In this document: piece by piece, positions 1-64,000 of the stretch | How the letters are laid out: each line of letters starts with the position of its first letter | How positions within the stretch are numbered: position 1 is the stretch's first letter | NCBI GenBank assembly: GCA_946553045.1 | Contig: CAMNRO010000002.1 | Span: 84,736 to 148,735 of the forward strand | Length of the DNA stretch: 64,000 nucleotides | Direction: 5' to 3' | Source of the DNA: an uncultured Porphyromonadaceae bacterium | GTDB taxonomy: Bacteria > Bacteroidota > Bacteroidia > Bacteroidales > Muribaculaceae | The notes under the pieces: model-generated | Told to the model about the DNA's origin: nothing | What the model saw: only the letters and a program-made list of their open reading frames with translations | Database searches by the model: none | Program-made: the position numbers and the translations under genes

Positions 1-9
1 AGCCGCACT

Positions 10-1665
10 GTGCTGAGACGCATACTCGGCGGCTCGCAGGCGGTTTTTCTTGCGGCCATAATCTTCAATATGGTGTTTCGCTTCAAGGAGGCTTTCAGGG
101 CAAGTCACATTATAAAGCGGGTGGCCGATGTGGCTATGCTGCTGACTGTTGTGCCTCTCATATGGCCGCACGGGTCGGGCCCGGTGGAATCGTTGCTGCA
201 ATTTCTGCACAGCCGTTACTTCGTTTATATAGTACTGGGAGTCTATTCGATGGCCGAAATCTGTTATGGAATAATGGCGCTTCTGGCGCGGCGTACGAAT
301 CCTTCGCTGATACTGTCGGGCAGTTTCCTGTTTTTCATCTTTATAGGCTCTTTTGTGCTTGCAATGCCGAGGTGCACTGTGGAATCGGTGTCTTATGTCG
401 ATTCTTTGTTCATGGCAGCGAGTGCCGTGAGCATGACCGGGCTTACTACCGTAGACCTTGCTACGGCATACACTCCGCTTGGCTGGCTCGTGATAGCGGT
501 CTTGATGCAAATAGGCGCGCTCGGGGTGCTTACTTTCACAAGCTTCTTCGCCATATTCTTCAGCGGGCGTGCGAGTATATACAACCAGCTGCTGATTCGC
601 GATTTCGTCTATTCGAAGAGCATGAGCCGGCTGGCGCCTGTGCTTCTTTATATCCTCGTTTTCACTCTTGTCGTGGAGGCGATTGGTGCGGTGGCGCTGT
701 ATTTTACCATTCCTGAAGGAATGTTTGCCGAAACGCGCCAGAAGGTGTTTTTTGCTGTGTTCCATTCGGTGTCGGGTTTCTGCAACGGAGGTTTCACAAC
801 CCTTCGCGAGGGGCTTCAGACGCCCGCTCTGATGGATTCCGGCGGCTCGATATACATGGTGATGACTGTGCTTATACTTGCCGGAGGCATAGGCTTTCCG
901 AATCTGGTTAACTTCAAGGATGCAGCCGGAGAGTATGTGAAGCGTCTGAAATGCCGTGTCTTGGGACGCCGACATGCCGACCGTCGACGCCATATCTACG
1001 ACCTTAATACGAAACTTGTGCTCATAGCCACGGTGGTGCTTTTTGTCGGCGGGGCGGTGGCTTTCTTTGTGCTTGAATACGACCATGCTCTTGCCGGTAT
1101 GCCGCTTGGCAAGAAGATTGTGCAGTCGCTGTTTAACTCGGCAACGCCCCGCACGGCCGGCTTCGGCTCGCTGCCCCTGACGTCGCTGTCGCACACCATG
1201 TTTCTGATAATGATGTTTCTGATGTGGGTCGGATGTTCGTCGCAGTCAATGGGCGGCGGCATAAAGGTGAATACCATGATGGCCGTGCTTTTCAATCTTC
1301 GCTCCATTGTCATGGGTTATAAGGGTGTGCCGGCTATGGGGCGCAATATAGCGCTGACATCGGTGAGGCGGGCCAATGCCGTGGTGGCACTGTCGATAGC
1401 GGCTGTGCTGCTCTATGCCGCCATTATCATGACCATACAGCCCGAACTGCCTTTCTTCGGGGTGCTTTTCGAGTGTTTTTCGGCTGTAACGACGGTCGGG
1501 TTGTCGCTGGGCACAACTGCCGAACTTACCTCTGTGTCGAAGATGGTACTTGCCACTGCCATGTTCCTCGGCCGCGTCGGCATAATTTCTGTACTTTGCG
1601 GATTTATAGGCACTCACCGCGACCCCTCGGCGTATCTGCCTACCGACGATATTATTATTAATTGA
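10..1665 (+). CDS. trkH: Trk/Ktr-type potassium uptake transmembrane subunit
   Basis: 551-aa multi-TM ORF with TrkH/KtrB-like pore segments (SAVSMTGLTTVD, TTVGLSLGTTAELT); followed by trkA. Confidence 0.9.
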   Translation: MLRRILGGSQAVFLAAIIFNMVFRFKEAFRASHIIKRVADVAMLLTVVPLIWPHGSGPVESLLQFLHSRYFVYIVLGVYSMAEICYGIMALLARRTNPSLILSGSFLFFIFIGSFVLAMPRCTVESVSYVDSLFMAASAVSMTGLTTVDLATAYTPLGWLVIAVLMQIGALGVLTFTSFFAIFFSGRASIYNQLLIRDFVYSKSMSRLAPVLLYILVFTLVVEAIGAVALYFTIPEGMFAETRQKVFFAVFHSVSGFCNGGFTTLREGLQTPALMDSGGSIYMVMTVLILAGGIGFPNLVNFKDAAGEYVKRLKCRVLGRRHADRRRHIYDLNTKLVLIATVVLFVGGAVAFFVLEYDHALAGMPLGKKIVQSLFNSATPRTAGFGSLPLTSLSHTMFLIMMFLMWVGCSSQSMGGGIKVNTMMAVLFNLRSIVMGYKGVPAMGRNIALTSVRRANAVVALSIAAVLLYAAIIMTIQPELPFFGVLFECFSAVTTVGLSLGTTAELTSVSKMVLATAMFLGRVGIISVLCGFIGTHRDPSAYLPTDDIIIN

Positions 1666-1712
1666 GGTTAGTGGTTAGTGGTTAGTGGTTAGTGGTTAGT
1701 GGTTGGTGGGGG
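1666..1712. repeat. Tandem heptamer repeat (GGTTAGT)x5 + GGTTGGT, then G5
   Basis: Read directly: ggttagt ggttagt ggttagt ggttagt ggttagt ggttggt ggggg right after the trkH stop. Confidence 0.95.
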
Positions 1713-1746
1713 CATAATTCATAATCCATAATTCATAATTTGAAAA

Positions 1747-2436
1747 ATGCGTTATCTTATAATAGGACTCGGAATATATGGCGAAAACCTCGCCCGCGAC
1801 CTCGCCGATATGGGGCACGAAGTGATTGGCGCCGACATAAAGCAAAGTCATGTCGATGCCGTGAAAGATTATATATCAACCGTATATATTATCGACAGTA
1901 CCGAAGAAAGCGCCCTTTCGGTGCTTCCTCTCGACAATATCGACCTTGCGATAGTTGCCATCGGCGAGAATTTCGGTGCCAGCATACGCACCGTCGCCTT
2001 GCTGAAAAAGGCCGGAGTGAAGCACATCTACGCCCGTGCCATCGACAAACTTCATGAGTCTATCCTCGAAAGTTTTGAGATAGACCGTATAATCACCCCG
2101 GAACAGCGAGCCGCCGCCGACCTCACACACGAAATGGAGCTTGGGTCTGAAATACGCACGCTTGGTGTCGACGAGGACAATGTGGTGGCCAGCTTTAAGG
2201 CGCCGGCCTTTCTTCTGGGGCTTCCTTACGCCGAGATAGACTTCATGCAGAGGTATGGCCTCGAGTTTGTGGCGGCGACGCGAACCAGGGAGAAGCGCAA
2301 TATTCTCGGTATTGTGCGCCCGGAGCCTGTGCTTCTCGATTTGAGGGCGGACAGCGGTCTCGCTGTAGGCGAAACCGATATTATCACCTTGTTCGGTTCG
2401 AGAAAACGCTTGCAGAACTTTTTCGAGGGAAAGTGA
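1747..2436 (+). CDS. trkA: Trk/Ktr potassium uptake regulatory subunit (RCK_N/RCK_C)
   Basis: 229 aa; N-terminal Rossmann motif MRYLIIGLGIYGENLARDLADMGHEVIGAD; adjacent to trkH. Confidence 0.92.
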   Translation: MRYLIIGLGIYGENLARDLADMGHEVIGADIKQSHVDAVKDYISTVYIIDSTEESALSVLPLDNIDLAIVAIGENFGASIRTVALLKKAGVKHIYARAIDKLHESILESFEIDRIITPEQRAAADLTHEMELGSEIRTLGVDEDNVVASFKAPAFLLGLPYAEIDFMQRYGLEFVAATRTREKRNILGIVRPEPVLLDLRADSGLAVGETDIITLFGSRKRLQNFFEGK

Positions 2437-4815
2437 TCAGAAGGGGTAGCCGACGGCGAAGTGGAAGTTTGCGTCGCGGCTCCATTTGGGGTGGAACAGA
2501 GGCCATGCCTCCTGGCCCTGGGCCGGGTTATGGGCCTTGAAGCCGAGGTCGAAGCGGAGGAGGAAGTAGGTGAAGTCCATGCGCAGGCCTACGCCGTATG
2601 CCGCCGCTATCTGCTTGTAGAACTTGTTGAATTTGAACTCGCCTCCGGGCTGGTTCTCGTAGTTGCGTATTGTCCAGATGTTGCCGGCATCGATAAAGAG
2701 CGCACCTTCGAACACCCAGAATAATTTGGCTCGGTATTCGAGGCTCAGGTCGAGGCGTATGTCGCCGCACTGGTTGATGAAGTCGGTCACGGAGTTGCGG
2801 GCGTCGTAAGCTCCGGGTCCGAGGGTGCGCACGCCCCAGCCGCGCACGCTGTTTGCACCGCCTGCATAGAAGCGTTTCTCGAAAGGCACCATGCTTGAGT
2901 TGCCGTAGGGTACGGCGATTCCGAACCCTACATGGGCCGAAAGGGCGTTTCGGGAGTTGAGGTTGCGGGTGTAGGTATAGTCGATTTCGCCTTTTACGTA
3001 CTGGGCATATTGGATGCCGAGGATTTTGTAGACACCGTCGGAACGCTTCTGGCCTACGAGGCTCGAGATGCCGTAGAGCAGATTGCCGGCGGTCTCGCCC
3101 GAAACGCGCAGGCTTGTCACATAGGGCTGTATAGAGAAGGCATTTGTCGTTGCGGTGGCAACCCGGCGGTTGGTGTGGCTGTAGGTATATCCCAGCCGCA
3201 TTATGAAGTGGTCTTCATAGCTGTAGCGCAGCAAGGGGTTGCTCGGTGCTATCTGGTCTATGAAATTGATAGTTGAGCGCGGCAGGCGCACGTAGTTTAT
3301 GTCGATGAGGTCGAATGTCTGACGGCGCAGTTCGTCGGCTCTCTGTTGCTGCCACTTCCATTTCCATGCGGCACCGGCGATGATGCGGGTGTACTCAGGA
3401 CGTTCCTGGTAGTTGAACGACACGGCAAATTCTGTGGAAGCCAGAAATTTCTGTTTTATTCTTTTCGAGAGGAAGGGGCATTCGAACTGTGGGAATGTGA
3501 TGCCGACTTCGGCCGCATATTCGGTATAGCGCTTGTTGACAAGGCCGTCGACGTTGCCCGACAGGCTTTCGTACGACGCGCGCAGTTTTGTCGTCAGTGT
3601 TTCAGAGCCACGGGCGAGGTTGCGGTGCTGGTATGTCAGCCCGAGGCCGAATCCGAGGTCTCCTTCGCTGTTGGTGCCTTCGAGTTCGGCTGTAATGCCT
3701 TGTTTTTTGTTGCGCGACAGGTGTATGTAGGCATCGAGGAGCCCCGTGGTGCCTTTGCGGCCGGCGGCTTCCATTTCGATGTTGATGAATTTGACAATCG
3801 ACAGCCTTCCGAGAGCTTCGTAGGTGCGTTCGATGGCGCGGGCGCTGTATTCGCTGCCCGGTTCGATATAGCACATGTCGTCGAGCAGCTGAGGCCTGAG
3901 GTAGCAGTCGTCGCCATAGACGAAAGCCTTTCCGTGATATTCTACCGTGTCCTTGAGATTGCCGAGGCCGCCTTCTCCTTCAACGAGAAAGACAACTCTG
4001 TTGAACTCATAGCGGTGATGACCCGGGTCTACGGCAAGAAGGCTGTCGGCGAGAGCTCCGAGTCTGGTGCGCGAGCCTTGGCCCGATTCCGAGCGTCGGG
4101 CTGATGGCGAGCGCAGATTGAGAGTCAGGGCTACATCTTTGCTTCCGGCTACAGTGTCGGCGGTGTAATTTATGAATTCGCGGTTAAACTCGAAATATCC
4201 GGCATTGCGCAGTATGGTGGCGATACGGGTGCGCTCATTGTCGAGCATCGTGCGGTCGAGCGGCATTCCGGCATGTATGTCGGCCACAGAAGTATCGGCA
4301 AGCACGATATGGCGCACCGCAGGGTCGTCGATGTTATAGTCGATAGAGCTTATGCGGTGTGGCTTGCCTGCATCTATCAGAAATCTCACTTCGACGCGCT
4401 TTTTCTCAGGCCGGAGGATTGTGTCGGCCGAGACGGAGGCATCGAGGTAGCCACGGTTGACAATGGCCTGTTCCAGCTGACGGCGGGAGGCTTCGGTAAG
4501 TTCGGAATCGTAGATTACCGGCGCTTGTCCGACGCGGCGGAGCCAGCGGTTGTACCAGCGGGTGGTGTCGGCTCCTGAAAGATTGTAGGTGGCCAGCTGC
4601 AGCTTGGCGAATCCGAGCACTTTGTGGTTCGGGGCCTGCCGCAGGAAGTTGACGAGTTCTTCGGTGTTGAGCTGGCCGTCTGTGTCGACGGTCTCTATCT
4701 TGACTTTGTCGAGAAGATACTCTCCCTGCGGCACATGCTTGACCGGGCTGCAGGACACAGCCAGACCAAGAAGCGGCAGAAGAATCCGGAACAATAATGA
4801 TTTTTGCCCCTTCAT
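2437..4815 (-). CDS. BamA/TamA-family outer-membrane protein with lipoprotein-type signal
   Basis: ORF 2437..5052; the likely start is MKGQKSLLFRILLPLLGLAVSCSPVKHVPQGEYLLDKVKIE. POTRA-like N-terminus and C-terminal surface-antigen barrel ending FHFAVGYPF. Confidence 0.85.
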   Translation of the reverse strand: MKGQKSLLFRILLPLLGLAVSCSPVKHVPQGEYLLDKVKIETVDTDGQLNTEELVNFLRQAPNHKVLGFAKLQLATYNLSGADTTRWYNRWLRRVGQAPVIYDSELTEASRRQLEQAIVNRGYLDASVSADTILRPEKKRVEVRFLIDAGKPHRISSIDYNIDDPAVRHIVLADTSVADIHAGMPLDRTMLDNERTRIATILRNAGYFEFNREFINYTADTVAGSKDVALTLNLRSPSARRSESGQGSRTRLGALADSLLAVDPGHHRYEFNRVVFLVEGEGGLGNLKDTVEYHGKAFVYGDDCYLRPQLLDDMCYIEPGSEYSARAIERTYEALGRLSIVKFINIEMEAAGRKGTTGLLDAYIHLSRNKKQGITAELEGTNSEGDLGFGLGLTYQHRNLARGSETLTTKLRASYESLSGNVDGLVNKRYTEYAAEVGITFPQFECPFLSKRIKQKFLASTEFAVSFNYQERPEYTRIIAGAAWKWKWQQQRADELRRQTFDLIDINYVRLPRSTINFIDQIAPSNPLLRYSYEDHFIMRLGYTYSHTNRRVATATTNAFSIQPYVTSLRVSGETAGNLLYGISSLVGQKRSDGVYKILGIQYAQYVKGEIDYTYTRNLNSRNALSAHVGFGIAVPYGNSSMVPFEKRFYAGGANSVRGWGVRTLGPGAYDARNSVTDFINQCGDIRLDLSLEYRAKLFWVFEGALFIDAGNIWTIRNYENQPGGEFKFNKFYKQIAAAYGVGLRMDFTYFLLRFDLGFKAHNPAQGQEAWPLFHPKWSRDANFHFAVGYPF

Positions 4816-4816
4816 G

Positions 4817-6931
4817 CTATCCTTTTGTCGGAATGGTGAGTACGAAGCGGGCTCCGGCCTTGTATTTCGGGTCGGCTTTGAGTGTGCCCTTGAATAGATT
4901 CGCGATAAGACGCGATATGTAGAGACCGAGACCGCAGCCCGAAATAGAGTGGTCGAGGCGCTTGAAACGCTCGAAGATGGCTTCTTCCTGTCCGTCGGGA
5001 ATGCCCTGGCCCTCATCGGTGACGGTAAACGAAATCTGCCCGGCGTTTTCATCGTAATGGTAGTCGAGGCTTATGAGGCCTTTGTCGGAAAATTTGACGG
5101 CGTTGGTGAGCAGATTGGTCAGAATCTGGCCTACGCGCTGGCCGTCGGTCTCGATAGTCACCTCGTCGCCGCATTCGGGTCTGAATACGAAGTCGATGCC
5201 CTCTTTGTCGGGGCGTCCGCATTCGAAAACACTGTCGATGGCAATCCTGCAGATGTCGTTTATCGAGGCCGGATGGATTTCGAGCGACATCTGTCCGTTT
5301 TCAAGAGTGTCGGTGTCGAGAACGTCGTTTACGAGTCTCATCACGAGTCGCACGTTGAGATTGATGATAGAGGCGAAGCGGTCGAGGTAGGCATGCTGGC
5401 TTTCGGGAATGCAGTCGGCTATGAGCTGTGCATATTCCGAAATGGCAGCGAGAGGAACCTTTACTTCGTGGCTCATGTTGTTGATGAATTCGGTCTTTTT
5501 GCGGTCGGCGGCGCGTGCCTTGTCGCGCAGCATGGTCAGTTCGTCGCGTATTTCCTTGAGTTCGTCGCGTTCTTTTCGGAGAGCGTCGTTTGAGTGGCTG
5601 AGACGAGTCGCGAGTTTGCGGTTTCTGCGATTCTGTCTGAAAAGCATTATTGAGAGCACCGTCAGGATTATGATGGCACATAGTCCGATTGCAATCAATG
5701 TGGATTTTGCCTTGAGTGCCATTCGGTGGCTGTCGGCCTGAAGACGCGAGTTGCGCTCGAGCAGGTCGTTGAGGTCGTATATGAGTCTAAGTTCGCGCGA
5801 CCGTTCTTCCCGCTTGCGCTCAAGCCGTTTGTCGAATTCATCGTCGAGCTTCAGCGAGGTGGCCAGAAGTGTTTCGTTGTCGTTGGTCTTGGCAGCGGCC
5901 TCTTTGAGCATTTTCAGAAGTGAAAGTCTGATAGGGGCATGGATAGGTTCGTCTATCTGCCTTTTGAGCATCGTTTTTGCCCTCTGGTAGTCGCCTTTGG
6001 ACATTGCGTAGTAAATTGCAGCCCGTTCGTTCTTTTCCAGGTCGTAGGCAATATTGTGGTTGATGTCGGCCAGACGCAGTATTTTGCTGTAAAGGTTCTC
6101 GACTTCGTCGTCGCTGAGTATCGGATAGCAGCCCAGCATGCGTCGGTACACGCTGTAGCGATATACGGGTGCGTTGTAGAAATGTCGTCCGTGTTCCTCA
6201 TAGTTTGCTTCGAGGCTGTCGAGTTCATGGAGCATGCGCATGTCTGTTTCGAAGACTCGCTTGTAGTTTCCGTTTTCAAAGAATATGGGCGAGGCCCTGT
6301 TGTAAACCAGCCTCCTGACGGCTCCGTCGGGGAGGTTCATCGTTTCAATCTGCTTGTTCAGGCGCTCGATGTATCGTTCGAGCAGTTCTCCGCGGGTTTC
6401 CTTGCCAAGATAGCGACATACGGCGTAGAGAAGTATGGCTCGTTCGTAGGTGTCTGAGGCGGGCTCGTTTGAAAAGCGGCGCACATACTCCAGAAGGAGC
6501 TCGTTGTCGTCTTCATTCTGCTCGTTGTACAGCAGATTGTCGATACGGAGCATGTCGACGAACAATTGTGTCGATTTTTTTTCGGGAGAATCCTTTATGT
6601 TGTCAAGTTCGTTTTTGACATATGACAGGGTCGAGTCGTTCTTCCATTCAAGATTGGCGATATGGCGGAGCATGTCGAGGCTGGCCGGTATGTCGTTGGC
6701 CTGCCGTGCCGTATGATATAGTTGCTTCGCTATTTCATTGCGTCTGGGGCCATATGTCATGTCGAACAGGGCATATAGCGGCTGTATGCTGTCGTGTGCG
6801 CTTGCTGCTATCGACAGCTGGCCCAGGAGGCTGTCGGCGGTTGCCGTCCGCATGTCGGCCGCTGTCGCGCCCGCGCAGGCGTAAAACAATAGAAATAAAG
6901 CGGCGGCTAAGCGCGATATATTGTTTGGCAT
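4817..6931 (-). CDS. Membrane sensor histidine kinase with helical/TPR-like periplasmic region
   Basis: 704 aa; signal peptide, TM segment (STLIAIGLCAIIILTVLSIMLF), HisKA (INNMSHEVKVPLAAI) and HATPase (LLTNAVKFSDKG...GLGLYISR). Confidence 0.88.
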   Translation of the reverse strand: MPNNISRLAAALFLLFYACAGATAADMRTATADSLLGQLSIAASAHDSIQPLYALFDMTYGPRRNEIAKQLYHTARQANDIPASLDMLRHIANLEWKNDSTLSYVKNELDNIKDSPEKKSTQLFVDMLRIDNLLYNEQNEDDNELLLEYVRRFSNEPASDTYERAILLYAVCRYLGKETRGELLERYIERLNKQIETMNLPDGAVRRLVYNRASPIFFENGNYKRVFETDMRMLHELDSLEANYEEHGRHFYNAPVYRYSVYRRMLGCYPILSDDEVENLYSKILRLADINHNIAYDLEKNERAAIYYAMSKGDYQRAKTMLKRQIDEPIHAPIRLSLLKMLKEAAAKTNDNETLLATSLKLDDEFDKRLERKREERSRELRLIYDLNDLLERNSRLQADSHRMALKAKSTLIAIGLCAIIILTVLSIMLFRQNRRNRKLATRLSHSNDALRKERDELKEIRDELTMLRDKARAADRKKTEFINNMSHEVKVPLAAISEYAQLIADCIPESQHAYLDRFASIINLNVRLVMRLVNDVLDTDTLENGQMSLEIHPASINDICRIAIDSVFECGRPDKEGIDFVFRPECGDEVTIETDGQRVGQILTNLLTNAVKFSDKGLISLDYHYDENAGQISFTVTDEGQGIPDGQEEAIFERFKRLDHSISGCGLGLYISRLIANLFKGTLKADPKYKAGARFVLTIPTKG

Positions 6932-7032
6932 GTTGAGTCTGTTGGTTTATCGGCGGCGAACAGGTGCTTTTTCGCCGACATGTTCTGCAAAAGTACATAA
7001 AATAGTGCAGAAGTGGTGTGGAAAAGGGCATA

Positions 7033-7072
7033 AAAAAAGGCCTTACGCATTTCAACAACGTGTAAAGACCTA
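7033..7072 (-). terminator. Intrinsic terminator of candidate ncRNA
   Basis: Minus strand: GGTCTTTACACGTTGTTGAAATGCGTAAGGCCTTTTTTTA. Confidence 0.65.
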
Positions 7073-7293
7073 AGCCATTAGGCGGTTTGTGATTCAAGTA
7101 GGATCCGAAAGAGCAAGTATCGGAAGCTCTTGTCGGTGTCCTGTGTAGTGATTATATCATACTTACTTACTTTGTTCACACCTTTTACCGCGCGTTCCGA
7201 CTGTCATCGCGACGTTGGTGCATTGCGGTCGCCTTAAGCTTAGATATTGAAATACATTGTAAATAAAGGTCCAAGACAAAGGCAGGTGTTTGT
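7033..7293 (-). ncRNA. Candidate small RNA gene, promoter to intrinsic terminator, family unassigned
   Basis: Minus-strand promoter TTTG-N20-TAACTTTG (7299-7306 is the -7 box), no credible ORF, and terminator hairpin GGTCTTTACACG...TGCGTAAGGCC+T7 at 7034-7072. Confidence 0.55.
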
Positions 7294-7338
7294 ACATGCA
7301 AAGTTAAAAACTTTTTTTCATTTTCCCAAAAAATTTTA

Positions 7339-8547
7339 TCAGTCGAGGTCGAGGAAGAAGCGCGGTATGTTGCAGAGAAAAACCGACGGGTCGTCGAGAA
7401 TGGCCTTGTTGGCCCTCAGGGAAGCAAGCGATATGTTGCCGACGGTGTAGCAGCCGTCGCCCGAAAGATAGCGCTCGGTTATTTTCTCGAATTTTATGCC
7501 GTCGGGCAGTTCGGGCCCGGGGTGGCGCAGATATACGCGTAGGGTGACGTCGTCGGTATAGACGGGGCGCCCCGAATAGCTCATTTTTTTGTATTCGTAG
7601 CGGTAGTCGTGGTGCCGGGCGGTGACATCGCTGAGTATTGAGGAGGCTGTCGGCAGGCTTCCGGCGCCTTTGCCGAACATGAACTGGCGGTCGTAGCATT
7701 CGCCGCGTATTACGACGCCGTTGTATTCGTCGTCAACGCTGTATATGTATTTTCCCGGTGCTACGAATTCGGGCATTACAAAGAGTGTGAAGCGTCCTTC
7801 GTCGAGTTTCACCACCTGGGCCACGAGTTTTATCTTCACTCCTTTTTCGCGGGCATAGCGGATATCGAAGTCGGAGATTGTTGCGATTCCATAGGCGAAG
7901 ACGTCTTCGGGCTTCACATAGACGCCAAGGGCGTGTATGGTGATTATGACAAGTTTGAAGAGCGAGTCGAAACCTTTGATGTCGAAGCTGGGGTCGGCTT
8001 CTGCAAAACCGAGGCGCTGGGCTTTGGCGAGAGCGTCGGCATAGTTCTCGCCGTGGTCGAAGACGCGCGAGAGGATATAGTTCGACGAGCCGTTGAGTAT
8101 GCCTTTCACTTCGAGCAGGAGGTCGTTGTCGTAATATTCCTCGAGGTTGCGAATCACAGGAATCGAGCCGCATGCCGAGGCGTCGTAGAGGAGGGCGGTG
8201 TTGTTGGCGCGCTGGAGTTCTATCAGTTCGGGCAGGTGGCGCGCTATCATGGCCTTGTTGCCGCTTACGACCGGTATCCCGCGGCGCAGGGCTTCTGTGA
8301 CGATGGCATATGAGGCTTCGGCATTGTCTACTACTTCGACAATGAGGTCTATGCAGGGGTCGTCGAGAATGTCGGCGGCTTTGTCGGTGAGCATGCCTTC
8401 AGGGAGCTCTATCGCACGTTTTTTTGCGAGCGAGTGCACACATATGCGTCGTATTGCGGCGTGTGCGTTGCGGGCGCTCCCGAGTACTTTGTAGATGCCT
8501 GTTCCGACTGTGCCGAATCCGAAAAGGCCTATGTTGAGTTCTTTCAT
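7339..8547 (-). CDS. hom: Homoserine dehydrogenase (monofunctional)
   Basis: 402 aa; NAD-binding GLFGFGTVGTGIYKVLG, VVSGNKAMIARH, ILNGSSNYILS; downstream of metX. Confidence 0.93.
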   Translation of the reverse strand: MKELNIGLFGFGTVGTGIYKVLGSARNAHAAIRRICVHSLAKKRAIELPEGMLTDKAADILDDPCIDLIVEVVDNAEASYAIVTEALRRGIPVVSGNKAMIARHLPELIELQRANNTALLYDASACGSIPVIRNLEEYYDNDLLLEVKGILNGSSNYILSRVFDHGENYADALAKAQRLGFAEADPSFDIKGFDSLFKLVIITIHALGVYVKPEDVFAYGIATISDFDIRYAREKGVKIKLVAQVVKLDEGRFTLFVMPEFVAPGKYIYSVDDEYNGVVIRGECYDRQFMFGKGAGSLPTASSILSDVTARHHDYRYEYKKMSYSGRPVYTDDVTLRVYLRHPGPELPDGIKFEKITERYLSGDGCYTVGNISLASLRANKAILDDPSVFLCNIPRFFLDLD

Positions 8548-8552
8548 AATTT

Positions 8553-9572
8553 TTATTTTACAGGGTTTGCAAGGATTGCATTGAGCTGGTCGTGCTCGAC
8601 AAGGAAACCGTCGTGGCCGAAAGCAGATTCTATTTCGCGGTATTCGGCGTTTGGCAGCATTTCGGCGAGAGCCTGCATTTCGGGCGGTGTGAAGACAATG
8701 TCGGTGCTGATGCCTACGACGAGCGCTGGCATGTCGAGGCGGCCGAGGGCTGTCCGCAGGCCGCCGCGTCCTCGGCCTGCGTCGTGTGTGTCGAAGGCGT
8801 CGAGAATCTTCACATAAGAGTAAACGTTGAACCGGCGGCTAAGTTTAGAGCCCTGGTAGCGCTGATAGGAGCATGCGCGGTGAGAACGCACGGGTGCGTC
8901 GTCATCGGCGTCGGGCGTCTGCTGGGTGCGGTTGTAGCCCTCGGGGCCGCGGTATGTGAGCAGGCCTATCGCCCTGGCTGCCTCGAGTCCTGCCGAGGCG
9001 GCATCGGGGCGGCGTTCGCCGTAGGTGCGGTCGGCGAATATTGCCATGCGCTGGGTCTCGTCGACGGCTATGCACCATGGCGAGGCTTTTGCGGCTGTCG
9101 CTATCAGCACGAGGCGCCCGAAGCGCTCCGGCTCTTCGACAGCCCACTCGATAGCCTGGAAGCCGCCTACGGAACTGCCGACGAGGGTGTCTATGTGCCC
9201 GAGGCCGAGATGGTCTGCCAGAAGAGAGTGTGCCCTGGCCATGTCGCGGATAGTAAGGTCGGGGAAGTCGGCGTAGTATGGCTCGCCGGTCTCGGGATTT
9301 ATGCTTGCCGGGCCGGTGGAGCCGTAGCATGAGCCGATTATGTTGGCGCAGACGGTGAAATAGTGCGCGGGGTCGAGAAAACCGCCATCGACGACCGTGC
9401 CGGGCCACCAGTCGGCAACGTCGCTGTTGGCTGTCAGTGCATGGCAGACCCAGACGGCGTTGTCGGCTTCGGGGCGGTGCGTGCCGAATGTGTGGTAGGC
9501 TATTTCGAGTCCGTGGAGCACGCCCCCGCTTTCGAGGTGGAAGTCGCCTTCGTATCGGTATGTTTTCAGCAT
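8553..9572 (-). CDS. metX: Homoserine O-acetyltransferase
   Basis: Start [17 protein letters not shown] inside the longer track ORF; alpha/beta-hydrolase motifs VGSSVGGFQAIEWA and SAFGHDGFLVEHDQL; overlaps the metY 3' end. Confidence 0.92.
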   Translation of the reverse strand: MLKTYRYEGDFHLESGGVLHGLEIAYHTFGTHRPEADNAVWVCHALTANSDVADWWPGTVVDGGFLDPAHYFTVCANIIGSCYGSTGPASINPETGEPYYADFPDLTIRDMARAHSLLADHLGLGHIDTLVGSSVGGFQAIEWAVEEPERFGRLVLIATAAKASPWCIAVDETQRMAIFADRTYGERRPDAASAGLEAARAIGLLTYRGPEGYNRTQQTPDADDDAPVRSHRACSYQRYQGSKLSRRFNVYSYVKILDAFDTHDAGRGRGGLRTALGRLDMPALVVGISTDIVFTPPEMQALAEMLPNAEYREIESAFGHDGFLVEHDQLNAILANPVK

Positions 9573-10858
9573 AGTCCGGCAGCGTGGAAGGCTTGTTGGA
9601 AATCGGCGATAATATCGGCGGGGTCTTCGAGTCCGGCCGATATGCGCAGGAGTGTCGGGGTCACTCCGGCTTTCTCGAGGTCGGCTGCGGAGAGCTGCTT
9701 GTGTGTGGTCGAGGCCGGGTGTGTCACGACGGTTATTGAATCGCCTATCATGGTCATATGGGCGGCAAGTTTCAGCGCTTCGACGAATTTGACGGTGCTT
9801 TCGAGCGAGCCCTTGAGTTCGGCGTTGAGCACGGCGCCCCCGCCGAAGCGGAAGTATTTTTCGGCATTGGCGTGCCAGGGGTGGTCTTCGAAGCCGACAT
9901 ATGCCACGCGCTCGACAGCCTCGCTGTCGCGCAGGAATTCGGCAAGACGGCGTGTGGCCTCTACCTGATGGCGCACGCGCAGCGAGAGTGTCTCGAGGCC
10001 TATCATCATCAGATAGCTGTCGAAGGCCGAGGGGCATGTGCCGAGGTCGCGCAGGCCGTCGACACGGCATTTGGCGATGAAGGCGGCGTTTCCGAAGGCG
10101 TCGCACAGATTCAGGCCGTGGTAGCCTTCCGACGGGCCGTCGATTTCAGGGAATCGTCCGTTGCGCCAGTTGAAGTTTCCTCCGTCGACAATTATTCCTC
10201 CCATGGCTGTGCCGTGGCCGTTGATCCATTTGGTTGCGGAGTCTACTATTATGTTGGCGCCCCATTCAAAGGGGTTGCAGAGGTAGCCGCAGGCGCCGAA
10301 GGTGTTGTCGACGATGAATGGAACGCCCTTTCCGGCTGCCGCGGCTGCTATTGCGGCGAGGTCGGGCACGGCGCAGGTGGGGTTGCCCATGCTTTCGGCG
10401 AAAACGGCGCGTGTACGGTCGTCGATAAGTGCACCGATGGCTTCGGCAGAGGCTTCGGCGGCTATTTTCACTTCTACACCCAGGCGGGGCAGAGTGTGGC
10501 GGAAGAGGTTGTAGGTGCCTCCGTAGAGGAACGGCGATGCTACTATGTTGTCGCCCTTGGACGCGAGCATGGTCACGGCTACGAGAGTTGCTGCCATGCC
10601 GGAAGATGTCGCCACGGCGCCGACTCCGCCGTAGAGTGCTGCCACGCGTTCTTCGTAGGCCGAGTTAGTGGGATTCTGCAGTCGTGTGTAGATGTTTCCG
10701 GGCTGGCTGAGCTCGAAGAGGTCGGCTGCATACTCGCATGTGGGGAAGCGGTAGGCGGCTGTGGGATAGATGGCGTTTCCGCGCGAGCATGTGGCGTCGT
10801 CGCGGTTGAGGCCGGCGTGAATCTGGCGGGTTTCGAATCCGAGTTTGCTGTAGTCCAT
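9566..10858 (-). CDS. metY: O-acetylhomoserine aminocarboxypropyltransferase/sulfhydrylase (PLP)
   Basis: 430 aa; [60 protein letters not shown]. Confidence 0.94.
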
Positions 10859-10884
10859 ATGAGTGTTTTTTTGTTTGATTACGT

Positions 10885-10920
10885 TAAAAAAAGAACCGAC
10901 GCCCTTTTGAGGTGTCGGTT
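10885..10920 (-). terminator. Intrinsic terminator between Met-rich leader ORF and metY (attenuator terminator)
   Basis: Minus strand AACCGACACC-TCAAAAG-GGCGTCGGTT-C-TTTTTTT: 10-bp stem with one A.C mismatch and a T7 tract, located ~30 nt before metY ATG. Confidence 0.85.
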
Positions 10921-10956
10921 CGCTGTTATTTATGTTGCTGGGTTAAGGCATATGCG

Positions 10957-11058
10957 TTACCGACACGGTGGAAATTCCATCATGCACATGACCATAGCCA
11001 TCATTTCCATACCTGCAGGCATGGGCTTCGTGGCTGTGTTGGTGTATGCGTATTTCAT
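10957..11058 (-). CDS. Methionine-rich leader peptide, 33 aa: MKYAYTNTATKPMPAGMEMMAMVMCMMEFPPCR
   Basis: Hand-translated from the reverse strand; 9 Met in 33 codons (8 in codons 13-27); stop followed by attenuator terminator; not in the supplied ORF track because it is short. Confidence 0.85.
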   Translation of the reverse strand: MKYAYTNTATKPMPAGMEMMAMVMCMMEFPPCR

Positions 11059-11078
11059 AATTTTGTCGGTTTCTGCTG

Positions 11079-11109
11079 CAAAAGTACACAAAATCCTTTT
11101 CAGTGCAAA
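11079..11109 (-). promoter_or_regulatory. Bacteroidota sigma-ABfr-type promoter for leader peptide-metY-metX-hom
   Basis: Minus strand TTTG-N19-TACTTTTG (TTTG CACTGAAAAGGATTTTGTG TACTTTTG). Confidence 0.75.
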
Positions 11110-11156
11110 ATAAAATTTGCAAAAATCGTCAAATCAGTTTTTGATACGGGTCCGGG

Positions 11157-11975
11157 TTATCCGAGGCGTACTGTTGTTGACTGCACACTCGCCTGCATGA
11201 ATTCGGAAGCGAGGCTGTCGAATTTTTCGGGCGATTCAGTTGTGAGATAGCGCACTGAGGCGCCTCGGCTTATGCGTGCATCCATATCGGGGTGGCGGCG
11301 CAGATAGTCGAGAAGGGAAGTCACCACGATTTCGCCTTGCGAGAGAATCCTGACGCCTGACGGCACATATTTTTTTATTTTATCGAGAAGGATAGGGTAG
11401 TGCGTGCAGCCGAGAATCAATGTGTCGATGTCGTGATTCGGCCCGAAAAGGGCATCTATGTCTTTTTTGACGAAATAGTCGGCTCCGTCGCCGTCGGCCT
11501 CGCGGTATTCAACCAGAGGCACCCACATGGGGCATGCATGGCTGTGGACAGTGACGCCAGGAGCATGTTTGGCGATTTCGATGTCGTACGATTGAGAGGC
11601 GACTGTTCCCGGAGTAGCGAAAAGGCCGACAGAGCCGGTCTGAGTGGCTCCGGCGATGGCTTCGACCGTCGGACGTATCACTCCGAGCACGCGGCGCGTT
11701 GGATCAATGCCGGCAAGGTCGCGCTGCTGTATGCTGCGCAGAGCCTTGGCCGAGGCCGTGTTGCAGGCCAGTATCACCAGCGGGCAGCCCTGGGCGAAGA
11801 GATATTTCACCGCCTCGAGAGTGAAGCGGTAGACGAGCTCGAAAGAGCGCGTGCCGTAAGGAGCCCGGGCGTTGTCGCCGAGATATAGGAAATCTGCACC
11901 GGGGAGTGCCCGGCGCAGATTTCTGAGTATGGTAAGGCCTCCGAAACCGGAGTCGAAAACGCCTATCGGTGACAT
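11157..11975 (-). CDS. murI: Glutamate racemase
   Basis: 272 aa; IGVFDSGFGGLTILR, YLGDNARAPYG, LACNTASAKAL, LGCTHYPIL. Confidence 0.95.
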   Translation of the reverse strand: MSPIGVFDSGFGGLTILRNLRRALPGADFLYLGDNARAPYGTRSFELVYRFTLEAVKYLFAQGCPLVILACNTASAKALRSIQQRDLAGIDPTRRVLGVIRPTVEAIAGATQTGSVGLFATPGTVASQSYDIEIAKHAPGVTVHSHACPMWVPLVEYREADGDGADYFVKKDIDALFGPNHDIDTLILGCTHYPILLDKIKKYVPSGVRILSQGEIVVTSLLDYLRRHPDMDARISRGASVRYLTTESPEKFDSLASEFMQASVQSTTVRLG

Positions 11976-12077
11976 TCGTTTAGGAGGTTAAGATATTATG
12001 ATGTTAGGAGATTAAGATTAGTTGAAATTAGAATTTCCTAAATTCATAACTTCCTAATATCCTAAATTCATAATTTC

Positions 12078-13409
12078 TTAGAGTTTGGCTTTGATGGCGG
12101 CGGTTTCAGCTTCGTAGCCGGGTTTTTCGAGGAGGGCGAACATGTTTTTCTTGTAAGCCTCTACGCCGGGCTGGTTGAAGGGATTCACGCCGAGGATATA
12201 GCCGCTGATGCCGCATGCAGCCTCGAAGAAGTAGATGAGCGAGCCGAGTGTGTTGGCGTTGAGAGCCGGAATCACAACCTGCATGTTGGGCACACCGCCG
12301 TCGATGTGGGCTATGCGGGTGCCGAGTTCGGCCATCTTGTTGACTTCATCGACGCGCTTGCCGGCGATATAGTTGAGGCCGTCGAGGTTCGATTCGTCGA
12401 AAGGAATGCGGAGTTCACGGTCGGCAGTGGCTACGGATACAACGGTTTCAAAGATAATGCGCTCGCCTTCCTGAATCCACTGGCCCATCGAGTGGAGGTC
12501 GGTGGTGTTGTCGACAGCGGCGGGGAAGATACCCTTGTTGTCCTTGCCTTCGCTTTCGCCGTAGAGCTGCTTCCACCATTCTCCGAAGAAGTGGAGTTTG
12601 GGGTTGTAGTTTACGAGGATTTCAATCTTTTTGCCGGAGCGGTAGAGGGCGTTGCGGTAGAGGGCATATGTCATTGCCGAAGTATCGGTGCCGGCCAGAG
12701 TGCCCTTTTCCATTTCGCGGGCGCCTTCGACGAGGGCGTGGATATCGAATCCGGCCACGGCGATAGGCAGAAGACCAACGGGAGTGAGCACGGAGAAGCG
12801 TCCGCCTACGTTGTCTTCAATCACATATGTCTTGTAGCCTTCGGTATTGGCAAGAGTGCGGAGGGCGCCGCGCTTGGCGTCGGTCACGGCCACGATGCGC
12901 TTGCCGGCTTCCTCGCGTCCGAGCTGGTTTTCGAGCTGTTCGCGGAGAATGCGGAATGCGATGGCGGGTTCGGTGGTTGTTCCCGATTTCGATATCACGA
13001 TGATACCGAATTTCTTGTCTTTCAGGAAGTCCTGGAGTTCGGCGAGATAGTCTTCGCCGATGTTCTGGCCTGCGAAGAGCACCTTTGTGCCTGTGTTGGG
13101 CTTGTATGAATCGAAAGCGCCCGAGAGAGCTTCGATTACGGCTTTTGCGCCGAGGTAGCTGCCGCCGATGCCGATGGCTACGACTACGTCGCAGAGCTCG
13201 CGCAGACGGGCTGCAGTGGCGTTGATGTCGTCAAGAAGTTCGTTGCTTGTCTCACTTGGGAGTTTTACCCAGCCCAGAAAATCGTTGCCGAGGCCGGTGC
13301 CGTCTGTCAGTTTTTCGAAGGCGGCCTTGCCGTCGGGTCTGAGGGCTTCGAGACCGTTTGCGCTGATGAATGACTCTGCGCCGGTCACGTTTACTTGAAT
13401 CTTACTCAT
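12078..13409 (-). CDS. pgi: Glucose-6-phosphate isomerase
   Basis: 443 aa; [51 protein letters not shown]. Confidence 0.95.
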
Positions 13410-13603
13410 TATATTATATAGGTATATGTTGTATTAGTTATAATAATATATAGGTATATATTGTTTTTTTCCGACCGCAAAGGTATGCAAAAAATATGAA
13501 TTACGGCTCATGAATTATCCAAACATTGAGTGACCATGGTATGAGTTCAGGGTTATTGGTCCAGATATTTCATTATCACTATATGATAAATTCTTATAAC
13601 AAT

Positions 13604-13634
13604 TTTGTTAATATAAATTTAATATATAATTTTG
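13604..13634 (+). promoter_or_regulatory. Bacteroidota-type promoter driving candidate ncRNA
   Basis: TTTG (13604-13607)-N19-TAATTTTG (13627-13634). Confidence 0.65.
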
Positions 13635-13639
13635 CGATA

Positions 13640-13957
13640 CGGACTGCAAGCAGAGGCCCGGTCAAGGGCTTTGCGGGTGGGTTCGTGGAAATTAGGGAAA
13701 AGCGTTTACTCGGCGCTCTTTCTTGACGCTTGGAAATCTGGTAAATTTCGTTCACTGTCAAGATTGTAGCAAACGGTAGATGCCTTGTGGATATGTATAT
13801 TATGTCGGTTGAAAGCGCGTGAGCGCAAACAATTGATAGATTTACATATATTCTGCGTGAGGCTTCTGCATGTTTGCTCGTTCGACAGTGATGGGCATAC
13901 CAGAGCCTCCAGGCGTGGAACGAGCAACAGTATTGGCTCTCACGCTATTGTTTTATA
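13640..13957 (+). ncRNA. Candidate structured non-coding RNA, family unassigned
   Basis: GC-richer than the flanking AT-rich DNA; starts just after a near-consensus promoter; contains stem TGCTCGTTC...GAACGAGCA (13874-13926); ends with CAACAGTA...TATTGTTTT terminator-like hairpin; no convincing plus-strand ORF. Confidence 0.45.
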
Positions 13958-13969
13958 GGTATCTGTATA

Positions 13970-14290
13970 GTGAGTCAACAGATGCAATGTAGATTGCTAA
14001 TGAGGTTTTGTCTTGTCTTATTCAGGTATAATGAGAAATGGAATGTTCATGTCTATGAGCATGATTTCACCGATTATACTAAAAGTTCGCTTGATTCTTG
14101 GCTGAGAGAGGCTGCTGTTCATGCAGTTGAATTACAGAAACTGCAATCAGAATCGTGTTCTTTCATTGAGGAGGCCCAGCTTTGGGAAATTGGTTGTAAA
14201 GAAAATACCATTACAGGAGAAGGTTTCGCATTTCTCAAAATTATGCCGGAAGCCGCTGTTGCGAATATCCCATTGATAAATCATGGATAG
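13970..14290 (+). CDS. Hypothetical protein, translationally coupled to the next ORF
   Basis: GTG-start ORF (an internal ATG at MRFCLVLF is an alternative); its stop overlaps the next start in ATGGATAG. Confidence 0.5.
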   Translation: MSQQMQCRLLMRFCLVLFRYNEKWNVHVYEHDFTDYTKSSLDSWLREAAVHAVELQKLQSESCSFIEEAQLWEIGCKENTITGEGFAFLKIMPEAAVANIPLINHG

Positions 14291-14747
14291 ATTGAGTCTA
14301 AGTAATTTCAAGAAGCCTGCAGTTCTTGAAGATGATGATGTTTTGTTTTTCTATGGAAATTTTCTTGGAAAGACTCAATCGGACATTGAAAATCGTGAAC
14401 GTATCGATGTTATTGCGGAGAGATATGGTATAACAATTAAATTCCATAAGTCAGTATGTAAGGGATTGTCGAGGCTGAATACTAAAAACACAATACATAT
14501 ATTTCAAACCTCGAATCAATTTAATAAATGTTTCATCAAGCATTGCCGGAATGCTTTTGCGCATCTTAATATAATAATGGAAAGTGGTGAATGTCAGATA
14601 CTCGATTGGTCTGCTATAAATGATGAGGGAGCAAATCGGACTAAGGTCAAAATGCAATATGTGACAATGATTGGTTCTTTCGAATATCATTCGTTCAAGA
14701 GTCTGATTAATGAATTCTTCCTTGATGAATCTAAAAATAGGCGTTAA
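14283..14747 (+). CDS. HEPN-like protein
   Basis: 154 aa with C-terminal helix FIKHCRNAFAHLNIIM carrying an RX4H motif (RNAFAH) typical of HEPN domains. Confidence 0.55.
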   Translation: MDRLSLSNFKKPAVLEDDDVLFFYGNFLGKTQSDIENRERIDVIAERYGITIKFHKSVCKGLSRLNTKNTIHIFQTSNQFNKCFIKHCRNAFAHLNIIMESGECQILDWSAINDEGANRTKVKMQYVTMIGSFEYHSFKSLINEFFLDESKNRR

Positions 14748-14749
14748 TT

Positions 14750-17700
14750 ATGATAAAAAATGTAATTATTTCGTGGCTCTTGGCTTTGATTGTCGGCCTT
14801 CTGCCAGCTACGTTGAATGCATCGACTATCGAAATTGATAGTATACGATACAATAATGTTGACAATCATGCCGAGGTTGTTGGTTTTGTTGCTGGCCTGA
14901 CTTCGGCGAATATTGTTCCTGAAGTTGAGATAGATGGAGCGACCTATCCTGTGACTGTTATTAATGACAATGCTTTTAAGGCTTGCGCTACCTTGACAGA
15001 ATTGATATTGCCTGAGACTATATCTATAATCCGCAGCAGTGCGTTTAGACGTTGTGGTGGACTTAAAAGTGTTACTATACCTAATTCGGTAGTCTCAATT
15101 GGTAACAGTGCATTTGCTAACAGTGGACTCACTCGACTTTTTTTTAATGCTGAAAAATGCACTGTTTGCGGAGATTATGATTATCATGCGTTTCCGTCTG
15201 GATTATCGGAAGTGGTTATCGGGGAAAATGTAAAGATCATACCTGATTATTTCTTAATGGAGAATAGCAAGTTGGAAGATGTAGTTATTCCCAATTCGGT
15301 TGTAGAGATAGGAGATTATGCTTTTAGTGGTTGTTCAAAGTTGGCTAGTGTGAAGCTATCTGACTCTCTTGGCATTATAGGAGACAGCGCTTTTTCATAT
15401 TGTGACATTCTTTCCAGCATAACAATACCGAAGAGTGTGACAGGGCTGGGGCATCATCCTTTTTATTGTTGCGATAATTTGCAAACACTTGTTTTTAACG
15501 CTGAGAACTGTGAGAATTTGAGATTTTGGGAGTATGACAGTTTATTTCCTTCCTCTGTTTCGAATCTAACAATCGGAGAAACCGTAAAAAAAATACCTCT
15601 AAGATTCATTAGAGGAAGTGAGATTGTTAAATTGAAAATACCTAATTCCGTCACTACGATTGAAGAATATGCTTTTAGTGGGGCTGATTTGCTTAAGGAA
15701 TTAGAAATGGGAAATTCAGTTACAACAATTGGAGCTTATGCATTTTGGAATGGTGGCTTCGCAGAAGTGGTTATCCCAAATTCAGTTACTTCCATTGGTG
15801 AAGGCGCGTTTTCGCTTTGTAAATCGCTTTCTAAAGTTGCTATGCCTGAATCTCTTGAAAATCTGGAAAACAATGTCTTTGAAGGTTGTGAGTCTTTGGT
15901 CTCTATAACTCTACCCATGACTATAAAGACAATGGGCTATAGTGTGTTTAGTGGGTGTACCGCTCTTGAAAATATTGTATTGCATGACGACATTATTTCT
16001 ATAGGTTCTAGTGCTTTTTCAGATTGTGTTTCTCTTAAGAGTGTTTCTCTCCCTAAAAATTTGTCTGAAATATCTTCCCAGCTATTTAAGGGCTGTACTT
16101 CGCTTGTGAGTATTGATATTCCGAATAAGATTACTATAATTAGAGACAGAGCATTTGAAAACTGTAGTTCGCTTGTAGAAGTTCAACTGCCAGCAAATGT
16201 TTCTGAAATTTCATTGGAAGCATTTAGTGGTTGCACTTCTCTTGGTAATATCATTCTGCCTGATATGATTAATAAAATAGGTGAAGGCGCATTCCGGAAT
16301 TGCAGTCAGTTTAATAATATTCTTATTCCAGATAATGTCACGGAAATTGGTAAGGAAGCATTCAATGGTTGTAAAATGCTTGAGACTATTGAATTCAATG
16401 CGGTTGAATGTGAGTCAAGTGGAGCATTTCCTACATCTGTAAAAAATCTTATAATAGGAAATAAGGTTAAAAAGATACCACCCTTTTTGCTTAGTGATGG
16501 TAGTCTGATTGAACAATTGATAATTCCGAATTCAGTAACTTCAATTGGAGAAAGTGCATTTAAAAACTGCAAGAAATTAAAGTCGTTAATAATGGGTAGT
16601 GGAATAACACAAATTTCAAGTGGTGCTTTTAGCAATTGTTCAATTGCCAAGATTTTCTGGTTGGGTAACACACCTCCAGATAGTTATGTTTCGGCTCGTG
16701 TTAATTATGTCTCTAATGACAAATTTAAGTTTGATAATCAAAAAGTACTTCCATTTCTAAGTTCGAGATTCACAGTTGATGGTATTACTTATGTACTTAC
16801 AAGTCCGTCGGAAAGAACATGCGAAATAGTAGATTGTATTTATTCTCCTGAATATAGCGATTGTGTAGTAGATAGCGTTGTTGTAAATAAGGGAATAGAA
16901 TTAAAAGTAGATGGTATTAATACATATTCATTTTATGGCAATGAATATATTGATAATTTAAATTTAAAATCATGCACGTTTATAGATAATTCGGCATTTG
17001 AAGGCTGCTCTTCTATTCATGTCGTCGAAATCCCTGACAATACTACATCTCTGGGTTGGTCCGTTTTTTTGGGTTGCACAAGTCTTGTAAATGTTTATAT
17101 AGGCAAAGGTGTGACAAGTTTAGGATACCGTCTGTTTTCGGGTTGTACTGGTCTTGAATCTATAAATGTACCAGGTAATGTTGTCGGTGTAAACGATTAT
17201 GCGTTTGAGAACTGTAGGTCGCTGACAAATGTTGTTTTTGAAGATTCAGATAAACTATTATTTCTGGGATCTAATGGAGATAATCCTCTTTTTAATGATT
17301 GTCCATTGGAGAAAGTTTACATAGGTAGAGCACTTTATTATCGAGTAGCTCTTGCTTATGAAAAATACTTTTCGCCTTTTTGTAATAATAAACACCTACA
17401 ATATGTAGAAATATCGGATAGGGAGACGGAGATATACGTTTCTGAATTCTATGGTTGTTCAAGCTTAAAAAGTGTAAAGATAGGAGATGGCGTAACGGAA
17501 ATTGGGAAATATGCTTTTTCAGGCTGCTCCTCACTTGACTATTTCTCAGTAGGAACTCATGTGGAGTCGATAGGTGAAGAAGCCTTCTCTGACTGTGTTG
17601 GTCTGACAAAGCTTTATTCTTATTCAGCTGTTCCTCCTGCTTGTGGAAGTCAAGCTTTAGACGACATTAATAAGTGGGAGTGCACCCTATATGTTCCTGA

Positions 17701-17923
17701 GGAAAGTAAAAATGCCTATTCCTCTGCTCCGCAATGGAAGGAGTTTTTTTTCATGGAGGACGTCACCACTGCGGTTGAAGGTATTATTCCAAATGAAAAT
17801 AAACCGATTGAGATTTATACAATTTCAGGCGTCTGTGTTAAGAAAGACGCTGTTAAAGATGATATAATGCGTCTAGAGCCTGGGGTGTATATTATAGGAG
17901 GTAAAAAGGTGGTGAAGAGATAA
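14750..17923 (+). CDS. BspA-type leucine-rich repeat (LRR_5) secreted/surface protein with T9SS-like C-terminus
   Basis: 1057 aa; signal peptide; many ~23-aa repeats (IPNSVTSIGESAFKNCKKLKSL); C-terminal IEIYTISGVCVKKDAVKDDIMRLEPGVYIIGGKKVVKR. Confidence 0.92.
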   Translation: MIKNVIISWLLALIVGLLPATLNASTIEIDSIRYNNVDNHAEVVGFVAGLTSANIVPEVEIDGATYPVTVINDNAFKACATLTELILPETISIIRSSAFRRCGGLKSVTIPNSVVSIGNSAFANSGLTRLFFNAEKCTVCGDYDYHAFPSGLSEVVIGENVKIIPDYFLMENSKLEDVVIPNSVVEIGDYAFSGCSKLASVKLSDSLGIIGDSAFSYCDILSSITIPKSVTGLGHHPFYCCDNLQTLVFNAENCENLRFWEYDSLFPSSVSNLTIGETVKKIPLRFIRGSEIVKLKIPNSVTTIEEYAFSGADLLKELEMGNSVTTIGAYAFWNGGFAEVVIPNSVTSIGEGAFSLCKSLSKVAMPESLENLENNVFEGCESLVSITLPMTIKTMGYSVFSGCTALENIVLHDDIISIGSSAFSDCVSLKSVSLPKNLSEISSQLFKGCTSLVSIDIPNKITIIRDRAFENCSSLVEVQLPANVSEISLEAFSGCTSLGNIILPDMINKIGEGAFRNCSQFNNILIPDNVTEIGKEAFNGCKMLETIEFNAVECESSGAFPTSVKNLIIGNKVKKIPPFLLSDGSLIEQLIIPNSVTSIGESAFKNCKKLKSLIMGSGITQISSGAFSNCSIAKIFWLGNTPPDSYVSARVNYVSNDKFKFDNQKVLPFLSSRFTVDGITYVLTSPSERTCEIVDCIYSPEYSDCVVDSVVVNKGIELKVDGINTYSFYGNEYIDNLNLKSCTFIDNSAFEGCSSIHVVEIPDNTTSLGWSVFLGCTSLVNVYIGKGVTSLGYRLFSGCTGLESINVPGNVVGVNDYAFENCRSLTNVVFEDSDKLLFLGSNGDNPLFNDCPLEKVYIGRALYYRVALAYEKYFSPFCNNKHLQYVEISDRETEIYVSEFYGCSSLKSVKIGDGVTEIGKYAFSGCSSLDYFSVGTHVESIGEEAFSDCVGLTKLYSYSAVPPACGSQALDDINKWECTLYVPEESKNAYSSAPQWKEFFFMEDVTTAVEGIIPNENKPIEIYTISGVCVKKDAVKDDIMRLEPGVYIIGGKKVVKR

Positions 17924-17940
17924 TTTCTAAAACTGATGAT

Positions 17941-17980
17941 AAACGGCGATGTGAGCTTGGATTTTCACATCGCCGTTTTT
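17941..17980 (+). terminator. Intrinsic terminator after LRR gene
   Basis: AAACGGCGATGTGA-gcttggattt-TCACATCGCCGTTTTTTG. Confidence 0.9.
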
Positions 17981-18071
17981 TGTTTGGTTGGTGTCTGCGT
18001 TTTAAAATGGGTTCAACGAATAAATATCTCAAAAATTGCAGATTATTTATTGTCGGGTAAAAAAAAAGTCG

Positions 18072-18079
18072 TACCTTTG
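18072..18079 (+). promoter_or_regulatory. Promoter -7 box of rplM operon (TACCTTTG)
   Basis: Match to TAnnTTTG with TTG about 19 nt upstream, about 110 nt before the rplM start. Confidence 0.6.
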
Positions 18080-18190
18080 CGGCACCGATTATGTCCAACA
18101 CTAATACCGACAGTCGTGCGGCGCGCTTTTGGCCAAGCAAGCTTCTCCACGACGGTCAAATTATGTAACTATTAATCAAGAAATTAAACT

Positions 18191-18673
18191 GTGGATACCA
18201 TTAGCTATCGCACCGAATTCCCCAACGCTCAGCAGGTAGAGCACCAGTGGGTGGTTATCGACGCCACCGATCAGGTTCTCGGCCGTCTGTGCGCTAAAGT
18301 GGCAAAGCTGCTTCGCGGCAAATACAAACCCAGCTACTCTCCCAACATGGAGTGCGGCGACAACGTAATCATCATCAACGCCGACAAGATTGTTCTCACC
18401 GGCAAGAAGATGACCGACCGTGTATATCTCAGCTACACCGGCTACCCCGGCGGCCAGCGCGAGACCACACCCGAAGTGCTCATGAAGAAATCGTTCAAGC
18501 AGCACAATCAGGAAAAGGGTATGCACCCCCTGTTCATGCAGGTTATGAAGGGTATGCTCCCCAAGAACCGTCTCGGTCGTCGCCTCATCGAGAATATGCA
18601 CGTGTACAACGGTCCTAACCACCCCCACGAAGCACAGAACCCCACCGTTATCGACATCAATAAACTGAAATAA
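18191..18673 (+). CDS. rplM: 50S ribosomal protein L13
   Basis: 160 aa; WVVIDATDQVLGRLCAKVAKLLRGK, GDNVIIINADKIVLTGKK; GTG start. Confidence 0.96.
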   Translation: MDTISYRTEFPNAQQVEHQWVVIDATDQVLGRLCAKVAKLLRGKYKPSYSPNMECGDNVIIINADKIVLTGKKMTDRVYLSYTGYPGGQRETTPEVLMKKSFKQHNQEKGMHPLFMQVMKGMLPKNRLGRRLIENMHVYNGPNHPHEAQNPTVIDINKLK

Positions 18674-18681
18674 TCGCTAGT

Positions 18682-19068
18682 ATGGAAACAGTAAATGCAG
18701 TAGGCCGCCGCAAAGCCGCCGTCGCCCGCGTTATCGTTAAAGAAGGTACCGGCGTTATCACCATCAACAAACGCCCCCTCGACGTGTACTTCCCTTCTTC
18801 GATTCTTCAGTACATCGTTAAGCAGCCCCTCACCACTCTTGAAGTAGCCGAAAAATACGACATCAATGTAAACCTTGATGGCGGCGGTTACAAAGGCCAG
18901 GCCGAAGCTCTCCGCCTCGGTATCGCCCGCGCTCTGGTGAAAATCAACCCCGACGACAAGTCGATTCTCCGCAAGCATGGCTTCATGACCCGCGACCCGC
19001 GCGCCGTAGAACGCAAAAAGCCCGGTCAGCCCAAAGCCCGCAAGCGCTTCCAGTTCTCCAAGCGTTAA
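18682..19068 (+). CDS. rpsI: 30S ribosomal protein S9
   Basis: 128 aa; NAVGRRKAAVARVIVKEGTG...RKHGFMTRDPRAVERKKPGQPKARKRFQFSKR. Confidence 0.97.
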   Translation: METVNAVGRRKAAVARVIVKEGTGVITINKRPLDVYFPSSILQYIVKQPLTTLEVAEKYDINVNLDGGGYKGQAEALRLGIARALVKINPDDKSILRKHGFMTRDPRAVERKKPGQPKARKRFQFSKR

Positions 19069-19201
19069 TATTCCGCTACAGTCCGGCGGCCACAAGGCCG
19101 GACAAAATATGTGTTTAGTATCTAAATCGCGGCGATGGACCTGCGTTCCCTACCCCGCGGTTGCCTGAAAACAAAGAACGTAAACCTAACTTAAAAAGAA
19201 A

Positions 19202-20047
19202 ATGGCTAATCCCACATTCGAACAGCTCCTTGAAGCCGGTTGCCACTTCGGCCACCTCAAACGTAAATGGAACCCCGCAATGGCCCCCTACATCTTCATG
19301 GAGCGCAACGGTATCCACATAATCGACCTCTATAAGACCGAGGCCAAGCTTGCCGAAGCCGCAAACGTACTCCGCGGCATGGCAAAGAGCGGCAAGAAGG
19401 TTCTCTTCGTCGCTACCAAAAAGCAGGCCAAGCAGGTCATCGCCGACCTCGCCTCTTCGGTAGGCATGCCCTACGTTATCGAACGCTGGCCCGGCGGTAT
19501 GCTCACCAACTTCCCCACAATCCGCAAGGCTGTCCGCAAGATGACTACCATCGACAAGATGAGCAAGGACGGTACTTTCGACAACCTCTCGAAGCGCGAA
19601 CGTCTTCAGATTTCGCGTCAGCGTGCCAAACTCGAGAAGACCCTCGGCTCTATCGCCGACCTCAACCGTCTTCCCTCGGCACTCTTCGTTGTCGACGTGA
19701 TGAAAGAGCACATCGCCGTTGCCGAAGCAAACCGTCTCGGCATTCCCGTATTCGCTATGGTCGACACCAACTCCGACCCCTCGCTCGTTGACTACGTAAT
19801 CCCCGCCAACGACGACGCTTCCAAGAGCATCGAGCTCATCGCCGGCACTCTCGTTGCCGCAATGGCAGAAGGTCTCGAAGAGCGCAAGGCCGAGAAACTC
19901 GACAACGAAGCCGCCGAAGCCCAGGCTGAAGCAGCTGCCGCTCCCCGCCGCGAACGCCGTCGCGTACGTCGCGAAGAGCCCAAGGCAGAAGCTGCCGCTG
20001 AAGAAGCAGCTCCCGCAGCCGAAGAAGCAGCCGAAGCAGCTGAATAA
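19202..20047 (+). CDS. rpsB: 30S ribosomal protein S2
   Basis: 281 aa; FEQLLEAGCHFGHLKRKWNPAMAPYIFMERNGIHIIDL; Ala/Glu-rich C-terminal tail. Confidence 0.97.
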   Translation: MANPTFEQLLEAGCHFGHLKRKWNPAMAPYIFMERNGIHIIDLYKTEAKLAEAANVLRGMAKSGKKVLFVATKKQAKQVIADLASSVGMPYVIERWPGGMLTNFPTIRKAVRKMTTIDKMSKDGTFDNLSKRERLQISRQRAKLEKTLGSIADLNRLPSALFVVDVMKEHIAVAEANRLGIPVFAMVDTNSDPSLVDYVIPANDDASKSIELIAGTLVAAMAEGLEERKAEKLDNEAAEAQAEAAAAPRRERRRVRREEPKAEAAAEEAAPAAEEAAEAAE

Positions 20048-20133
20048 TTGAATACTCAGGTTTCTCAAGCTCCGAAAAGGGCTTGAGAACTTGATTTTTT
20101 AGAAACATCTACGAATTAAAATATACTGAATAT

Positions 20134-21126
20134 ATGGCAGTAACATTGGCAGAAATCACCAAGCTGCGCGGCCTCACCGGCGCCGGCATGATGGACTGCA
20201 AAAAAGCCCTCATCGAGTCTAACGGCGACATGGACGCCGCTGTTGAAGTGCTCCGCAAAAAAGGTCAGGCTATCGCCGCCAAGCGTGAAGACCGCGAGGC
20301 AGCTGAAGGTTGCGTCCTCGCAAAGAACGAAGGCGACTTCGCCGCTATCGTCGCTCTTTGCTGCGAGACCGACTTCGTTGCCAAGAACGCAAGCTTCGTA
20401 GCTCTCACCCAGACTATCCTCGACGCTGCTATCGCCAACCGCGTTAAGTCGCTCGACGAACTCAAGGAGATGAGCCTCGACGGCCGTTCTGTAGCCGACC
20501 ACATCACCGACGAAACCGCCAAGACCGGCGAAAAAATCGAACTCGGCCGCTACGAATATCTCGAAGCTCCCTCGACCACTTCATACAACCACCTCGGCAA
20601 CCACCTCTCCACTATCGCAGGTTTCAACCTCGAAGGTGTTGACTACCAGGTTGGCCGCGACGTTGCCATGCAGATTGCCTCGATGAACCCCGTTGCTGTT
20701 GACCGCGACAGCGTTGCCGAGGACATCAAGACATCTGAATACAACGTAGCTGTTGAAAAGACCAAGGAAGAGCAGGTTAAGAAAGCTGTTGAAGCAGCTC
20801 TCAAGAAAGCCGGCATCAACCCCAACCTCGTTGACAGCGAAGACCATATCTCCAGCAACATCGCCAAGGGCTGGCTCACTGAAGACGAAGCTGCCAAGGC
20901 TCGTGTAATCATCGCCGAGACTGCTGCCGCCAAGGCTGCCAACCTCCCCGAGCAGATGATTCAGAACATTGCCAACGGCCGTCTCAACAAGTTCTTCAAG
21001 GAATCTTGCCTCATGGAGCAGGAATTCGTGAAAGACGGTAACCTTACTATTGCTCAGTACCTCGAACAGAGCCAGAAAGGTCTCGTTGTAGCAAGCTTCA
21101 AACGCGTAAACCTCAACCAGGACTAA
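20134..21126 (+). CDS. tsf: Elongation factor Ts
   Basis: 330 aa; ITKLRGLTGAGMMDCKKALIESNGDMDAAVEVLRKKG. Confidence 0.97.
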   Translation: MAVTLAEITKLRGLTGAGMMDCKKALIESNGDMDAAVEVLRKKGQAIAAKREDREAAEGCVLAKNEGDFAAIVALCCETDFVAKNASFVALTQTILDAAIANRVKSLDELKEMSLDGRSVADHITDETAKTGEKIELGRYEYLEAPSTTSYNHLGNHLSTIAGFNLEGVDYQVGRDVAMQIASMNPVAVDRDSVAEDIKTSEYNVAVEKTKEEQVKKAVEAALKKAGINPNLVDSEDHISSNIAKGWLTEDEAAKARVIIAETAAAKAANLPEQMIQNIANGRLNKFFKESCLMEQEFVKDGNLTIAQYLEQSQKGLVVASFKRVNLNQD

Positions 21127-21149
21127 TCCTCCAGGTCTGAAATATCCAA

Positions 21150-21195
21150 AACAGCGAGGACGTGCCCACTCGGACACGTCCTCGCTGTTTATTTT
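21150..21195 (+). terminator. Intrinsic terminator after tsf
   Basis: AACAGCGAGGACGTG-cccactcgga-CACGTCCTCGCTGTTTATTTT. Confidence 0.85.
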
Positions 21196-21226
21196 GTCGT
21201 TATTGTCTAGTAATAGAGTATATTGC

Positions 21227-21613
21227 TTAACACCATCCGCAGATAAAGTTTGGGCCTTGGTATGTTTCTGATTCGTCGACATGTAATGTGATACCCTTGT
21301 TTTGCATTTCCTTTACTATCTTATTGAAGGAGGTCGTATCATTTCCGTATTTGTTTATTAAATAATCGGAGAAATTTTCATAGTTTTCGAATCCATATGC
21401 GTTAAGTACATTGCTTATCGATGTATAGGCGTTTCCATTTTCAGAAAAGCCATCGCTATATTCAACGTTGTATTCAACGTTAAAGAATAGTTCTCCGTCA
21501 CCACATATGTCTTGGAGATAGATATATATACCCTTTTCAGAGTCGTTTAGCTTTTGGCTGAATATGACTTTTAAAGAGCCATATTCATAATCGACAGGAG
21601 TTACAGAATTCAT
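21227..21613 (-). CDS. Hypothetical protein
   Basis: 128-aa ORF in AT-rich patch; no recognised motif; C-terminus QGPNFICGWC. Confidence 0.55.
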   Translation of the reverse strand: MNSVTPVDYEYGSLKVIFSQKLNDSEKGIYIYLQDICGDGELFFNVEYNVEYSDGFSENGNAYTSISNVLNAYGFENYENFSDYLINKYGNDTTSFNKIVKEMQNKGITLHVDESETYQGPNFICGWC

Positions 21614-21681
21614 TTTGTTATTATATTTTGATTGAAGGTTAATCGATGTTATAATGTTTTAGCTGTACTGATATTATTGCC

Positions 21682-22170
21682 TTAATATATGCGTTTTATC
21701 CATCGTTTATTTGAGGAGAGGCCCCACTGGACGTGCCATGTTCGGCCGGAATATTTATCCAGTAGGATGAACTGATACATATTTTTTGTCGGGTAAAGTT
21801 CAAATGAGTTTACACTGTTCCATAAAGATAAGTCATCGCTATTTATGGATATGGAAAATTCTTCATTTTCATTTAAGGACCATTGAACTTGCTCGATTTT
21901 ACCGGTCTGTGTATCAAGTTTAAGGAGATTATACATGTTTTCTGTCTGATACATCTTATAGCTGTTTCGCGATTCTTTGATGCGTAATCTTACAGCATCG
22001 TAGACAAGCTCATCGATTTCGGAGACAATTGTGTCAAGGTGTGCAATAATTTGAGTGCTGGATTTAGTGAGCGCAATTGAATCATCATCAGTCGATTGGA
22101 TGGAGTCGTTTTGTGCTGAGCCGATGAGCCATATCGGAATCAGCATTAAGATAAGTAAAAGCCTTTTCAT
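21682..22170 (-). CDS. Hypothetical secreted protein with internal duplication
   Basis: Signal peptide MKRLLLILMLIPIWLIGSAQ; repeated unit YQTENMYNLLKLDTQTGKIEQVQWSL / YPTKNMYQFILLDKYSGRTWHVQWGL. Confidence 0.65.
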   Translation of the reverse strand: MKRLLLILMLIPIWLIGSAQNDSIQSTDDDSIALTKSSTQIIAHLDTIVSEIDELVYDAVRLRIKESRNSYKMYQTENMYNLLKLDTQTGKIEQVQWSLNENEEFSISINSDDLSLWNSVNSFELYPTKNMYQFILLDKYSGRTWHVQWGLSSNKRWIKRIY

Positions 22171-22204
22171 ATATTGTGTAGGTAATAGAATGATTTATTA
22201 TTTA

Positions 22205-22699
22205 TTATATGTCTACGATATCGATTTTTTTTCCAAGTGAGGCGGCAATTTTAGATAGGACATCTAATCCGACTGATAGTTTTCCGTTTTCGATTCTACT
22301 TAGGTTCGCAGCGTCGATTCCGGCTAATTTGGCAAGCTCTCGAGCTTCGATACCTCTTTCCTCTCTGATTTCGCGTATCCTTGTACCTATGCGTACTCGC
22401 TCCTGCTGTCGGTTGCCAGGACTAATGCCAAGAATAGAGAGGCCATTTAGTATCGCTTCACGCCATATGTTGTTCATCATTTCTTCTTTGTCATCGGAGT
22501 GGCATTTGTCAAAGATGTACTCCAATTGGTGGAGCTGGAGCTTGCGGGTCTCTTCATTAAGATAAGTTCCTATCTGGGAAATTATAAGGAATATTTCACC
22601 ATCAGGAGCGATTACTTCGACTGTCTTGAGGTCAATAATTCTAGCGGAAGACAGAAACTCTGTCTCTATGAATTCCTTTAATTTTCTGTTCCTTAACAT
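22205..22699 (-). CDS. XRE-family helix-turn-helix transcriptional regulator
   Basis: C-terminal HTH IGTRIREIREERGIEARELAKLAGIDAANLSRIENGKLSVGLDVLSKIAASLGKKIDIV. Confidence 0.85.
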   Translation of the reverse strand: MLRNRKLKEFIETEFLSSARIIDLKTVEVIAPDGEIFLIISQIGTYLNEETRKLQLHQLEYIFDKCHSDDKEEMMNNIWREAILNGLSILGISPGNRQQERVRIGTRIREIREERGIEARELAKLAGIDAANLSRIENGKLSVGLDVLSKIAASLGKKIDIVDI

Positions 22700-22766
22700 A
22701 TAAGCTTTTTAGAGGTTCCTGTGACGATTATGTGCTGCAAAATTATTAATAAAAATTCAATTGGCA

Positions 22767-22802
22767 AATAAAACAATTAGAAAATTACGAATAAAACAAT
22801 TA
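22767..22802. repeat. 13-bp direct repeat AATAAAACAATTA (two copies, 23-bp period)
   Basis: Copies at 22767-22779 and 22790-22802, upstream of the XRE gene. Confidence 0.85.
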
Positions 22803-23027
22803 TTTAATATTGCGTTATTATATCGTTTATAAATTCGGCATATATACTATTTTGTAAAACAGAGATTTATATTTGTAAATGTGGTTTATCACCTATTAAT
22901 ACGGGTGTGGTGAATTTTGCGTACTGAAGCCTCTATCGTACATTTAAATACTGGAGTGTATTGTTAAATGAATGAAAAAGCGGGGCGGGGTGGCGCGTTT
23001 GTGGCTGGTGATTGTTAATTTTGCAGT

Positions 23028-23645
23028 ATGGAACAGGAATTTTCATCTGTATTGCTTGAGAATGCGGTGTCGTCGTTGTCGCGTCTGCCCGGAGTGGGGC
23101 GAAAGACGGCGCTGCGTTTTGCTCTCCATCTGCTGCGTCGCGAAGAGTGCGAGGCTGTGGGCATTGGCGAGGCTATCATAAATCTGCGCAAGGGCATACG
23201 CTATTGTTCGGTGTGCCATAATATCAGCGAGGAAACGGTATGTCCTATATGTTCGTCGCCGAAGCGGCGTCGCTCGTTGGTCTGTGTGGTCGAAAATGTG
23301 CGCGATGTGATGAGCATCGAGGCTACGGGGCGCTACGACGGTGTTTACCATGTGTTGGGCGGCCTTATATCGCCTATCGACGGTCTTGGCCCGGATTCGC
23401 TTGAGATTGCTTCGCTTATCGACCGCATTAAAGAGGGCGGAATCGATGAAATAATCCTTGCCACCGGCGCTACTGTCGAAGCGGATACTACCGATTTCTA
23501 TATCTACCGCCTGATTCGCCGCAGCGGCAGCGATGTCAAGGTGACCCAGCTTGCCCGCGGTGTAGCCGTCGGCAACGAAATTGAATATACCGACGAGGCG
23601 ACGCTTGCCCGCTCGCTTGTCGACAGAACACCCTTCACTGTATGA
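23028..23645 (+). CDS. recR: Recombination mediator RecR
   Basis: 205 aa; SSLSRLPGVGRKTALRFALHLL, zinc finger CSVCHNISEETVCPIC, Toprim YHVLGGLISPIDGLGPDSL. Confidence 0.96.
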   Translation: MEQEFSSVLLENAVSSLSRLPGVGRKTALRFALHLLRREECEAVGIGEAIINLRKGIRYCSVCHNISEETVCPICSSPKRRRSLVCVVENVRDVMSIEATGRYDGVYHVLGGLISPIDGLGPDSLEIASLIDRIKEGGIDEIILATGATVEADTTDFYIYRLIRRSGSDVKVTQLARGVAVGNEIEYTDEATLARSLVDRTPFTV

Positions 23646-24163
23646 CTCTCTCCAACGAAAAAGTATCATTACGTGCTCCCGAGCCGTCTGATCTCGATTT
23701 TCTTTTTCTTCTCGAAAACGATTCTGAAGCAGCCGAAAATGGCCTTGCAACAGCTCCTGTCAGTCGCCAGCAGATGTGGAGCTATATCAACAGCTATTCG
23801 GCCGATATTTTTGCGAGCGGCGAACTGCGGCTTGTGATTGTAGATAACGCTACGCGAAATGCCGTCGGAGCCATTGACCTCTGCGATTTCAGCCCCCGCG
23901 ACCGCCGTGCCTTCGTCGGCATTGCCATCGACAGCGGCTACAGGCGCCAGGGCTTCGGCAAGGCTGCGCTTTCGCTGCTGTGCGAGTATGCCTCGACTAC
24001 CATAGGAGTCCATTCTCTGGCAGCGTCGGTCGCTGCCGACAATGCCGCTTCGCGGGCTCTATTCGCGGCCTGTGGCTTCAGCACGTGCGGACGTCTCCGC
24101 TCGTGGGTGCGCCGCGGTTCATCGTATATCGACGCCCAGCTATTCCAGCGCCTCTTCCAGTGA
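23642..24163 (+). CDS. GNAT-family N-acetyltransferase
   Basis: 173 aa; LRAPEPSDLDFLFLLEND, GIAIDSGYRRQGFGKAALSLLCEYA; ATGA overlap with recR. Confidence 0.88.
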   Translation: MTLSNEKVSLRAPEPSDLDFLFLLENDSEAAENGLATAPVSRQQMWSYINSYSADIFASGELRLVIVDNATRNAVGAIDLCDFSPRDRRAFVGIAIDSGYRRQGFGKAALSLLCEYASTTIGVHSLAASVAADNAASRALFAACGFSTCGRLRSWVRRGSSYIDAQLFQRLFQ

Positions 24164-24281
24164 CATGGCTCAGTCACCACCGCGGCGGTGTGACACCTGT
24201 TGCATCGCTTTTGTTTGCGTTAAAGTTTTTTAGGCAAAGGGAGTAGAGCGGGGCACGGATTATTTTGTAACTTTGTAGGTT

Positions 24282-25451
24282 ATGAATAAATTCCGTCTAT
24301 CATTGATTTTTGTAAGTGTGGTGTTGGTATCGCTCATGTCATGTCGTAAGGACGAGCCGACGCCACCGACGCCGCCGTCGCCCACAGAGGCATCGCGTAC
24401 CGTGCTTGTATATATGGCTGCAAACAATAACCTTGGAAGCAACCGTTTCGACGCTATGGATATAGCCGAAATGCAGACAGCGGCTGCCAAAGGCCATATC
24501 GGTACCGGCCGTCTGCTGGTGTACCAGGCTCCCTATAACAAGGCTCCGCTGATGCTCGATGTCAGGAAGGACGCCATAGATACATTAAAGGTTTATGACC
24601 GGAATACGATGTCGGTAGAGGCCGCCCGCATGGCCGAGGTTTTTGCCGATGTCGAGAAGCTTGCGCCGGCAGCCGACTACGGCCTTGTTCTCTGGAGTCA
24701 TGGCACCGGCTGGATTCACGACGGCATAGAGACCGGCTTCCGCCAGAAGTCTTTCGGCGAGGAAAACGGCAAAAAGATGAACACCTCTACATTGGCCGCT
24801 GTTATAACGGAAGCACCGATTGATTTCAGCTTCCTTTATTTCGACTGCTGCTATATGATGAGCATTGAATGTCTCTACGAACTGCGCAATGCCGTGCCCC
24901 TGATAGCGGGCAGCGCAACCGAACTGCCGTCGCCGGGCATGCCTTACGACCTGAATGTGGCGCGCTTTTTCGCTACGCCGAATGCCGATATCGTCGGTGC
25001 GGCAACAAATACGTATGAGACATACGACTCGTATAGCGGTATAGACCGGACCTGCACCATGAGTGTTGTGAACACCGGTGGCATAGCCTCGCTCGCTGAA
25101 GCTGCCAGAGCCATATACGAGGCTTGCGGAGGCGGTCTTCCGGAAGGCTACGAACCGCAGCGATTCAGCTATATCTCTGTGGCAGCGTGCAAGTACTTCG
25201 ATTTCAAGGATTATATGCACGAACTGTGTGCGCGTGACGGCCGCGCCGACCTCGCCGAAGCTTTCGACAAGGCTTTCGATGATGTCGTGCTGTATTCGGC
25301 GGCTACTCCCCGCCTGTGGAACTCTCTCGATCTCGACAGGCACAACGGAATCTCTACATACATTCTAAGAGATGCAAGCTCCATATCTACGGGCAACTAC
25401 AACCAGCTCTCCTGGTATGCAGATGTTGCCTCGGCCATTAAATTTGAATAA
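24282..25451 (+). CDS. Clostripain-family (C11) cysteine peptidase, putative lipoprotein
   Basis: 389 aa; lipobox SLMSC; TVLVYMAANNNLG, LVLWSHGTGW, SFLYFDCCYMMSIE. Confidence 0.88.
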   Translation: MNKFRLSLIFVSVVLVSLMSCRKDEPTPPTPPSPTEASRTVLVYMAANNNLGSNRFDAMDIAEMQTAAAKGHIGTGRLLVYQAPYNKAPLMLDVRKDAIDTLKVYDRNTMSVEAARMAEVFADVEKLAPAADYGLVLWSHGTGWIHDGIETGFRQKSFGEENGKKMNTSTLAAVITEAPIDFSFLYFDCCYMMSIECLYELRNAVPLIAGSATELPSPGMPYDLNVARFFATPNADIVGAATNTYETYDSYSGIDRTCTMSVVNTGGIASLAEAARAIYEACGGGLPEGYEPQRFSYISVAACKYFDFKDYMHELCARDGRADLAEAFDKAFDDVVLYSAATPRLWNSLDLDRHNGISTYILRDASSISTGNYNQLSWYADVASAIKFE

Positions 25452-26567
25452 ATGATATTATTTCAGATTTTTAATACACCCTCAGCGGTGCCCGATTCCG
25501 TTCCGAGCCGCCATCAGGAAATCGAGATGCTCAAATCGCTTCCGTTCGACGAACTGATGCAGCGCCTCATATCGTCGATGGTGAACTTTGCCGTCAATCT
25601 GGCCATTGCTATACTGGTGTTCTATGTCGGGCAGCTGATTATCAAAAAGATATATAAGGTTGTCAACGGCGTTTTTCTGCGTCGTGATGTCGACGATTCT
25701 CTCGCCTCGTTTATACTCAGTCTTGTAAGGATACTGCTTTATTTTATTCTGATAGTAACCGTTGTCGGTATTCTGGGAATCGAGACATCGTCGTTCCTTG
25801 CCATCTTCGCCTCTGCCGGCGTCGCTATCGGTATGGCTCTCAGCGGAACATTGCAGAATTTCGCCGGCGGCGTGCTCATATTGCTGCTCAAGCCCTATAA
25901 AGTAGGCGATTATGTGGAGGCTCAGGGTTATGCGGGCACCGTTCGCGAAATCCAGATATTCCACACTGTCATCACCACGCCCGACAACAAGTCGATAATT
26001 ATACCCAACGGCGGCCTGAGCACGGGCTCGATAAACAACTACTCGAAGCTCGACTACCGCCGGGTCGACTGGACGGTGAGCATATCGTATGGCGATTCGG
26101 TTGAAGCTGCCCGTACCAAGATTCTCGAAATTCTGAAAGCCGACAGCCGTGTGGTCGACAAGTATATAGAAGACGACCGTTCGCGCCGGCGTGCCGAGGC
26201 CCTTGAGAAAAAACAGGAAGAAACCGAGGCTGCTGAGTCGTCTGTGGCCGAAGAGAAAAAGCCGATGAAAGGCTGGCGCCGTTTTTTCAGCCGAAAACGC
26301 GAAGAGGCTATCAAGAAACTCGAAGACGACAGCGAAATCACCTATGCTTTCGAGAAAAAAGAAGTGGACCGTTCGCCTTCGGTGCGTGTGGCAGCACTTG
26401 CCTCTAGCTCGGTCGACCTTAAAGTCACAGCCTGGACGTTTACCGACAATTACTGGGGCTTGTTCTACGATGTCAACGAAAAGATACTCGCAGAGCTGCC
26501 TGAAGCCGGTGTGAACTTCCCCTTCCCTCAGCTCGATGTTCACCTCAATCCTAAAAACACCGACTGA
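25452..26567 (+). CDS. MscS-family mechanosensitive ion channel
   Basis: 371 aa; SAGVAIGMALSGTLQNFAGGVLILLLKPYKVGDYVEAQGYAGTVREIQIFHTVI; carries a charged insert. Confidence 0.9.
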   Translation: MILFQIFNTPSAVPDSVPSRHQEIEMLKSLPFDELMQRLISSMVNFAVNLAIAILVFYVGQLIIKKIYKVVNGVFLRRDVDDSLASFILSLVRILLYFILIVTVVGILGIETSSFLAIFASAGVAIGMALSGTLQNFAGGVLILLLKPYKVGDYVEAQGYAGTVREIQIFHTVITTPDNKSIIIPNGGLSTGSINNYSKLDYRRVDWTVSISYGDSVEAARTKILEILKADSRVVDKYIEDDRSRRRAEALEKKQEETEAAESSVAEEKKPMKGWRRFFSRKREEAIKKLEDDSEITYAFEKKEVDRSPSVRVAALASSSVDLKVTAWTFTDNYWGLFYDVNEKILAELPEAGVNFPFPQLDVHLNPKNTD

Positions 26568-26613
26568 CCCTCGCCCCTCTCAACTAAAGAACATTCATCA
26601 TAAACCGACATAA

Positions 26614-28749
26614 ATGAAACCTTATCAGCTTTGTGCAATGGCTCTTCTTATGACAGCATGCGGCAAGCAGGGCTCGCAGGAATATCCCGCGGCTCCAGCC
26701 GACAGCACAGTCTATGAAGTTTTCGGAATGGAAGTCATCGATACCTTCCGTCCACTCGAAAACGATACCGCAGCCGAGACTCTTGCATGGGTCGAGGCCG
26801 AGAACAAGCTTACGCAGGACTATCTCGCACGGATTCCGTTCCGCGAGAAAATCCGTGCGCGTCTTAAACAGCTCAACAACTACAAGCGCAGCGGCCTTCC
26901 CTCGAAAGAGAACGACGGGAAGTACTATTTCTATGAGAACGACGGAACGAAGAATCAGAGCGTTCTATATCGCATGGATTCTATCGGCGCAGAGCCGGAA
27001 GTCTTCATAGACCCCAACACTCTTTCTGAGGACGGCACAGTTGCCCTCACCGGGGTATTCCAGAGCCGCGACGGCAAATATACCGCCTATACGGTGTCGC
27101 GTTCCGGCAGCGACTGGACCGAAATATTCGTGCTCGATACAGCTACCGGCGAACTGCTCCCCGACCACATCGAGTGGGCCAAATTTACCGGTGCTGCATG
27201 GAATGGCGACGGTTTCTACTACAGCGCCTACGATCGCCCCGAGGCCGGCAAGGAATTTTCGAACGCCAACGAATACCATCGTGTATATTTCCATAAGCTC
27301 GGCACTCCGCAGAGCGAAGACAAGGTCGTGTTCGAAAACCGCGAGCAGCCTCTATATTTCCACACTGCCGCTACTTCGCACGACGAGAGCACACTCTTCG
27401 TGATGGTCGGCGGCCAGGGTCACGGCGACGAACTCTATGCGCTCGACCTCAAGACTCCAGGCGCTAAATGGAAGCAGATTGTCAAGGGTCAGGACTACAC
27501 CGTGGAACCTGTCGATGTAATCGACGGCCAGCTATATCTCTTCACCTCGCTCGGTGCTGAACGCAACCGCCTGGTGCGCGTTGATATGGCAAATCCGGCT
27601 GTCGACAAGTGGGTTGATGTAATACCCGAAGACCCCGACGGCGGTGTGCTCACATCGGTAGATTTCGCCGGACCCGACAGAATCATTGCTGTTTTCGACC
27701 GCGACGCTTCCAACCACGCCTATGTTTTCCCCCTCGAGGGCGGAAAGGCAGTCTCTGAAATCGAATTCCCCACTTACGGCACCGCCGCCTTCTCAGCCGG
27801 CCGCTCTGCCGACAAGGTTTTCTATTCTTTCTCGAGCTTTGTGTATCCTTCGGCAATCTTTGAGTATAATCCGGCCGACAATACATCAGTTCCCTACAAA
27901 TCGACAGAAATAGAAGGTTTCAATCCGGCCGACTACATTACGGAGCAGATTTTCTATACTTCGGCCGACGGTACCAAGGTGCCTATGTTCACCGTGCGTC
28001 ATAAAGATGTGAAGCCAGACGGTTCTAACCCCGTTTACCTCTATGGCTACGGCGGTTTCGGAGTCACTCTCAACCCCGGTTTCAATGCCAACCGTCTCAT
28101 ATGGCTTGAAAACGGAGGCATTTATGCCCAGGCAAACCTCCGTGGTGGCTCGGAATATGGCGAAAAATGGCATGAGGCAGGCACGAAGATGGAAAAACTC
28201 AATGTGTTCAACGATTTCATCGCCGCTGCAGAATATATGATTGACGAGGGCTGGACCGACAAAGACCTCATCACCATCGAAGGTGGCAGCAACGGCGGTC
28301 TGCTCGTCGGCGCAACCGTCAACATGCGCCCCGACCTCTTCCGCGTCGCCATTCCCCGTGTGGGCGTTATGGATATGATGCGCTACCATCTCTTTACCAT
28401 CGGCTGGAACTGGGCTCATGACTATGGCACAGCCGACGATTCTGCCGAAATGGCCGAATATCTTCTCGGCTATTCGCCAATCCACAACATCAGCAACGAC
28501 GGCACCAAGTATCCCGCTATCATGGTTACCACAGCCGACCATGACGACCGCGTAGTGCCCGCACACTCCTTCAAATATGCCGCAACGCTCCAGGCCTCCG
28601 ATACCGGCGATGCTCCCAAGCTTATCCGTATCGACTCCAAGGCCGGCCACGGCGCCGGCAAACCGGTTGCCAAGGTTATCGACGAGTACACCGACATCTA
28701 TTCGTTTATCTTCGAGAACATAGGCCGCGAGCCTGCTTCGGCCGAATGA
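26614..28749 (+). CDS. Prolyl oligopeptidase family serine peptidase (S9)
   Basis: 711 aa; LITIEGGSNGGLLVGATVNMRPDLF and catalytic TTADHDDRVVPAHSFKYAATLQ. Confidence 0.93.
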   Translation: MKPYQLCAMALLMTACGKQGSQEYPAAPADSTVYEVFGMEVIDTFRPLENDTAAETLAWVEAENKLTQDYLARIPFREKIRARLKQLNNYKRSGLPSKENDGKYYFYENDGTKNQSVLYRMDSIGAEPEVFIDPNTLSEDGTVALTGVFQSRDGKYTAYTVSRSGSDWTEIFVLDTATGELLPDHIEWAKFTGAAWNGDGFYYSAYDRPEAGKEFSNANEYHRVYFHKLGTPQSEDKVVFENREQPLYFHTAATSHDESTLFVMVGGQGHGDELYALDLKTPGAKWKQIVKGQDYTVEPVDVIDGQLYLFTSLGAERNRLVRVDMANPAVDKWVDVIPEDPDGGVLTSVDFAGPDRIIAVFDRDASNHAYVFPLEGGKAVSEIEFPTYGTAAFSAGRSADKVFYSFSSFVYPSAIFEYNPADNTSVPYKSTEIEGFNPADYITEQIFYTSADGTKVPMFTVRHKDVKPDGSNPVYLYGYGGFGVTLNPGFNANRLIWLENGGIYAQANLRGGSEYGEKWHEAGTKMEKLNVFNDFIAAAEYMIDEGWTDKDLITIEGGSNGGLLVGATVNMRPDLFRVAIPRVGVMDMMRYHLFTIGWNWAHDYGTADDSAEMAEYLLGYSPIHNISNDGTKYPAIMVTTADHDDRVVPAHSFKYAATLQASDTGDAPKLIRIDSKAGHGAGKPVAKVIDEYTDIYSFIFENIGREPASAE

Positions 28750-29729
28750 AAGCCCGCGCCGCAGTCATATTACTGTTGTCGTGCATGACTCTCACGTCGT
28801 TGCAGAGCTGTTTTACGGGAGTGGAAAGCACTCCGCGTATCAGCCTCAACGACGTGAAGAAACAGCAGGCCGCAACCGTTACCGACGAACAGCGATTTTT
28901 GGCCGGACTCGCCCCGACGCCGCCTTCGCAGTGGCAGCCGGGGCATAGGCTGCGTGTCGACGACGCCAAAATAGCTCTCGCGCTGACTTCCGCTTCGGCC
29001 TCTGCCGACAGTCTGCCCGGGCGCGACCTCATATTCGACGGCTTTTCACCCGCAGTGTCGCTCACCGGCACAGACGCCGTCGAAGTCGCATTTCATGCCG
29101 ACCTTCCCGGCGGACGAGCCGAATATTTCTACCGTGTATCTGTAGATATGGCCGACCTCGATACGCTGGAGGCCCTTCAGGTGCCGTTTACCGTAGATAT
29201 GGACCTCGTGGAGCGTGTCGACAGCCTTATGCGCGGACGACGCCTTTTTATCCGCACTCCTCAGTGGTATAGCCCCGCGGGAAGCCACACGGCTGTAGCG
29301 GGGCTGCGTCATGTGCCTGTAATCGTCGACAGTGTCATTGCCGGAGACTCCAACTATCCTCTCGGAATCATCTTCACGCTCGAAAACGAAAAACAGGCCC
29401 GTGTGCTCGAGCCTTCGGGCAAAGCCTGCACACGTATGGTCTACATGACCGTTGGCCGTAGCCGTGCCGCAACGCGCAACTTCGATATACTCTTCTCTTT
29501 CCGCGACCCGCGCGAAATATATCCGGGCATAAAAGACGATATCTGGGAACTGATTGTGCGCTCGCGCGTGAAAGAGGGCATGACACGCGAGGAATGCCGC
29601 CTGGCCCTCGGAGCACCGACAACCCTGCGGCGCATACCCACCTACGGCGGCATGCGCGAAAACTGGCAATACTCCGACGGCGTCTACCTCTACTTCGACG
29701 ACGGCTACCTCACCCGCTTCCGCCAATAA
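28746..29729 (+). CDS. Hypothetical lipoprotein
   Basis: 327 aa; lipobox TLTSLQSC; ATGA overlap with upstream peptidase; SmpA-like C-terminus (VKEGMTREECRLALGAPTTLRRIPTYGGMRENWQYSDGVYLYFDDGYL). Confidence 0.7.
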   Translation: MKARAAVILLLSCMTLTSLQSCFTGVESTPRISLNDVKKQQAATVTDEQRFLAGLAPTPPSQWQPGHRLRVDDAKIALALTSASASADSLPGRDLIFDGFSPAVSLTGTDAVEVAFHADLPGGRAEYFYRVSVDMADLDTLEALQVPFTVDMDLVERVDSLMRGRRLFIRTPQWYSPAGSHTAVAGLRHVPVIVDSVIAGDSNYPLGIIFTLENEKQARVLEPSGKACTRMVYMTVGRSRAATRNFDILFSFRDPREIYPGIKDDIWELIVRSRVKEGMTREECRLALGAPTTLRRIPTYGGMRENWQYSDGVYLYFDDGYLTRFRQ

Positions 29730-29745
29730 CCTCCTAAAGCTATAG

Positions 29746-29793
29746 AAAGACAAAGACGTCATCTCCGGTCGAGATGACGCCTTTGTCTTTTTT
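29746..29793 (+). terminator. Intrinsic terminator
   Basis: AAAGACAAAGaCGTCATCT-ccggtcg-AGATGACGcCTTTGTCTTTTTT. Confidence 0.85.
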
Positions 29794-29805
29794 GGTGGTG
29801 GTGGG

Positions 29806-30297
29806 TCAGGCGAGGAGGGCGGCCCAGGCCTGGAGGCGGCGGTCGGTGTATTCGGGGTGGTTGACGAGGTCGAGGACGAGGCCGCGCATTGTGTCGCCGT
29901 CGCTTGCCTCGGAGTGGCGGAAGGTGTAGCCGTCGGCCGGATATTCGCCTATCATTTCCGCGCCGGTATCTTTGAGGCTGAAGTAGATTTTGCCAACGGC
30001 GTCGCAGAAGGTGTCTTTCATCTTTTCGTCGCCGCACCCGAAGATGGCGATTCTGTGGCCCCGGAGGTCGAGAGCCTGTGCGCCGTCGATAAAGTCGAAC
30101 ATGTCTTCTTCTAGATTTCCGCCTCTCCATGTCGAGCTTCCTATAATCAGGGTTTCGTAGTCGCCCAGGGCAGAGGGGGCTGTGTCGGCCACATTGTGTA
30201 TGTCTTCGGCGGGGATACCCATTATTTTTGCGAGACGATTGGCAACGCCGGCAGTAGTGCCGGTATTTGAAGCATAGAAAATACCGTATTTTTTCAT
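29806..30297 (-). CDS. fldA: Flavodoxin
   Basis: MKKYGIFYASNTGTTAGVANRLAK; LIIGSSTWRGGNLEEDMFDFID; FGCGDE. Confidence 0.9.
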   Translation of the reverse strand: MKKYGIFYASNTGTTAGVANRLAKIMGIPAEDIHNVADTAPSALGDYETLIIGSSTWRGGNLEEDMFDFIDGAQALDLRGHRIAIFGCGDEKMKDTFCDAVGKIYFSLKDTGAEMIGEYPADGYTFRHSEASDGDTMRGLVLDLVNHPEYTDRRLQAWAALLA

Positions 30298-30453
30298 TGT
30301 TGTGTTTGTTGTTGATTTTATCATATAACACGGCAGAGGCTTCTGTGGTTCAGCATTTTTAACAATGGTGATTAACACTCTTTGGGAAACCTCGCTCTCT
30401 GCGAGAATGTTTGTATATTAAAACGACGTTACAACTACCAAAATTCAACAATC

Positions 30454-31221
30454 ATGGCAACGAACGACAATAAAGCACCTAAGGACGGCTCCAGGAGCCT
30501 CAAGGCGCATAATGAACCCGAGAGGCTTGCCGCACATCCGGAACCGGCACAGCTCGAAGCCTATAAGGAAGACGAGGAAATTGTTCCGGCAGTGACTGCC
30601 GATGTCGACGAAACTCCGAAATTCATAAAATATGGTGCCGCAGTCCTGCTCGGTCTTGCTTTCGGCCTGGGCTGCTACATATGGTATGACGGCGGGTTCC
30701 CGTCGAAGCCGCAGAATCCCGAGGGTCCCATCGCTTCGCGGGCGGCCAATTACGACTATTTCAACAGCGACAACGATTATGCCATATACTACTCCGACGC
30801 AGAGATTCCGTCGCCGTTCGAGACCACCGCTTATACTCAGGTGCCCCAGGTGGTGACTTCTGAAGTCGCAGCGGTGCCGGATGCCGACGACGCTATGGTG
30901 GCGGCTGCCGATATACCGGTGGTAGTATATCTTTTCCAGTATGATTCATCTAAAATACCCGAAACGGCGGCTTTGACCAACGTGGCAAACAGGGCCGCGA
31001 AGGCCGGTGTTGCCCTCGATGTCAAGGCATATACCGACGAGCATGGCCGCGTGGCCTACAACAGGCGTCTGAGCGAACGCCGGGCCAAGGCTATAGCCGA
31101 CTATCTGGTGGCACATGGCATGCCGTCGGCAAAGGTAATCATACACCCGATGGGTCCCACGCACCAGTTCGGAAGTGATGCCGCTGACCGACGAGCTGAA
31201 ATCACTCCTCTTCGCCAATAG
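30454..31221 (+). CDS. OmpA-family C-terminal domain protein with single TM
   Basis: VYLFQYDSSKIPE...LDVKAYTDEHGRVAYNRRLSERRAKAIADYLVAHGM; TM AAVLLGLAFGLGCYIWY. Confidence 0.82.
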   Translation: MATNDNKAPKDGSRSLKAHNEPERLAAHPEPAQLEAYKEDEEIVPAVTADVDETPKFIKYGAAVLLGLAFGLGCYIWYDGGFPSKPQNPEGPIASRAANYDYFNSDNDYAIYYSDAEIPSPFETTAYTQVPQVVTSEVAAVPDADDAMVAAADIPVVVYLFQYDSSKIPETAALTNVANRAAKAGVALDVKAYTDEHGRVAYNRRLSERRAKAIADYLVAHGMPSAKVIIHPMGPTHQFGSDAADRRAEITPLRQ

Positions 31222-31239
31222 AAATAGAGCAATAGATGT

Positions 31240-31275
31240 AACAGGCGCGGCCAGTGGGTCGCGCCTGTTGTGTGT
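31240..31275. terminator. Hairpin between convergent genes, likely terminator
   Basis: ACAGGCGCGgccagtgggtCGCGCCTGTTGTG. Confidence 0.55.
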
Positions 31276-32744
31276 CAGTATGCAAGTATGTTTTTGCGGG
31301 TTGCGTCGATTTTGAGGAGTATGAACAGGAGGATTGTGAATCCCCAGAGCGATGAGCCTCCGTAGCTGAAGAATGGTAGGGGAATGCCGATGACAGGGCA
31401 CAGGCCTATCACCATGCCTATGTTTATGCAGAAGTGGAATATGAAATAGGAAGCCACGCAGTAGGCATAGACGCGCCCGAAGGTTGTCGGCTGGCGTTCG
31501 CCGATTTTTATTACTCTCAGAATCAGCCCCAGGAAGAGCAGGGTGACAAACATTGTTCCGACAAAGCCTTCTTCTTCGCCTATGGTGCAGAAAATGAAGT
31601 CGGTGTGCTGTTCGGGCACATATTTCAGCTTGGTCTGGGTGCCGTTGAGGAAGCCTTTGCCGAAGAATCCGCCCGAGCCGATGGCGATGGTGCTCTGGTT
31701 GACGTTGTAGCCGGCGCCGCGCAGGTCTTCGACCATGCCGAGCGCCACTTTCACGCGCATTTGCTGGTGCGGTTGAAGGTGGTTGAAGGCCGCACCGACC
31801 GAAAAGAGGAAACCGAGCGAGAATATGGCGGTAGCGACAGTGACGTAGAGCTTAGGGCGTCGTAGTTTGATTGCCTCGATAACCACATAGATGCAGGCTA
31901 CCGCTATTACGCCGATAGTGACGGGCAATCCCGGTATTTCGATTCCGCATAAGTCCAGAATATACTCAACAATGCCGGTTCCGGCGAACCAGAAGAGGAG
32001 GTTGCGGGCAACCTCAAGACGGCGTGAGTAGACAGCCGTCATGGCTACCATGATAATCATTACCATTATCATGACTATGAATTCGCCCGTCGGGATGCCG
32101 ATAATGGTGTTTTCCACATATTTAATGCCGACAACGAATATCACTACCGAGAGCAGGGCCGTAAACAGCACAAGGCCGCTCATACCCTCGCGGTATAGCA
32201 CGAAGAACAGTGCCATGAAAGTGAGGGCGGAACCGGTTTCGTTCTGCAGCAGAATGAGCACGATTGGTATGAAGATGATAGACAGCGCCTTGACGTAGTT
32301 ACCGAATTTGGCATTGAGCGAGAAGTGATATGTGCTGAATAGCTTGGCAAGGGCCAGCGCGGTGGCAAATTTGGCGAACTCGGCCGGCTGGAGGCTCATC
32401 GGGCCGAGCGAGAGCCACGAGCGGGAGCCCTTGATGTCGTGGGCGAGGAAGGGCGTCACGGCCAGCAGCACGACGACTGCAATGTAGATAGGGAAGGCGT
32501 AGGTCTCGTACATTCGCGAGTCTATGAGCAGCAGAACCACACCGAGACATAGCGACAGCCCTATCCAGCGTAGCTGCTTGCCGGAGAACTCGTCGTACGA
32601 CAGCATGCTGGCATTGTCGAAATCGTAGCTTGCGGCATAGATGCTCACCATTCCGGCAAGCACCATTATCAGATATATTATGATTGTTGGCCAGTCGAGG
32701 TTGCGGAACGTCGACGAGGGGTCATTTCTTCTTGGGAGCGGCAT
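31275..32744 (-). CDS. rodA: Rod shape-determining protein RodA (SEDS)
   Basis: 489 aa; SEDS-type TM protein; QPAEFAKFATALALAK, EQHTDFIFCTIGEEEGFVG, GIPLPFFSYGGSSLW. Confidence 0.94.
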   Translation of the reverse strand: MPLPRRNDPSSTFRNLDWPTIIIYLIMVLAGMVSIYAASYDFDNASMLSYDEFSGKQLRWIGLSLCLGVVLLLIDSRMYETYAFPIYIAVVVLLAVTPFLAHDIKGSRSWLSLGPMSLQPAEFAKFATALALAKLFSTYHFSLNAKFGNYVKALSIIFIPIVLILLQNETGSALTFMALFFVLYREGMSGLVLFTALLSVVIFVVGIKYVENTIIGIPTGEFIVMIMVMIIMVAMTAVYSRRLEVARNLLFWFAGTGIVEYILDLCGIEIPGLPVTIGVIAVACIYVVIEAIKLRRPKLYVTVATAIFSLGFLFSVGAAFNHLQPHQQMRVKVALGMVEDLRGAGYNVNQSTIAIGSGGFFGKGFLNGTQTKLKYVPEQHTDFIFCTIGEEEGFVGTMFVTLLFLGLILRVIKIGERQPTTFGRVYAYCVASYFIFHFCINIGMVIGLCPVIGIPLPFFSYGGSSLWGFTILLFILLKIDATRKNILAY

Positions 32745-34581
32745 AGAATATAGATGAGTGCATCATTTGGTCTTCCATATATTTTCTTTCTGGCGAAATA
32801 GTGCCGGTGAGGTATTTTTCCATCACCAGACTGCCTATAGGCACGCCGTATGTAGCGCCCCAGCCTCCGTTTTCGACATATACGGCCACGGCAATCTTGG
32901 GTTCGTTGTATGGAGCGAAGCCCATGAATGCGGAGTGGTCTTTGCCATGCGGATTCTGCGCGGTTCCCGTCTTGCCGCAGACCTCGATACCCGGGATTGC
33001 AGCCCGTCGGCATGTGCCGCCGGTCACGGCCATGCGCATACCTTCGGCCACGGCGTCGTAGTGCTTACGCTCTATGGTCGGGTATCGTCGGTTGAGTATG
33101 TCTTCGGGCATGACGGTGTCCTGGATTTCTTTTACCACATGAGGGGTTATAAACCAGCCGCGGTTGGCAATCGTTGCGCCGAGATTGGCAATCTGCAGGG
33201 GTGTGGACAGGATTTCGCCCTGGCCGATGGAGACAGATATGATGGTGTTGGCACTCCAGCGGCCTGCCTTGTAGAAGCGGTTGTAGAATTCTTCGTTCGG
33301 AATGAAGCCGCGCTGCTCGCCGGGCAAATCGACACCGAGCCTATAGCCGTAGCCCATGGAGACGAGGTGCTTTTTCCATATCTCGAAGGCGTTGGCCGAA
33401 GAGCCGTATTTGCTCCGCCTGTCGATCATGGCCTTGAAACCCCAGCAGAAGAAGGCGTTGCACGACGTCTGTAGCGCGGGTTTCAGCGGGAGGGGCGAGC
33501 CATGAGCGTGACAGCCCACACGCAGTCCGCCGTTGATATATCCGTGGGCGCACGGATATGTGGTGTTCAGGTCTATTATCCCTTCCTGGAGGAAAATGAG
33601 GCCCTGGGTGGGCTTGAAGGTCGAGCCGGGGGGGTAAGCGCCCATGATAGAGCGGTCGAAAAGCGGCCAGGAATCGTCGTTTACGAGTTTGCGGTAGTTT
33701 TCGCCACGCTGGCGTCCGACAAGCAGCGTCGGGTCGTAGTTTGGCATCGATACCATGCAGAGCACTTCGCCTGTAGCCGGTTCGATGGCTACGACGGCGC
33801 CGCGCTTGCCTACCATCAGCGACTCGGCATACTGCTGGAGCTTGATGTCGAGGCTGAGGCGGAGGTCGCGACCGGAAATCGGCTCGATATCGGCTGCGCC
33901 GTCTTCATATCGGCCCTGGATTCGGCCGCGGGCATCGCGTATGAGGATTTCAACGCCTTTTACACCGCGCAGATACGATTCGTAGCTCTTTTCAATGCCA
34001 AGGTCGCCGGTATAGTCGCCGGGCGAGTAATAATCGTCGCGCTTGATGTCGTCGGCGGAGACTTCGCGGATATTTCCGAGCACATTTGCAGCTGTAGCGT
34101 GCTTGTACTGGCGCAATATGCGCTTCTGTATGAAGAAACCGGGGAAGCGGTAGAGTTTTTCCTGAAGACGGCCGTAGTCCTGGGCCGACAGCTGGGTCAT
34201 GAGCCGCTGGGGCGTATAGGAGGAATAGCCCGGATTGAGGCGTTTGTCCTTCATGTCGGCCATGCGCTTGTCGAACTGCTCTTTTGTGATGTTCAGTGTA
34301 GAGCAGAAGTCGAGGGTGTCGAATGGCTGCACGTCGCGAGGTATGAGCATGACGTCGTAGGCCGGCTGATTGAAGACGACGAGTTCGCCGTTGCGGTCGT
34401 AGATAAGTCCGCGCGAAGGGTAGACTGTTTTTTTCAGAAACGCATTGGAGTCGGCGGAACGTTTGTACTTCTCGTCGTTGATCTGGAGGTCGAAGAGGCG
34501 TACGAGGAATATGGCGGCTATCAGAACGATAAAGCCGCCAATCACATATTTGCGTTTCTCAAGATCGTAGTTTTTTCTCAA
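32722..34581 (-). CDS. mrdA: Penicillin-binding protein 2
   Basis: 619 aa; YPPGSTFKPTQGLIFLQ active site, KTGTAQNPHG motif; upstream of rodA. Confidence 0.95.
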   Translation of the reverse strand: MRKNYDLEKRKYVIGGFIVLIAAIFLVRLFDLQINDEKYKRSADSNAFLKKTVYPSRGLIYDRNGELVVFNQPAYDVMLIPRDVQPFDTLDFCSTLNITKEQFDKRMADMKDKRLNPGYSSYTPQRLMTQLSAQDYGRLQEKLYRFPGFFIQKRILRQYKHATAANVLGNIREVSADDIKRDDYYSPGDYTGDLGIEKSYESYLRGVKGVEILIRDARGRIQGRYEDGAADIEPISGRDLRLSLDIKLQQYAESLMVGKRGAVVAIEPATGEVLCMVSMPNYDPTLLVGRQRGENYRKLVNDDSWPLFDRSIMGAYPPGSTFKPTQGLIFLQEGIIDLNTTYPCAHGYINGGLRVGCHAHGSPLPLKPALQTSCNAFFCWGFKAMIDRRSKYGSSANAFEIWKKHLVSMGYGYRLGVDLPGEQRGFIPNEEFYNRFYKAGRWSANTIISVSIGQGEILSTPLQIANLGATIANRGWFITPHVVKEIQDTVMPEDILNRRYPTIERKHYDAVAEGMRMAVTGGTCRRAAIPGIEVCGKTGTAQNPHGKDHSAFMGFAPYNEPKIAVAVYVENGGWGATYGVPIGSLVMEKYLTGTISPERKYMEDQMMHSSIFYAAPKKK

Positions 34582-34593
34582 GCCTTGGGGTGT

Positions 34594-35109
34594 TTATACT
34601 GCTTCGCGACCGCGCGATACGGCGCAGTCGAGAGCATAGAGGAGAATGAAAGAGTAGATTGTAGAGGCTATTATGCGGAGCACCAGCAGTCGGAAATTGA
34701 AGAACTGGAATGCTTCGATGGTAAACACCATGGCGCAGTAGATGAGTACCATGGTGACGAGGAACTTCATGAAGGCACCGTGACCCATGCTTCGGGTCGA
34801 CGGACTCCGGCCAGCCAGGTCGTCGTCGATCGACACATAGAGGTGGAAGACCGGTTTGCGGCAAAATGCGAGCACGGTGCAGGCAAGGGCGTTGACTCCG
34901 GCGGTGTCGCAGAACATGTCGACAGTGAGGCCGGCCAGGAATCCGATTGTCGTAGACCAGTTTGTGCCCAGGGTCACCGGAAGCATTATGACGATATAAA
35001 TGAATACTATCGGCAATGCCACGTTGAACAGGGCCAGATGGTTGAATATCACCGCCTGGGCCGGCACAAGCAGCAGGAATGCCAAAACTATCGATATCGC
35101 CGTCTTCAT
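34594..35109 (-). CDS. mreD: Rod shape-determining protein MreD
   Basis: 171-aa multi-TM ORF located between mreC and mrdA. Confidence 0.88.
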   Translation of the reverse strand: MKTAISIVLAFLLLVPAQAVIFNHLALFNVALPIVFIYIVIMLPVTLGTNWSTTIGFLAGLTVDMFCDTAGVNALACTVLAFCRKPVFHLYVSIDDDLAGRSPSTRSMGHGAFMKFLVTMVLIYCAMVFTIEAFQFFNFRLLVLRIIASTIYSFILLYALDCAVSRGREAV

Positions 35110-35212
35110 CTTTTTTAATGTATAATTAATAATGTAAAATTAATAATTGTATGCGTGGACTATTGTAGAGGAAATTATTAATTATACATTATCAATTATT
35201 AATTCTAAATCA

Positions 35213-36082
35213 TCAGTTGCCGAATGGTTTCTTTTTTGAGTCGTTTTCTTCGCCGGCGGTGAGGGCGCGGAGCTCTTCGGCCTGGTTGTTGACAACCACC
35301 TGCACGTTGCCCAGGGTTGTGAAATCGGCCAGGAGCTTGATGCGCAGGGTGAAGAAATTCTGGTTCTTGTCGCTTTCGGCTTCCATCACCGTTCCAACCG
35401 GTAGACCGGCCGGGAAGACGGCCGAATAGCCGCTGGTGACGATGGTGTCGCCCGGTTCATAGATTGTATGTCGGGGCAGCTCTTCGAGAAGGGCTTCTGT
35501 CGGATTGACGCCATCCCATACGAGGGAGCCGAAATAGTCGCTTCGTTTGATTTTGCACGACAGGCGGAAGTGCGGGTTGAGCAGCGATATCACGCGGGCG
35601 CTGTGCGCGCCTGTGGTGCTCACAATGCCGACAACGCCGTTGCGGTCTATCACACCGAGCTCAGGTTTCACGCCGTCGTTGCTGCCTTTGTTGATGGTAA
35701 GGTAGTTGAACGGGTGCGATATGCTGTTGTTGATTACGTGTGCTACGATGAAGTCGAAATGTCGCACACCGCTGTCGAGAGCGAGGGTATCGGTGAAGTT
35801 CGCCTCCTGCATGGCGTCGATGGTCTCCTGCAGACGTACAATTTCGGCCTGCAGCTCGGCGTTGCGTCGGTTGAGGTCGCCGTTTATTTCGCGCAGGTCG
35901 AAATAGGAGGTCACATTGTTGGCGCCTTTGTAGACCGTGGCCGCCATACGACCGGCACTTGTCATGAACACATGCTGCCGGTATGGGTCGCCGTTGAACA
36001 AGAGCATGCAGCCGATCACCACGTAGAACGTGAAGACCAGCCACTTGCTATGTCGTAGTATGAAGCCGAAAAGCTCGTTCAC
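35213..36082 (-). CDS. mreC: Rod shape-determining protein MreC
   Basis: 289 aa; N-terminal TM, coiled coil, INKGSNDGVKPELGVIDRNGVVGIVSTTGAHSARVISLLN. Confidence 0.94.
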   Translation of the reverse strand: MNELFGFILRHSKWLVFTFYVVIGCMLLFNGDPYRQHVFMTSAGRMAATVYKGANNVTSYFDLREINGDLNRRNAELQAEIVRLQETIDAMQEANFTDTLALDSGVRHFDFIVAHVINNSISHPFNYLTINKGSNDGVKPELGVIDRNGVVGIVSTTGAHSARVISLLNPHFRLSCKIKRSDYFGSLVWDGVNPTEALLEELPRHTIYEPGDTIVTSGYSAVFPAGLPVGTVMEAESDKNQNFFTLRIKLLADFTTLGNVQVVVNNQAEELRALTAGEENDSKKKPFGN

Positions 36083-36094
36083 CGTCGGCTGTCC

Positions 36095-37114
36095 TTATCG
36101 GATAAGGAACGAGAATTTGTGAATATTCTTCAGAGCTACGCCCGTACCCTTGGCTACGCAGAGCAGAGGGTCTTCCGCAACGTGGAACTGAATGCCGATT
36201 TTGTCGATGAGGCGCTTGTCGAGACCGCGCAGCATGGCGCCGCCACCGGCGAGGTAGATACCGTTGCGCACGATGTCGGCATAGAGTTCGGGCGGAGTCT
36301 GCTCGAGGGCGCTGAGCACGGCTGCTTCGATTTTCGATATTGTCTTCTCAATGCAGTGGCATATTTCCTGGTAGCTCACGGGCACTTCGAGAGGCAGGGC
36401 GGTCATTAGGTTCGGGCCGTGTACAACATAGTCTTCCGGCGGATTCTCGAGTTCGGTAAGGGCTGAGCCGACATGCATTTTAATCTGCTCGGCGGTGCGG
36501 ACACCGACCTTGATATTGTGGGCGCGGCGCATGTGGTTGAGAATATCGTCGGTGAGGTCGTCTCCGGCAATCTGGATACTCTTGTTGCTCACGATGCCGC
36601 CGAGAGAGATTACGGCGATTTCTGTCGTACCGCCGCCTATGTCGACAATCATGTTGCCTTCAGGGGCTTCGACGTCGAGACCGATACCGAGGGCTGCTGC
36701 CATCGGTTCGTGAATCATGTAGACGTCGCGGCCGTCGGCGTGTTCCGACGAGTCGCGCACGGCGCGGACCTCGACTTCGGTCGAGCCCGAGGGAATGCCC
36801 ACAACCATGCGGAGCGAGGGCGAGAACCAGTTGTTTTTAGTGCTGGCCTTCTTCACAAGACCGCGAATCATGAGTTCGGCGGCGTTGAAGTCGGCAATCA
36901 CACCCTTGCGCAGTGGGCGCACGGTGCGTATGCCGGGGTGGCCTTTGCCTTCCATCTGGTGGGCCTCCTTGCCGACGGCGATAAGCTTGTCGGTGCGGGT
37001 GTCGAGCGCCACGATAGAGGGCTCGTTGATCACAATTTTGTCATTGTGAATTATGATGGTATTTGCAGTACCAAGGTCGATGGCAATCTCCTTGGTCAGA
37101 GAAAACAACTTCAC
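36095..37114 (-). CDS. mreB: Rod shape-determining protein MreB
   Basis: 339 aa; IAIDLGTANTIIIHNDKIVINEPSIVALD; NMIVDIGGGTTEIAVISLGGIV. Confidence 0.97.
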   Translation of the reverse strand: MKLFSLTKEIAIDLGTANTIIIHNDKIVINEPSIVALDTRTDKLIAVGKEAHQMEGKGHPGIRTVRPLRKGVIADFNAAELMIRGLVKKASTKNNWFSPSLRMVVGIPSGSTEVEVRAVRDSSEHADGRDVYMIHEPMAAALGIGLDVEAPEGNMIVDIGGGTTEIAVISLGGIVSNKSIQIAGDDLTDDILNHMRRAHNIKVGVRTAEQIKMHVGSALTELENPPEDYVVHGPNLMTALPLEVPVSYQEICHCIEKTISKIEAAVLSALEQTPPELYADIVRNGIYLAGGGAMLRGLDKRLIDKIGIQFHVAEDPLLCVAKGTGVALKNIHKFSFLIR

Positions 37115-37176
37115 TTTAAATAATTAATAATGTATAATTAATAATGTATAATTGAATGAATTTAAGAATTTATGAC

Positions 37177-37530
37177 TCAGATTGTTGAACGTGATGTTTT
37201 AAGTATTGAAGTGAGTAAGCGTATCAGTTCTTCACAATCTTTGTTATAACAATCAAACTCATGAGAGTCCATATAGTTCGATTCGAATAGAAGTTCTAAC
37301 CAATATTGAGCTTCTGCGGCTTCTTTAAGTGATATTGAAAGCTTAAAAATGAAGTCTGCCTTAGACTGTGCGTAGAGCCCTTCTCTGATATTGGCGCCAA
37401 TAGATGTCGCGCTCCTAAAGAGCTGTTTCGACATTATGTATTCTTTTCGCATGTCCGCCAACTCCCGGCAAAGGCAGATGCACTTTAGTGCAAATGCCTT
37501 GCTTTTATCGCGGAGTGGGTTGGAATCCAT
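37177..37530 (-). CDS. Four-helix bundle protein (23S rRNA intervening-sequence protein family)
   Basis: 117 aa; SKQLFRSATSIGANIREGLYAQSKADFIFKLSISLKEAAEAQYWLELL. Confidence 0.88.
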   Translation of the reverse strand: MDSNPLRDKSKAFALKCICLCRELADMRKEYIMSKQLFRSATSIGANIREGLYAQSKADFIFKLSISLKEAAEAQYWLELLFESNYMDSHEFDCYNKDCEELIRLLTSILKTSRSTI

Positions 37531-37596
37531 TAGTAGGGCGAACTAATAATTCTTAATTATAAATTCTTAATTCTTAATTCTAAATTTACAGAGTGA

Positions 37597-39138
37597 TTAG
37601 TGGCGGAAGTGGCGGAAGCCGGTCATGACCATTGTCATGCCGTGGTCGCGGCAGAAGGCTACCGAGTCGGTGTCGCGGATAGAGCCGCCGGGCTGGATAA
37701 CGGCGTCGACACCGGCCTGGTGGGCAATCTCCACGCAGTCTGCGAAGGGGAAGAATGCGTCGGAGGCCATGACGGCGCCTTTGAGGTCGAAGCCGAAGCT
37801 GCCGGCTTTCTCGATGGCGTGACGGAGGGCGTCGACGCGCGAGGTCTGGCCTACGCCCGAGGCGATTAGCTGACCGTTGCGGGCAAGAACGATGGCGTTG
37901 CTCTTGGAGTGCTTCACAATCTTGTTTGCGAAGAGGAGATCGGCCACGAGGCTGTCGGTGAGATTATCGCCCGAAACGAGCTTGAGGTCGTCGGCAGTCT
38001 CGACTTTGCTGTCGGCGTCCTGCACGAGTACGCCGCCAAGGATTGTGCGCATGCGCTGCTTGCCTGCGGCGATAGCCTTGCGGCGGAGCACAATGCGGTT
38101 TTTCTTCTGCATGAGGATTGTGAGAGCGTCGTCGGAATACTCGGGCGCTATGATTACCTCGAAGAATATTTTGCCGATTTCGGCAGCTGCCTCGGCCTCA
38201 ATCTTTGAGTTGCAGATGATGATACCGCCGAATGCCGATACGGGGTCGCCGGCAAGAGCCGCAGCCCATGCGTCGGTTACGAGGGGTCGGCTTGCGAGGC
38301 CGCAGGCGTTGTTGTGCTTGAGGATAGCGACGGTCGTTGTGTCGAATTCGTCGATCAGCGAGCAGGCGGCGTCGATATCGAGCAGGTTGTTGTAGCTGAT
38401 TTCTTTGCCGTGGAGTTTGTCGAAGAGAGCGTCGAAATTGCCGTAGTAGCAAGCTTCCTGGTGGGGATTCTCGCCGTAGCGGAGACCCATGGCGCCGTCG
38501 ACGGCCACGCGGAGCGCGGAGTCTTTGCCCGGTGCGAGGGGTGTAGTGCCGGCAAACCAGTTGTAGATAGCTGAGTCGTAGCCGCTCGAAACGGCGAAAG
38601 CCTCGCGGGCGAGGAAGCGGCGCTGCTCCTCGGTAGTGGCCGCACCCTGGGTGTCGAGTATGCCCTGGAGATATGCATAGAACTGCGACGAGGCCACGAT
38701 GGCGGTGTCGGCAAAGTTCTTGGCGGCGGCGCGGATAAGCGAGATACCGCCTATGTCAATCTTTTCGATGATATCGGCTTCGCTCGCTCCGGAAGCAACT
38801 GTTGCCTCGAAGGGATAGAGGTCTACGATGATGAGGTCGATGCCGGGGATTTCATATTTTTCCATCTCGGTGACATCGCTTTCGTTGGAACGACGTCCGA
38901 GAATGCCGCCGAACACTTTGGGGTGGAGGGTCTTGACGCGTCCTCCGAGAATCGAGGGATATCCTGTGAGGTCTTCAACTGCCGAGCAGGGCAGACCCAG
39001 GGATTCTATATACGAACGCGAACCGCCGGTCGACAGCAGTTCTACGCCACACGAATGAAGTTTACGCACGATGGGCTCGATACCGTCCTTGCTGAATACC
39101 GATATCAGAGCGCGATTGATTTTCTTTAGTTCCGACAT
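37597..39138 (-). CDS. purH: Bifunctional AICAR formyltransferase/IMP cyclohydrolase
   Basis: Start MSELKKINRALISVFSKDGIEPIV; KTLHPKVFGGILGRR; LRYGENPHQEACYYG. Confidence 0.95.
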   Translation of the reverse strand: MSELKKINRALISVFSKDGIEPIVRKLHSCGVELLSTGGSRSYIESLGLPCSAVEDLTGYPSILGGRVKTLHPKVFGGILGRRSNESDVTEMEKYEIPGIDLIIVDLYPFEATVASGASEADIIEKIDIGGISLIRAAAKNFADTAIVASSQFYAYLQGILDTQGAATTEEQRRFLAREAFAVSSGYDSAIYNWFAGTTPLAPGKDSALRVAVDGAMGLRYGENPHQEACYYGNFDALFDKLHGKEISYNNLLDIDAACSLIDEFDTTTVAILKHNNACGLASRPLVTDAWAAALAGDPVSAFGGIIICNSKIEAEAAAEIGKIFFEVIIAPEYSDDALTILMQKKNRIVLRRKAIAAGKQRMRTILGGVLVQDADSKVETADDLKLVSGDNLTDSLVADLLFANKIVKHSKSNAIVLARNGQLIASGVGQTSRVDALRHAIEKAGSFGFDLKGAVMASDAFFPFADCVEIAHQAGVDAVIQPGGSIRDTDSVAFCRDHGMTMVMTGFRHFRH

Positions 39139-39259
39139 GATTTTGTTGTAGCTATTGGTCTGCAAAATTAATAAAAAAACTTCAATCGAACTCGCTCAAC
39201 CTCAACATTTCGGAGCGTGTGAACGTTTTTTAGGCATACTAACCCCTAATAATACGATT

Positions 39260-39448
39260 ATGTCTGTTTTCAAAACCGAAGACCAGCGAGAAGTCGCCGT
39301 TCTTTCGAAACTCGAAAAGCAAATAGAACGCCGCGAAAAGATTCATCGTTTTCTTATCGGCGGCCTCAGCGGTCTGCTTGTGCTGTCGCTGGCTGCGCAT
39401 GTGGCATGCCATTTCAGCGAGGGTAAGCGCAAACGCCGCATATTCTGA
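39260..39448 (+). CDS. Small single-pass membrane protein
   Basis: MSVFKTEDQREVAVLSKLEKQIERREKIHRFLIGGLSGLLVLSLAAHVACHFSEGKRKRRIF; divergent from purH. Confidence 0.55.
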   Translation: MSVFKTEDQREVAVLSKLEKQIERREKIHRFLIGGLSGLLVLSLAAHVACHFSEGKRKRRIF

Positions 39449-39471
39449 TGCATTGGCCGCTCCGGCCGAAT

Positions 39472-39512
39472 GAAACAACGCCTCTGTTCCGACCGGAACA
39501 GAGGCGTTTATG
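39472..39512 (+). terminator. Hairpin/terminator
   Basis: AACGCCTCTGTTCCgaccGGAACAGAGGCGTT. Confidence 0.7.
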
Positions 39513-39531
39513 CGTTGGCTGATATAGCCGA

Positions 39532-40383
39532 TTAGTTGTGCATGAATACTTTCTTCACGTCATTGCCCTGACGGCGGATATAGAGGCCTGTGCCAGGATT
39601 GGCGACACGCATACCCTGAAGGTTAAAATATTCAACGGGAGCTTCGTTATCGGCAATGATGCCTTCTACGCCGGAAGAATTGGAAGACGATAGTTTGATA
39701 TTGTCTATAAACCATCTGCTTTTGTCCGTGTTGTCTGCTTTGTTTCCAGGCCACTGTTCGTCTATGTTGCGGATAGTTATACGAGTTTCTCCATTGATTT
39801 CAGCGTCTTTGAGTGAAACAACTGCATTTATCCATTCGTAAGCGCTGCCAGCTTCGAATTTATGGGTAGGTGCGAGATATTGTTTTTCAATATCGCCATT
39901 TTTTACAATCACGACCAGCGCAGTGGGATCCCATGCTGCTGTTTCTGTATTGCCTCTGCGTTGAGAACACCAGTCGAATGACAATGTGAGTTCTTCGCCT
40001 TTAGCAGGAACTTTCTCCAATTTAGGAAGTGTTATTCCTGTAAAATAATCTGTAAGGCCGAATTTCAGGTAATTACGCTGGAGATACGTTTGAGCGGCTG
40101 GCTTACGAGGGTCTTTGTTTGGAGCGCAAATTACAGGGAATTCGTATCCTTTGAACAGAAGAGCATCGTAAGTTGATACTTCTTGCTCGTCAATGGTTAC
40201 CTTGTTTGTGCCGAGTTGCTGTGCGGTGGCATCAGCGTTGTTGTCGGCAATGGTGTTTCCGGCAGGTTTTTGTGAGGTCCACGGTTCGAGCCATTCGAAG
40301 TCTTCCTGGAAGTAGATGGTTTCCTGTGCGGCCAGCGACAGGCCGGCAGCGGCTGCGATAATTGTGAGTAGAGTTTTCTTCAT
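39532..40383 (-). CDS. Secreted protein with jelly-roll-like domain and T9SS-like C-terminal sorting region
   Basis: 283 aa; signal peptide; ETIYFQEDFEWLEPW opening typical of choice-of-anchor domains; C-terminus VEYFNLQGMRVANPGTGLYIRRQGNDVKKVFMHN. Confidence 0.75.
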   Translation of the reverse strand: MKKTLLTIIAAAAGLSLAAQETIYFQEDFEWLEPWTSQKPAGNTIADNNADATAQQLGTNKVTIDEQEVSTYDALLFKGYEFPVICAPNKDPRKPAAQTYLQRNYLKFGLTDYFTGITLPKLEKVPAKGEELTLSFDWCSQRRGNTETAAWDPTALVVIVKNGDIEKQYLAPTHKFEAGSAYEWINAVVSLKDAEINGETRITIRNIDEQWPGNKADNTDKSRWFIDNIKLSSSNSSGVEGIIADNEAPVEYFNLQGMRVANPGTGLYIRRQGNDVKKVFMHN

Positions 40384-40561
40384 AGATTTTTGGTTTAGGT
40401 TAGTAATTTAAGGTCTATTATCAATTGATATATTTCTGTGATTTCGATTGCGTTTCGTTCTGCTTTGCAAATGTAAGCATCGGCTTTCAATTATGCAATA
40501 TATTTTCGAAAAAAAATAATAAAAACTGGTATTTCGTAGCTATAGGCCTTTCAGACGTAAT

Positions 40562-41707
40562 TTATGAGATGATTGATCCCGGCAGTTTCCGGCAGTTGTA
40601 CTGCGAGGCCATTATTTCGCCATATGCACCGGCTGAGCGAATGGCGAATAAGTCGCCACGGACGGTAATCGGGAGTATCTCGTCGGTGCCGAAACAGTCG
40701 GACGATTCGCATATCGGTCCGACCACATCATAAGTGTCGGTTTCTGTCGAGGTCGATGTCAGGTTCTGGATATGGTGATGTGCCTGATATAAAGCCGGGC
40801 GGATAAGGTCGGTCATTCCGGCATCCAGAATGACAAACTTTTTTTCTAATCCGCTTTTTACATATAAAACTCTCGTTATCAGGGAGCCGCATTGAGCCAC
40901 GATAGACCGCCCGAGCTCAAAATGCACGGTCTGGCCCGGCTGAATCTTCAGGTTTTTGCGGAATGTGTCGAAATAAGAGGCAAAGTCAGGAATCGGATTG
41001 GCATCCGGATTTTTATAGTCGATACCCAGACCTCCGCCGACGTTGATAGAGCTGAAGTCTATGCCTCGGGCGGAGTATTGAGCAGTAATTTCGTTGATTT
41101 TTTCGCAAAGCAGGGCGAACGGTTTGTTTGTCGTTATCTGCGACCCGATGTGGAAGTGCAGGCCGGTAAGGCGCAGCCTCGGCTGACCGGTGCAGTATGC
41201 AATTGCATCGTCGAGCATTTCGAGTGCGATGCCGAATTTGTTTTCTTTCAGCCCCGTTGTGATGTAGTGGTGGGTGTGAGCCTCGATATTTGGGTTGACG
41301 CGAAGGGCGATGTCGATGGTCTTGTCTTTCTTCGTCGCTATTTCATTTATCAGTTCGAGCTCTGGAACAGACTCGACATTGAAGCAGCCGATTCCGCATT
41401 CGATGGCGTATTCAATTTCCTCATCGCTCTTTCCGACACCGGCAAATGCGATTTTCGCAGGCTCGAAGCCGGCGTCGAGGGCTACTCTGATTTCCCCTTC
41501 GCTCACGCAGTCTGCGCCGAATCCGTTGTCGGCAATGATTTTGAGAATCCTGGGGTTGGTGTTTGCTTTTATCGCATAGTGCACACAGAATTCTTTTTCT
41601 GGAGCAGCTTCCTTCAGGGCTGCGAGTGTTGCCGACAGCAAGTCGGCGTCGTAATAGTAGAAAGGAGTGCGGAGATTTCTGAATTTCTGTATCGGGAAAT
41701 GAGACAT
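40562..41707 (-). CDS. lysA: Diaminopimelate decarboxylase
   Basis: 381 aa; VHYAIKANTNPRIL, LHFHIGSQI, VGGGLGIDY, GPICESSDCFG. Confidence 0.94.
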   Translation of the reverse strand: MSHFPIQKFRNLRTPFYYYDADLLSATLAALKEAAPEKEFCVHYAIKANTNPRILKIIADNGFGADCVSEGEIRVALDAGFEPAKIAFAGVGKSDEEIEYAIECGIGCFNVESVPELELINEIATKKDKTIDIALRVNPNIEAHTHHYITTGLKENKFGIALEMLDDAIAYCTGQPRLRLTGLHFHIGSQITTNKPFALLCEKINEITAQYSARGIDFSSINVGGGLGIDYKNPDANPIPDFASYFDTFRKNLKIQPGQTVHFELGRSIVAQCGSLITRVLYVKSGLEKKFVILDAGMTDLIRPALYQAHHHIQNLTSTSTETDTYDVVGPICESSDCFGTDEILPITVRGDLFAIRSAGAYGEIMASQYNCRKLPGSIIS

Positions 41708-41714
41708 GATTTAT

Positions 41715-43448
41715 CTATTTATAGAGGAATCGCCGGATGGAGCGCTTAGGGGTCTTTTCAAATTCTTCCGGCATGATTTCTATCTTCTGAATCTGCTCGT
41801 AAGGGCCTACAATCTTGTTGAGGCTCTCGCGGTTGCTTTCCATTGCGGCCTCGAGCCCGGCAGTGTCGAGCCCGTCGCGCTCCACCTGCTCATTGTCGGG
41901 GTGGCAGAGAGCCACGAGGTGGCCGCCGCGGTCAACGACGAGGCATTCGTTCACATAGGGCATGTTGCTTAGCTTGGATTCGATCTCCTCGGGGTAGATG
42001 TTCTGCCCGTTGGCTGTTAGAATCATGGTTTTATAGCGCCCGCGTATATATATGGTGCGGTTGTCGTCTCCGATAAAGCCCATGTCGCCGGTGTGGAGCC
42101 AGCCGTCTTCTTCTAGAGCCGCGCTTGTCGCGTCGGGGTTCTTGTAGTATCCCTTCATCACGTTCAGACCGCGTACCATAATTTCGCCCTGACGGTGCCC
42201 TTCGCTGTCGGGCAGGGTATTGTCCGATAGAATTCGGGCTTCCATTATGCCTTTGAGGGTGCGTCCGGCCGAACTCTGAGCAAAGCGTCGCCATGGCGAG
42301 TAGCTTATCAGCGGGCCGCATTCGGTCATGCCATAGCCGACTGTGAAGGGGAATTTGATGCGGTGCAGAAACTCTTCGACTTCGCGGTTGAGCGGAGCGC
42401 CTCCCACAATCACTTCTTCGAACGCGCCTCCGAATGCCTCTACAAGCTTTGCGCGTATGATGGCATAGACGGCCTTGTCGAGCATCGGCAAGGCCAGCAC
42501 CCAGCGCATCGACTGCTTGGTAATCATCGGCACTATAAGCTTGCGGTATATTTTTTCGAGAATGAGAGGAACACATACCACAAGCGAGGGGCGAACCTGT
42601 TTCATCGCCTTAAGGAGCAGCGCCGGTGTAGGCGTCTTGCCCAGCAGCGTCACATGTGTGCCGGCCGCAAGGGGCACGAGCATGTCGAAAGCGCAACCGT
42701 AGGCATGTGCCAGCGGCAGGAACGACAGCGCCCGCGAGCCCTGATAGTGCAGATTCGAGCGAATGCCGAATACGACATTGCCCCGCAGATTGTCGAGCGA
42801 CAGCATGACGCCTTTCGAGAAGCCGGTGGTGCCCGACGTGTAGTTGATTATTGCTGTCGAGTCGCCGTCGAAGTGCTTGTAGCGAATGTCGTTGGCCTTG
42901 AATCCATCGGGATATAGTTTTTTGAACCGTCGTGTGAGGCCGCTTACAACCGAGCTGTGTGTGCTTCCGGCCCGGAGGTTGCCCTGAAGCTTGCGCTCGG
43001 CGATGACCGTGCGTGTATCGAGCGAAATCACCGCCCGTATCTGCGGCATTGCGTCGAAGTCGAGCGCCGCAAAGAGCGAGTCGGCCGCGAAGAGCATCAC
43101 TGCGTCGGAGTGGTTGATGATGTTCTGGGCGTCGGCGCCGCTGAAATCGTTCAGCACTGGCACTATGACAGCGCCATATGTTATCGTGGCCATGAAGGTT
43201 ATCACCCAGTTGGGCGTGTTGCGCCCCAGCAGAGCGACTTTGTCGCCCGGACGCACGCCCGTGAGTTCGAAGAACAGATGCAGCCGCGCTATACGGCGGG
43301 CAACATCGCCATACGTGCTTGTCTTTCCCGTTGCATAGTCCGTGAGGGCCGGCAGAGAGAAATTGTCGGCGAAACTCGTCTGGTATATAGCCAGCAAATC
43401 GTTGAAAGGCGCACTGTTATATGGCTCTTCGAATTGATACATCTTCAT
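41715..43448 (-). CDS. AMP-dependent long-chain acyl-CoA synthetase/ligase
   Basis: Start MKMYQFEEPYNSAPFND; AIINYTSGTTGFSKGVMLS; GYGMTECGPLISYSPW; WLHTGDMGFIGDD. Confidence 0.92.
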   Translation of the reverse strand: MKMYQFEEPYNSAPFNDLLAIYQTSFADNFSLPALTDYATGKTSTYGDVARRIARLHLFFELTGVRPGDKVALLGRNTPNWVITFMATITYGAVIVPVLNDFSGADAQNIINHSDAVMLFAADSLFAALDFDAMPQIRAVISLDTRTVIAERKLQGNLRAGSTHSSVVSGLTRRFKKLYPDGFKANDIRYKHFDGDSTAIINYTSGTTGFSKGVMLSLDNLRGNVVFGIRSNLHYQGSRALSFLPLAHAYGCAFDMLVPLAAGTHVTLLGKTPTPALLLKAMKQVRPSLVVCVPLILEKIYRKLIVPMITKQSMRWVLALPMLDKAVYAIIRAKLVEAFGGAFEEVIVGGAPLNREVEEFLHRIKFPFTVGYGMTECGPLISYSPWRRFAQSSAGRTLKGIMEARILSDNTLPDSEGHRQGEIMVRGLNVMKGYYKNPDATSAALEEDGWLHTGDMGFIGDDNRTIYIRGRYKTMILTANGQNIYPEEIESKLSNMPYVNECLVVDRGGHLVALCHPDNEQVERDGLDTAGLEAAMESNRESLNKIVGPYEQIQKIEIMPEEFEKTPKRSIRRFLYK

Positions 43449-43497
43449 AGTCGGATAATTGTGTGTTAAATTAGCGCCAGCCTGCGGTTGCCGCCTG

Positions 43498-44076
43498 CTA
43501 TGCGGTTTCCTCGTCGAGCGCTTTTTTGATGAGGCCGAAAATGCCGTCGACAGTGCCGTTGCCGTCAATGGAATGGTACTTGCCTTTTTCCATATAGTAG
43601 TCGCGTAGGGGCGATGTCTGGCGGTGGTAGACGTTGAGGCGCTTTTTGATGGTCTCGAGGTTGTCGTCGCTGCGGCCGCTTTGCTTGCCGCGTTCGAGCA
43701 TGCGGCGTATGAGTTCGTCTTCTTCTACTTCGAGGCCAACTACGGCGTGAATCTCCGAACCGTATTCCTTGAGCATTTCAGACAGAGCCTCGGCCTGAGC
43801 CACAGTGCGGGGGAAGCCATCGAAAATCACACCTTTGGCCACCTTTTCGGGGTCGTTCTTGAAAATCTCGTCGAGCACCTCAATCATAAGCTCGTCGGGA
43901 ATGAGGAGGCCGTTCGAAATATAGGTGTTTGCAAGTTTGCCCAGCTCGGTTCCACGTGCAATGTGGTCGCGAAGCAATTCGCCGGTTGATATATGGTGAA
44001 GATTATACTCTTCAATGAGTTTTTCGCTCTGAGTGCCTTTGCCGCTGCCGGGGGCACCGAAAATCACTAAGTTCAT
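43498..44076 (-). CDS. adk: Adenylate kinase
   Basis: 192 aa; NLVIFGAPGSGKGTQSEKLIEEY; GVIFDGFPRTVAQAEAL. Confidence 0.96.
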   Translation of the reverse strand: MNLVIFGAPGSGKGTQSEKLIEEYNLHHISTGELLRDHIARGTELGKLANTYISNGLLIPDELMIEVLDEIFKNDPEKVAKGVIFDGFPRTVAQAEALSEMLKEYGSEIHAVVGLEVEEDELIRRMLERGKQSGRSDDNLETIKKRLNVYHRQTSPLRDYYMEKGKYHSIDGNGTVDGIFGLIKKALDEETA

Positions 44077-44187
44077 AATATGTGTCTATGTTGCCGGGGC
44101 TTGCGGCGCATAAGATACAAACAAGCGCGCAGCCCTAAAAGTTGACACGGCGACGCCGTCGGTCACGGAGTCGCCGCTGAGGTCGGG

Positions 44188-44730
44188 TTATTCTTCTTTA
44201 AGAATGTATATGTCGTTGAGATTTCGCGCTTTGCCGTTGAGGTCGAGGCCGTATCCGATTATGAATTTTGTCGGGATATTGAATCCGACATAATCGGGTT
44301 TTACGGGGCGTACGAGGGCATCGGGCTTGAACAGAAGGGTAGCTATTCTGATTTCGGCCGGCTCCTTCTTCTCAAGGTCTTTCACGAGGCGATGAATAGT
44401 GTTGCCGGTATCAACAATGTCTTCGACAACAATCACTGTCCGGTCTTTGATGTCTTCGTGGAGTCCTATCACTTCCTTGACCGCACCGGAGCTCTCTGTG
44501 CCTTCATAGCTTTTGAGGCGGATAAAAGTGATTTCGGCATCGATGCTTTCGACAGCCCGGAAAAGGTCGCTGGCAAAGGGGAATGCCCCGTTTAGAACAC
44601 ATACGAACAGCGGTGTCTTGCCATTGCAGTCGCGCACTATCTCCTTGCCCAGCTCGGCTACGCGGGCATCTATCTGGTTTTTGGTGATATAGGGCTCGAA
44701 TGTGAGGCCCTCGTATGTCACTTCTTTCAT
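44188..44730 (-). CDS. hpt: Hypoxanthine phosphoribosyltransferase
   Basis: 180 aa; [43 protein letters not shown]. Confidence 0.95.
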
Positions 44731-44906
44731 GATTACGATTGGTAATATTTGTGCAAAGTTACAAAAAACTGTTGAAAGAACACCTCTTCCATATCAAATT
44801 AGAACACAAAAAAGTATAGTTAAGCTCAATTTAGGCTATGAGGAGGGATATGGATTTTGAGGAATAAGGAATATGTGCTATTTTCGCAGGCAAACAATAC
44901 CGGATT

Positions 44907-45284
44907 ATGATAAAAGAATTGTTGCTTGTCGGGTGTGGTGGTTTTCTGGGCGCTTGCGGGCGTTTTCTGGCCGGAAAGATGTGCGGTCTTCTGTGGCACA
45001 ATGCTTTTCCGCTTGGCACTTTTGCTGTCAATGTCGCAGGGTGTCTGCTGATTGGTGTTTTTATGGGTTTGTCGGAAAGGTCGCGGGCGCTGACTCCTGA
45101 GGAAAATCTGCTGCTTGTCACCGGGCTGTGCGGCGGGTTTACCACTTTCTCGACGTTTGCAAATGATATGTGGGTGCTGGCCGACCGTGGCAACTGGGGT
45201 ATGCTTGCGCTCTATCTCGGAGGAAGTGTCGCTCTCGGTGTGCTAATGGTCTGCCTGGGGCGTGCTCTTGTCAGATGTATATAA
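44907..45284 (+). CDS. crcB: Fluoride efflux channel CrcB/Fluc
   Basis: 125 aa; GGFLGACGRFLAGK, PLGTFAVNVAGCLLIGVFMGL, GLCGGFTTFSTFANDMW. Confidence 0.94.
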   Translation: MIKELLLVGCGGFLGACGRFLAGKMCGLLWHNAFPLGTFAVNVAGCLLIGVFMGLSERSRALTPEENLLLVTGLCGGFTTFSTFANDMWVLADRGNWGMLALYLGGSVALGVLMVCLGRALVRCI

Positions 45285-45290
45285 AAAACA

Positions 45291-45320
45291 GTAGGGGCGA
45301 CGCCTGACGCGTGCCCCTAC
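45291..45320. terminator. Hairpin between convergent crcB and malQ
   Basis: GTAGGGGCgacgcctgacgcgtGCCCCTAC. Confidence 0.55.
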
Positions 45321-45342
45321 CGGAGTCGGTGAAAAGTTGTTT

Positions 45343-48021
45343 CTAACGGCCTGAGCCGGAAATCTTGTCGTGCAGCATTTCGGAGAATTCGGTGTGCCCG
45401 ATGAGCTCTCCGATTGTCATGTGCATGCGGTAGCGCCAGTAGTGGCGCGGATTTGCGGGCACGTTAATCTGTTCTTCTTCTGGTTTTTCGCGCCGGAGCT
45501 TGCCGTCGATACTGAGCCAGTCCTGAAGAGGAAGTATGCACAGCATGGAGGGCGATGCGAGATGGAGGTCTATTATTCTGTCGCATACCCACGGTTCGGC
45601 AAAGTAGGGCGCGGCACCATGTTCGTGGAGCACTTCGTTGAAGAACTGCTGCGATTTGGCGCGGTCTTCTTCCCACCACTGGCGGATACCGCCCATGTCG
45701 TGGGTAGAAGTTGTGCATACCGAGTAGTATGGATAGCGCCATGTGTCGCCGAAGGCTGTGGTCGGGTCCTTGGGCATGCGTTGTATTTCGAGCGACAGGA
45801 TTTCGAGGCGGTGCATTACGGCGGGAACGCAGGCCGGAATCATGCCGAGGTCTTCGGCGCAGACAAGCATGTCGGTCGAGTCGATGAGCGGGGGCAGTTT
45901 CCACATTGCCTTGTCGTACCAGAATTCATTGTGGCGATGGTAGAAAAAGTCGTTGTATAGACGGTTGAAGCACCAGCGCTCATAGTCGTTGAGCGAACGA
46001 TATATATATGTGTACTGAGCCGAGATTCTGGGGTGGTATTTGCCTTTTTCTACAGGGTCTTCGATAAACAGAACCTGGTCTATAAGCCCGAGGAGACCCT
46101 CGCAGATGCGGGTGTTTTTCTCGTTTTTGGGTAAAGCGGCGAAGTGGTCGGCCACTTTCCGCTGGGTGTCGTATTCGGCTTTGAGTTTGTAGCGGCCTCC
46201 ACCGACACTGAAGCAGTATTCGTCGAGGGCTTCTTTTGTATATGGCCCGAAGAAGTCTTCAGCGAAGTAGTCCATTATATAAGGAGTGGTCTGCCGGTCG
46301 GGGTCGATCCAGAAGTCGTAGTTATAGCGCAGTTCGCTTTCCGAGAAGGGCAGGGCCGGATTGAAGTATCCGAGCAGTCCGTGGACGGCATCCATCGGAA
46401 TCTGCCATATGCGGAAAAAGCCCAGCACGTGGTCTATGCGGTATGCGTCGAAATATTCTGCCATTTTGCGGAAGCGCGATTTCCACCATGCGAATCCGTC
46501 TTTGCTCATTTCTTCCCAATTGTATGTCGGGAATCCCCAGTTCTGGCCGAGGACAGAGAAATCATCGGGCGGAGCACCGGCCTGGCAGTCCATGTTGAAC
46601 AGGCGGGTGTCGGTCCAGGCATCGGCGCTGGTGCGCGATATGCCGATGGGTATATCGCCCTTGAGGGCTATGCCGTGGCTGTTGGCGTAGTCGTGTACGC
46701 GCCTCATCTGGCTGTCGAGATGGTACTGGAGGTAGTACACATAGTCCATTTGGGCTTGCGCCTCGGATTTCACTTTTTTCAGAACTTTTTCGGAGTAGTC
46801 GGCATATTCGCCCCAGCGGGAGAAGTCGGGTGTGCCGAATTTGTCGCGAAGGGTGCAGAATGCGGCGTAAGGTTCGAGCCAGTATGCGTTTTTAGCCATG
46901 AAGGCTTTGAACTCGTCGCTTTCCATAGTCGCTTTGCCGTTCTGGGCGAAAATTTCGCGGAAATATTCTATTTTGGCGTTGTTGACGCGCTCATAGTCTA
47001 TTTCGGGCAGTGCGTTGAGCTCCTTGCGTATATTGTCGAAGTATTCGCGTCGGGCTGGGTCGGCGAGAGTGCCGAGTTCTTCGAGACGCAGAAACATCGG
47101 GTGGAGAGCGAAGGTCGAATTTGCGTTGTAGGGGTAGGAATCGGTCCAGGTGCCTGTCATGGTTGTGTCGTTGATAGGCAGAATCTGGATAAAGGTCTGG
47201 CCTGTGGCTACAGCCCAGTCGACCATAGGCATCAAATCGAAGAAGTCGCCTACGCCGAAGTCGTCGTCGCTTCTGAGGGAGAATACGGGAATGGCCGTGC
47301 CGGCTCCTTTCCATGGGCGTTCGTTGCTCAGATAGCGCAGGCCGGCCACGGTTGTGGCGCAATCTTTGCGCGGTGTGAAGCCGAGGCGTCGGTTGGCGCC
47401 CTGTTCCCATTCGAAAACGGTGTTGTCCGATTCTTTTAATATCAGGAATTTATATTCCGTATCGGCCGTCAGACCGGCTGCCGGCAACGCTATTTTCCAT
47501 ACTGGAAAATCGGCGCAGCTCAGGCGGAGTGCTTTTTCCGGATTCCATGCACCCATTGAATCTGTCGCGCCGCAGAGTGCAAGCACGCAGTCTGACGGTA
47601 CGGTCGGCGCCGTGACATGGAACACGAGTTTTCCTGCGTCGGGGAGCACATGAGAGCATTTGCTTTCGTCGTGTCGGAAAATACAATCAGTGAAAGCTCG
47701 CGAGTAGAATGGCTTGTCGTAGGGCTGTTCGTGCCAGCGGTCGAACAAATCGTATTCATGCACTCCGGCAACTGGCTCGAAGAGATGGCTATCGCCCCAT
47801 TCGTGCTTCACGTCGCCGCTTTCGTTGCGCACGATATACTGGTATCGGAACGCCCGGACTCCGTCGGGAAGTTCAAGCTCGGCATGCCATTCGCGGTCGC
47901 CGTCGATGTCCATCTTCAGAGCTTTGGCATGCTCGCCTCCGCCCAAAGCCGGAATATCGGCGCTTACATAGAGCGATTCGCCCCAGTTTGCACGGTAATC
48001 AATATGGAATATAAGTTTCAT
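45343..48021 (-). CDS. malQ: 4-alpha-glucanotransferase (GH77) with N-terminal starch-binding modules
   Basis: Start MKLIFHIDYRANWGESLYVSAD; FIQILPINDTTMTGTWTDSYPYNANSTFALHP; IDHVLGFFRIWQIP; AEDLGMIPACVPAVM. Confidence 0.93.
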   Translation of the reverse strand: MKLIFHIDYRANWGESLYVSADIPALGGGEHAKALKMDIDGDREWHAELELPDGVRAFRYQYIVRNESGDVKHEWGDSHLFEPVAGVHEYDLFDRWHEQPYDKPFYSRAFTDCIFRHDESKCSHVLPDAGKLVFHVTAPTVPSDCVLALCGATDSMGAWNPEKALRLSCADFPVWKIALPAAGLTADTEYKFLILKESDNTVFEWEQGANRRLGFTPRKDCATTVAGLRYLSNERPWKGAGTAIPVFSLRSDDDFGVGDFFDLMPMVDWAVATGQTFIQILPINDTTMTGTWTDSYPYNANSTFALHPMFLRLEELGTLADPARREYFDNIRKELNALPEIDYERVNNAKIEYFREIFAQNGKATMESDEFKAFMAKNAYWLEPYAAFCTLRDKFGTPDFSRWGEYADYSEKVLKKVKSEAQAQMDYVYYLQYHLDSQMRRVHDYANSHGIALKGDIPIGISRTSADAWTDTRLFNMDCQAGAPPDDFSVLGQNWGFPTYNWEEMSKDGFAWWKSRFRKMAEYFDAYRIDHVLGFFRIWQIPMDAVHGLLGYFNPALPFSESELRYNYDFWIDPDRQTTPYIMDYFAEDFFGPYTKEALDEYCFSVGGGRYKLKAEYDTQRKVADHFAALPKNEKNTRICEGLLGLIDQVLFIEDPVEKGKYHPRISAQYTYIYRSLNDYERWCFNRLYNDFFYHRHNEFWYDKAMWKLPPLIDSTDMLVCAEDLGMIPACVPAVMHRLEILSLEIQRMPKDPTTAFGDTWRYPYYSVCTTSTHDMGGIRQWWEEDRAKSQQFFNEVLHEHGAAPYFAEPWVCDRIIDLHLASPSMLCILPLQDWLSIDGKLRREKPEEEQINVPANPRHYWRYRMHMTIGELIGHTEFSEMLHDKISGSGR

Positions 48022-48139
48022 GGGTGTATGTAGGTATGATATAATTTCTGAACTGCAAATGCAAATTGAATATTCGAATAACAAATGTAGCTAAAAATCC
48101 TTGCGATAAACTGCGATTTAAGAAATTTTAGCAAAAAAG

Positions 48140-48170
48140 CACGGGGCTGTGTCGTGCGCACAGCCCCGTG
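48140..48170 (-). terminator. Intrinsic terminator downstream of nrdJ
   Basis: Minus strand CACGGGGCTGTGcgcacgaCACAGCCCCGTG + CTTTTTTGC. Confidence 0.85.
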
Positions 48171-48203
48171 TCGGTTTATAAAAAGATTTTCAGAATGTCT
48201 CCG

Positions 48204-50735
48204 TCAGCCGCATTTTGAGGTGCCGCAGGCGGTGCAGATGAGGCATCCTTCCTGGTAGACAAGGGTTTCCTGGCCGCAGTTGGGGCAGCGCTGGCCTTTG
48301 GCAGTGGTGCCGTTGGGCAGGTATTTCTTGAGAGCGCGCTCTACGCCCATCTTCCAGGTGTTGATCGACTGGGAGTCGAGCTCAAGACCTCCGACGAGTT
48401 TGAGCACCTGGTCGATTGGCATGCCATAGCGCAGTACGCCCGAAATGAGTTTGGCGTAGTTCCAGAATTCGGGGTTGAATTTGTCGCTGAGGCCTTCGAT
48501 GGTTGTCTTGTGGCCGCGCTTGTTGATGAACTGGAAGTCGTAGCGCTTGTTTCCGTTTTCGTCGGTAGCCTTGATGATTTTGCCGTGGTTCACCGATTTA
48601 GGAATGAAGATACCGTCTTCATCGTCGGCAAGACCGGTGAAAATCTCGTAGGGGCGACCGTCTACGAGGCCTACAAAAGCAATCCATTTTTCTTTGTTGT
48701 TCTGGAAGCGCACTACATCGGCTTCGAGCTCGTTGGGGCGTTTGGCCAGAAGGGGCGTGTGTTCGTGGGCTTGCTCTTTTTTCTTTTCGATAGCCACGAG
48801 CACACCCGAACGGGAGCCGTCGCGATATACGGTGCAGCCCTTGCAGCCTGCGTGCCAGGCCTGGCGGTAGAGGCTTTCGACGGCTTCGACCGATATGTCG
48901 GCGGGCAGGTTGATGGTGACGGATATGCTGTGGTCCACCCATTTCTGGATTTTGCCCTGCATGGTCACTTTTTCGTGCCAGTCAATCTCGTTGGCTGTGG
49001 CGCCCGCATAAGGCGATGCTGCCACAAGTTCGTCGAGTTCGGTCTGGGTGAAGTCGCGTCGGGGTTCTATGCCTTTTGTCTTCATCCAGTCGAGGAATTT
49101 GGGGTGGTAGACGATATATTCCTCGAATGCGTCGCCGCTGTCGTCGATATAGTCAATGCGTGCGGCCGGGTCGGCGGCATTGACTTTGCGGCGGCGTTTG
49201 TAGACGGGCATGAATACGGGCTCAATGCCGCTCGAGGTGCGTGTCATGAGGCTCGTTGTGCCTGTCGGGGCTATGGTGAGGCAGGCGATGTTTCGTCGGC
49301 CGATGGCTTTCATGCGCTCGTAGAGTGCGGGGTCGGCTTCGGCAAGTCGCTGTATGTAGGGATTGTTTGCCTCGCGGGCGGCATCGTAGACTTCGAAGGC
49401 GCCGCGTTCGCCGGCCATTTTCACTGATTCGCCATAGGCAGCCAGCGCTACGGCGCGGTGCACCTGCACGGAGAAGTCGGTCGCTTCGGGAGTGCCATAT
49501 CGGAAGCCCATCGCCGCAATCATGTCGCCTTCGGCGGTTGTGCCGAGGCCGGTGCGGCGTCCGCGCAGTGTCTTGGCCTTTATCTTGAGCCAGAGGTTGC
49601 GCTCGGGCGCTTTCACTTCTTCAGGCTCGGGGTCAGTGTCGATTTTGCCGAGTATGGTGTCGATTTTCTCCATCTCCAGGTCGATGATGTCGTCGAGCAT
49701 GCGCTGTGACTTGGCAGTGACTTCGGCGAGTTTGTCGAAATTGAAACGGGCCTCGGGAGTGAATGGATTCTCGACGAAGGAGAAAAGGTTGATAGCCAGC
49801 AGACGACAGCTGTCGTAGGGGCAGAGAGGGATTTCTCCGCACGGGTTGGTCGATATTGTCTCGAAACCGAGGTCGGCGTAGCAGTCGGGCACAGATTCGC
49901 GACGGATAGTATCCCAGAACAATACTCCGGGCTCGGCAGATTTCCAGGCGTTGCCTACAATTTTCTGCCAGAGGGCGGTTGCGTCGATTTCCTGCACGGT
50001 CTCGGGCGTGTCGCTGTTTACGGGGAATTGCTGGCGGTAGGGTTCGCCGTTTTCGACGCAGCGCATGAAGTCGTCGTCGATGCGCACGCTCACGTTGGCG
50101 CCGGTGACTTTGCCCGGTGTCATCTTGGCGTCGATGAACGCTTCAGAATCAGGGTGCTTTATCGATACTGTCATCATCAGGGCTCCGCGACGGCCGTCCT
50201 GGGCAACCTCGCGGGTCGAGTTGGAGTATCGCTCCATGAAGGGCACGAGGCCGGTGGAGGTCAGCGCCGAGTTTTTCACGGGTGTGCCTTTCGGGCGGAG
50301 ATGGCTCAGGTCGTGGCCGACGCCTCCGCGGCGTTTCATGAGCTGAACCTGCTCCTGGTCTATGCTGATGATGCCACCGTAGCTGTCGGGCTTGCCGTCG
50401 AGGCCGATGACAAAGCAGTTGGACAGAGAGCCTACCTGGAAATTGTTTCCGATTCCGGCCATGGGGCTGCCCTGGGGCACGGAGTAGCGGAAATCTCGCA
50501 GGAGTTCGTAGATTTCGTCCTCGCTCATTCCGGCGGGGTAGCTGGCTTCGATGCGTGCCAGTTCGCGGGCTATGCGTCGATGCATATCATCGGGGCTTTG
50601 CTCGTATATGTTGCCGTAAGAGTCTTTGAGGGCGTATTTGTTCACCCATACCTGAGCGGCCAGTTCGTCGCCGCCGAAGTATTTGAGCGAGGCCTCATAA
50701 GCCTCCTCGTAGCTGTATGTTTTCGATTGTGACAT
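48204..50735 (-). CDS. nrdJ: Vitamin B12-dependent (class II) ribonucleotide reductase
   Basis: 843 aa; MKRRGGVGHDLSHLRPKGTPV; NPCGEIPLCPYDSCRLLAINL; TIAPTGTTSLMTRTSSGIEP; C-terminal zinc ribbon CPNCGQETLVYQEGCLICTACGTSKCG. Confidence 0.95.
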   Translation of the reverse strand: MSQSKTYSYEEAYEASLKYFGGDELAAQVWVNKYALKDSYGNIYEQSPDDMHRRIARELARIEASYPAGMSEDEIYELLRDFRYSVPQGSPMAGIGNNFQVGSLSNCFVIGLDGKPDSYGGIISIDQEQVQLMKRRGGVGHDLSHLRPKGTPVKNSALTSTGLVPFMERYSNSTREVAQDGRRGALMMTVSIKHPDSEAFIDAKMTPGKVTGANVSVRIDDDFMRCVENGEPYRQQFPVNSDTPETVQEIDATALWQKIVGNAWKSAEPGVLFWDTIRRESVPDCYADLGFETISTNPCGEIPLCPYDSCRLLAINLFSFVENPFTPEARFNFDKLAEVTAKSQRMLDDIIDLEMEKIDTILGKIDTDPEPEEVKAPERNLWLKIKAKTLRGRRTGLGTTAEGDMIAAMGFRYGTPEATDFSVQVHRAVALAAYGESVKMAGERGAFEVYDAAREANNPYIQRLAEADPALYERMKAIGRRNIACLTIAPTGTTSLMTRTSSGIEPVFMPVYKRRRKVNAADPAARIDYIDDSGDAFEEYIVYHPKFLDWMKTKGIEPRRDFTQTELDELVAASPYAGATANEIDWHEKVTMQGKIQKWVDHSISVTINLPADISVEAVESLYRQAWHAGCKGCTVYRDGSRSGVLVAIEKKKEQAHEHTPLLAKRPNELEADVVRFQNNKEKWIAFVGLVDGRPYEIFTGLADDEDGIFIPKSVNHGKIIKATDENGNKRYDFQFINKRGHKTTIEGLSDKFNPEFWNYAKLISGVLRYGMPIDQVLKLVGGLELDSQSINTWKMGVERALKKYLPNGTTAKGQRCPNCGQETLVYQEGCLICTACGTSKCG

Positions 50736-50857
50736 GGTCGGTTGATTTTCCCCGCAAAATTCGCCAAAAATTACCGTTCATGCAATACTGCCAATTATAA
50801 AAAAGCACCGATGTTGATAACTTGGAAGATGTTGACATCTTTTGAAACGCCGCCCGA

Positions 50858-51559
50858 TTATGCATCTGTCTTCTGTTCGGATTTCACGACGAGCCTGTAG
50901 CCAATTCCGCGCAGGTTGAGAATGTTTATCGCTGGGTCGTGGCGCAGATGGCGGCGTAGTTTGTGGATAAAGCCATGAAGAGAGTTGCGGTTGTAGTAAT
51001 CGTCGTGTTTCCACACCAGTTCCATTAGTTCCGATGATTCTACGGTCTCGTTTATGCGGGCCGCGAAATATGCGAGAATCTTGGCCTCGATGTTGGTGAG
51101 GTCGATTGTGCGTTCGCCGATGGTGAGGCGGTTGGCGACGGTGTCGAAGCTGTAGGCTCCAATCTCTATCGGCTTGTCGGGCACGGTCTCTTTGCGCCTC
51201 CGCTTCAGCAAAGCGGCGATACGCACTGATAACTCGCGCATTTTAAATGGTTTGCGAATGTAGTCGTTTGCCCCGATGTCGAATCCTTCAACAACGTCGT
51301 CGATTCCCGAGCGTGCAGTCAGAAAAATCAGCGGCACATCAGGGTCGAGGCTGCGAATGCGACGAGCCATCTCGAATCCGTCCATGCGGGGCATCATCAC
51401 GTCGGCAAGGACTATGTCTGCGCCGTGTGTGCGGAAATATTCGAGACCTTCGGAGCCGTCGGCAGCTGTGGCAAGCTCATAGCCTTCGTCGGCAAGGGTT
51501 TCCGATATGATTGTCGATAGGGTGGATTCGTCCTCCACGAGCAATATCCTATTTTTCAT
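50858..51559 (-). CDS. OmpR-family response regulator
   Basis: 233 aa; RILLVEDESTLSTIISETL receiver, VLADVMMPRMDG, C-terminal winged helix LHGFIHKLRRHLRHDPAINILNLRGIGYRLV. Confidence 0.93.
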   Translation of the reverse strand: MKNRILLVEDESTLSTIISETLADEGYELATAADGSEGLEYFRTHGADIVLADVMMPRMDGFEMARRIRSLDPDVPLIFLTARSGIDDVVEGFDIGANDYIRKPFKMRELSVRIAALLKRRRKETVPDKPIEIGAYSFDTVANRLTIGERTIDLTNIEAKILAYFAARINETVESSELMELVWKHDDYYNRNSLHGFIHKLRRHLRHDPAINILNLRGIGYRLVVKSEQKTDA

Positions 51560-52910
51560 CGTCGTTCAGTCTGATAGTAAATATGGTGCCTTTGCCGGGC
51601 GAAGATGCCGCCGATATGCTCCAGCCATGTTTCTCGACAATCGAACGTACGTAGTACAGTCCGATTCCGTAGCCGCGCACGTCCTGCCGCTTGCCTGTTG
51701 GGACACGATAGAATTTATTGAAAATCAGCGGCAGCGCTTTCTGTGATATTCCGATGCCGTTGTCGCTCACACTTATGGAGCGTGAATCGGCCCGCACCCT
51801 TATATGCACAGAGTCGCCTGAATATTTAATGGCATTGTCGAGAAGATTGTTTATTACATTGCCGAAATGAACCGGGTCGCAGTCTATTTCGAGATTTTCG
51901 GGAACGACGTCCACATCGATTTCAGCCGGCTTGTTTGCTTTGAGCTTCTGTATGCATGCAATTTCTGAGAACAAGGGCTTTACGGCTATTCTGTCGCGTG
52001 CGAGAGTGAAATTCTTGCGGCGTTCCATGCTCATAGACAAGATGTTTTCTACCAGCTCGCTAAGGCGCGTAAGCTGCTCGATGGCGAGGCGGAGGTAGCG
52101 TTCTCGTTTTTCTGAATCATGATGTTTTCCGTAGTTCAGGAGCGTGTCGTTGGCGGAATAGGCCGCGGCGATAGGTGTCTTGAGTTCGTGCGTCATGTTG
52201 TTGATGAAATCTTCTTTCATTTCATCGAGCGAGCGCAGTCTCATCACGTTATGTATGAGATAGAAAAATGCAAAAGCCAGGGCTGCCACTATAAGTGCTG
52301 TCGTCGCTATTATTCCGCCCGTGCTGTTGAGCAAATCGCTGAGGGGATATGATATATAGCCGCGGTATATTGGGGCGTGGCCTTTAAAAAGCGAATAGTC
52401 GAAAGTCCACATGCCTTTCGGAATCTCCGGCGGCACGGAGTCGGCCGGAAGTATGAAAGCGTGTCTGGGATGAAGACCAGCCTGGCTCATTTCGGCTAAA
52501 AACAGACTGTCGAGCATTTTTAAGTCTGCCGGACCTGAAAATGCGGCGCTTTTGGTACGGAGATTGTATGCCATGGTTGTGTTGAATGCTTCGGACAGGC
52601 CTAAGAGTTTTTCGTCGGTCTCGGAGTCATCAGACTCGTCTTGTCCAAAGGAATCTATGATACGGCCGCTTTCCGTCATGCGGTGGTTGATGTCGAAAAC
52701 AACCGAGATATTGCTGTCGGGATAGTTGTAGCGGTCTTTTAACCGTTTCATGATTTCGATGATGTCGGCGTTGCTCAGACAATCGCGGGCTATGACGAGA
52801 TACTGCTCTTTTACAGATGAATACAGCGAGTGAAGGAAAAATATATTTCCTGCGAACAAAACGGTTATGACAGTTAATATTATTATTGTGACCTTTCTGA
52901 AATTTTTCAT
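51549..52910 (-). CDS. Sensor histidine kinase
   Basis: Start MKNFRKVTIIILTVITVLFAG; HisKA FINNMTHELKTPIAAAYSAND; HATPase NVINNLLDNAIKYSGD; overlaps the RR gene by 11 bp. Confidence 0.93.
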   Translation of the reverse strand: MKNFRKVTIIILTVITVLFAGNIFFLHSLYSSVKEQYLVIARDCLSNADIIEIMKRLKDRYNYPDSNISVVFDINHRMTESGRIIDSFGQDESDDSETDEKLLGLSEAFNTTMAYNLRTKSAAFSGPADLKMLDSLFLAEMSQAGLHPRHAFILPADSVPPEIPKGMWTFDYSLFKGHAPIYRGYISYPLSDLLNSTGGIIATTALIVAALAFAFFYLIHNVMRLRSLDEMKEDFINNMTHELKTPIAAAYSANDTLLNYGKHHDSEKRERYLRLAIEQLTRLSELVENILSMSMERRKNFTLARDRIAVKPLFSEIACIQKLKANKPAEIDVDVVPENLEIDCDPVHFGNVINNLLDNAIKYSGDSVHIRVRADSRSISVSDNGIGISQKALPLIFNKFYRVPTGKRQDVRGYGIGLYYVRSIVEKHGWSISAASSPGKGTIFTIRLNDDEK

Positions 52911-53039
52911 GCCCAAAGATAAGCAATTGCGACAAACCGGCATTTCTGCCTTGCCAAAAAATAAGAAAAAATAAGACAAGATAAGGACTGGTTAAGATAA
53001 GTGCGTCTAAATTTGCAACACAACGAAAACCAATGGATT

Positions 53040-55079
53040 ATGAAAAATATCGCTTTGATAATTCTTTTATCGCTGTCTGGCCTTTCTGCTTACGGACAGT
53101 CTGCTATTGAGCTTAACGAAGTGACGGTAAAGGCTAAAAGTGTAATCAGAACTCCCGACGGAATGATACTCATACCCGACCGCGAGCAGACCAGGCATTC
53201 CGCTTCGGGCTATGACCTTGTGCGCAATCTCATGATTCCCGGAGTAAGCGTCAATGCCGCCGAGGGCAAGGTCGACGCTCTCGGCGGAGCCGTCGCTCTG
53301 TATATCGACGGACAGCCGGCCGAGGCCCGCGAAGTGCGGCAGTTGCGTCCTGCCGATGTCGCCAGAATCCAATATATGGAAACGCCGACAGGCCGCTATG
53401 CCGGCGACCGCACCGCAATCAATTTCATTTTAAAGAAAAGGGATTCAGGCGGGTATGTCGGCGTCGACGCTCTGCAGCGCATTGGCTATATGGCCGGAGA
53501 TTACAACCTGTCTGCAAAACTCTATAGCGGCAAGACGCAATACACCCTTTTTTCAGGTACCGATTACAAGAGTATCCATGGCGCGGCATTGACAGGAGAT
53601 GAGAAAATTATGTTTCCCAAGTCAACAATCGGACGTGAGTTTGCGACGAACGATTCCAAAACCGTCAGCAACTCACAATACGCCTGGTTCAGAGTGCGCA
53701 ACAAGAATGAGCGACGCACACTCCGCGCGACATTCAATTTCGTCAGGAGCGCTTCGCCCGAAGATTACAGTTCTTCATATCTTTCATATACCGGCCTGGA
53801 GACTCCGCTTACGGTAAATGCCGATAAGTGCTCGAAATCGCGCAATTTCAAGTATAGTCTGGGCTTGAGCGGAACATTCGAGTTCGCGAAAGGTCATTAT
53901 ATGGACGTCTCGGCAAGCGCAACGGCGAGTCGAAACCACTACTCTTATGATTATGAGGAAAACGACAGCCCGGTTAACTCCGACACAGGCGAGGATTATT
54001 ATAACCTTTCAGCAAATGTGCTCTATGGCATGAAATTCGAGCGCGGCAATTCGCTTGTCTTTAAAGTCAGCGAATTTCACAATGTAAGTTCCGCCAATTA
54101 TTCCGGAGCCAACAACTCCTGGCAGCATCTATGGTCTTCGGAAACCTTATGCTTCGCACAATATTCGCATCCACTCTGGGGAAAAGCTTCCGTACAAGTG
54201 GCCCCGGGCTTCTCCGCACAGTTCTACCGCCTGCATGGCGAGAAACTTACAAGTTTCATCGGGCCACGTCTGCAGACTGTCTTCGCCATGCAGCCGGCGC
54301 GCAATCAGTCCTTTCAGCTGCAATTAGTGTATGGCAACTCATATCCGCAGCTCAGCATGATGACCGGCGCAGTTCAGCAAGTAGACCTCATACAGCAGCG
54401 CCGTGGAAATCCCGACCTGAAACATACCCGGATAGCTCAGGCCACAGCTGTCTACGGTCTTGGGATAGGCAAAGTGAATCTTCAGGCTGTCGGTATATTC
54501 AACGGTGCCTGGCGTTTGCCCATAGCGTGCTATTATATAGAAGACAATATGCTTGTGCAGTCATATAAGCCCAATGCCGACTGGCGCCAGTTAGACGCAT
54601 ATGTGTCGGCCACATGGGCTCCGACATCTAAATTCAATATTCAGCTGACTGGCGGATATTATTACAACGGCTATTTCAAAGATGCGCGTCTGTCGGGCGC
54701 GTGCTGGAAGGCAAGCGGCCAGGCTGCCTATTATTTCGGTGATTTCGCATGCAACGTACGCTTCGAGACACCGCGCAAATTCGCCGCCTACGACCTTACT
54801 GTCACCAGAACGCCATGGCTCTACGGAATCTCGCTATCATGGAGCCGCAAAGCTCTGCAGATAGAAGCCGGAGCCGACAATCCGTTCCTTCGCAGACCTC
54901 TGTATCGAACAGCCCTCGATACAGATATTTACCGCTTCGATAAGAATTCATATTCACCTCTGAACCGCAGTTCGGCATACGTGAAAGTGGTATGGTCGGT
55001 AGATTTCGGCAAGAAAACCAAACACGACACCCGCAACGTCGACCGCAACATCGACAGCGGCATCCTCAAGGCTCAGTGA
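53040..55079 (+). CDS. TonB-dependent-receptor-like outer-membrane beta-barrel protein
   Basis: MKNIALIILLSLSGLSAYGQSAIELNEVTVKA; plug-like RNLMIPGVSVNAAEGKVDALGGAVALYIDGQPA; long C-terminal beta-barrel. Confidence 0.82.
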   Translation: MKNIALIILLSLSGLSAYGQSAIELNEVTVKAKSVIRTPDGMILIPDREQTRHSASGYDLVRNLMIPGVSVNAAEGKVDALGGAVALYIDGQPAEAREVRQLRPADVARIQYMETPTGRYAGDRTAINFILKKRDSGGYVGVDALQRIGYMAGDYNLSAKLYSGKTQYTLFSGTDYKSIHGAALTGDEKIMFPKSTIGREFATNDSKTVSNSQYAWFRVRNKNERRTLRATFNFVRSASPEDYSSSYLSYTGLETPLTVNADKCSKSRNFKYSLGLSGTFEFAKGHYMDVSASATASRNHYSYDYEENDSPVNSDTGEDYYNLSANVLYGMKFERGNSLVFKVSEFHNVSSANYSGANNSWQHLWSSETLCFAQYSHPLWGKASVQVAPGFSAQFYRLHGEKLTSFIGPRLQTVFAMQPARNQSFQLQLVYGNSYPQLSMMTGAVQQVDLIQQRRGNPDLKHTRIAQATAVYGLGIGKVNLQAVGIFNGAWRLPIACYYIEDNMLVQSYKPNADWRQLDAYVSATWAPTSKFNIQLTGGYYYNGYFKDARLSGACWKASGQAAYYFGDFACNVRFETPRKFAAYDLTVTRTPWLYGISLSWSRKALQIEAGADNPFLRRPLYRTALDTDIYRFDKNSYSPLNRSSAYVKVVWSVDFGKKTKHDTRNVDRNIDSGILKAQ

Positions 55080-55113
55080 GCACAATTTATATGTTAAGGT
55101 GGCTGGGTGATAC

Positions 55114-55144
55114 GCCGGGATTGGTGTGTCGCCCGGCCTTTTTC
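55114..55144 (+). terminator. Intrinsic terminator after OM barrel gene
   Basis: GCCGGGattggtgtgtcgCCCGGCCTTTTTC. Confidence 0.7.
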
Positions 55145-55146
55145 TG

Positions 55147-56793
55147 TCAGAGTTCTTCGAGGCGGTCTTCGGCGTCTTCGTTGCCGGCGTGGGCGGCGAG
55201 ACGGTACCATTTTTTTGCTTCGGTACGGTCGGCTGGGAGGTGCTGGCCGTGGTAATATATGTCGCCGAGAATGAGCATTGCCATGTCGTCGCCATCGTCG
55301 GCGGCAATGCGGAGCAGACGGAGGCCTTCGTCGGTGTCCTGTGCTATGCCTCGGCCTTTCACGAGCATGTCGCCGAGACGTCGGGCGGCGTAGGTGTCTT
55401 CGTTTTCAAGCCCGGCGCGGTAAAGGTCTATTGCCATGTCGAGGTCTTGAGGCACGACGATTCCGTTTTCATAGTAGTAGCCGAGGTATGCATAGGCTTC
55501 GGGTTTGCCGAGGTCTACGGCCTGTTCGTAGAGCGCGAATGCTTTGCGGGAATCAATTCGTGTGCCTACCCCGTCTTCGTAGTATCCTGCGAGGCTAAAT
55601 ATGGCTTCTTCGTTTCCGAGTTCGGCCGAACGGCTCATAAGACGGAATGCTTCGGTCTCATCGTCGCGCATGCCTGCGCCGCGCTCGTAGAGCAGAGCGA
55701 GGCGGTAGAGGGCGCAAGGGTCATTCTGTTCGGCTCCGCGACGATACATTGCTGCGGCTTTGCGAAGGTCTTTGCTCGCTGCAATGCCGTATTCGAGGCA
55801 GACTCCGATATAGGCAAAGGCGGCAGGATTGCCTTTTTCGGCTGCCATGCCATATAGCGCAAGGGCTTTTTTGGGGTTTATGCGAACCCCGGTGCCGTTT
55901 TCGAAACATTCGCCGAGTTTTATCATTGCCTCTGTGCCTCCGGCATCCACTGCTTTTTCGAGGAGTGCTATTCCGGCCGGAATATTCTCTTCTATCTCGT
56001 CACCGACGATGAGTTTGGCGGCAAGAGTGGTCATGGCTGTGGTGTTTCCGTTATCGGCGCTGCGGCGGTACCAGGCAATGGCATCCTGCAGGTCTGCGTC
56101 GAGGCCTCCGACGCCGTTTTCTATCATACGGCCGAGGTGGAACTGCGCTGTGCTGTCGCCGTTTTCAGCCGCGAGGCTCATTATGCGCACGGCTTCAGCT
56201 TCGTCGGCAGCAGTACCGGCTCCTTGCTCGTAGTGCAGGGCGAGGTCTACGGCAGCATGTGGGTAATCGGCGTCATAGGCTTTTCTGAAGTGTGTGAAAG
56301 CGGCGTCGGAATCGCTCTCTGTGCCTTTGCCTTTTTCGAAAGCGTGCGCGAGATAGAATTCGGCCCGCGCATAGTCGTGGTCTGTGGCCCGCAGGAACCA
56401 CACAAAAGCTTCGGTAGGGTTTGTTTCGGCCACGCTGAGGCCATAATCTGTCATGGCGGCGGGCGAGCCGTTTATGGCGGCAGCGCGCAGCAGGCGGTGG
56501 TAGTCGTCGCTGCCATGGTCGTAAAATCCGGCGAGTAAGTACTGTGCCTCGGCGTGGCCCTGAGCGGCTGCGAGGGAGTACCAGTAGAATGCTTTGTCGG
56601 GATTCTGATCGGTGCCAAGGCCGTTTTCGTAATACCAGCCCAGATGGGTCCGGGCACGGGCGTCGCCGCCTTCTGCCGCTCTCATGTCGAGGGCGAAGGC
56701 GGCGTAGTGCCCGAGTTCACAGAGGCGGTCGGCCTCGGCGAGCAGTTGTTCGATATCTTCGGGCGATAGTTTTCGGCTGTCTCCGTCGGGCAT
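55147..56793 (-). CDS. SEL1-like repeat protein
   Basis: 548 aa composed mostly of ~36-aa SEL1 repeats (AQYLLAGFYDHG..., AFAYIGVCLEYGIAASKDLRKAAAMYRRGAEQ). Confidence 0.9.
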   Translation of the reverse strand: MPDGDSRKLSPEDIEQLLAEADRLCELGHYAAFALDMRAAEGGDARARTHLGWYYENGLGTDQNPDKAFYWYSLAAAQGHAEAQYLLAGFYDHGSDDYHRLLRAAAINGSPAAMTDYGLSVAETNPTEAFVWFLRATDHDYARAEFYLAHAFEKGKGTESDSDAAFTHFRKAYDADYPHAAVDLALHYEQGAGTAADEAEAVRIMSLAAENGDSTAQFHLGRMIENGVGGLDADLQDAIAWYRRSADNGNTTAMTTLAAKLIVGDEIEENIPAGIALLEKAVDAGGTEAMIKLGECFENGTGVRINPKKALALYGMAAEKGNPAAFAYIGVCLEYGIAASKDLRKAAAMYRRGAEQNDPCALYRLALLYERGAGMRDDETEAFRLMSRSAELGNEEAIFSLAGYYEDGVGTRIDSRKAFALYEQAVDLGKPEAYAYLGYYYENGIVVPQDLDMAIDLYRAGLENEDTYAARRLGDMLVKGRGIAQDTDEGLRLLRIAADDGDDMAMLILGDIYYHGQHLPADRTEAKKWYRLAAHAGNEDAEDRLEEL

Positions 56794-57878
56794 CAGTTAG
56801 CTGGCCCGATTTCTACGAGGGCGCCGGTTGTCGGGTCGAAGAGTGCTTTTGAAGGCGCTTTTTTATCGGTGAAGAGTTTGGGGTCGAGTCCGAAAACAAC
56901 GCCGGCCTGGGCGAGGGGCACTTCTTCTTCGGCAATTTCGTTGCCGCCGTAGCTTACTGTCACGAGAGCGCGGCCGGGAATGTTGTAGGCTATGCCGCCT
57001 TTAGGGAATGTTTTTGTCGCGCCGGTCTCGGTGACAGGCAGTATGCCCTGTTCTATGATTTTCACGGCGACAGTCACCGGTGCGCCGGCAAGATTGTCGG
57101 AGTCAACAATGCCGTCGACGGCCGAAATGCGGGCAAGAACGGTTTCGGCAAGCCCGGTGCTGTCGGGGCGTATGCTTATGCGCTCTACTTCGGTGCGTGA
57201 GCTTCGTGTGCCTGCGAACATTGCCGTGAGAGCGGCTTCCTGAGCCGACAGGTTGTCGAGCACAAGCTGCATTGCCTGTCCGTCGGCGGGTGGATTGTCG
57301 GCCTGCCCGGAGAGAATGTCGGAGCGGGTTTCGCGAAGTTCGAATATGCGCTGGGCGGCCAGTTCGGCGCGTTTTGAGGTCGAGGAGCTGCGGGCCATTT
57401 CGGCTGTCACGGCCTGAGCTGCCGCGGGCGTTTCCAGCGGGGTCGGAGCGGCCTCTTTAGGCGCCGGTATTGCGGGCGCTTCAATGTCGATGACGTCTTC
57501 GGTATTGACCGAGAGAGGGAGATTGTCGGCCGTAAGAAGCATATATGGAGTTGTGCCGGCTTTAAACTGGGCAAGCCAGCGGCTGTCAGGGTTGGAGACG
57601 CCTCTGGGTATTATTGTCACCGATTTCAGTTCGGCCTTGCGGCTGTCGGCAGTCACGGCATCGCCAATGCCGAGGTGCCGACGGGCATAGTTGTGAAATT
57701 CGCCCGGATGTTCCTCTGAAATTTCTGCTTCGAGATAGATGTCGAGGGCAGTGGCGGGCAGGGTGTAGACAAGGCCGTATTCGTTTGCCTTGCCTGCTGT
57801 CAGCTTCTGGCTTGTCTGGGCGGAGCAGGGGAGTGCCAGGATAGCGGCCGCCGCAATCAGCATTATGTTTCTTTTCAT
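56793..57878 (-). CDS. DUF4831-like secreted protein
   Basis: 361 aa; signal peptide; YGLVYTLPATALDIYLEAEISEEHPGEFHNYARRHLGI. Confidence 0.78.
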   Translation of the reverse strand: MKRNIMLIAAAAILALPCSAQTSQKLTAGKANEYGLVYTLPATALDIYLEAEISEEHPGEFHNYARRHLGIGDAVTADSRKAELKSVTIIPRGVSNPDSRWLAQFKAGTTPYMLLTADNLPLSVNTEDVIDIEAPAIPAPKEAAPTPLETPAAAQAVTAEMARSSSTSKRAELAAQRIFELRETRSDILSGQADNPPADGQAMQLVLDNLSAQEAALTAMFAGTRSSRTEVERISIRPDSTGLAETVLARISAVDGIVDSDNLAGAPVTVAVKIIEQGILPVTETGATKTFPKGGIAYNIPGRALVTVSYGGNEIAEEEVPLAQAGVVFGLDPKLFTDKKAPSKALFDPTTGALVEIGPAN

Positions 57879-57885
57879 TGATATG

Positions 57886-59481
57886 TCATTTGGTGGGTGG
57901 ATTGCAGATACTTTCGATGGCGAGCCCTACGTTGTCGGCGATGTCTTCGGCTGTGGTTCCGCGCACGCCGTTGCGGGCTGCCGACAGTTTGCCCGCTATG
58001 CCGTGGAGATAGACTCCGGCCACGGCTGCAATTTCCGGTGCGAGATGTTGCGCCACAAGGCCTGTGATAAGGCCGGTGAGCACGTCGCCGCTGCCGGCGG
58101 TGGCAAGGGCATCGGTGCCCGAGGCATTTACGAGGACTTCGCCGTCGGGCCATACCGTGAAGGTGTAATGGCCCTTGAGCACTATGATTATCTTATATCT
58201 GGCAGCCATCTCTATAGCTTTGAGCAGGCGGGTGGAGTGGCTGCTCTGGGGGCCGAAGAGGCGGTCGAATTCGCGGGCATGGGGTGTGAGAATCGAGCCC
58301 GGAGCAAGGAAATCGAGCATGCTCGGGCGGCGCGCCATGCAGTTGAGGGCGTCGGCGTCGATGATTACGCTCCTGCCCTGTGCCTGGCATGTCTTGAGGA
58401 AGCGCTCGAGGCCGTAGACGGTGGAGTCGGAGTGTCCGAGGCCAGGCCCGACGGCAATGGCGTCGGCCTCGTGCTGGCTTTCGAAGCGCTGGATATCGAA
58501 GTCGGCGCCGTCTGTCTCGAACATCGCGGCCGGAACGGAGCTCTGGAGCACATAGAAGCCGCAGCGGGGGCCATGGCATATCACTTTGCCGCAGCCGGAG
58601 CGTGTGGCGGCCCGTGTGGCAAGAACCGCGGCGCCGAGCATGCCGTATGAACCGGCGAATATCAGTGCTGTGCCGAGGTCGTTCTTGTCGGCGAAGGGGT
58701 CGCGTGAGGGGAGAACCGCGCGTATGGCTTTTGCGTCGACTATGCGGCACTGCGGGTGTCGCACGCTGCTTTTGTCGAGTGGCAGGCGGAGTGTCTTCCA
58801 GCGCCCTATGAGCTGTGCGTTTTCCGGCATGAAGAATGCCGGGGTGGGCCCTACGATGGCAAGGGTGAGGTCGGCGTGTATTATATTGCGGTTTACCATG
58901 CCGACCGACAGGTTGAGGTTCATGCCCGACGGAATATCGAGCGAAACCACTTTCGGCGTCGACGGACTTTCATTGATATAGCGGGCGACGGCCTGATAGC
59001 CACCTCGCAGAGGCTTCTGATAGTCAATGCCGAACAGGCCGTCGACCACAGTCATACCTGCGTCGAGTTCGGGCATGGTGAAGCTGGCCCCCGGGTCGGT
59101 GACTTCGTTGAGCCATTCAGCGCCGGCGGTCTGTACGAAACGGTCGCGCTCGGCCCGGCAGTCGTCGCTCAGCATATTGCCCCCTATGTTGAAGAGGCAT
59201 ACCCTGGCATGGCGGCCGGACTGGTATATTGCGCTTGCCGTTGCCAGCGCGTAGGCTCCGCACAGGTCATCGCCGGCGAAAATTACAATTTCGCCGGGGC
59301 GTTCGCCGTGGACTCCGAGGACTTCTGCAGCCGATTGCTCTCCGACAAGGCCGATGAAATGCGAGCGCCGCCGGCGGCGCTCACGTTTTTGGTCTGCGTC
59401 GAGGTCTTCGGGCTCGCGGGCCGGGCCTATTGTTGCCTCGAGTATCCGTTCTATTTCTTCCGGTGAATATACCGTTTTCAC
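57886..59481 (-). CDS. nnr: Bifunctional NAD(P)H-hydrate epimerase / ADP-dependent NAD(P)H-hydrate dehydratase
   Basis: 531 aa; epimerase FAGDDLCGAYALATA, dehydratase AIAVGPGLGHSD, NASGTDALATAGSGDVLTGLITGLVAQ. Confidence 0.9.
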   Translation of the reverse strand: MKTVYSPEEIERILEATIGPAREPEDLDADQKRERRRRRSHFIGLVGEQSAAEVLGVHGERPGEIVIFAGDDLCGAYALATASAIYQSGRHARVCLFNIGGNMLSDDCRAERDRFVQTAGAEWLNEVTDPGASFTMPELDAGMTVVDGLFGIDYQKPLRGGYQAVARYINESPSTPKVVSLDIPSGMNLNLSVGMVNRNIIHADLTLAIVGPTPAFFMPENAQLIGRWKTLRLPLDKSSVRHPQCRIVDAKAIRAVLPSRDPFADKNDLGTALIFAGSYGMLGAAVLATRAATRSGCGKVICHGPRCGFYVLQSSVPAAMFETDGADFDIQRFESQHEADAIAVGPGLGHSDSTVYGLERFLKTCQAQGRSVIIDADALNCMARRPSMLDFLAPGSILTPHAREFDRLFGPQSSHSTRLLKAIEMAARYKIIIVLKGHYTFTVWPDGEVLVNASGTDALATAGSGDVLTGLITGLVAQHLAPEIAAVAGVYLHGIAGKLSAARNGVRGTTAEDIADNVGLAIESICNPPTK

Positions 59482-59801
59482 ATTTTAAGGAGTTCTTCGA
59501 TTTTTTCGCGTATGGCTTCGGCTTTTACAGCGCCCGATAGACGGAAGGGAGCTTTTTTGCCGTCTTTGAAGAAAAGGAGCAGGGGAATGCCCATGACACG
59601 GTTTTCGGTGCAGAATTCGGTGTTGTCCTCGGTGTTGTATTTGCCGATGGCGACGCGGCCTTCATATTCTTCGGCGAGAGCGTCGATTGTGGGGGCGAGC
59701 GCCTTGCAGGGACCGCACCATGTTGCCCAGAAGTCTACTACAACAGGCTGACCGGAGGCTATGATTTCGCGTATGTTTTCGTCGGTGAATGTCATGCTCA
59801 T
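59478..59801 (-). CDS. trxA: Thioredoxin
   Basis: 107 aa; VVVDFWATWCGPCKALAPTIDALAEEY. Confidence 0.96.
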   Translation of the reverse strand: MSMTFTDENIREIIASGQPVVVDFWATWCGPCKALAPTIDALAEEYEGRVAIGKYNTEDNTEFCTENRVMGIPLLLFFKDGKKAPFRLSGAVKAEAIREKIEELLKM

Positions 59802-59836
59802 GATAAATGGTATTTAAAATGTTTATAATCTGTTGT

Positions 59837-62800
59837 CTAATTCAGGTTTTTACGCTCAATCTTGAATTCGAATTCGAGGCTTGAGAGAGTATCGATAAGT
59901 GTTTTGTCGGGTTTTATCCGCAGGCCCGAGCTGAAATGAAGCTTTCGGCCTATTTCGGGGTCGAAAATACTTAGGGTCAAAGGTACTGCGTCGGAGTCTT
60001 CGTGCTGACCTATGTCCTGGAGCAATCCGTCGAGCTGCTTTAACTGGCTTGTGGTGCTCGAAATTTCCATGCCGGTCACGAGTTTTCCGTGAAGACCGTC
60101 GAGCGGCAGCACTTTGTCTACGCCGAAGCGGACATTGGTGGCGCCGGTAGTCTTGTTGCGGATTGCGCGGAATGTTCCGGTCACATATATCGCCGAGCCG
60201 GGCGTGCACAGGTGGCCGAATTCTGCCCGCTGTTTTTCAAACATTGTGAAGTCGGTTACGCCGGAGAAGTCTTCGACCTTGACAATCAGCATGCTTCCGC
60301 CGTTGAATGTCTGTTTTTCTTCGAGAGCGGTCACCATGCCGGCAAATGACACCGGCGTTGGTGTCGGCTGGCTGATTTCATTCTTTTCAACAGCAGTATA
60401 GGGAACGCCATAGTTTATGTCGAGCCAATAGGGGTCGAGCGGGTGGGCTGAAAGATACATGCCCACCAGCTCGCGCTCTTTGTTGAGGCGTGTCAGATTG
60501 TCCCACGACGGCGAGCTCGGTATCGCTGGGCGTGTCTGAGCCTTGAAATCGTCGTCGTCGAAACTGAACAGCGATGATGCCTGCATTTTTTCTTCGCTTT
60601 GGCGCTGCGAGCCATAGCGGAGCAGGAGTTCGGCGACGGTTTCGCCGCGTTTGCCCGCTTCGGCCACAAGGTCTTCGCGTTTTATGCCTTCGAAGCAGTC
60701 GAAAGCGCCGGCAATCACCAGGTTGTCGAACACTCGCCGGTTGAGAGTGCCGGCCGGTACACGCTCGACGAAGTCGTAGATGTCTTTGAACGGGCCGCCT
60801 TTTTCGCGGGTCTCGACGATGTTGCGCACAACGTCGTTGCCCACGCCCTTGATGGCGGAGAGGCCGAAGCGGATAACGTCGCTTCCTGTGACGCTGAACG
60901 TTGCGTATGATTCGTTGATGTCTGGTCCTTTTACGCTCAGCCCCATGGCTTTGCATTCGTCCATGTAGAAGCTGAGTTTTGTTATATCCGAGAGGTTTCG
61001 GCTAAGGACCGCTGCCATGTATTCGGCCGGATAGTTGGCTTTGAGATAGCCGGTCTGGAACGCCACCCAGCTGTAGCATGTGGCGTGGCTTTTGTTGAAT
61101 GCGTAGGAAGCGAATTTTTCCCATTCGCCCCAAATCTTCGACAGGACATCGGGTGAATGGCCGTTCTTCTGGCCGCCTTCGAGGAAGAGGCCCTTTAGCT
61201 CGTTCATTTTCTCGATGAGCTTCTTACCCATGGCTTTTCGCAGGGTGTCGCTCTGACCTCGCGTGAAGTTCGCAAGGAGTCGCGACAGAAGCATGACCTG
61301 TTCCTGGTACACCGTAATGCCGTATGTATCTTTGAGATACATTTCCATTTCCGGGATATCGTAGACAATCGGTTCCTGTCCGTGCTTACGGGCGATGAAG
61401 TCGGGAATCTTTTCCATCGGGCCCGGACGGTAGAGGGCGTTCATGGCAATTAGGTCTTCGAACACACTCGGCTTGAGTTCTCGAAGATAGCGCTGCATGC
61501 CGGGCGATTCGAACTGGAATGTTCCGACGGTCGAGCCGCGGCTATACAGTTCGTATGTCTTGGGGTCGTCGATAGGTATGTTGTCTATATCGACGTCGAT
61601 ACCTCGCGAACGCTTGATGTTCGTCACGGCATCGCGTATGATCGACAGAGTCTTAAGACCAAGGAAGTCCATCTTGATGAGGCCGGTGTCTTCGATGACA
61701 GAGCCTTCATACTGTGTCACAAGAATTCTGTCGCCGTTTTTGTCGGCGGCAGTGCTGACTGGCACCCAGTCGGTCACGTCATCGCGGCATATGATTACGC
61801 CGCAAGCGTGTACGCCGGTGTTGCGGACTGTTCCCTCGAGTTTGTCGGCATAGTGGAGAATATCGCGCACATCGCTGTTTTTCTCCATTTCTGTCTGAAA
61901 GTCATTCAGATAATTCACGCAGTTGGCCACCGTCGGCTTGAGTTCCTTTTCGTGGTTGGGGTCGCGCGGGTCTATCGGCATGTGCGCCGGAATCATCTTT
62001 GTGAGGTTGTTGGCGGTCGCGACAGGATATTTCATCACGCGCGCTACGTCTTTGATGGCCGTTTTGGCCGCCATCGTACCGTAGGTGATGATATGGGCTA
62101 CGTTCGGGGCGCCGTAGCGCTGTGTCACATAGTTGAGCACTATCTCGCGGCCGTCGTCGTCGAAGTCGACGTCGATATCAGGGAGCGAAATACGGTCCGG
62201 GTTAAGGAATCGTTCGAAAAGGAGGTCGTATTTCAGAGGGTCGATCTGGGTTATGCCGAGACAGTAGGCCACAACAGAGCCTGCGGCCGAACCACGGCCG
62301 GGACCAATGCTCACGCCAAGGTCTCGGCCTGCGCGGATAAAATCCTGCACAATAAGGAAGTATCCGGGGAAACCCATGGTCTTCATCACGTGCAGCTCGA
62401 AGAGGATGCGGTTGTTGACTTCATCGTCGAGCGGTGTGCCGTAGCGCTTGGCCGCGCCTTCGTAGGTTATCTTTTTCAGATAATCGGCTTCAAATTTTAT
62501 TCTGTAGAGTTTATCGTAACCCCCGAGGCGTTCGATTTGCTTTTTGCCTGCGGCGTCGTCCATCACGACTTCGCCGTGCTCATTGCGCGTGAACTCTTCG
62601 TATAGCTCCTGCTCCGTTATGCGTGAGCGGTATTCTTCCTCCGTACCGAAGTCTTCGGGTATAGCGAAGTTCGGCATGATAGGGGCATGGTCTATGCTGT
62701 ATTCCTCAATCTTTCCGGCTATTTCAAGCGTAGTCTCTATGGCTTCAGGAATGTCTGCGAAGAGGGTGCTCATCTCGTTCGTCGTTTTCAGCCACTCCTG

Positions 62801-63664
62801 TTTGGTGTAGACCATGCGGTTTTCGTCGCTCAGATAGTGGTTGGTAGCCAGACAGATAAGTCTGTCGTGCGCCTCTGCATCGGCTTCGTCGACAAAGTGG
62901 GCGTCGTTCGTAGCAACAAGTTTTATGCCATATTTGCGCGCCAGGGCTATGAGGTGAGGCTCTATTTCCATCTGGCGTTCGTAGACATCGCGGCTTGCGC
63001 GGACTGCGGTTGCTTTGTGGCGTTGGAGCTCTATATAATAGTCGTCGCCGAATGTCTGCTTGAACCAGGCCACGCTTGCATCGGCTTTTTCTAAGTCGCC
63101 TGCCTGCAATAGACGCGGAATTTCGCCGCCAAGGCATGCCGAGCATACTATGAGGCCTTCATGATGGGCGGCAAGAGCTGCTTTATCTGTACGCGGGTGA
63201 TGGTAGAAGCCTTCTGTCCACGCCTGAGATACAAGTTTTATAAGGTTTTTATAACCCGTAAGATTTTTGGCAAGAACAACGAGGTGACGGCCTTTGTCGG
63301 TCTTATCGCCTCTGTCTTTCAGAGAGTTGTTTGCAACATACATCTCGCAGCCGATGATGGGCTTGAGATGTTTGGCTTTTGCTTTGGCAAGGTCGGCCTC
63401 TGCCGCTGCTATTGCAGAGGCGTCTCCGGAGGCGGTCGCTTCTTCCAATGCTTTCTGGGCGGAGCCTACGCTCTCTTTTACTTTCTTGTTGTGTTTCTTT
63501 ATGCTGTTGGTAAACTCTTTGATACCGAACATATTGCCATGATCCGTCAACGCCAGGGCCGGCATGCCGTCTGCCACAGCTTTCTTTATAAGATCAGGCA
63601 GACTCGACAGGCCGTCGAGCAGAGAATAATGGGAATGGACGTGTAGATGTACGAATGATGACAT
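59837..63664 (-). CDS. dnaE: DNA polymerase III subunit alpha
   Basis: 1275 aa; FVHLHVHSHYSLLDGLSS PHP domain; IGPGRGSAAGSVVAYCLGITQIDPL; LPDIDVDFDDDGRE. Confidence 0.97.
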   Translation of the reverse strand: MSSFVHLHVHSHYSLLDGLSSLPDLIKKAVADGMPALALTDHGNMFGIKEFTNSIKKHNKKVKESVGSAQKALEEATASGDASAIAAAEADLAKAKAKHLKPIIGCEMYVANNSLKDRGDKTDKGRHLVVLAKNLTGYKNLIKLVSQAWTEGFYHHPRTDKAALAAHHEGLIVCSACLGGEIPRLLQAGDLEKADASVAWFKQTFGDDYYIELQRHKATAVRASRDVYERQMEIEPHLIALARKYGIKLVATNDAHFVDEADAEAHDRLICLATNHYLSDENRMVYTKQEWLKTTNEMSTLFADIPEAIETTLEIAGKIEEYSIDHAPIMPNFAIPEDFGTEEEYRSRITEQELYEEFTRNEHGEVVMDDAAGKKQIERLGGYDKLYRIKFEADYLKKITYEGAAKRYGTPLDDEVNNRILFELHVMKTMGFPGYFLIVQDFIRAGRDLGVSIGPGRGSAAGSVVAYCLGITQIDPLKYDLLFERFLNPDRISLPDIDVDFDDDGREIVLNYVTQRYGAPNVAHIITYGTMAAKTAIKDVARVMKYPVATANNLTKMIPAHMPIDPRDPNHEKELKPTVANCVNYLNDFQTEMEKNSDVRDILHYADKLEGTVRNTGVHACGVIICRDDVTDWVPVSTAADKNGDRILVTQYEGSVIEDTGLIKMDFLGLKTLSIIRDAVTNIKRSRGIDVDIDNIPIDDPKTYELYSRGSTVGTFQFESPGMQRYLRELKPSVFEDLIAMNALYRPGPMEKIPDFIARKHGQEPIVYDIPEMEMYLKDTYGITVYQEQVMLLSRLLANFTRGQSDTLRKAMGKKLIEKMNELKGLFLEGGQKNGHSPDVLSKIWGEWEKFASYAFNKSHATCYSWVAFQTGYLKANYPAEYMAAVLSRNLSDITKLSFYMDECKAMGLSVKGPDINESYATFSVTGSDVIRFGLSAIKGVGNDVVRNIVETREKGGPFKDIYDFVERVPAGTLNRRVFDNLVIAGAFDCFEGIKREDLVAEAGKRGETVAELLLRYGSQRQSEEKMQASSLFSFDDDDFKAQTRPAIPSSPSWDNLTRLNKERELVGMYLSAHPLDPYWLDINYGVPYTAVEKNEISQPTPTPVSFAGMVTALEEKQTFNGGSMLIVKVEDFSGVTDFTMFEKQRAEFGHLCTPGSAIYVTGTFRAIRNKTTGATNVRFGVDKVLPLDGLHGKLVTGMEISSTTSQLKQLDGLLQDIGQHEDSDAVPLTLSIFDPEIGRKLHFSSGLRIKPDKTLIDTLSSLEFEFKIERKNLN

Positions 63665-63955
63665 AATTATTTGGAGAAAAACTTTCCAAAATTACAAAAA
63701 AAACTCCACACGACAATTACCTTGTTTTTTTGTACACATTAATTATATAAATAATGGCAAAAAAAGAAATAAGGCACCTTGAAAAAAATATGAGTCAGTT
63801 TCGCCACAGCAGACTCCAAAAAACAGCGAAATCGCTTGAATCGGGCGAAATGGTCTTTTCGGCTGTTTTTCAGATTATTGACTAAAAATGGGGTATCTTG
63901 CAATTGTGAACAAAGGTTAAAAACATGTTTTAGAGTGAACTTTTTCATGAAAATA

Positions 63956-63987
63956 TTTGGTGGGAATAGAAAAAGGGCGTAACTTTG
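63956..63987 (+). promoter_or_regulatory. Bacteroidota-type promoter at right window edge
   Basis: TTTG (63956-63959)-N20-TAACTTTG (63980-63987), reading out of the window. Confidence 0.6.
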
Positions 63988-64000
63988 CACCCGCAATCAG

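Follow-up and report, generated by a model that had tools for sequence, protein, structure and literature searches.

The window (the whole 64,000-nucleotide stretch of DNA analysed) carries on its minus strand metY (9566–10858), metX (8553–9572) and hom (7339–8547), encoding O-acetylhomoserine sulfhydrylase, homoserine O-acetyltransferase and homoserine dehydrogenase respectively. An earlier note, made from the sequence alone, had named this as a metY-metX-hom operon, and the assignment held on profile matches, with metY (TIGR01326, 543 bits) and hom (NF004976) above their cut-offs and metX below its own (best match TIGR01392, 337 bits, cut-off 500). Upstream of metY and on the same strand, a Bacteroidota-type promoter can be read from the sequence as a −33 box, TTTG (11109–11106), then 19 nt and a −7 box, TACTTTTG (11086–11079), so that a transcript start would be expected near 11072; homologous leaders also have TAnnTTTG-like boxes upstream of their ORF. 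There follow a 33-codon leader peptide ORF (11058–10957, stop codon TAA) and an intrinsic terminator (10921–10886), the latter with stem arms at 10921–10911 and 10903–10893 and a T7 tract at 10892–10886, downstream of which metY starts at 10858. The ORF translates as MKYAYTNTATKPMPAGMEMMAMVMCMMEFPPCR and has nine Met codons, eight of them within codons 13–27; none of 20,000 first-order shuffles of the 298-nt intergenic region reached eight Met in 15 codons and 17 of 20,000 gave five or more. The promoter and ORF were thus as the earlier note had claimed, as was the terminator, there called textbook, with the small correction that its stem contains one A.C mismatch (8 bp, mismatch, 2 bp). A simple hairpin scanner reports this hairpin on the opposite strand only.

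Two further segments had been overlooked, and with them the leader is a switch, more than an ORF and a terminator. Segment 2, GTGTCGGT (10966–10959, minus strand, like all that follow), lies over the last ORF codons and the stop codon and forms the 5′ arm of an antiterminator, an assignment resting on complementarity, spacing, covariation and folding. It is exactly complementary to 8 nt of segment 3, ACCGACACC (10919–10911), which lies within the terminator 5′ arm and is common to antiterminator and terminator, as judged by complementarity and covariation, while segment 4, GGCGTCGGTT (10903–10894), is the terminator 3′ arm by complementarity. Segment 1, ACCGACA (11070–11064), a putative protector or pre-emptor located upstream of the leader ORF, is complementary to segment 2 and, by sequence and folding, could pair with it in the window. 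The layout is trp-type, pairings 1:2 and 3:4 being mutually exclusive with 2:3, and the last Met codon stands 13–14 nt upstream of segment 2, with the stop codon on segment 2 itself.

Comparison across relatives showed the Met-rich ORF and terminator recurring ahead of met operons, across dozens of genomes, and bore out the predicted pattern of a constant Met run among varying residues, the N-terminus being variable and the Met run conserved. Our first survey searched 150 genomes of the window's family for close metY orthologues; among those whose upstream region could be used, 13 (counting the window's own) have a Met-rich leader ORF, with unrelated N-termini, and L010, L015 and L017 have none. 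Nor was such a leader seen by eye upstream of the 44%-identity metY paralogues (L020–L031). A covariance model built from the 13 leaders, that of the window included, matched 28 places at E ≤ 7e-8 in 299 family genomes. All 15 strong matches outside the model-building set precede methionine genes: metY in 12, metX-hom without metY in two (L051 and L061), and in one (L194) a metB-like gene followed by one for a PatB C-S lyase. The genes behind the leader, here metY-metX-hom, are hence in each arrangement those of the pathway of the amino acid presumed to be sensed. Three weaker matches, L195–L197, proved to be real leaders. In a named genome collection, 52 of 80 metY orthologues have a Met-rich short ORF upstream, Alistipes/Rikenellaceae among them, and the other 28 yielded no Met-rich leader ORF. 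Eleven Rikenellaceae-labelled or related leaders outside the model set scored E values of 7e-8 to 1e-18, and the carriers include a named strain, Alistipes sp. An66 (L260), with a record that bears no MAG label. In total, Muribaculaceae-type and Rikenellaceae genomes yielded about 45 distinct leaders. Model matches outside the window's family in a search of the order (E 5e-6 and worse) were put down to chance and, where such weak matches were examined, were ATG repeats inside coding genes.

Two side observations concern individual leaders. L194 (G267:C6:17505-20745), before the genes for the metB-like PLP enzyme and the PatB-family C-S lyase, is a second putative Met attenuator in one genome, which also carries L061 before metX-hom. 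A Cys codon, moreover, often occurs inside the Met run of leaders in general (MCM) and is codon 25 in the window (10986–10984); it might add cysteine sensing or be a mere RNA constraint.

The alternative pairings are supported across genomes. Given the 13 leaders, RNAalifold picked the 2:3 antiterminator helix unprompted. In 28 leaders, native 2:3 pairing was −16.95 kcal/mol versus −14.22 when segments were swapped between genomes, with none of 10,000 permutations as low, and 3:4 pairing was −21.0 kcal/mol native versus −13.3 swapped. A 47-row alignment contained 21 double-sided compensatory cells versus 6.0 in shuffled alignments (none of 500 shuffles as high), and sliding the partner by one column reduced pairing from 87.5% to 43–56%. 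This alignment was fitted to the model and its rows are related, so that the covariation figures lean in favour. Within the Muribaculaceae-type set there is covariation among segments 2, 3 and 4; the 11 Rikenellaceae-type leaders added no further covariation because segments 2 and 3 are nearly invariant there, which leaves the test uninformative.

The ORF has a coding signature, its translation being inferred. TGA (16), TAG (15) and TAA (14) all serve as stop codon at the conserved position, and of the 297 ATGs within the final 75 nt, 289 are in frame and eight are not, a figure partly selected by the picking of leaders for Met content in that frame. These data bear on a rival reading, in which the AUG repeats and CCGG segments form an RNA that binds a ligand or protein, as a new riboswitch or a repressor site would, and the ORF is incidental. 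In its favour, ATGTGCATG and CCGGGTG are conserved at the nucleotide level in many leaders, and riboswitch control is common for met operons. Against it stand the confinement of the ATGs to one frame, the three stop codons sharing a position and an ORF that stays open across an unalignable N-terminus; moreover, 2:3 and 3:4 were the sole conserved helices found by RNAalifold in the 13 leaders, with no aptamer-like fold emerging. We consider this reading very unlikely. We give even less credence to a second, that the leader encodes a small protein, rich in Met and Cys and functional in its own right (metal-binding for instance), made from the same transcript. The adjacent Met and Cys (MCM) of many leaders would suit it, but the N-terminus and length are not conserved, the C-terminal residues are dictated by an RNA segment, and the genes behind the leader are met rather than metal genes.

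We conclude that metY-metX-hom is likely controlled by ribosome-mediated transcription attenuation, with the leader reading charged Met-tRNA, a mechanism that is inferred, without experiment. The case for it in sequence, complementarities, conservation, covariation, frame and spacing is shown, and the features of an attenuator that can be tested in sequence are all satisfied except conservation of segment 1, which was sought in homologues by eye only and not established. In this scheme, when Met is plentiful the ribosome would pass the Met codons, reach the stop codon and cover segment 2, and the 3:4 terminator would form. When Met-tRNA is short, it would stall in the Met run, at least 13 nt upstream of segment 2, which, thus freed, would pair with segment 3 over 8 bp, so that no terminator would form and the operon would be transcribed. 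Without translation, segment 1 could hold segment 2, allowing the terminator to form; this last step is no more than possible, segment 1 being present in the window without established conservation elsewhere.

The spacing of Met run, antiterminator and stop codon matches that of a his/trp-type attenuator: across the leader set, a median of 12 nt separates the last Met codon from segment 2, which the stop codon abuts (median 0 nt). In folding models with a ribosome footprint of −16 to +13, a ribosome at the stop codon gave a terminator probability of 0.88 and zero for 2:3, and one stalled at Met22 on the full transcript gave 0.81 for 2:3. Equilibrium folds of the full-length RNA favoured 2:3 for stalls at Met19 and Met22, with a ribosome at Met26 or Met27 giving 0.38 and 0.29, not clearly in its favour, whereas a stalled ribosome with just segments 1–3 made gave 0.99. 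Because the Met26/27 equilibrium folds do not clearly favour 2:3, switching has to occur while transcription is in progress and no more than segments 1–3 exist. It counts against an attenuator that tight transcription–translation coupling in Bacteroidota is not shown here, as do the metY orthologues without the leader, the unestablished conservation of segment 1 and the lack of extra covariation in Rikenellaceae. Leader translation, the transcript start, termination and the response to methionine are likewise inferred, in the absence of expression, ribosome profiling or Term-seq data. The ribosome-mediated Met attenuation that the earlier note had put forward is thus supported by comparative evidence, its dependence on Met remaining an inference.

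A third rival accepts that the leader senses methionine starvation and has it act mainly through translation or Rho-dependent termination, the hairpin being secondary. It draws support from related Met leaders in other Bacteroidales, which show a hairpin over the stop codon and no clear terminator. Against it, a T-rich tract follows the hairpin both in the window and in most Muribaculaceae-type leaders, and the hairpin 5′ arm covaries with segment 2; we judge it, too, very improbable.

One variant of Met leader, mostly from Rikenellaceae and upstream of metY (L267, L269, L271–L274, L277, L279, L281, L282 and L284), ends in ATGCGAATGTGCCGTTAG (MRMCR and stop), with a GTGCC-GTTA-GGCAC hairpin (GTGCCGTTAGGCAC) over the stop codon; no obvious terminator was seen in these leaders, and no SAM-I riboswitch in those scanned. 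In other families, L155, L156 and L163, in metY or metX operons, have Met-containing leaders without SAM-I that end in RMMDMLMQLG, MQDMLMLLG and SSMIMRMHRQMLG respectively, each followed by a stop codon, at which a GGGGTA..TACCCC hairpin begins in L155 and L156. Met-reading leaders may then form a family of which that of the window is the form with a clear terminator, and common descent is conceivable from the shared MCMR and ATGTGCATG, on which shared sequence the suggestion rests entirely.

The distribution of SAM-I riboswitches differs between the window's family and its order. The window has no match to any Rfam family, SAM-I (RF00162) and T-box included, those at a relaxed threshold all falling far below gathering scores, and SAM-I was absent from all 120 family genomes searched, as against its presence in 54 of the 199 examined from the order. 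Retrieved metX-containing loci, which came almost entirely from other families, had SAM-I in 25 of 40 cases. The absence of SAM-I from the family and of any Rfam match counts in favour of the attenuator, which appears to stand in for the usual SAM riboswitch.

Many of these riboswitches are themselves followed by a short ORF. An ORF starts within 30 nt of the aptamer at 25 of 30 SAM-I sites, and 20 of those 25 ORFs have Met in their last seven codons versus 3.0 expected. In metY-metX operons of other Bacteroidales, an ORF of 14–47 codons starts about 13 nt after the aptamer (ending, for example, in IMPLMPMCMR and stop), and loci combining SAM-I with a Met-ending ORF include L126, L127, L133, L136, L138, L152, L173 and L180. 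These could be composite leaders with two inputs, SAM and Met-tRNA. At three metH sites (L170, L179 and L183), the gene itself starts 12–15 nt after the aptamer, a position suggesting that SAM-I may act there on translation initiation; the leader ORF accordingly seems to occupy the place on which the riboswitch acts. On a bolder reading, which could as readily prove wrong as right, a leader ORF with Met codons precedes met operons across Bacteroidales, in many families SAM-I sits on the start codon of that ORF, about 13 nt after the aptamer, so that SAM and Met-tRNA are read in series, and the window's lineage lost the aptamer, leaving the leader to stand alone as a Met attenuator.

Met operons are known mainly under the control of SAM riboswitches, T-boxes or repressors, and methionine has so far been a notable gap among the amino acids read by leader-peptide attenuators. 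Attenuators listed in Rfam cover only His, Leu, Thr and Trp; others are known for Ile/Val and Phe, and a gammaproteobacterial origin has been proposed for attenuators (PMC3766115). An actinobacterial survey reported nothing for methionine (PMC1262725), and ORFs resembling leader peptides are mentioned, in general terms, in a transcriptome study of B. thetaiotaomicron (PMC7366714). The belief that no Met-codon attenuator had been described in Bacteroidota stands to the extent that none was found in the literature searched (open-licence papers only). If true, conservation of a Met attenuator among abundant gut Bacteroidales would add both an amino acid and a phylum to the range of classical attenuation, would imply working transcription–translation coupling in Bacteroidota, and would mean that one lineage reads codons in a role that a SAM riboswitch fills in its relatives; related strains with names, such as Alistipes sp. 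An66, make it testable.

The nearest match found is "metL" of Streptomyces lividans, likewise proposed as a leader peptide containing Met and located ahead of methionine genes, metNIQ (PMC8079986). It differs in belonging to Actinobacteria, in preceding transport genes and in having only two Met after the start; it lacks a typical terminator, its termination being "unclear" in that paper's own words, and is unvalidated, and homology between the two is not established. Met-specific T-box leaders of Firmicutes, mentioned in PMC3766115, differ in binding tRNA directly and having no leader peptide. These leaders sense tRNA-Met charging to control met genes. SAM-I riboswitches control metY-metX operons in many Bacteroidales, whereas the window leader has no aptamer and would read codons. 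With the trp, his, leu and thr attenuators of Proteobacteria it shares a leader peptide rich in codons for the pathway's product, alternating 1:2, 2:3 and 3:4 segments (1:2 resting on the window alone), a stop codon on segment 2 and an intrinsic terminator before the first gene, differing from them in that it would sense Met and in its Bacteroidota host. The proposed mechanism is of a known kind; its novelty would lie in the amino acid sensed, in the phylum and in its being found where SAM-I serves in relatives.

Follow-up and report, generated by a model that had tools for sequence, protein, structure and literature searches.

The trp, his, thr, and phe attenuators of the Enterobacteria are built on a common plan: the leader peptide is rich in codons for the end product, an antiterminator helix (2:3) is the alternative of a terminator helix (3:4), a stalled ribosome exposes segment 2 and a ribosome at the stop codon masks it, and the first genes behind the leader make the amino acid that is sensed. 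The leader that precedes the metY gene described here is, or is predicted to be, alike in each of these points. Naville and Gautheret (2010; PMC2965389) noted that leader-peptide systems had, to their knowledge, been shown only in Proteobacteria and Actinobacteria, and they added the Firmicutes. In mycobacteria, leaderless short ORFs with polycysteine tracts have been reported in which the speed of the ribosome tunes the downstream genes (Canestrari et al., 2020, as summarized in PMC9031893). Concerning Bacteroidetes, Weinberg et al. (PMC2864571) listed the Bacteroid-trp RNA motif (RF01692) as a candidate cis-regulatory RNA, and a transcriptome study of Bacteroides thetaiotaomicron (PMC7366714) speaks of short ORFs that resemble leaders, none of them a methionine case in the excerpted passages.

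The window, i.e., the whole stretch of 64,000 nucleotides that was analysed, carries on its minus strand the metY-metX-hom genes preceded by a 33-codon Met-rich leader ORF, four pairing segments and a terminator, with the murI gene located upstream of the leader. The features are given below in the order of transcription; the two promoter elements and the U-tract were read from the sequence.

11109-11106, minus strand: TTTG, putative upstream promoter element
11086-11079, minus strand: TACTTTTG (TAnnTTTG), putative promoter -7 element of the Bacteroidota type
11071-11064, minus strand: segment 1, AACCGACA, in the 5'UTR, candidate anti-antiterminator arm (sequence, duplex energy, group-level pairing)
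11058-10957, minus strand: leader ORF, 33 codons, encoding MKYAYTNTATKPMPAGMEMMAMVMCMMEFPPCR*, with homologous Met-rich leaders known
11010-10978, minus strand: Met-codon run (codons 17-27), predicted ribosome stall site
10980-10978, minus strand: last Met codon of the leader, starting 14 nt ahead of segment 2
10966-10959, minus strand: segment 2, GTGTCGGT, antiterminator 5' arm (sequence, duplexes, spacing, covariation)
10920-10911, minus strand: segment 3, AACCGACACC, terminator 5' arm and antiterminator 3' arm (sequence, covariation)
10903-10894, minus strand: segment 4, GGCGTCGGTT, terminator 3' arm (sequence, covariation)
10892-10886, minus strand: U-tract after segment 4 (C, then seven T)
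10858-9566, minus strand: metY, O-acetylhomoserine aminocarboxypropyltransferase, first gene of the operon (TIGR01326 above cut-off)
9572-8553, minus strand: metX, homoserine O-acetyltransferase, second gene, overlapping the end of metY (in NCBIfam, TIGR01392 matches best, E 2e-100, but under the equivalog cut-off)
8547-7339, minus strand: hom, homoserine dehydrogenase, third gene (PRK06349 above cut-off)

The operon behind the leader is thus devoted to methionine synthesis, i.e., it makes the amino acid that is presumably sensed. Methionine accounts for 9 of the 33 leader codons, 8 of them after the start and 7 among codons 17-27. We take TACTTTTG to be a -7 element from the general consensus of Bacteroides promoters; since it precedes the leader ORF, transcription probably starts near 11077, which would place segment 1 inside a 5'UTR of about 20 nt. 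Segment 2 covers the final sense codons, and its last base is the T of the TAA stop codon (10959-10957). A previous sequence-only reading had proposed this layout of four segments, with eight perfect pairs in 2:3 and seven in 1:2, and the minus-strand sequence bears out both the segments at these positions and the two pairings. The terminator, located between the leader ORF and metY, consists of a hairpin of -16.1 kcal/mol followed by seven U. Elsewhere in the window, on the plus strand (14750-17923), there is a 1057-residue ORF with repeated IPNSVTSIGxxAFxxC-like units that resembles, by eye, BspA-type leucine-rich repeats.

Of 20,000 dinucleotide-shuffled versions of the leader (156 nt), 0.04% contained eight nucleotides perfectly complementary to the terminator 5' arm, and 0.01% contained them near the end of the ORF; none combined them with a segment 1 of 7 nt in the 5'UTR. 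The minimum-energy fold of the complete window leader is composed of 1:2 and 3:4 (z = -3.15 versus shuffles).

Relatives of metY were taken from 80 genome contigs and from 40 places in genomes of the window's family, and they yielded 43 distinct leaders (window included) in which a Met-rich ORF and then a hairpin precede metY. They come from Muribaculaceae, from other Bacteroidales MAGs, and from a set of Alistipes including Alistipes sp. An66, and their commonest peptide tail is MMMxMCMCSRxSRV. A strict search for terminators with a U-run missed a dozen homologues, and hairpins were then sought with a weight for T content; the U-tracts are weak in some terminators (L027, L028, L022), and the hairpins of L032, L038, L046, and L062, which were wrong or over-extended, were reselected before the spacing analysis. 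The covariance model R1 has a low information content (0.59 bits per position). Its matches across the order at E values of 1e-4 to 1e-2, mostly generic terminators, were disregarded, and the counts comprise only L178, inspected by eye, and the full-length matches with E values under about 1e-10. Strong full-length matches were found only in the window's family, the Alistipes members having come through the metY search. In L171 and L178 (genomes G007 and G027), a class-1 Met leader and its terminator precede metX, there the first gene, and not metY, and L178 contains, by eye, a further compensated variant, GCGCCG with CGGCGC.

The 2:3 helix is present in all 43 leaders when the best available helix is taken for each of them, and the matched duplexes (-16.65 kcal/mol) are more stable than those obtained with the species permuted (-14.11 ± 0.33 kcal/mol; p about 5e-5, 43 leaders). 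In an alignment of segments 2, 3, and 4 (A1), made with MAFFT and with no structure supplied, 86% of the 2:3 cells are paired and 6 of the 9 pairs have changed on both sides. The cells changed on both sides number 26, against 8.3 ± 3.3 after shuffling, and none of 500 shuffles reached 26. Sliding the 2:3 partner by one column lowers the pairing to 45-51%, and slides of one to three columns give at most 51%. For instance, columns 71:137 hold 19 GC and 9 AU pairs, columns 73:135 hold 35 GC, 5 AU, and 1 UA, and at columns 74:134 the window has U-A, against C-G in 41 others. Mapped on the metY tree, five informative 2:3 pairs need at least 22 paired-state changes (5+7+7+2+1); few branches are fully supported, and the tree evidence for independent substitutions is limited. 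The terminator helix 3:4 covaries as well, in 8 of its 10 pairs. The antiterminator helix first proposed from the window alone therefore survives the comparison of homologous leaders.

Counted from first base to first base, segment 2 follows the last Met codon at a median distance of 14 nt, and this distance lies within 10-16 nt in 39 of the 43 leaders, again with the best available helix per leader. In L009 and L033 the stop codon comes before segment 2, yet this distance is 15 nt, which argues that the position of the stall, and not the end of the peptide, is under selection. If the 3' edge of the ribosome is assumed to lie 13 nt downstream of the start of the A-site codon, segment 2 of the window would be wholly exposed as long as the ribosome is no further than codon 27 (the last Met) and covered once it has reached codon 30, and folding with the same assumed footprint places the switch point between codons 27 and 29. 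Under this assumption, folding predicts 2:3 in 41 of the 43 leaders with a ribosome at the last Met codon and in none of them with a ribosome at the stop. The modelled geometry is consistent with the two ribosome states put forward earlier, in which stalling on the Met codons would free segment 2 for segment 3 and arrival at the stop would cover segment 2 and let 3:4 form.

The elements themselves and their conservation, together with the covariation of both helices (2:3 and 3:4) and the spacing, point to transcription attenuation as in the trp operon, mediated by a ribosome and reading the supply of methionyl-tRNA, an assignment that we consider very probable. From them we infer leader translation, stalling, termination or readthrough in the cell, and a response to methionine. 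The leader peptide would be translated behind the RNA polymerase. When Met-tRNA is short, the ribosome would stall in the Met run with its 3' edge ending just before segment 2, and the free segment 2 would pair with segment 3 before segment 4 is made, the polymerase then reading through into metY-metX-hom. When methionine is plentiful, a ribosome at the stop codon would mask segment 2, 3:4 would form, and transcription would end before metY. At equilibrium in the full-length window RNA, 3:4 wins over 2:3 in all ribosome states, as would be expected of a kinetic switch, and thus antitermination must be kinetic and would require that 2:3 form ahead of segment 4.

Concerning untranslated RNA, the earlier proposal was that it could form 1:2 together with 3:4. 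The duplex of the window 5'UTR with segment 2 has an energy of -11.3 kcal/mol, and 4% of shuffled UTRs do as well; the duplex energies being a weak signal, the comparison was redone with partition functions and swapped UTRs. Among the leaders whose promoter could be recognised (39), segment 2 paired with its own UTR at a mean of 0.446, compared with 0.288 ± 0.031 for shuffled and 0.318 ± 0.026 for swapped UTRs, and this pairing exceeded 0.5 in 20 leaders, where 10.5 were expected. No conserved sequence or helix for segment 1 was found among these 39 leaders, and segment 2 pairs inside the ORF instead in 10 leaders. With segment 3 out but segment 4 not, folding also recovers the antiterminator, the naked window RNA giving at equilibrium 0.98 for 2:3 and 0.00 for 1:2; 2:3 beats 1:2 at this decision point in most other leaders also, being above 0.5 in 26 of 39. 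The proposed combination of 1:2 and 3:4 holds only for the full-length fold or if 1:2 is kinetically trapped. As for 1:2 as an anti-antiterminator, its seven pairs and the pairing above shuffled and swapped UTRs at the group level stand, but there is no conserved helix. Because 2:3 outcompetes 1:2 before segment 4 appears, the untranslated default is uncertain, an OFF state through 1:2 being possible. The default might even be reversed, with the untranslated leader ON, unlike the OFF of trp, and safe against a failure of initiation. This idea, which we regard as rather doubtful, arises because methionine is also the initiator, so that severe starvation could block initiation at the leader itself, and because the naked RNA favours 2:3.

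The stall could have another origin, i.e., a nascent-peptide arrest in which methionine or S-adenosylmethionine triggers stalling through the C-terminus of the leader (typically MMMxMCMCSRxSRV), instead of Met codons awaiting charged tRNA. This would fit the similar tail of many leaders and the Cys codons that recur among the Met codons, but the RNA complementarity persists in leaders with a different tail, i.e., the window (EFPPCR), L017 (VKPPCRV), L033, L009, and L016. Moreover, the SRxSRV residues are largely explained by segment 2 read as codons, and segment 2 is untranslated in L009 and L033, all of which makes peptide arrest improbable. Even less credit can be given to the idea that the hairpin, as an intrinsic terminator, constitutively ends the transcript of the upstream murI gene, the Met-rich ORF and the complementarity being incidental. 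A terminator-like hairpin does sit between murI and metY, but the leader is separated from murI by a promoter-like element, the 8-nt complement has the chance frequency of 0.04% given above, and the leader shows conservation, fixed spacing and a covariation over 43 leaders that already contradicts this explanation.

In many bacteria met genes are under the control of SAM riboswitches, and the operon could in principle depend on a metabolite riboswitch of the SAM class or on a T-box, with the ORF incidental. In fact, among 20 relatives, two score above cut-off for the SAM-I riboswitch (RF00162), and these two belong to other families of the order. However, no Rfam family reached its gathering score in the window, where the leader region gave weak sub-threshold, terminator-like matches only, no RF00162 match was found in the window's genome (G000, 93% complete), and the conserved elements are the codons plus 2:3 and 3:4, so that we hold such control to be extremely unlikely. 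The attenuator reading Met-tRNA shares with the SAM-I riboswitch and the Met T-box the control of methionine genes by RNA and termination, but these sense SAM or uncharged tRNA directly, and the Rfam scan found neither in the window.

Other leaders were met among the relatives. A second, different Met leader lies about 120-260 nt upstream of metY in L064, L065, L069, L071, L073-L076, L079, and L081-L086. Its ORF ends in M-x-M-R-M-C-R-stop, a near-invariant ATGCGAATGTGCCGNTAGGCRC forms a hairpin across the stop codon (100% paired), and there is another covarying hairpin with a loop near TACGC, without a U-tract terminator. No Rfam match was found in the six loci scanned, and an arrest peptide or Rho are guesses at its mechanism. 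In L130 (genome G702, match 1501-1633), from another family of the order, the leader peptide MKSSKTIIINKISMSTMTTSTPVRRWW and then a terminator precede a probable aspartokinase gene (by eye). This is likely a Thr/Ile attenuator and suggests that classical attenuation is more general in Bacteroidales.

The metY leader can now be compared with the systems mentioned at the beginning. Lopatovskaya and colleagues are said to have surveyed attenuation across bacteria. In the literature searched, whose scope does not include that work (Lopatovskaya et al., 2010, cited in PMC4833913), no methionine leader or attenuator was found; the working principle is that of the known trp-type attenuators, and the methionine specificity was not found there. 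The mycobacterial polycysteine ORFs, compared by their description, are alike in having a tract of codons that specify a sulphur-containing amino acid within a short upstream ORF, but they are leaderless, belong to Actinobacteria and contain cysteine. RF01692, whose association with trp we take from the motif name, concerns another amino acid and has no match in the window in the Rfam scan. With respect to the trp, his, thr, and phe attenuators, the metY leader would be methionine-specific and is found in Bacteroidota. Segment 1, which in those attenuators belongs to the control-codon region, is part of the 5'UTR in the window and, probably, in about half the homologues. Methionine is, in addition, a single-codon amino acid and the initiator, and thus the leader would test cleanly how an attenuator behaves once translation is unable to start. 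If the proposal is true, there is attenuation with covariation evidence in gut Bacteroidota, in a leader outside the Rfam families and in a host genome apparently without a SAM-I riboswitch, and methionine joins the amino acids read by classical attenuation.
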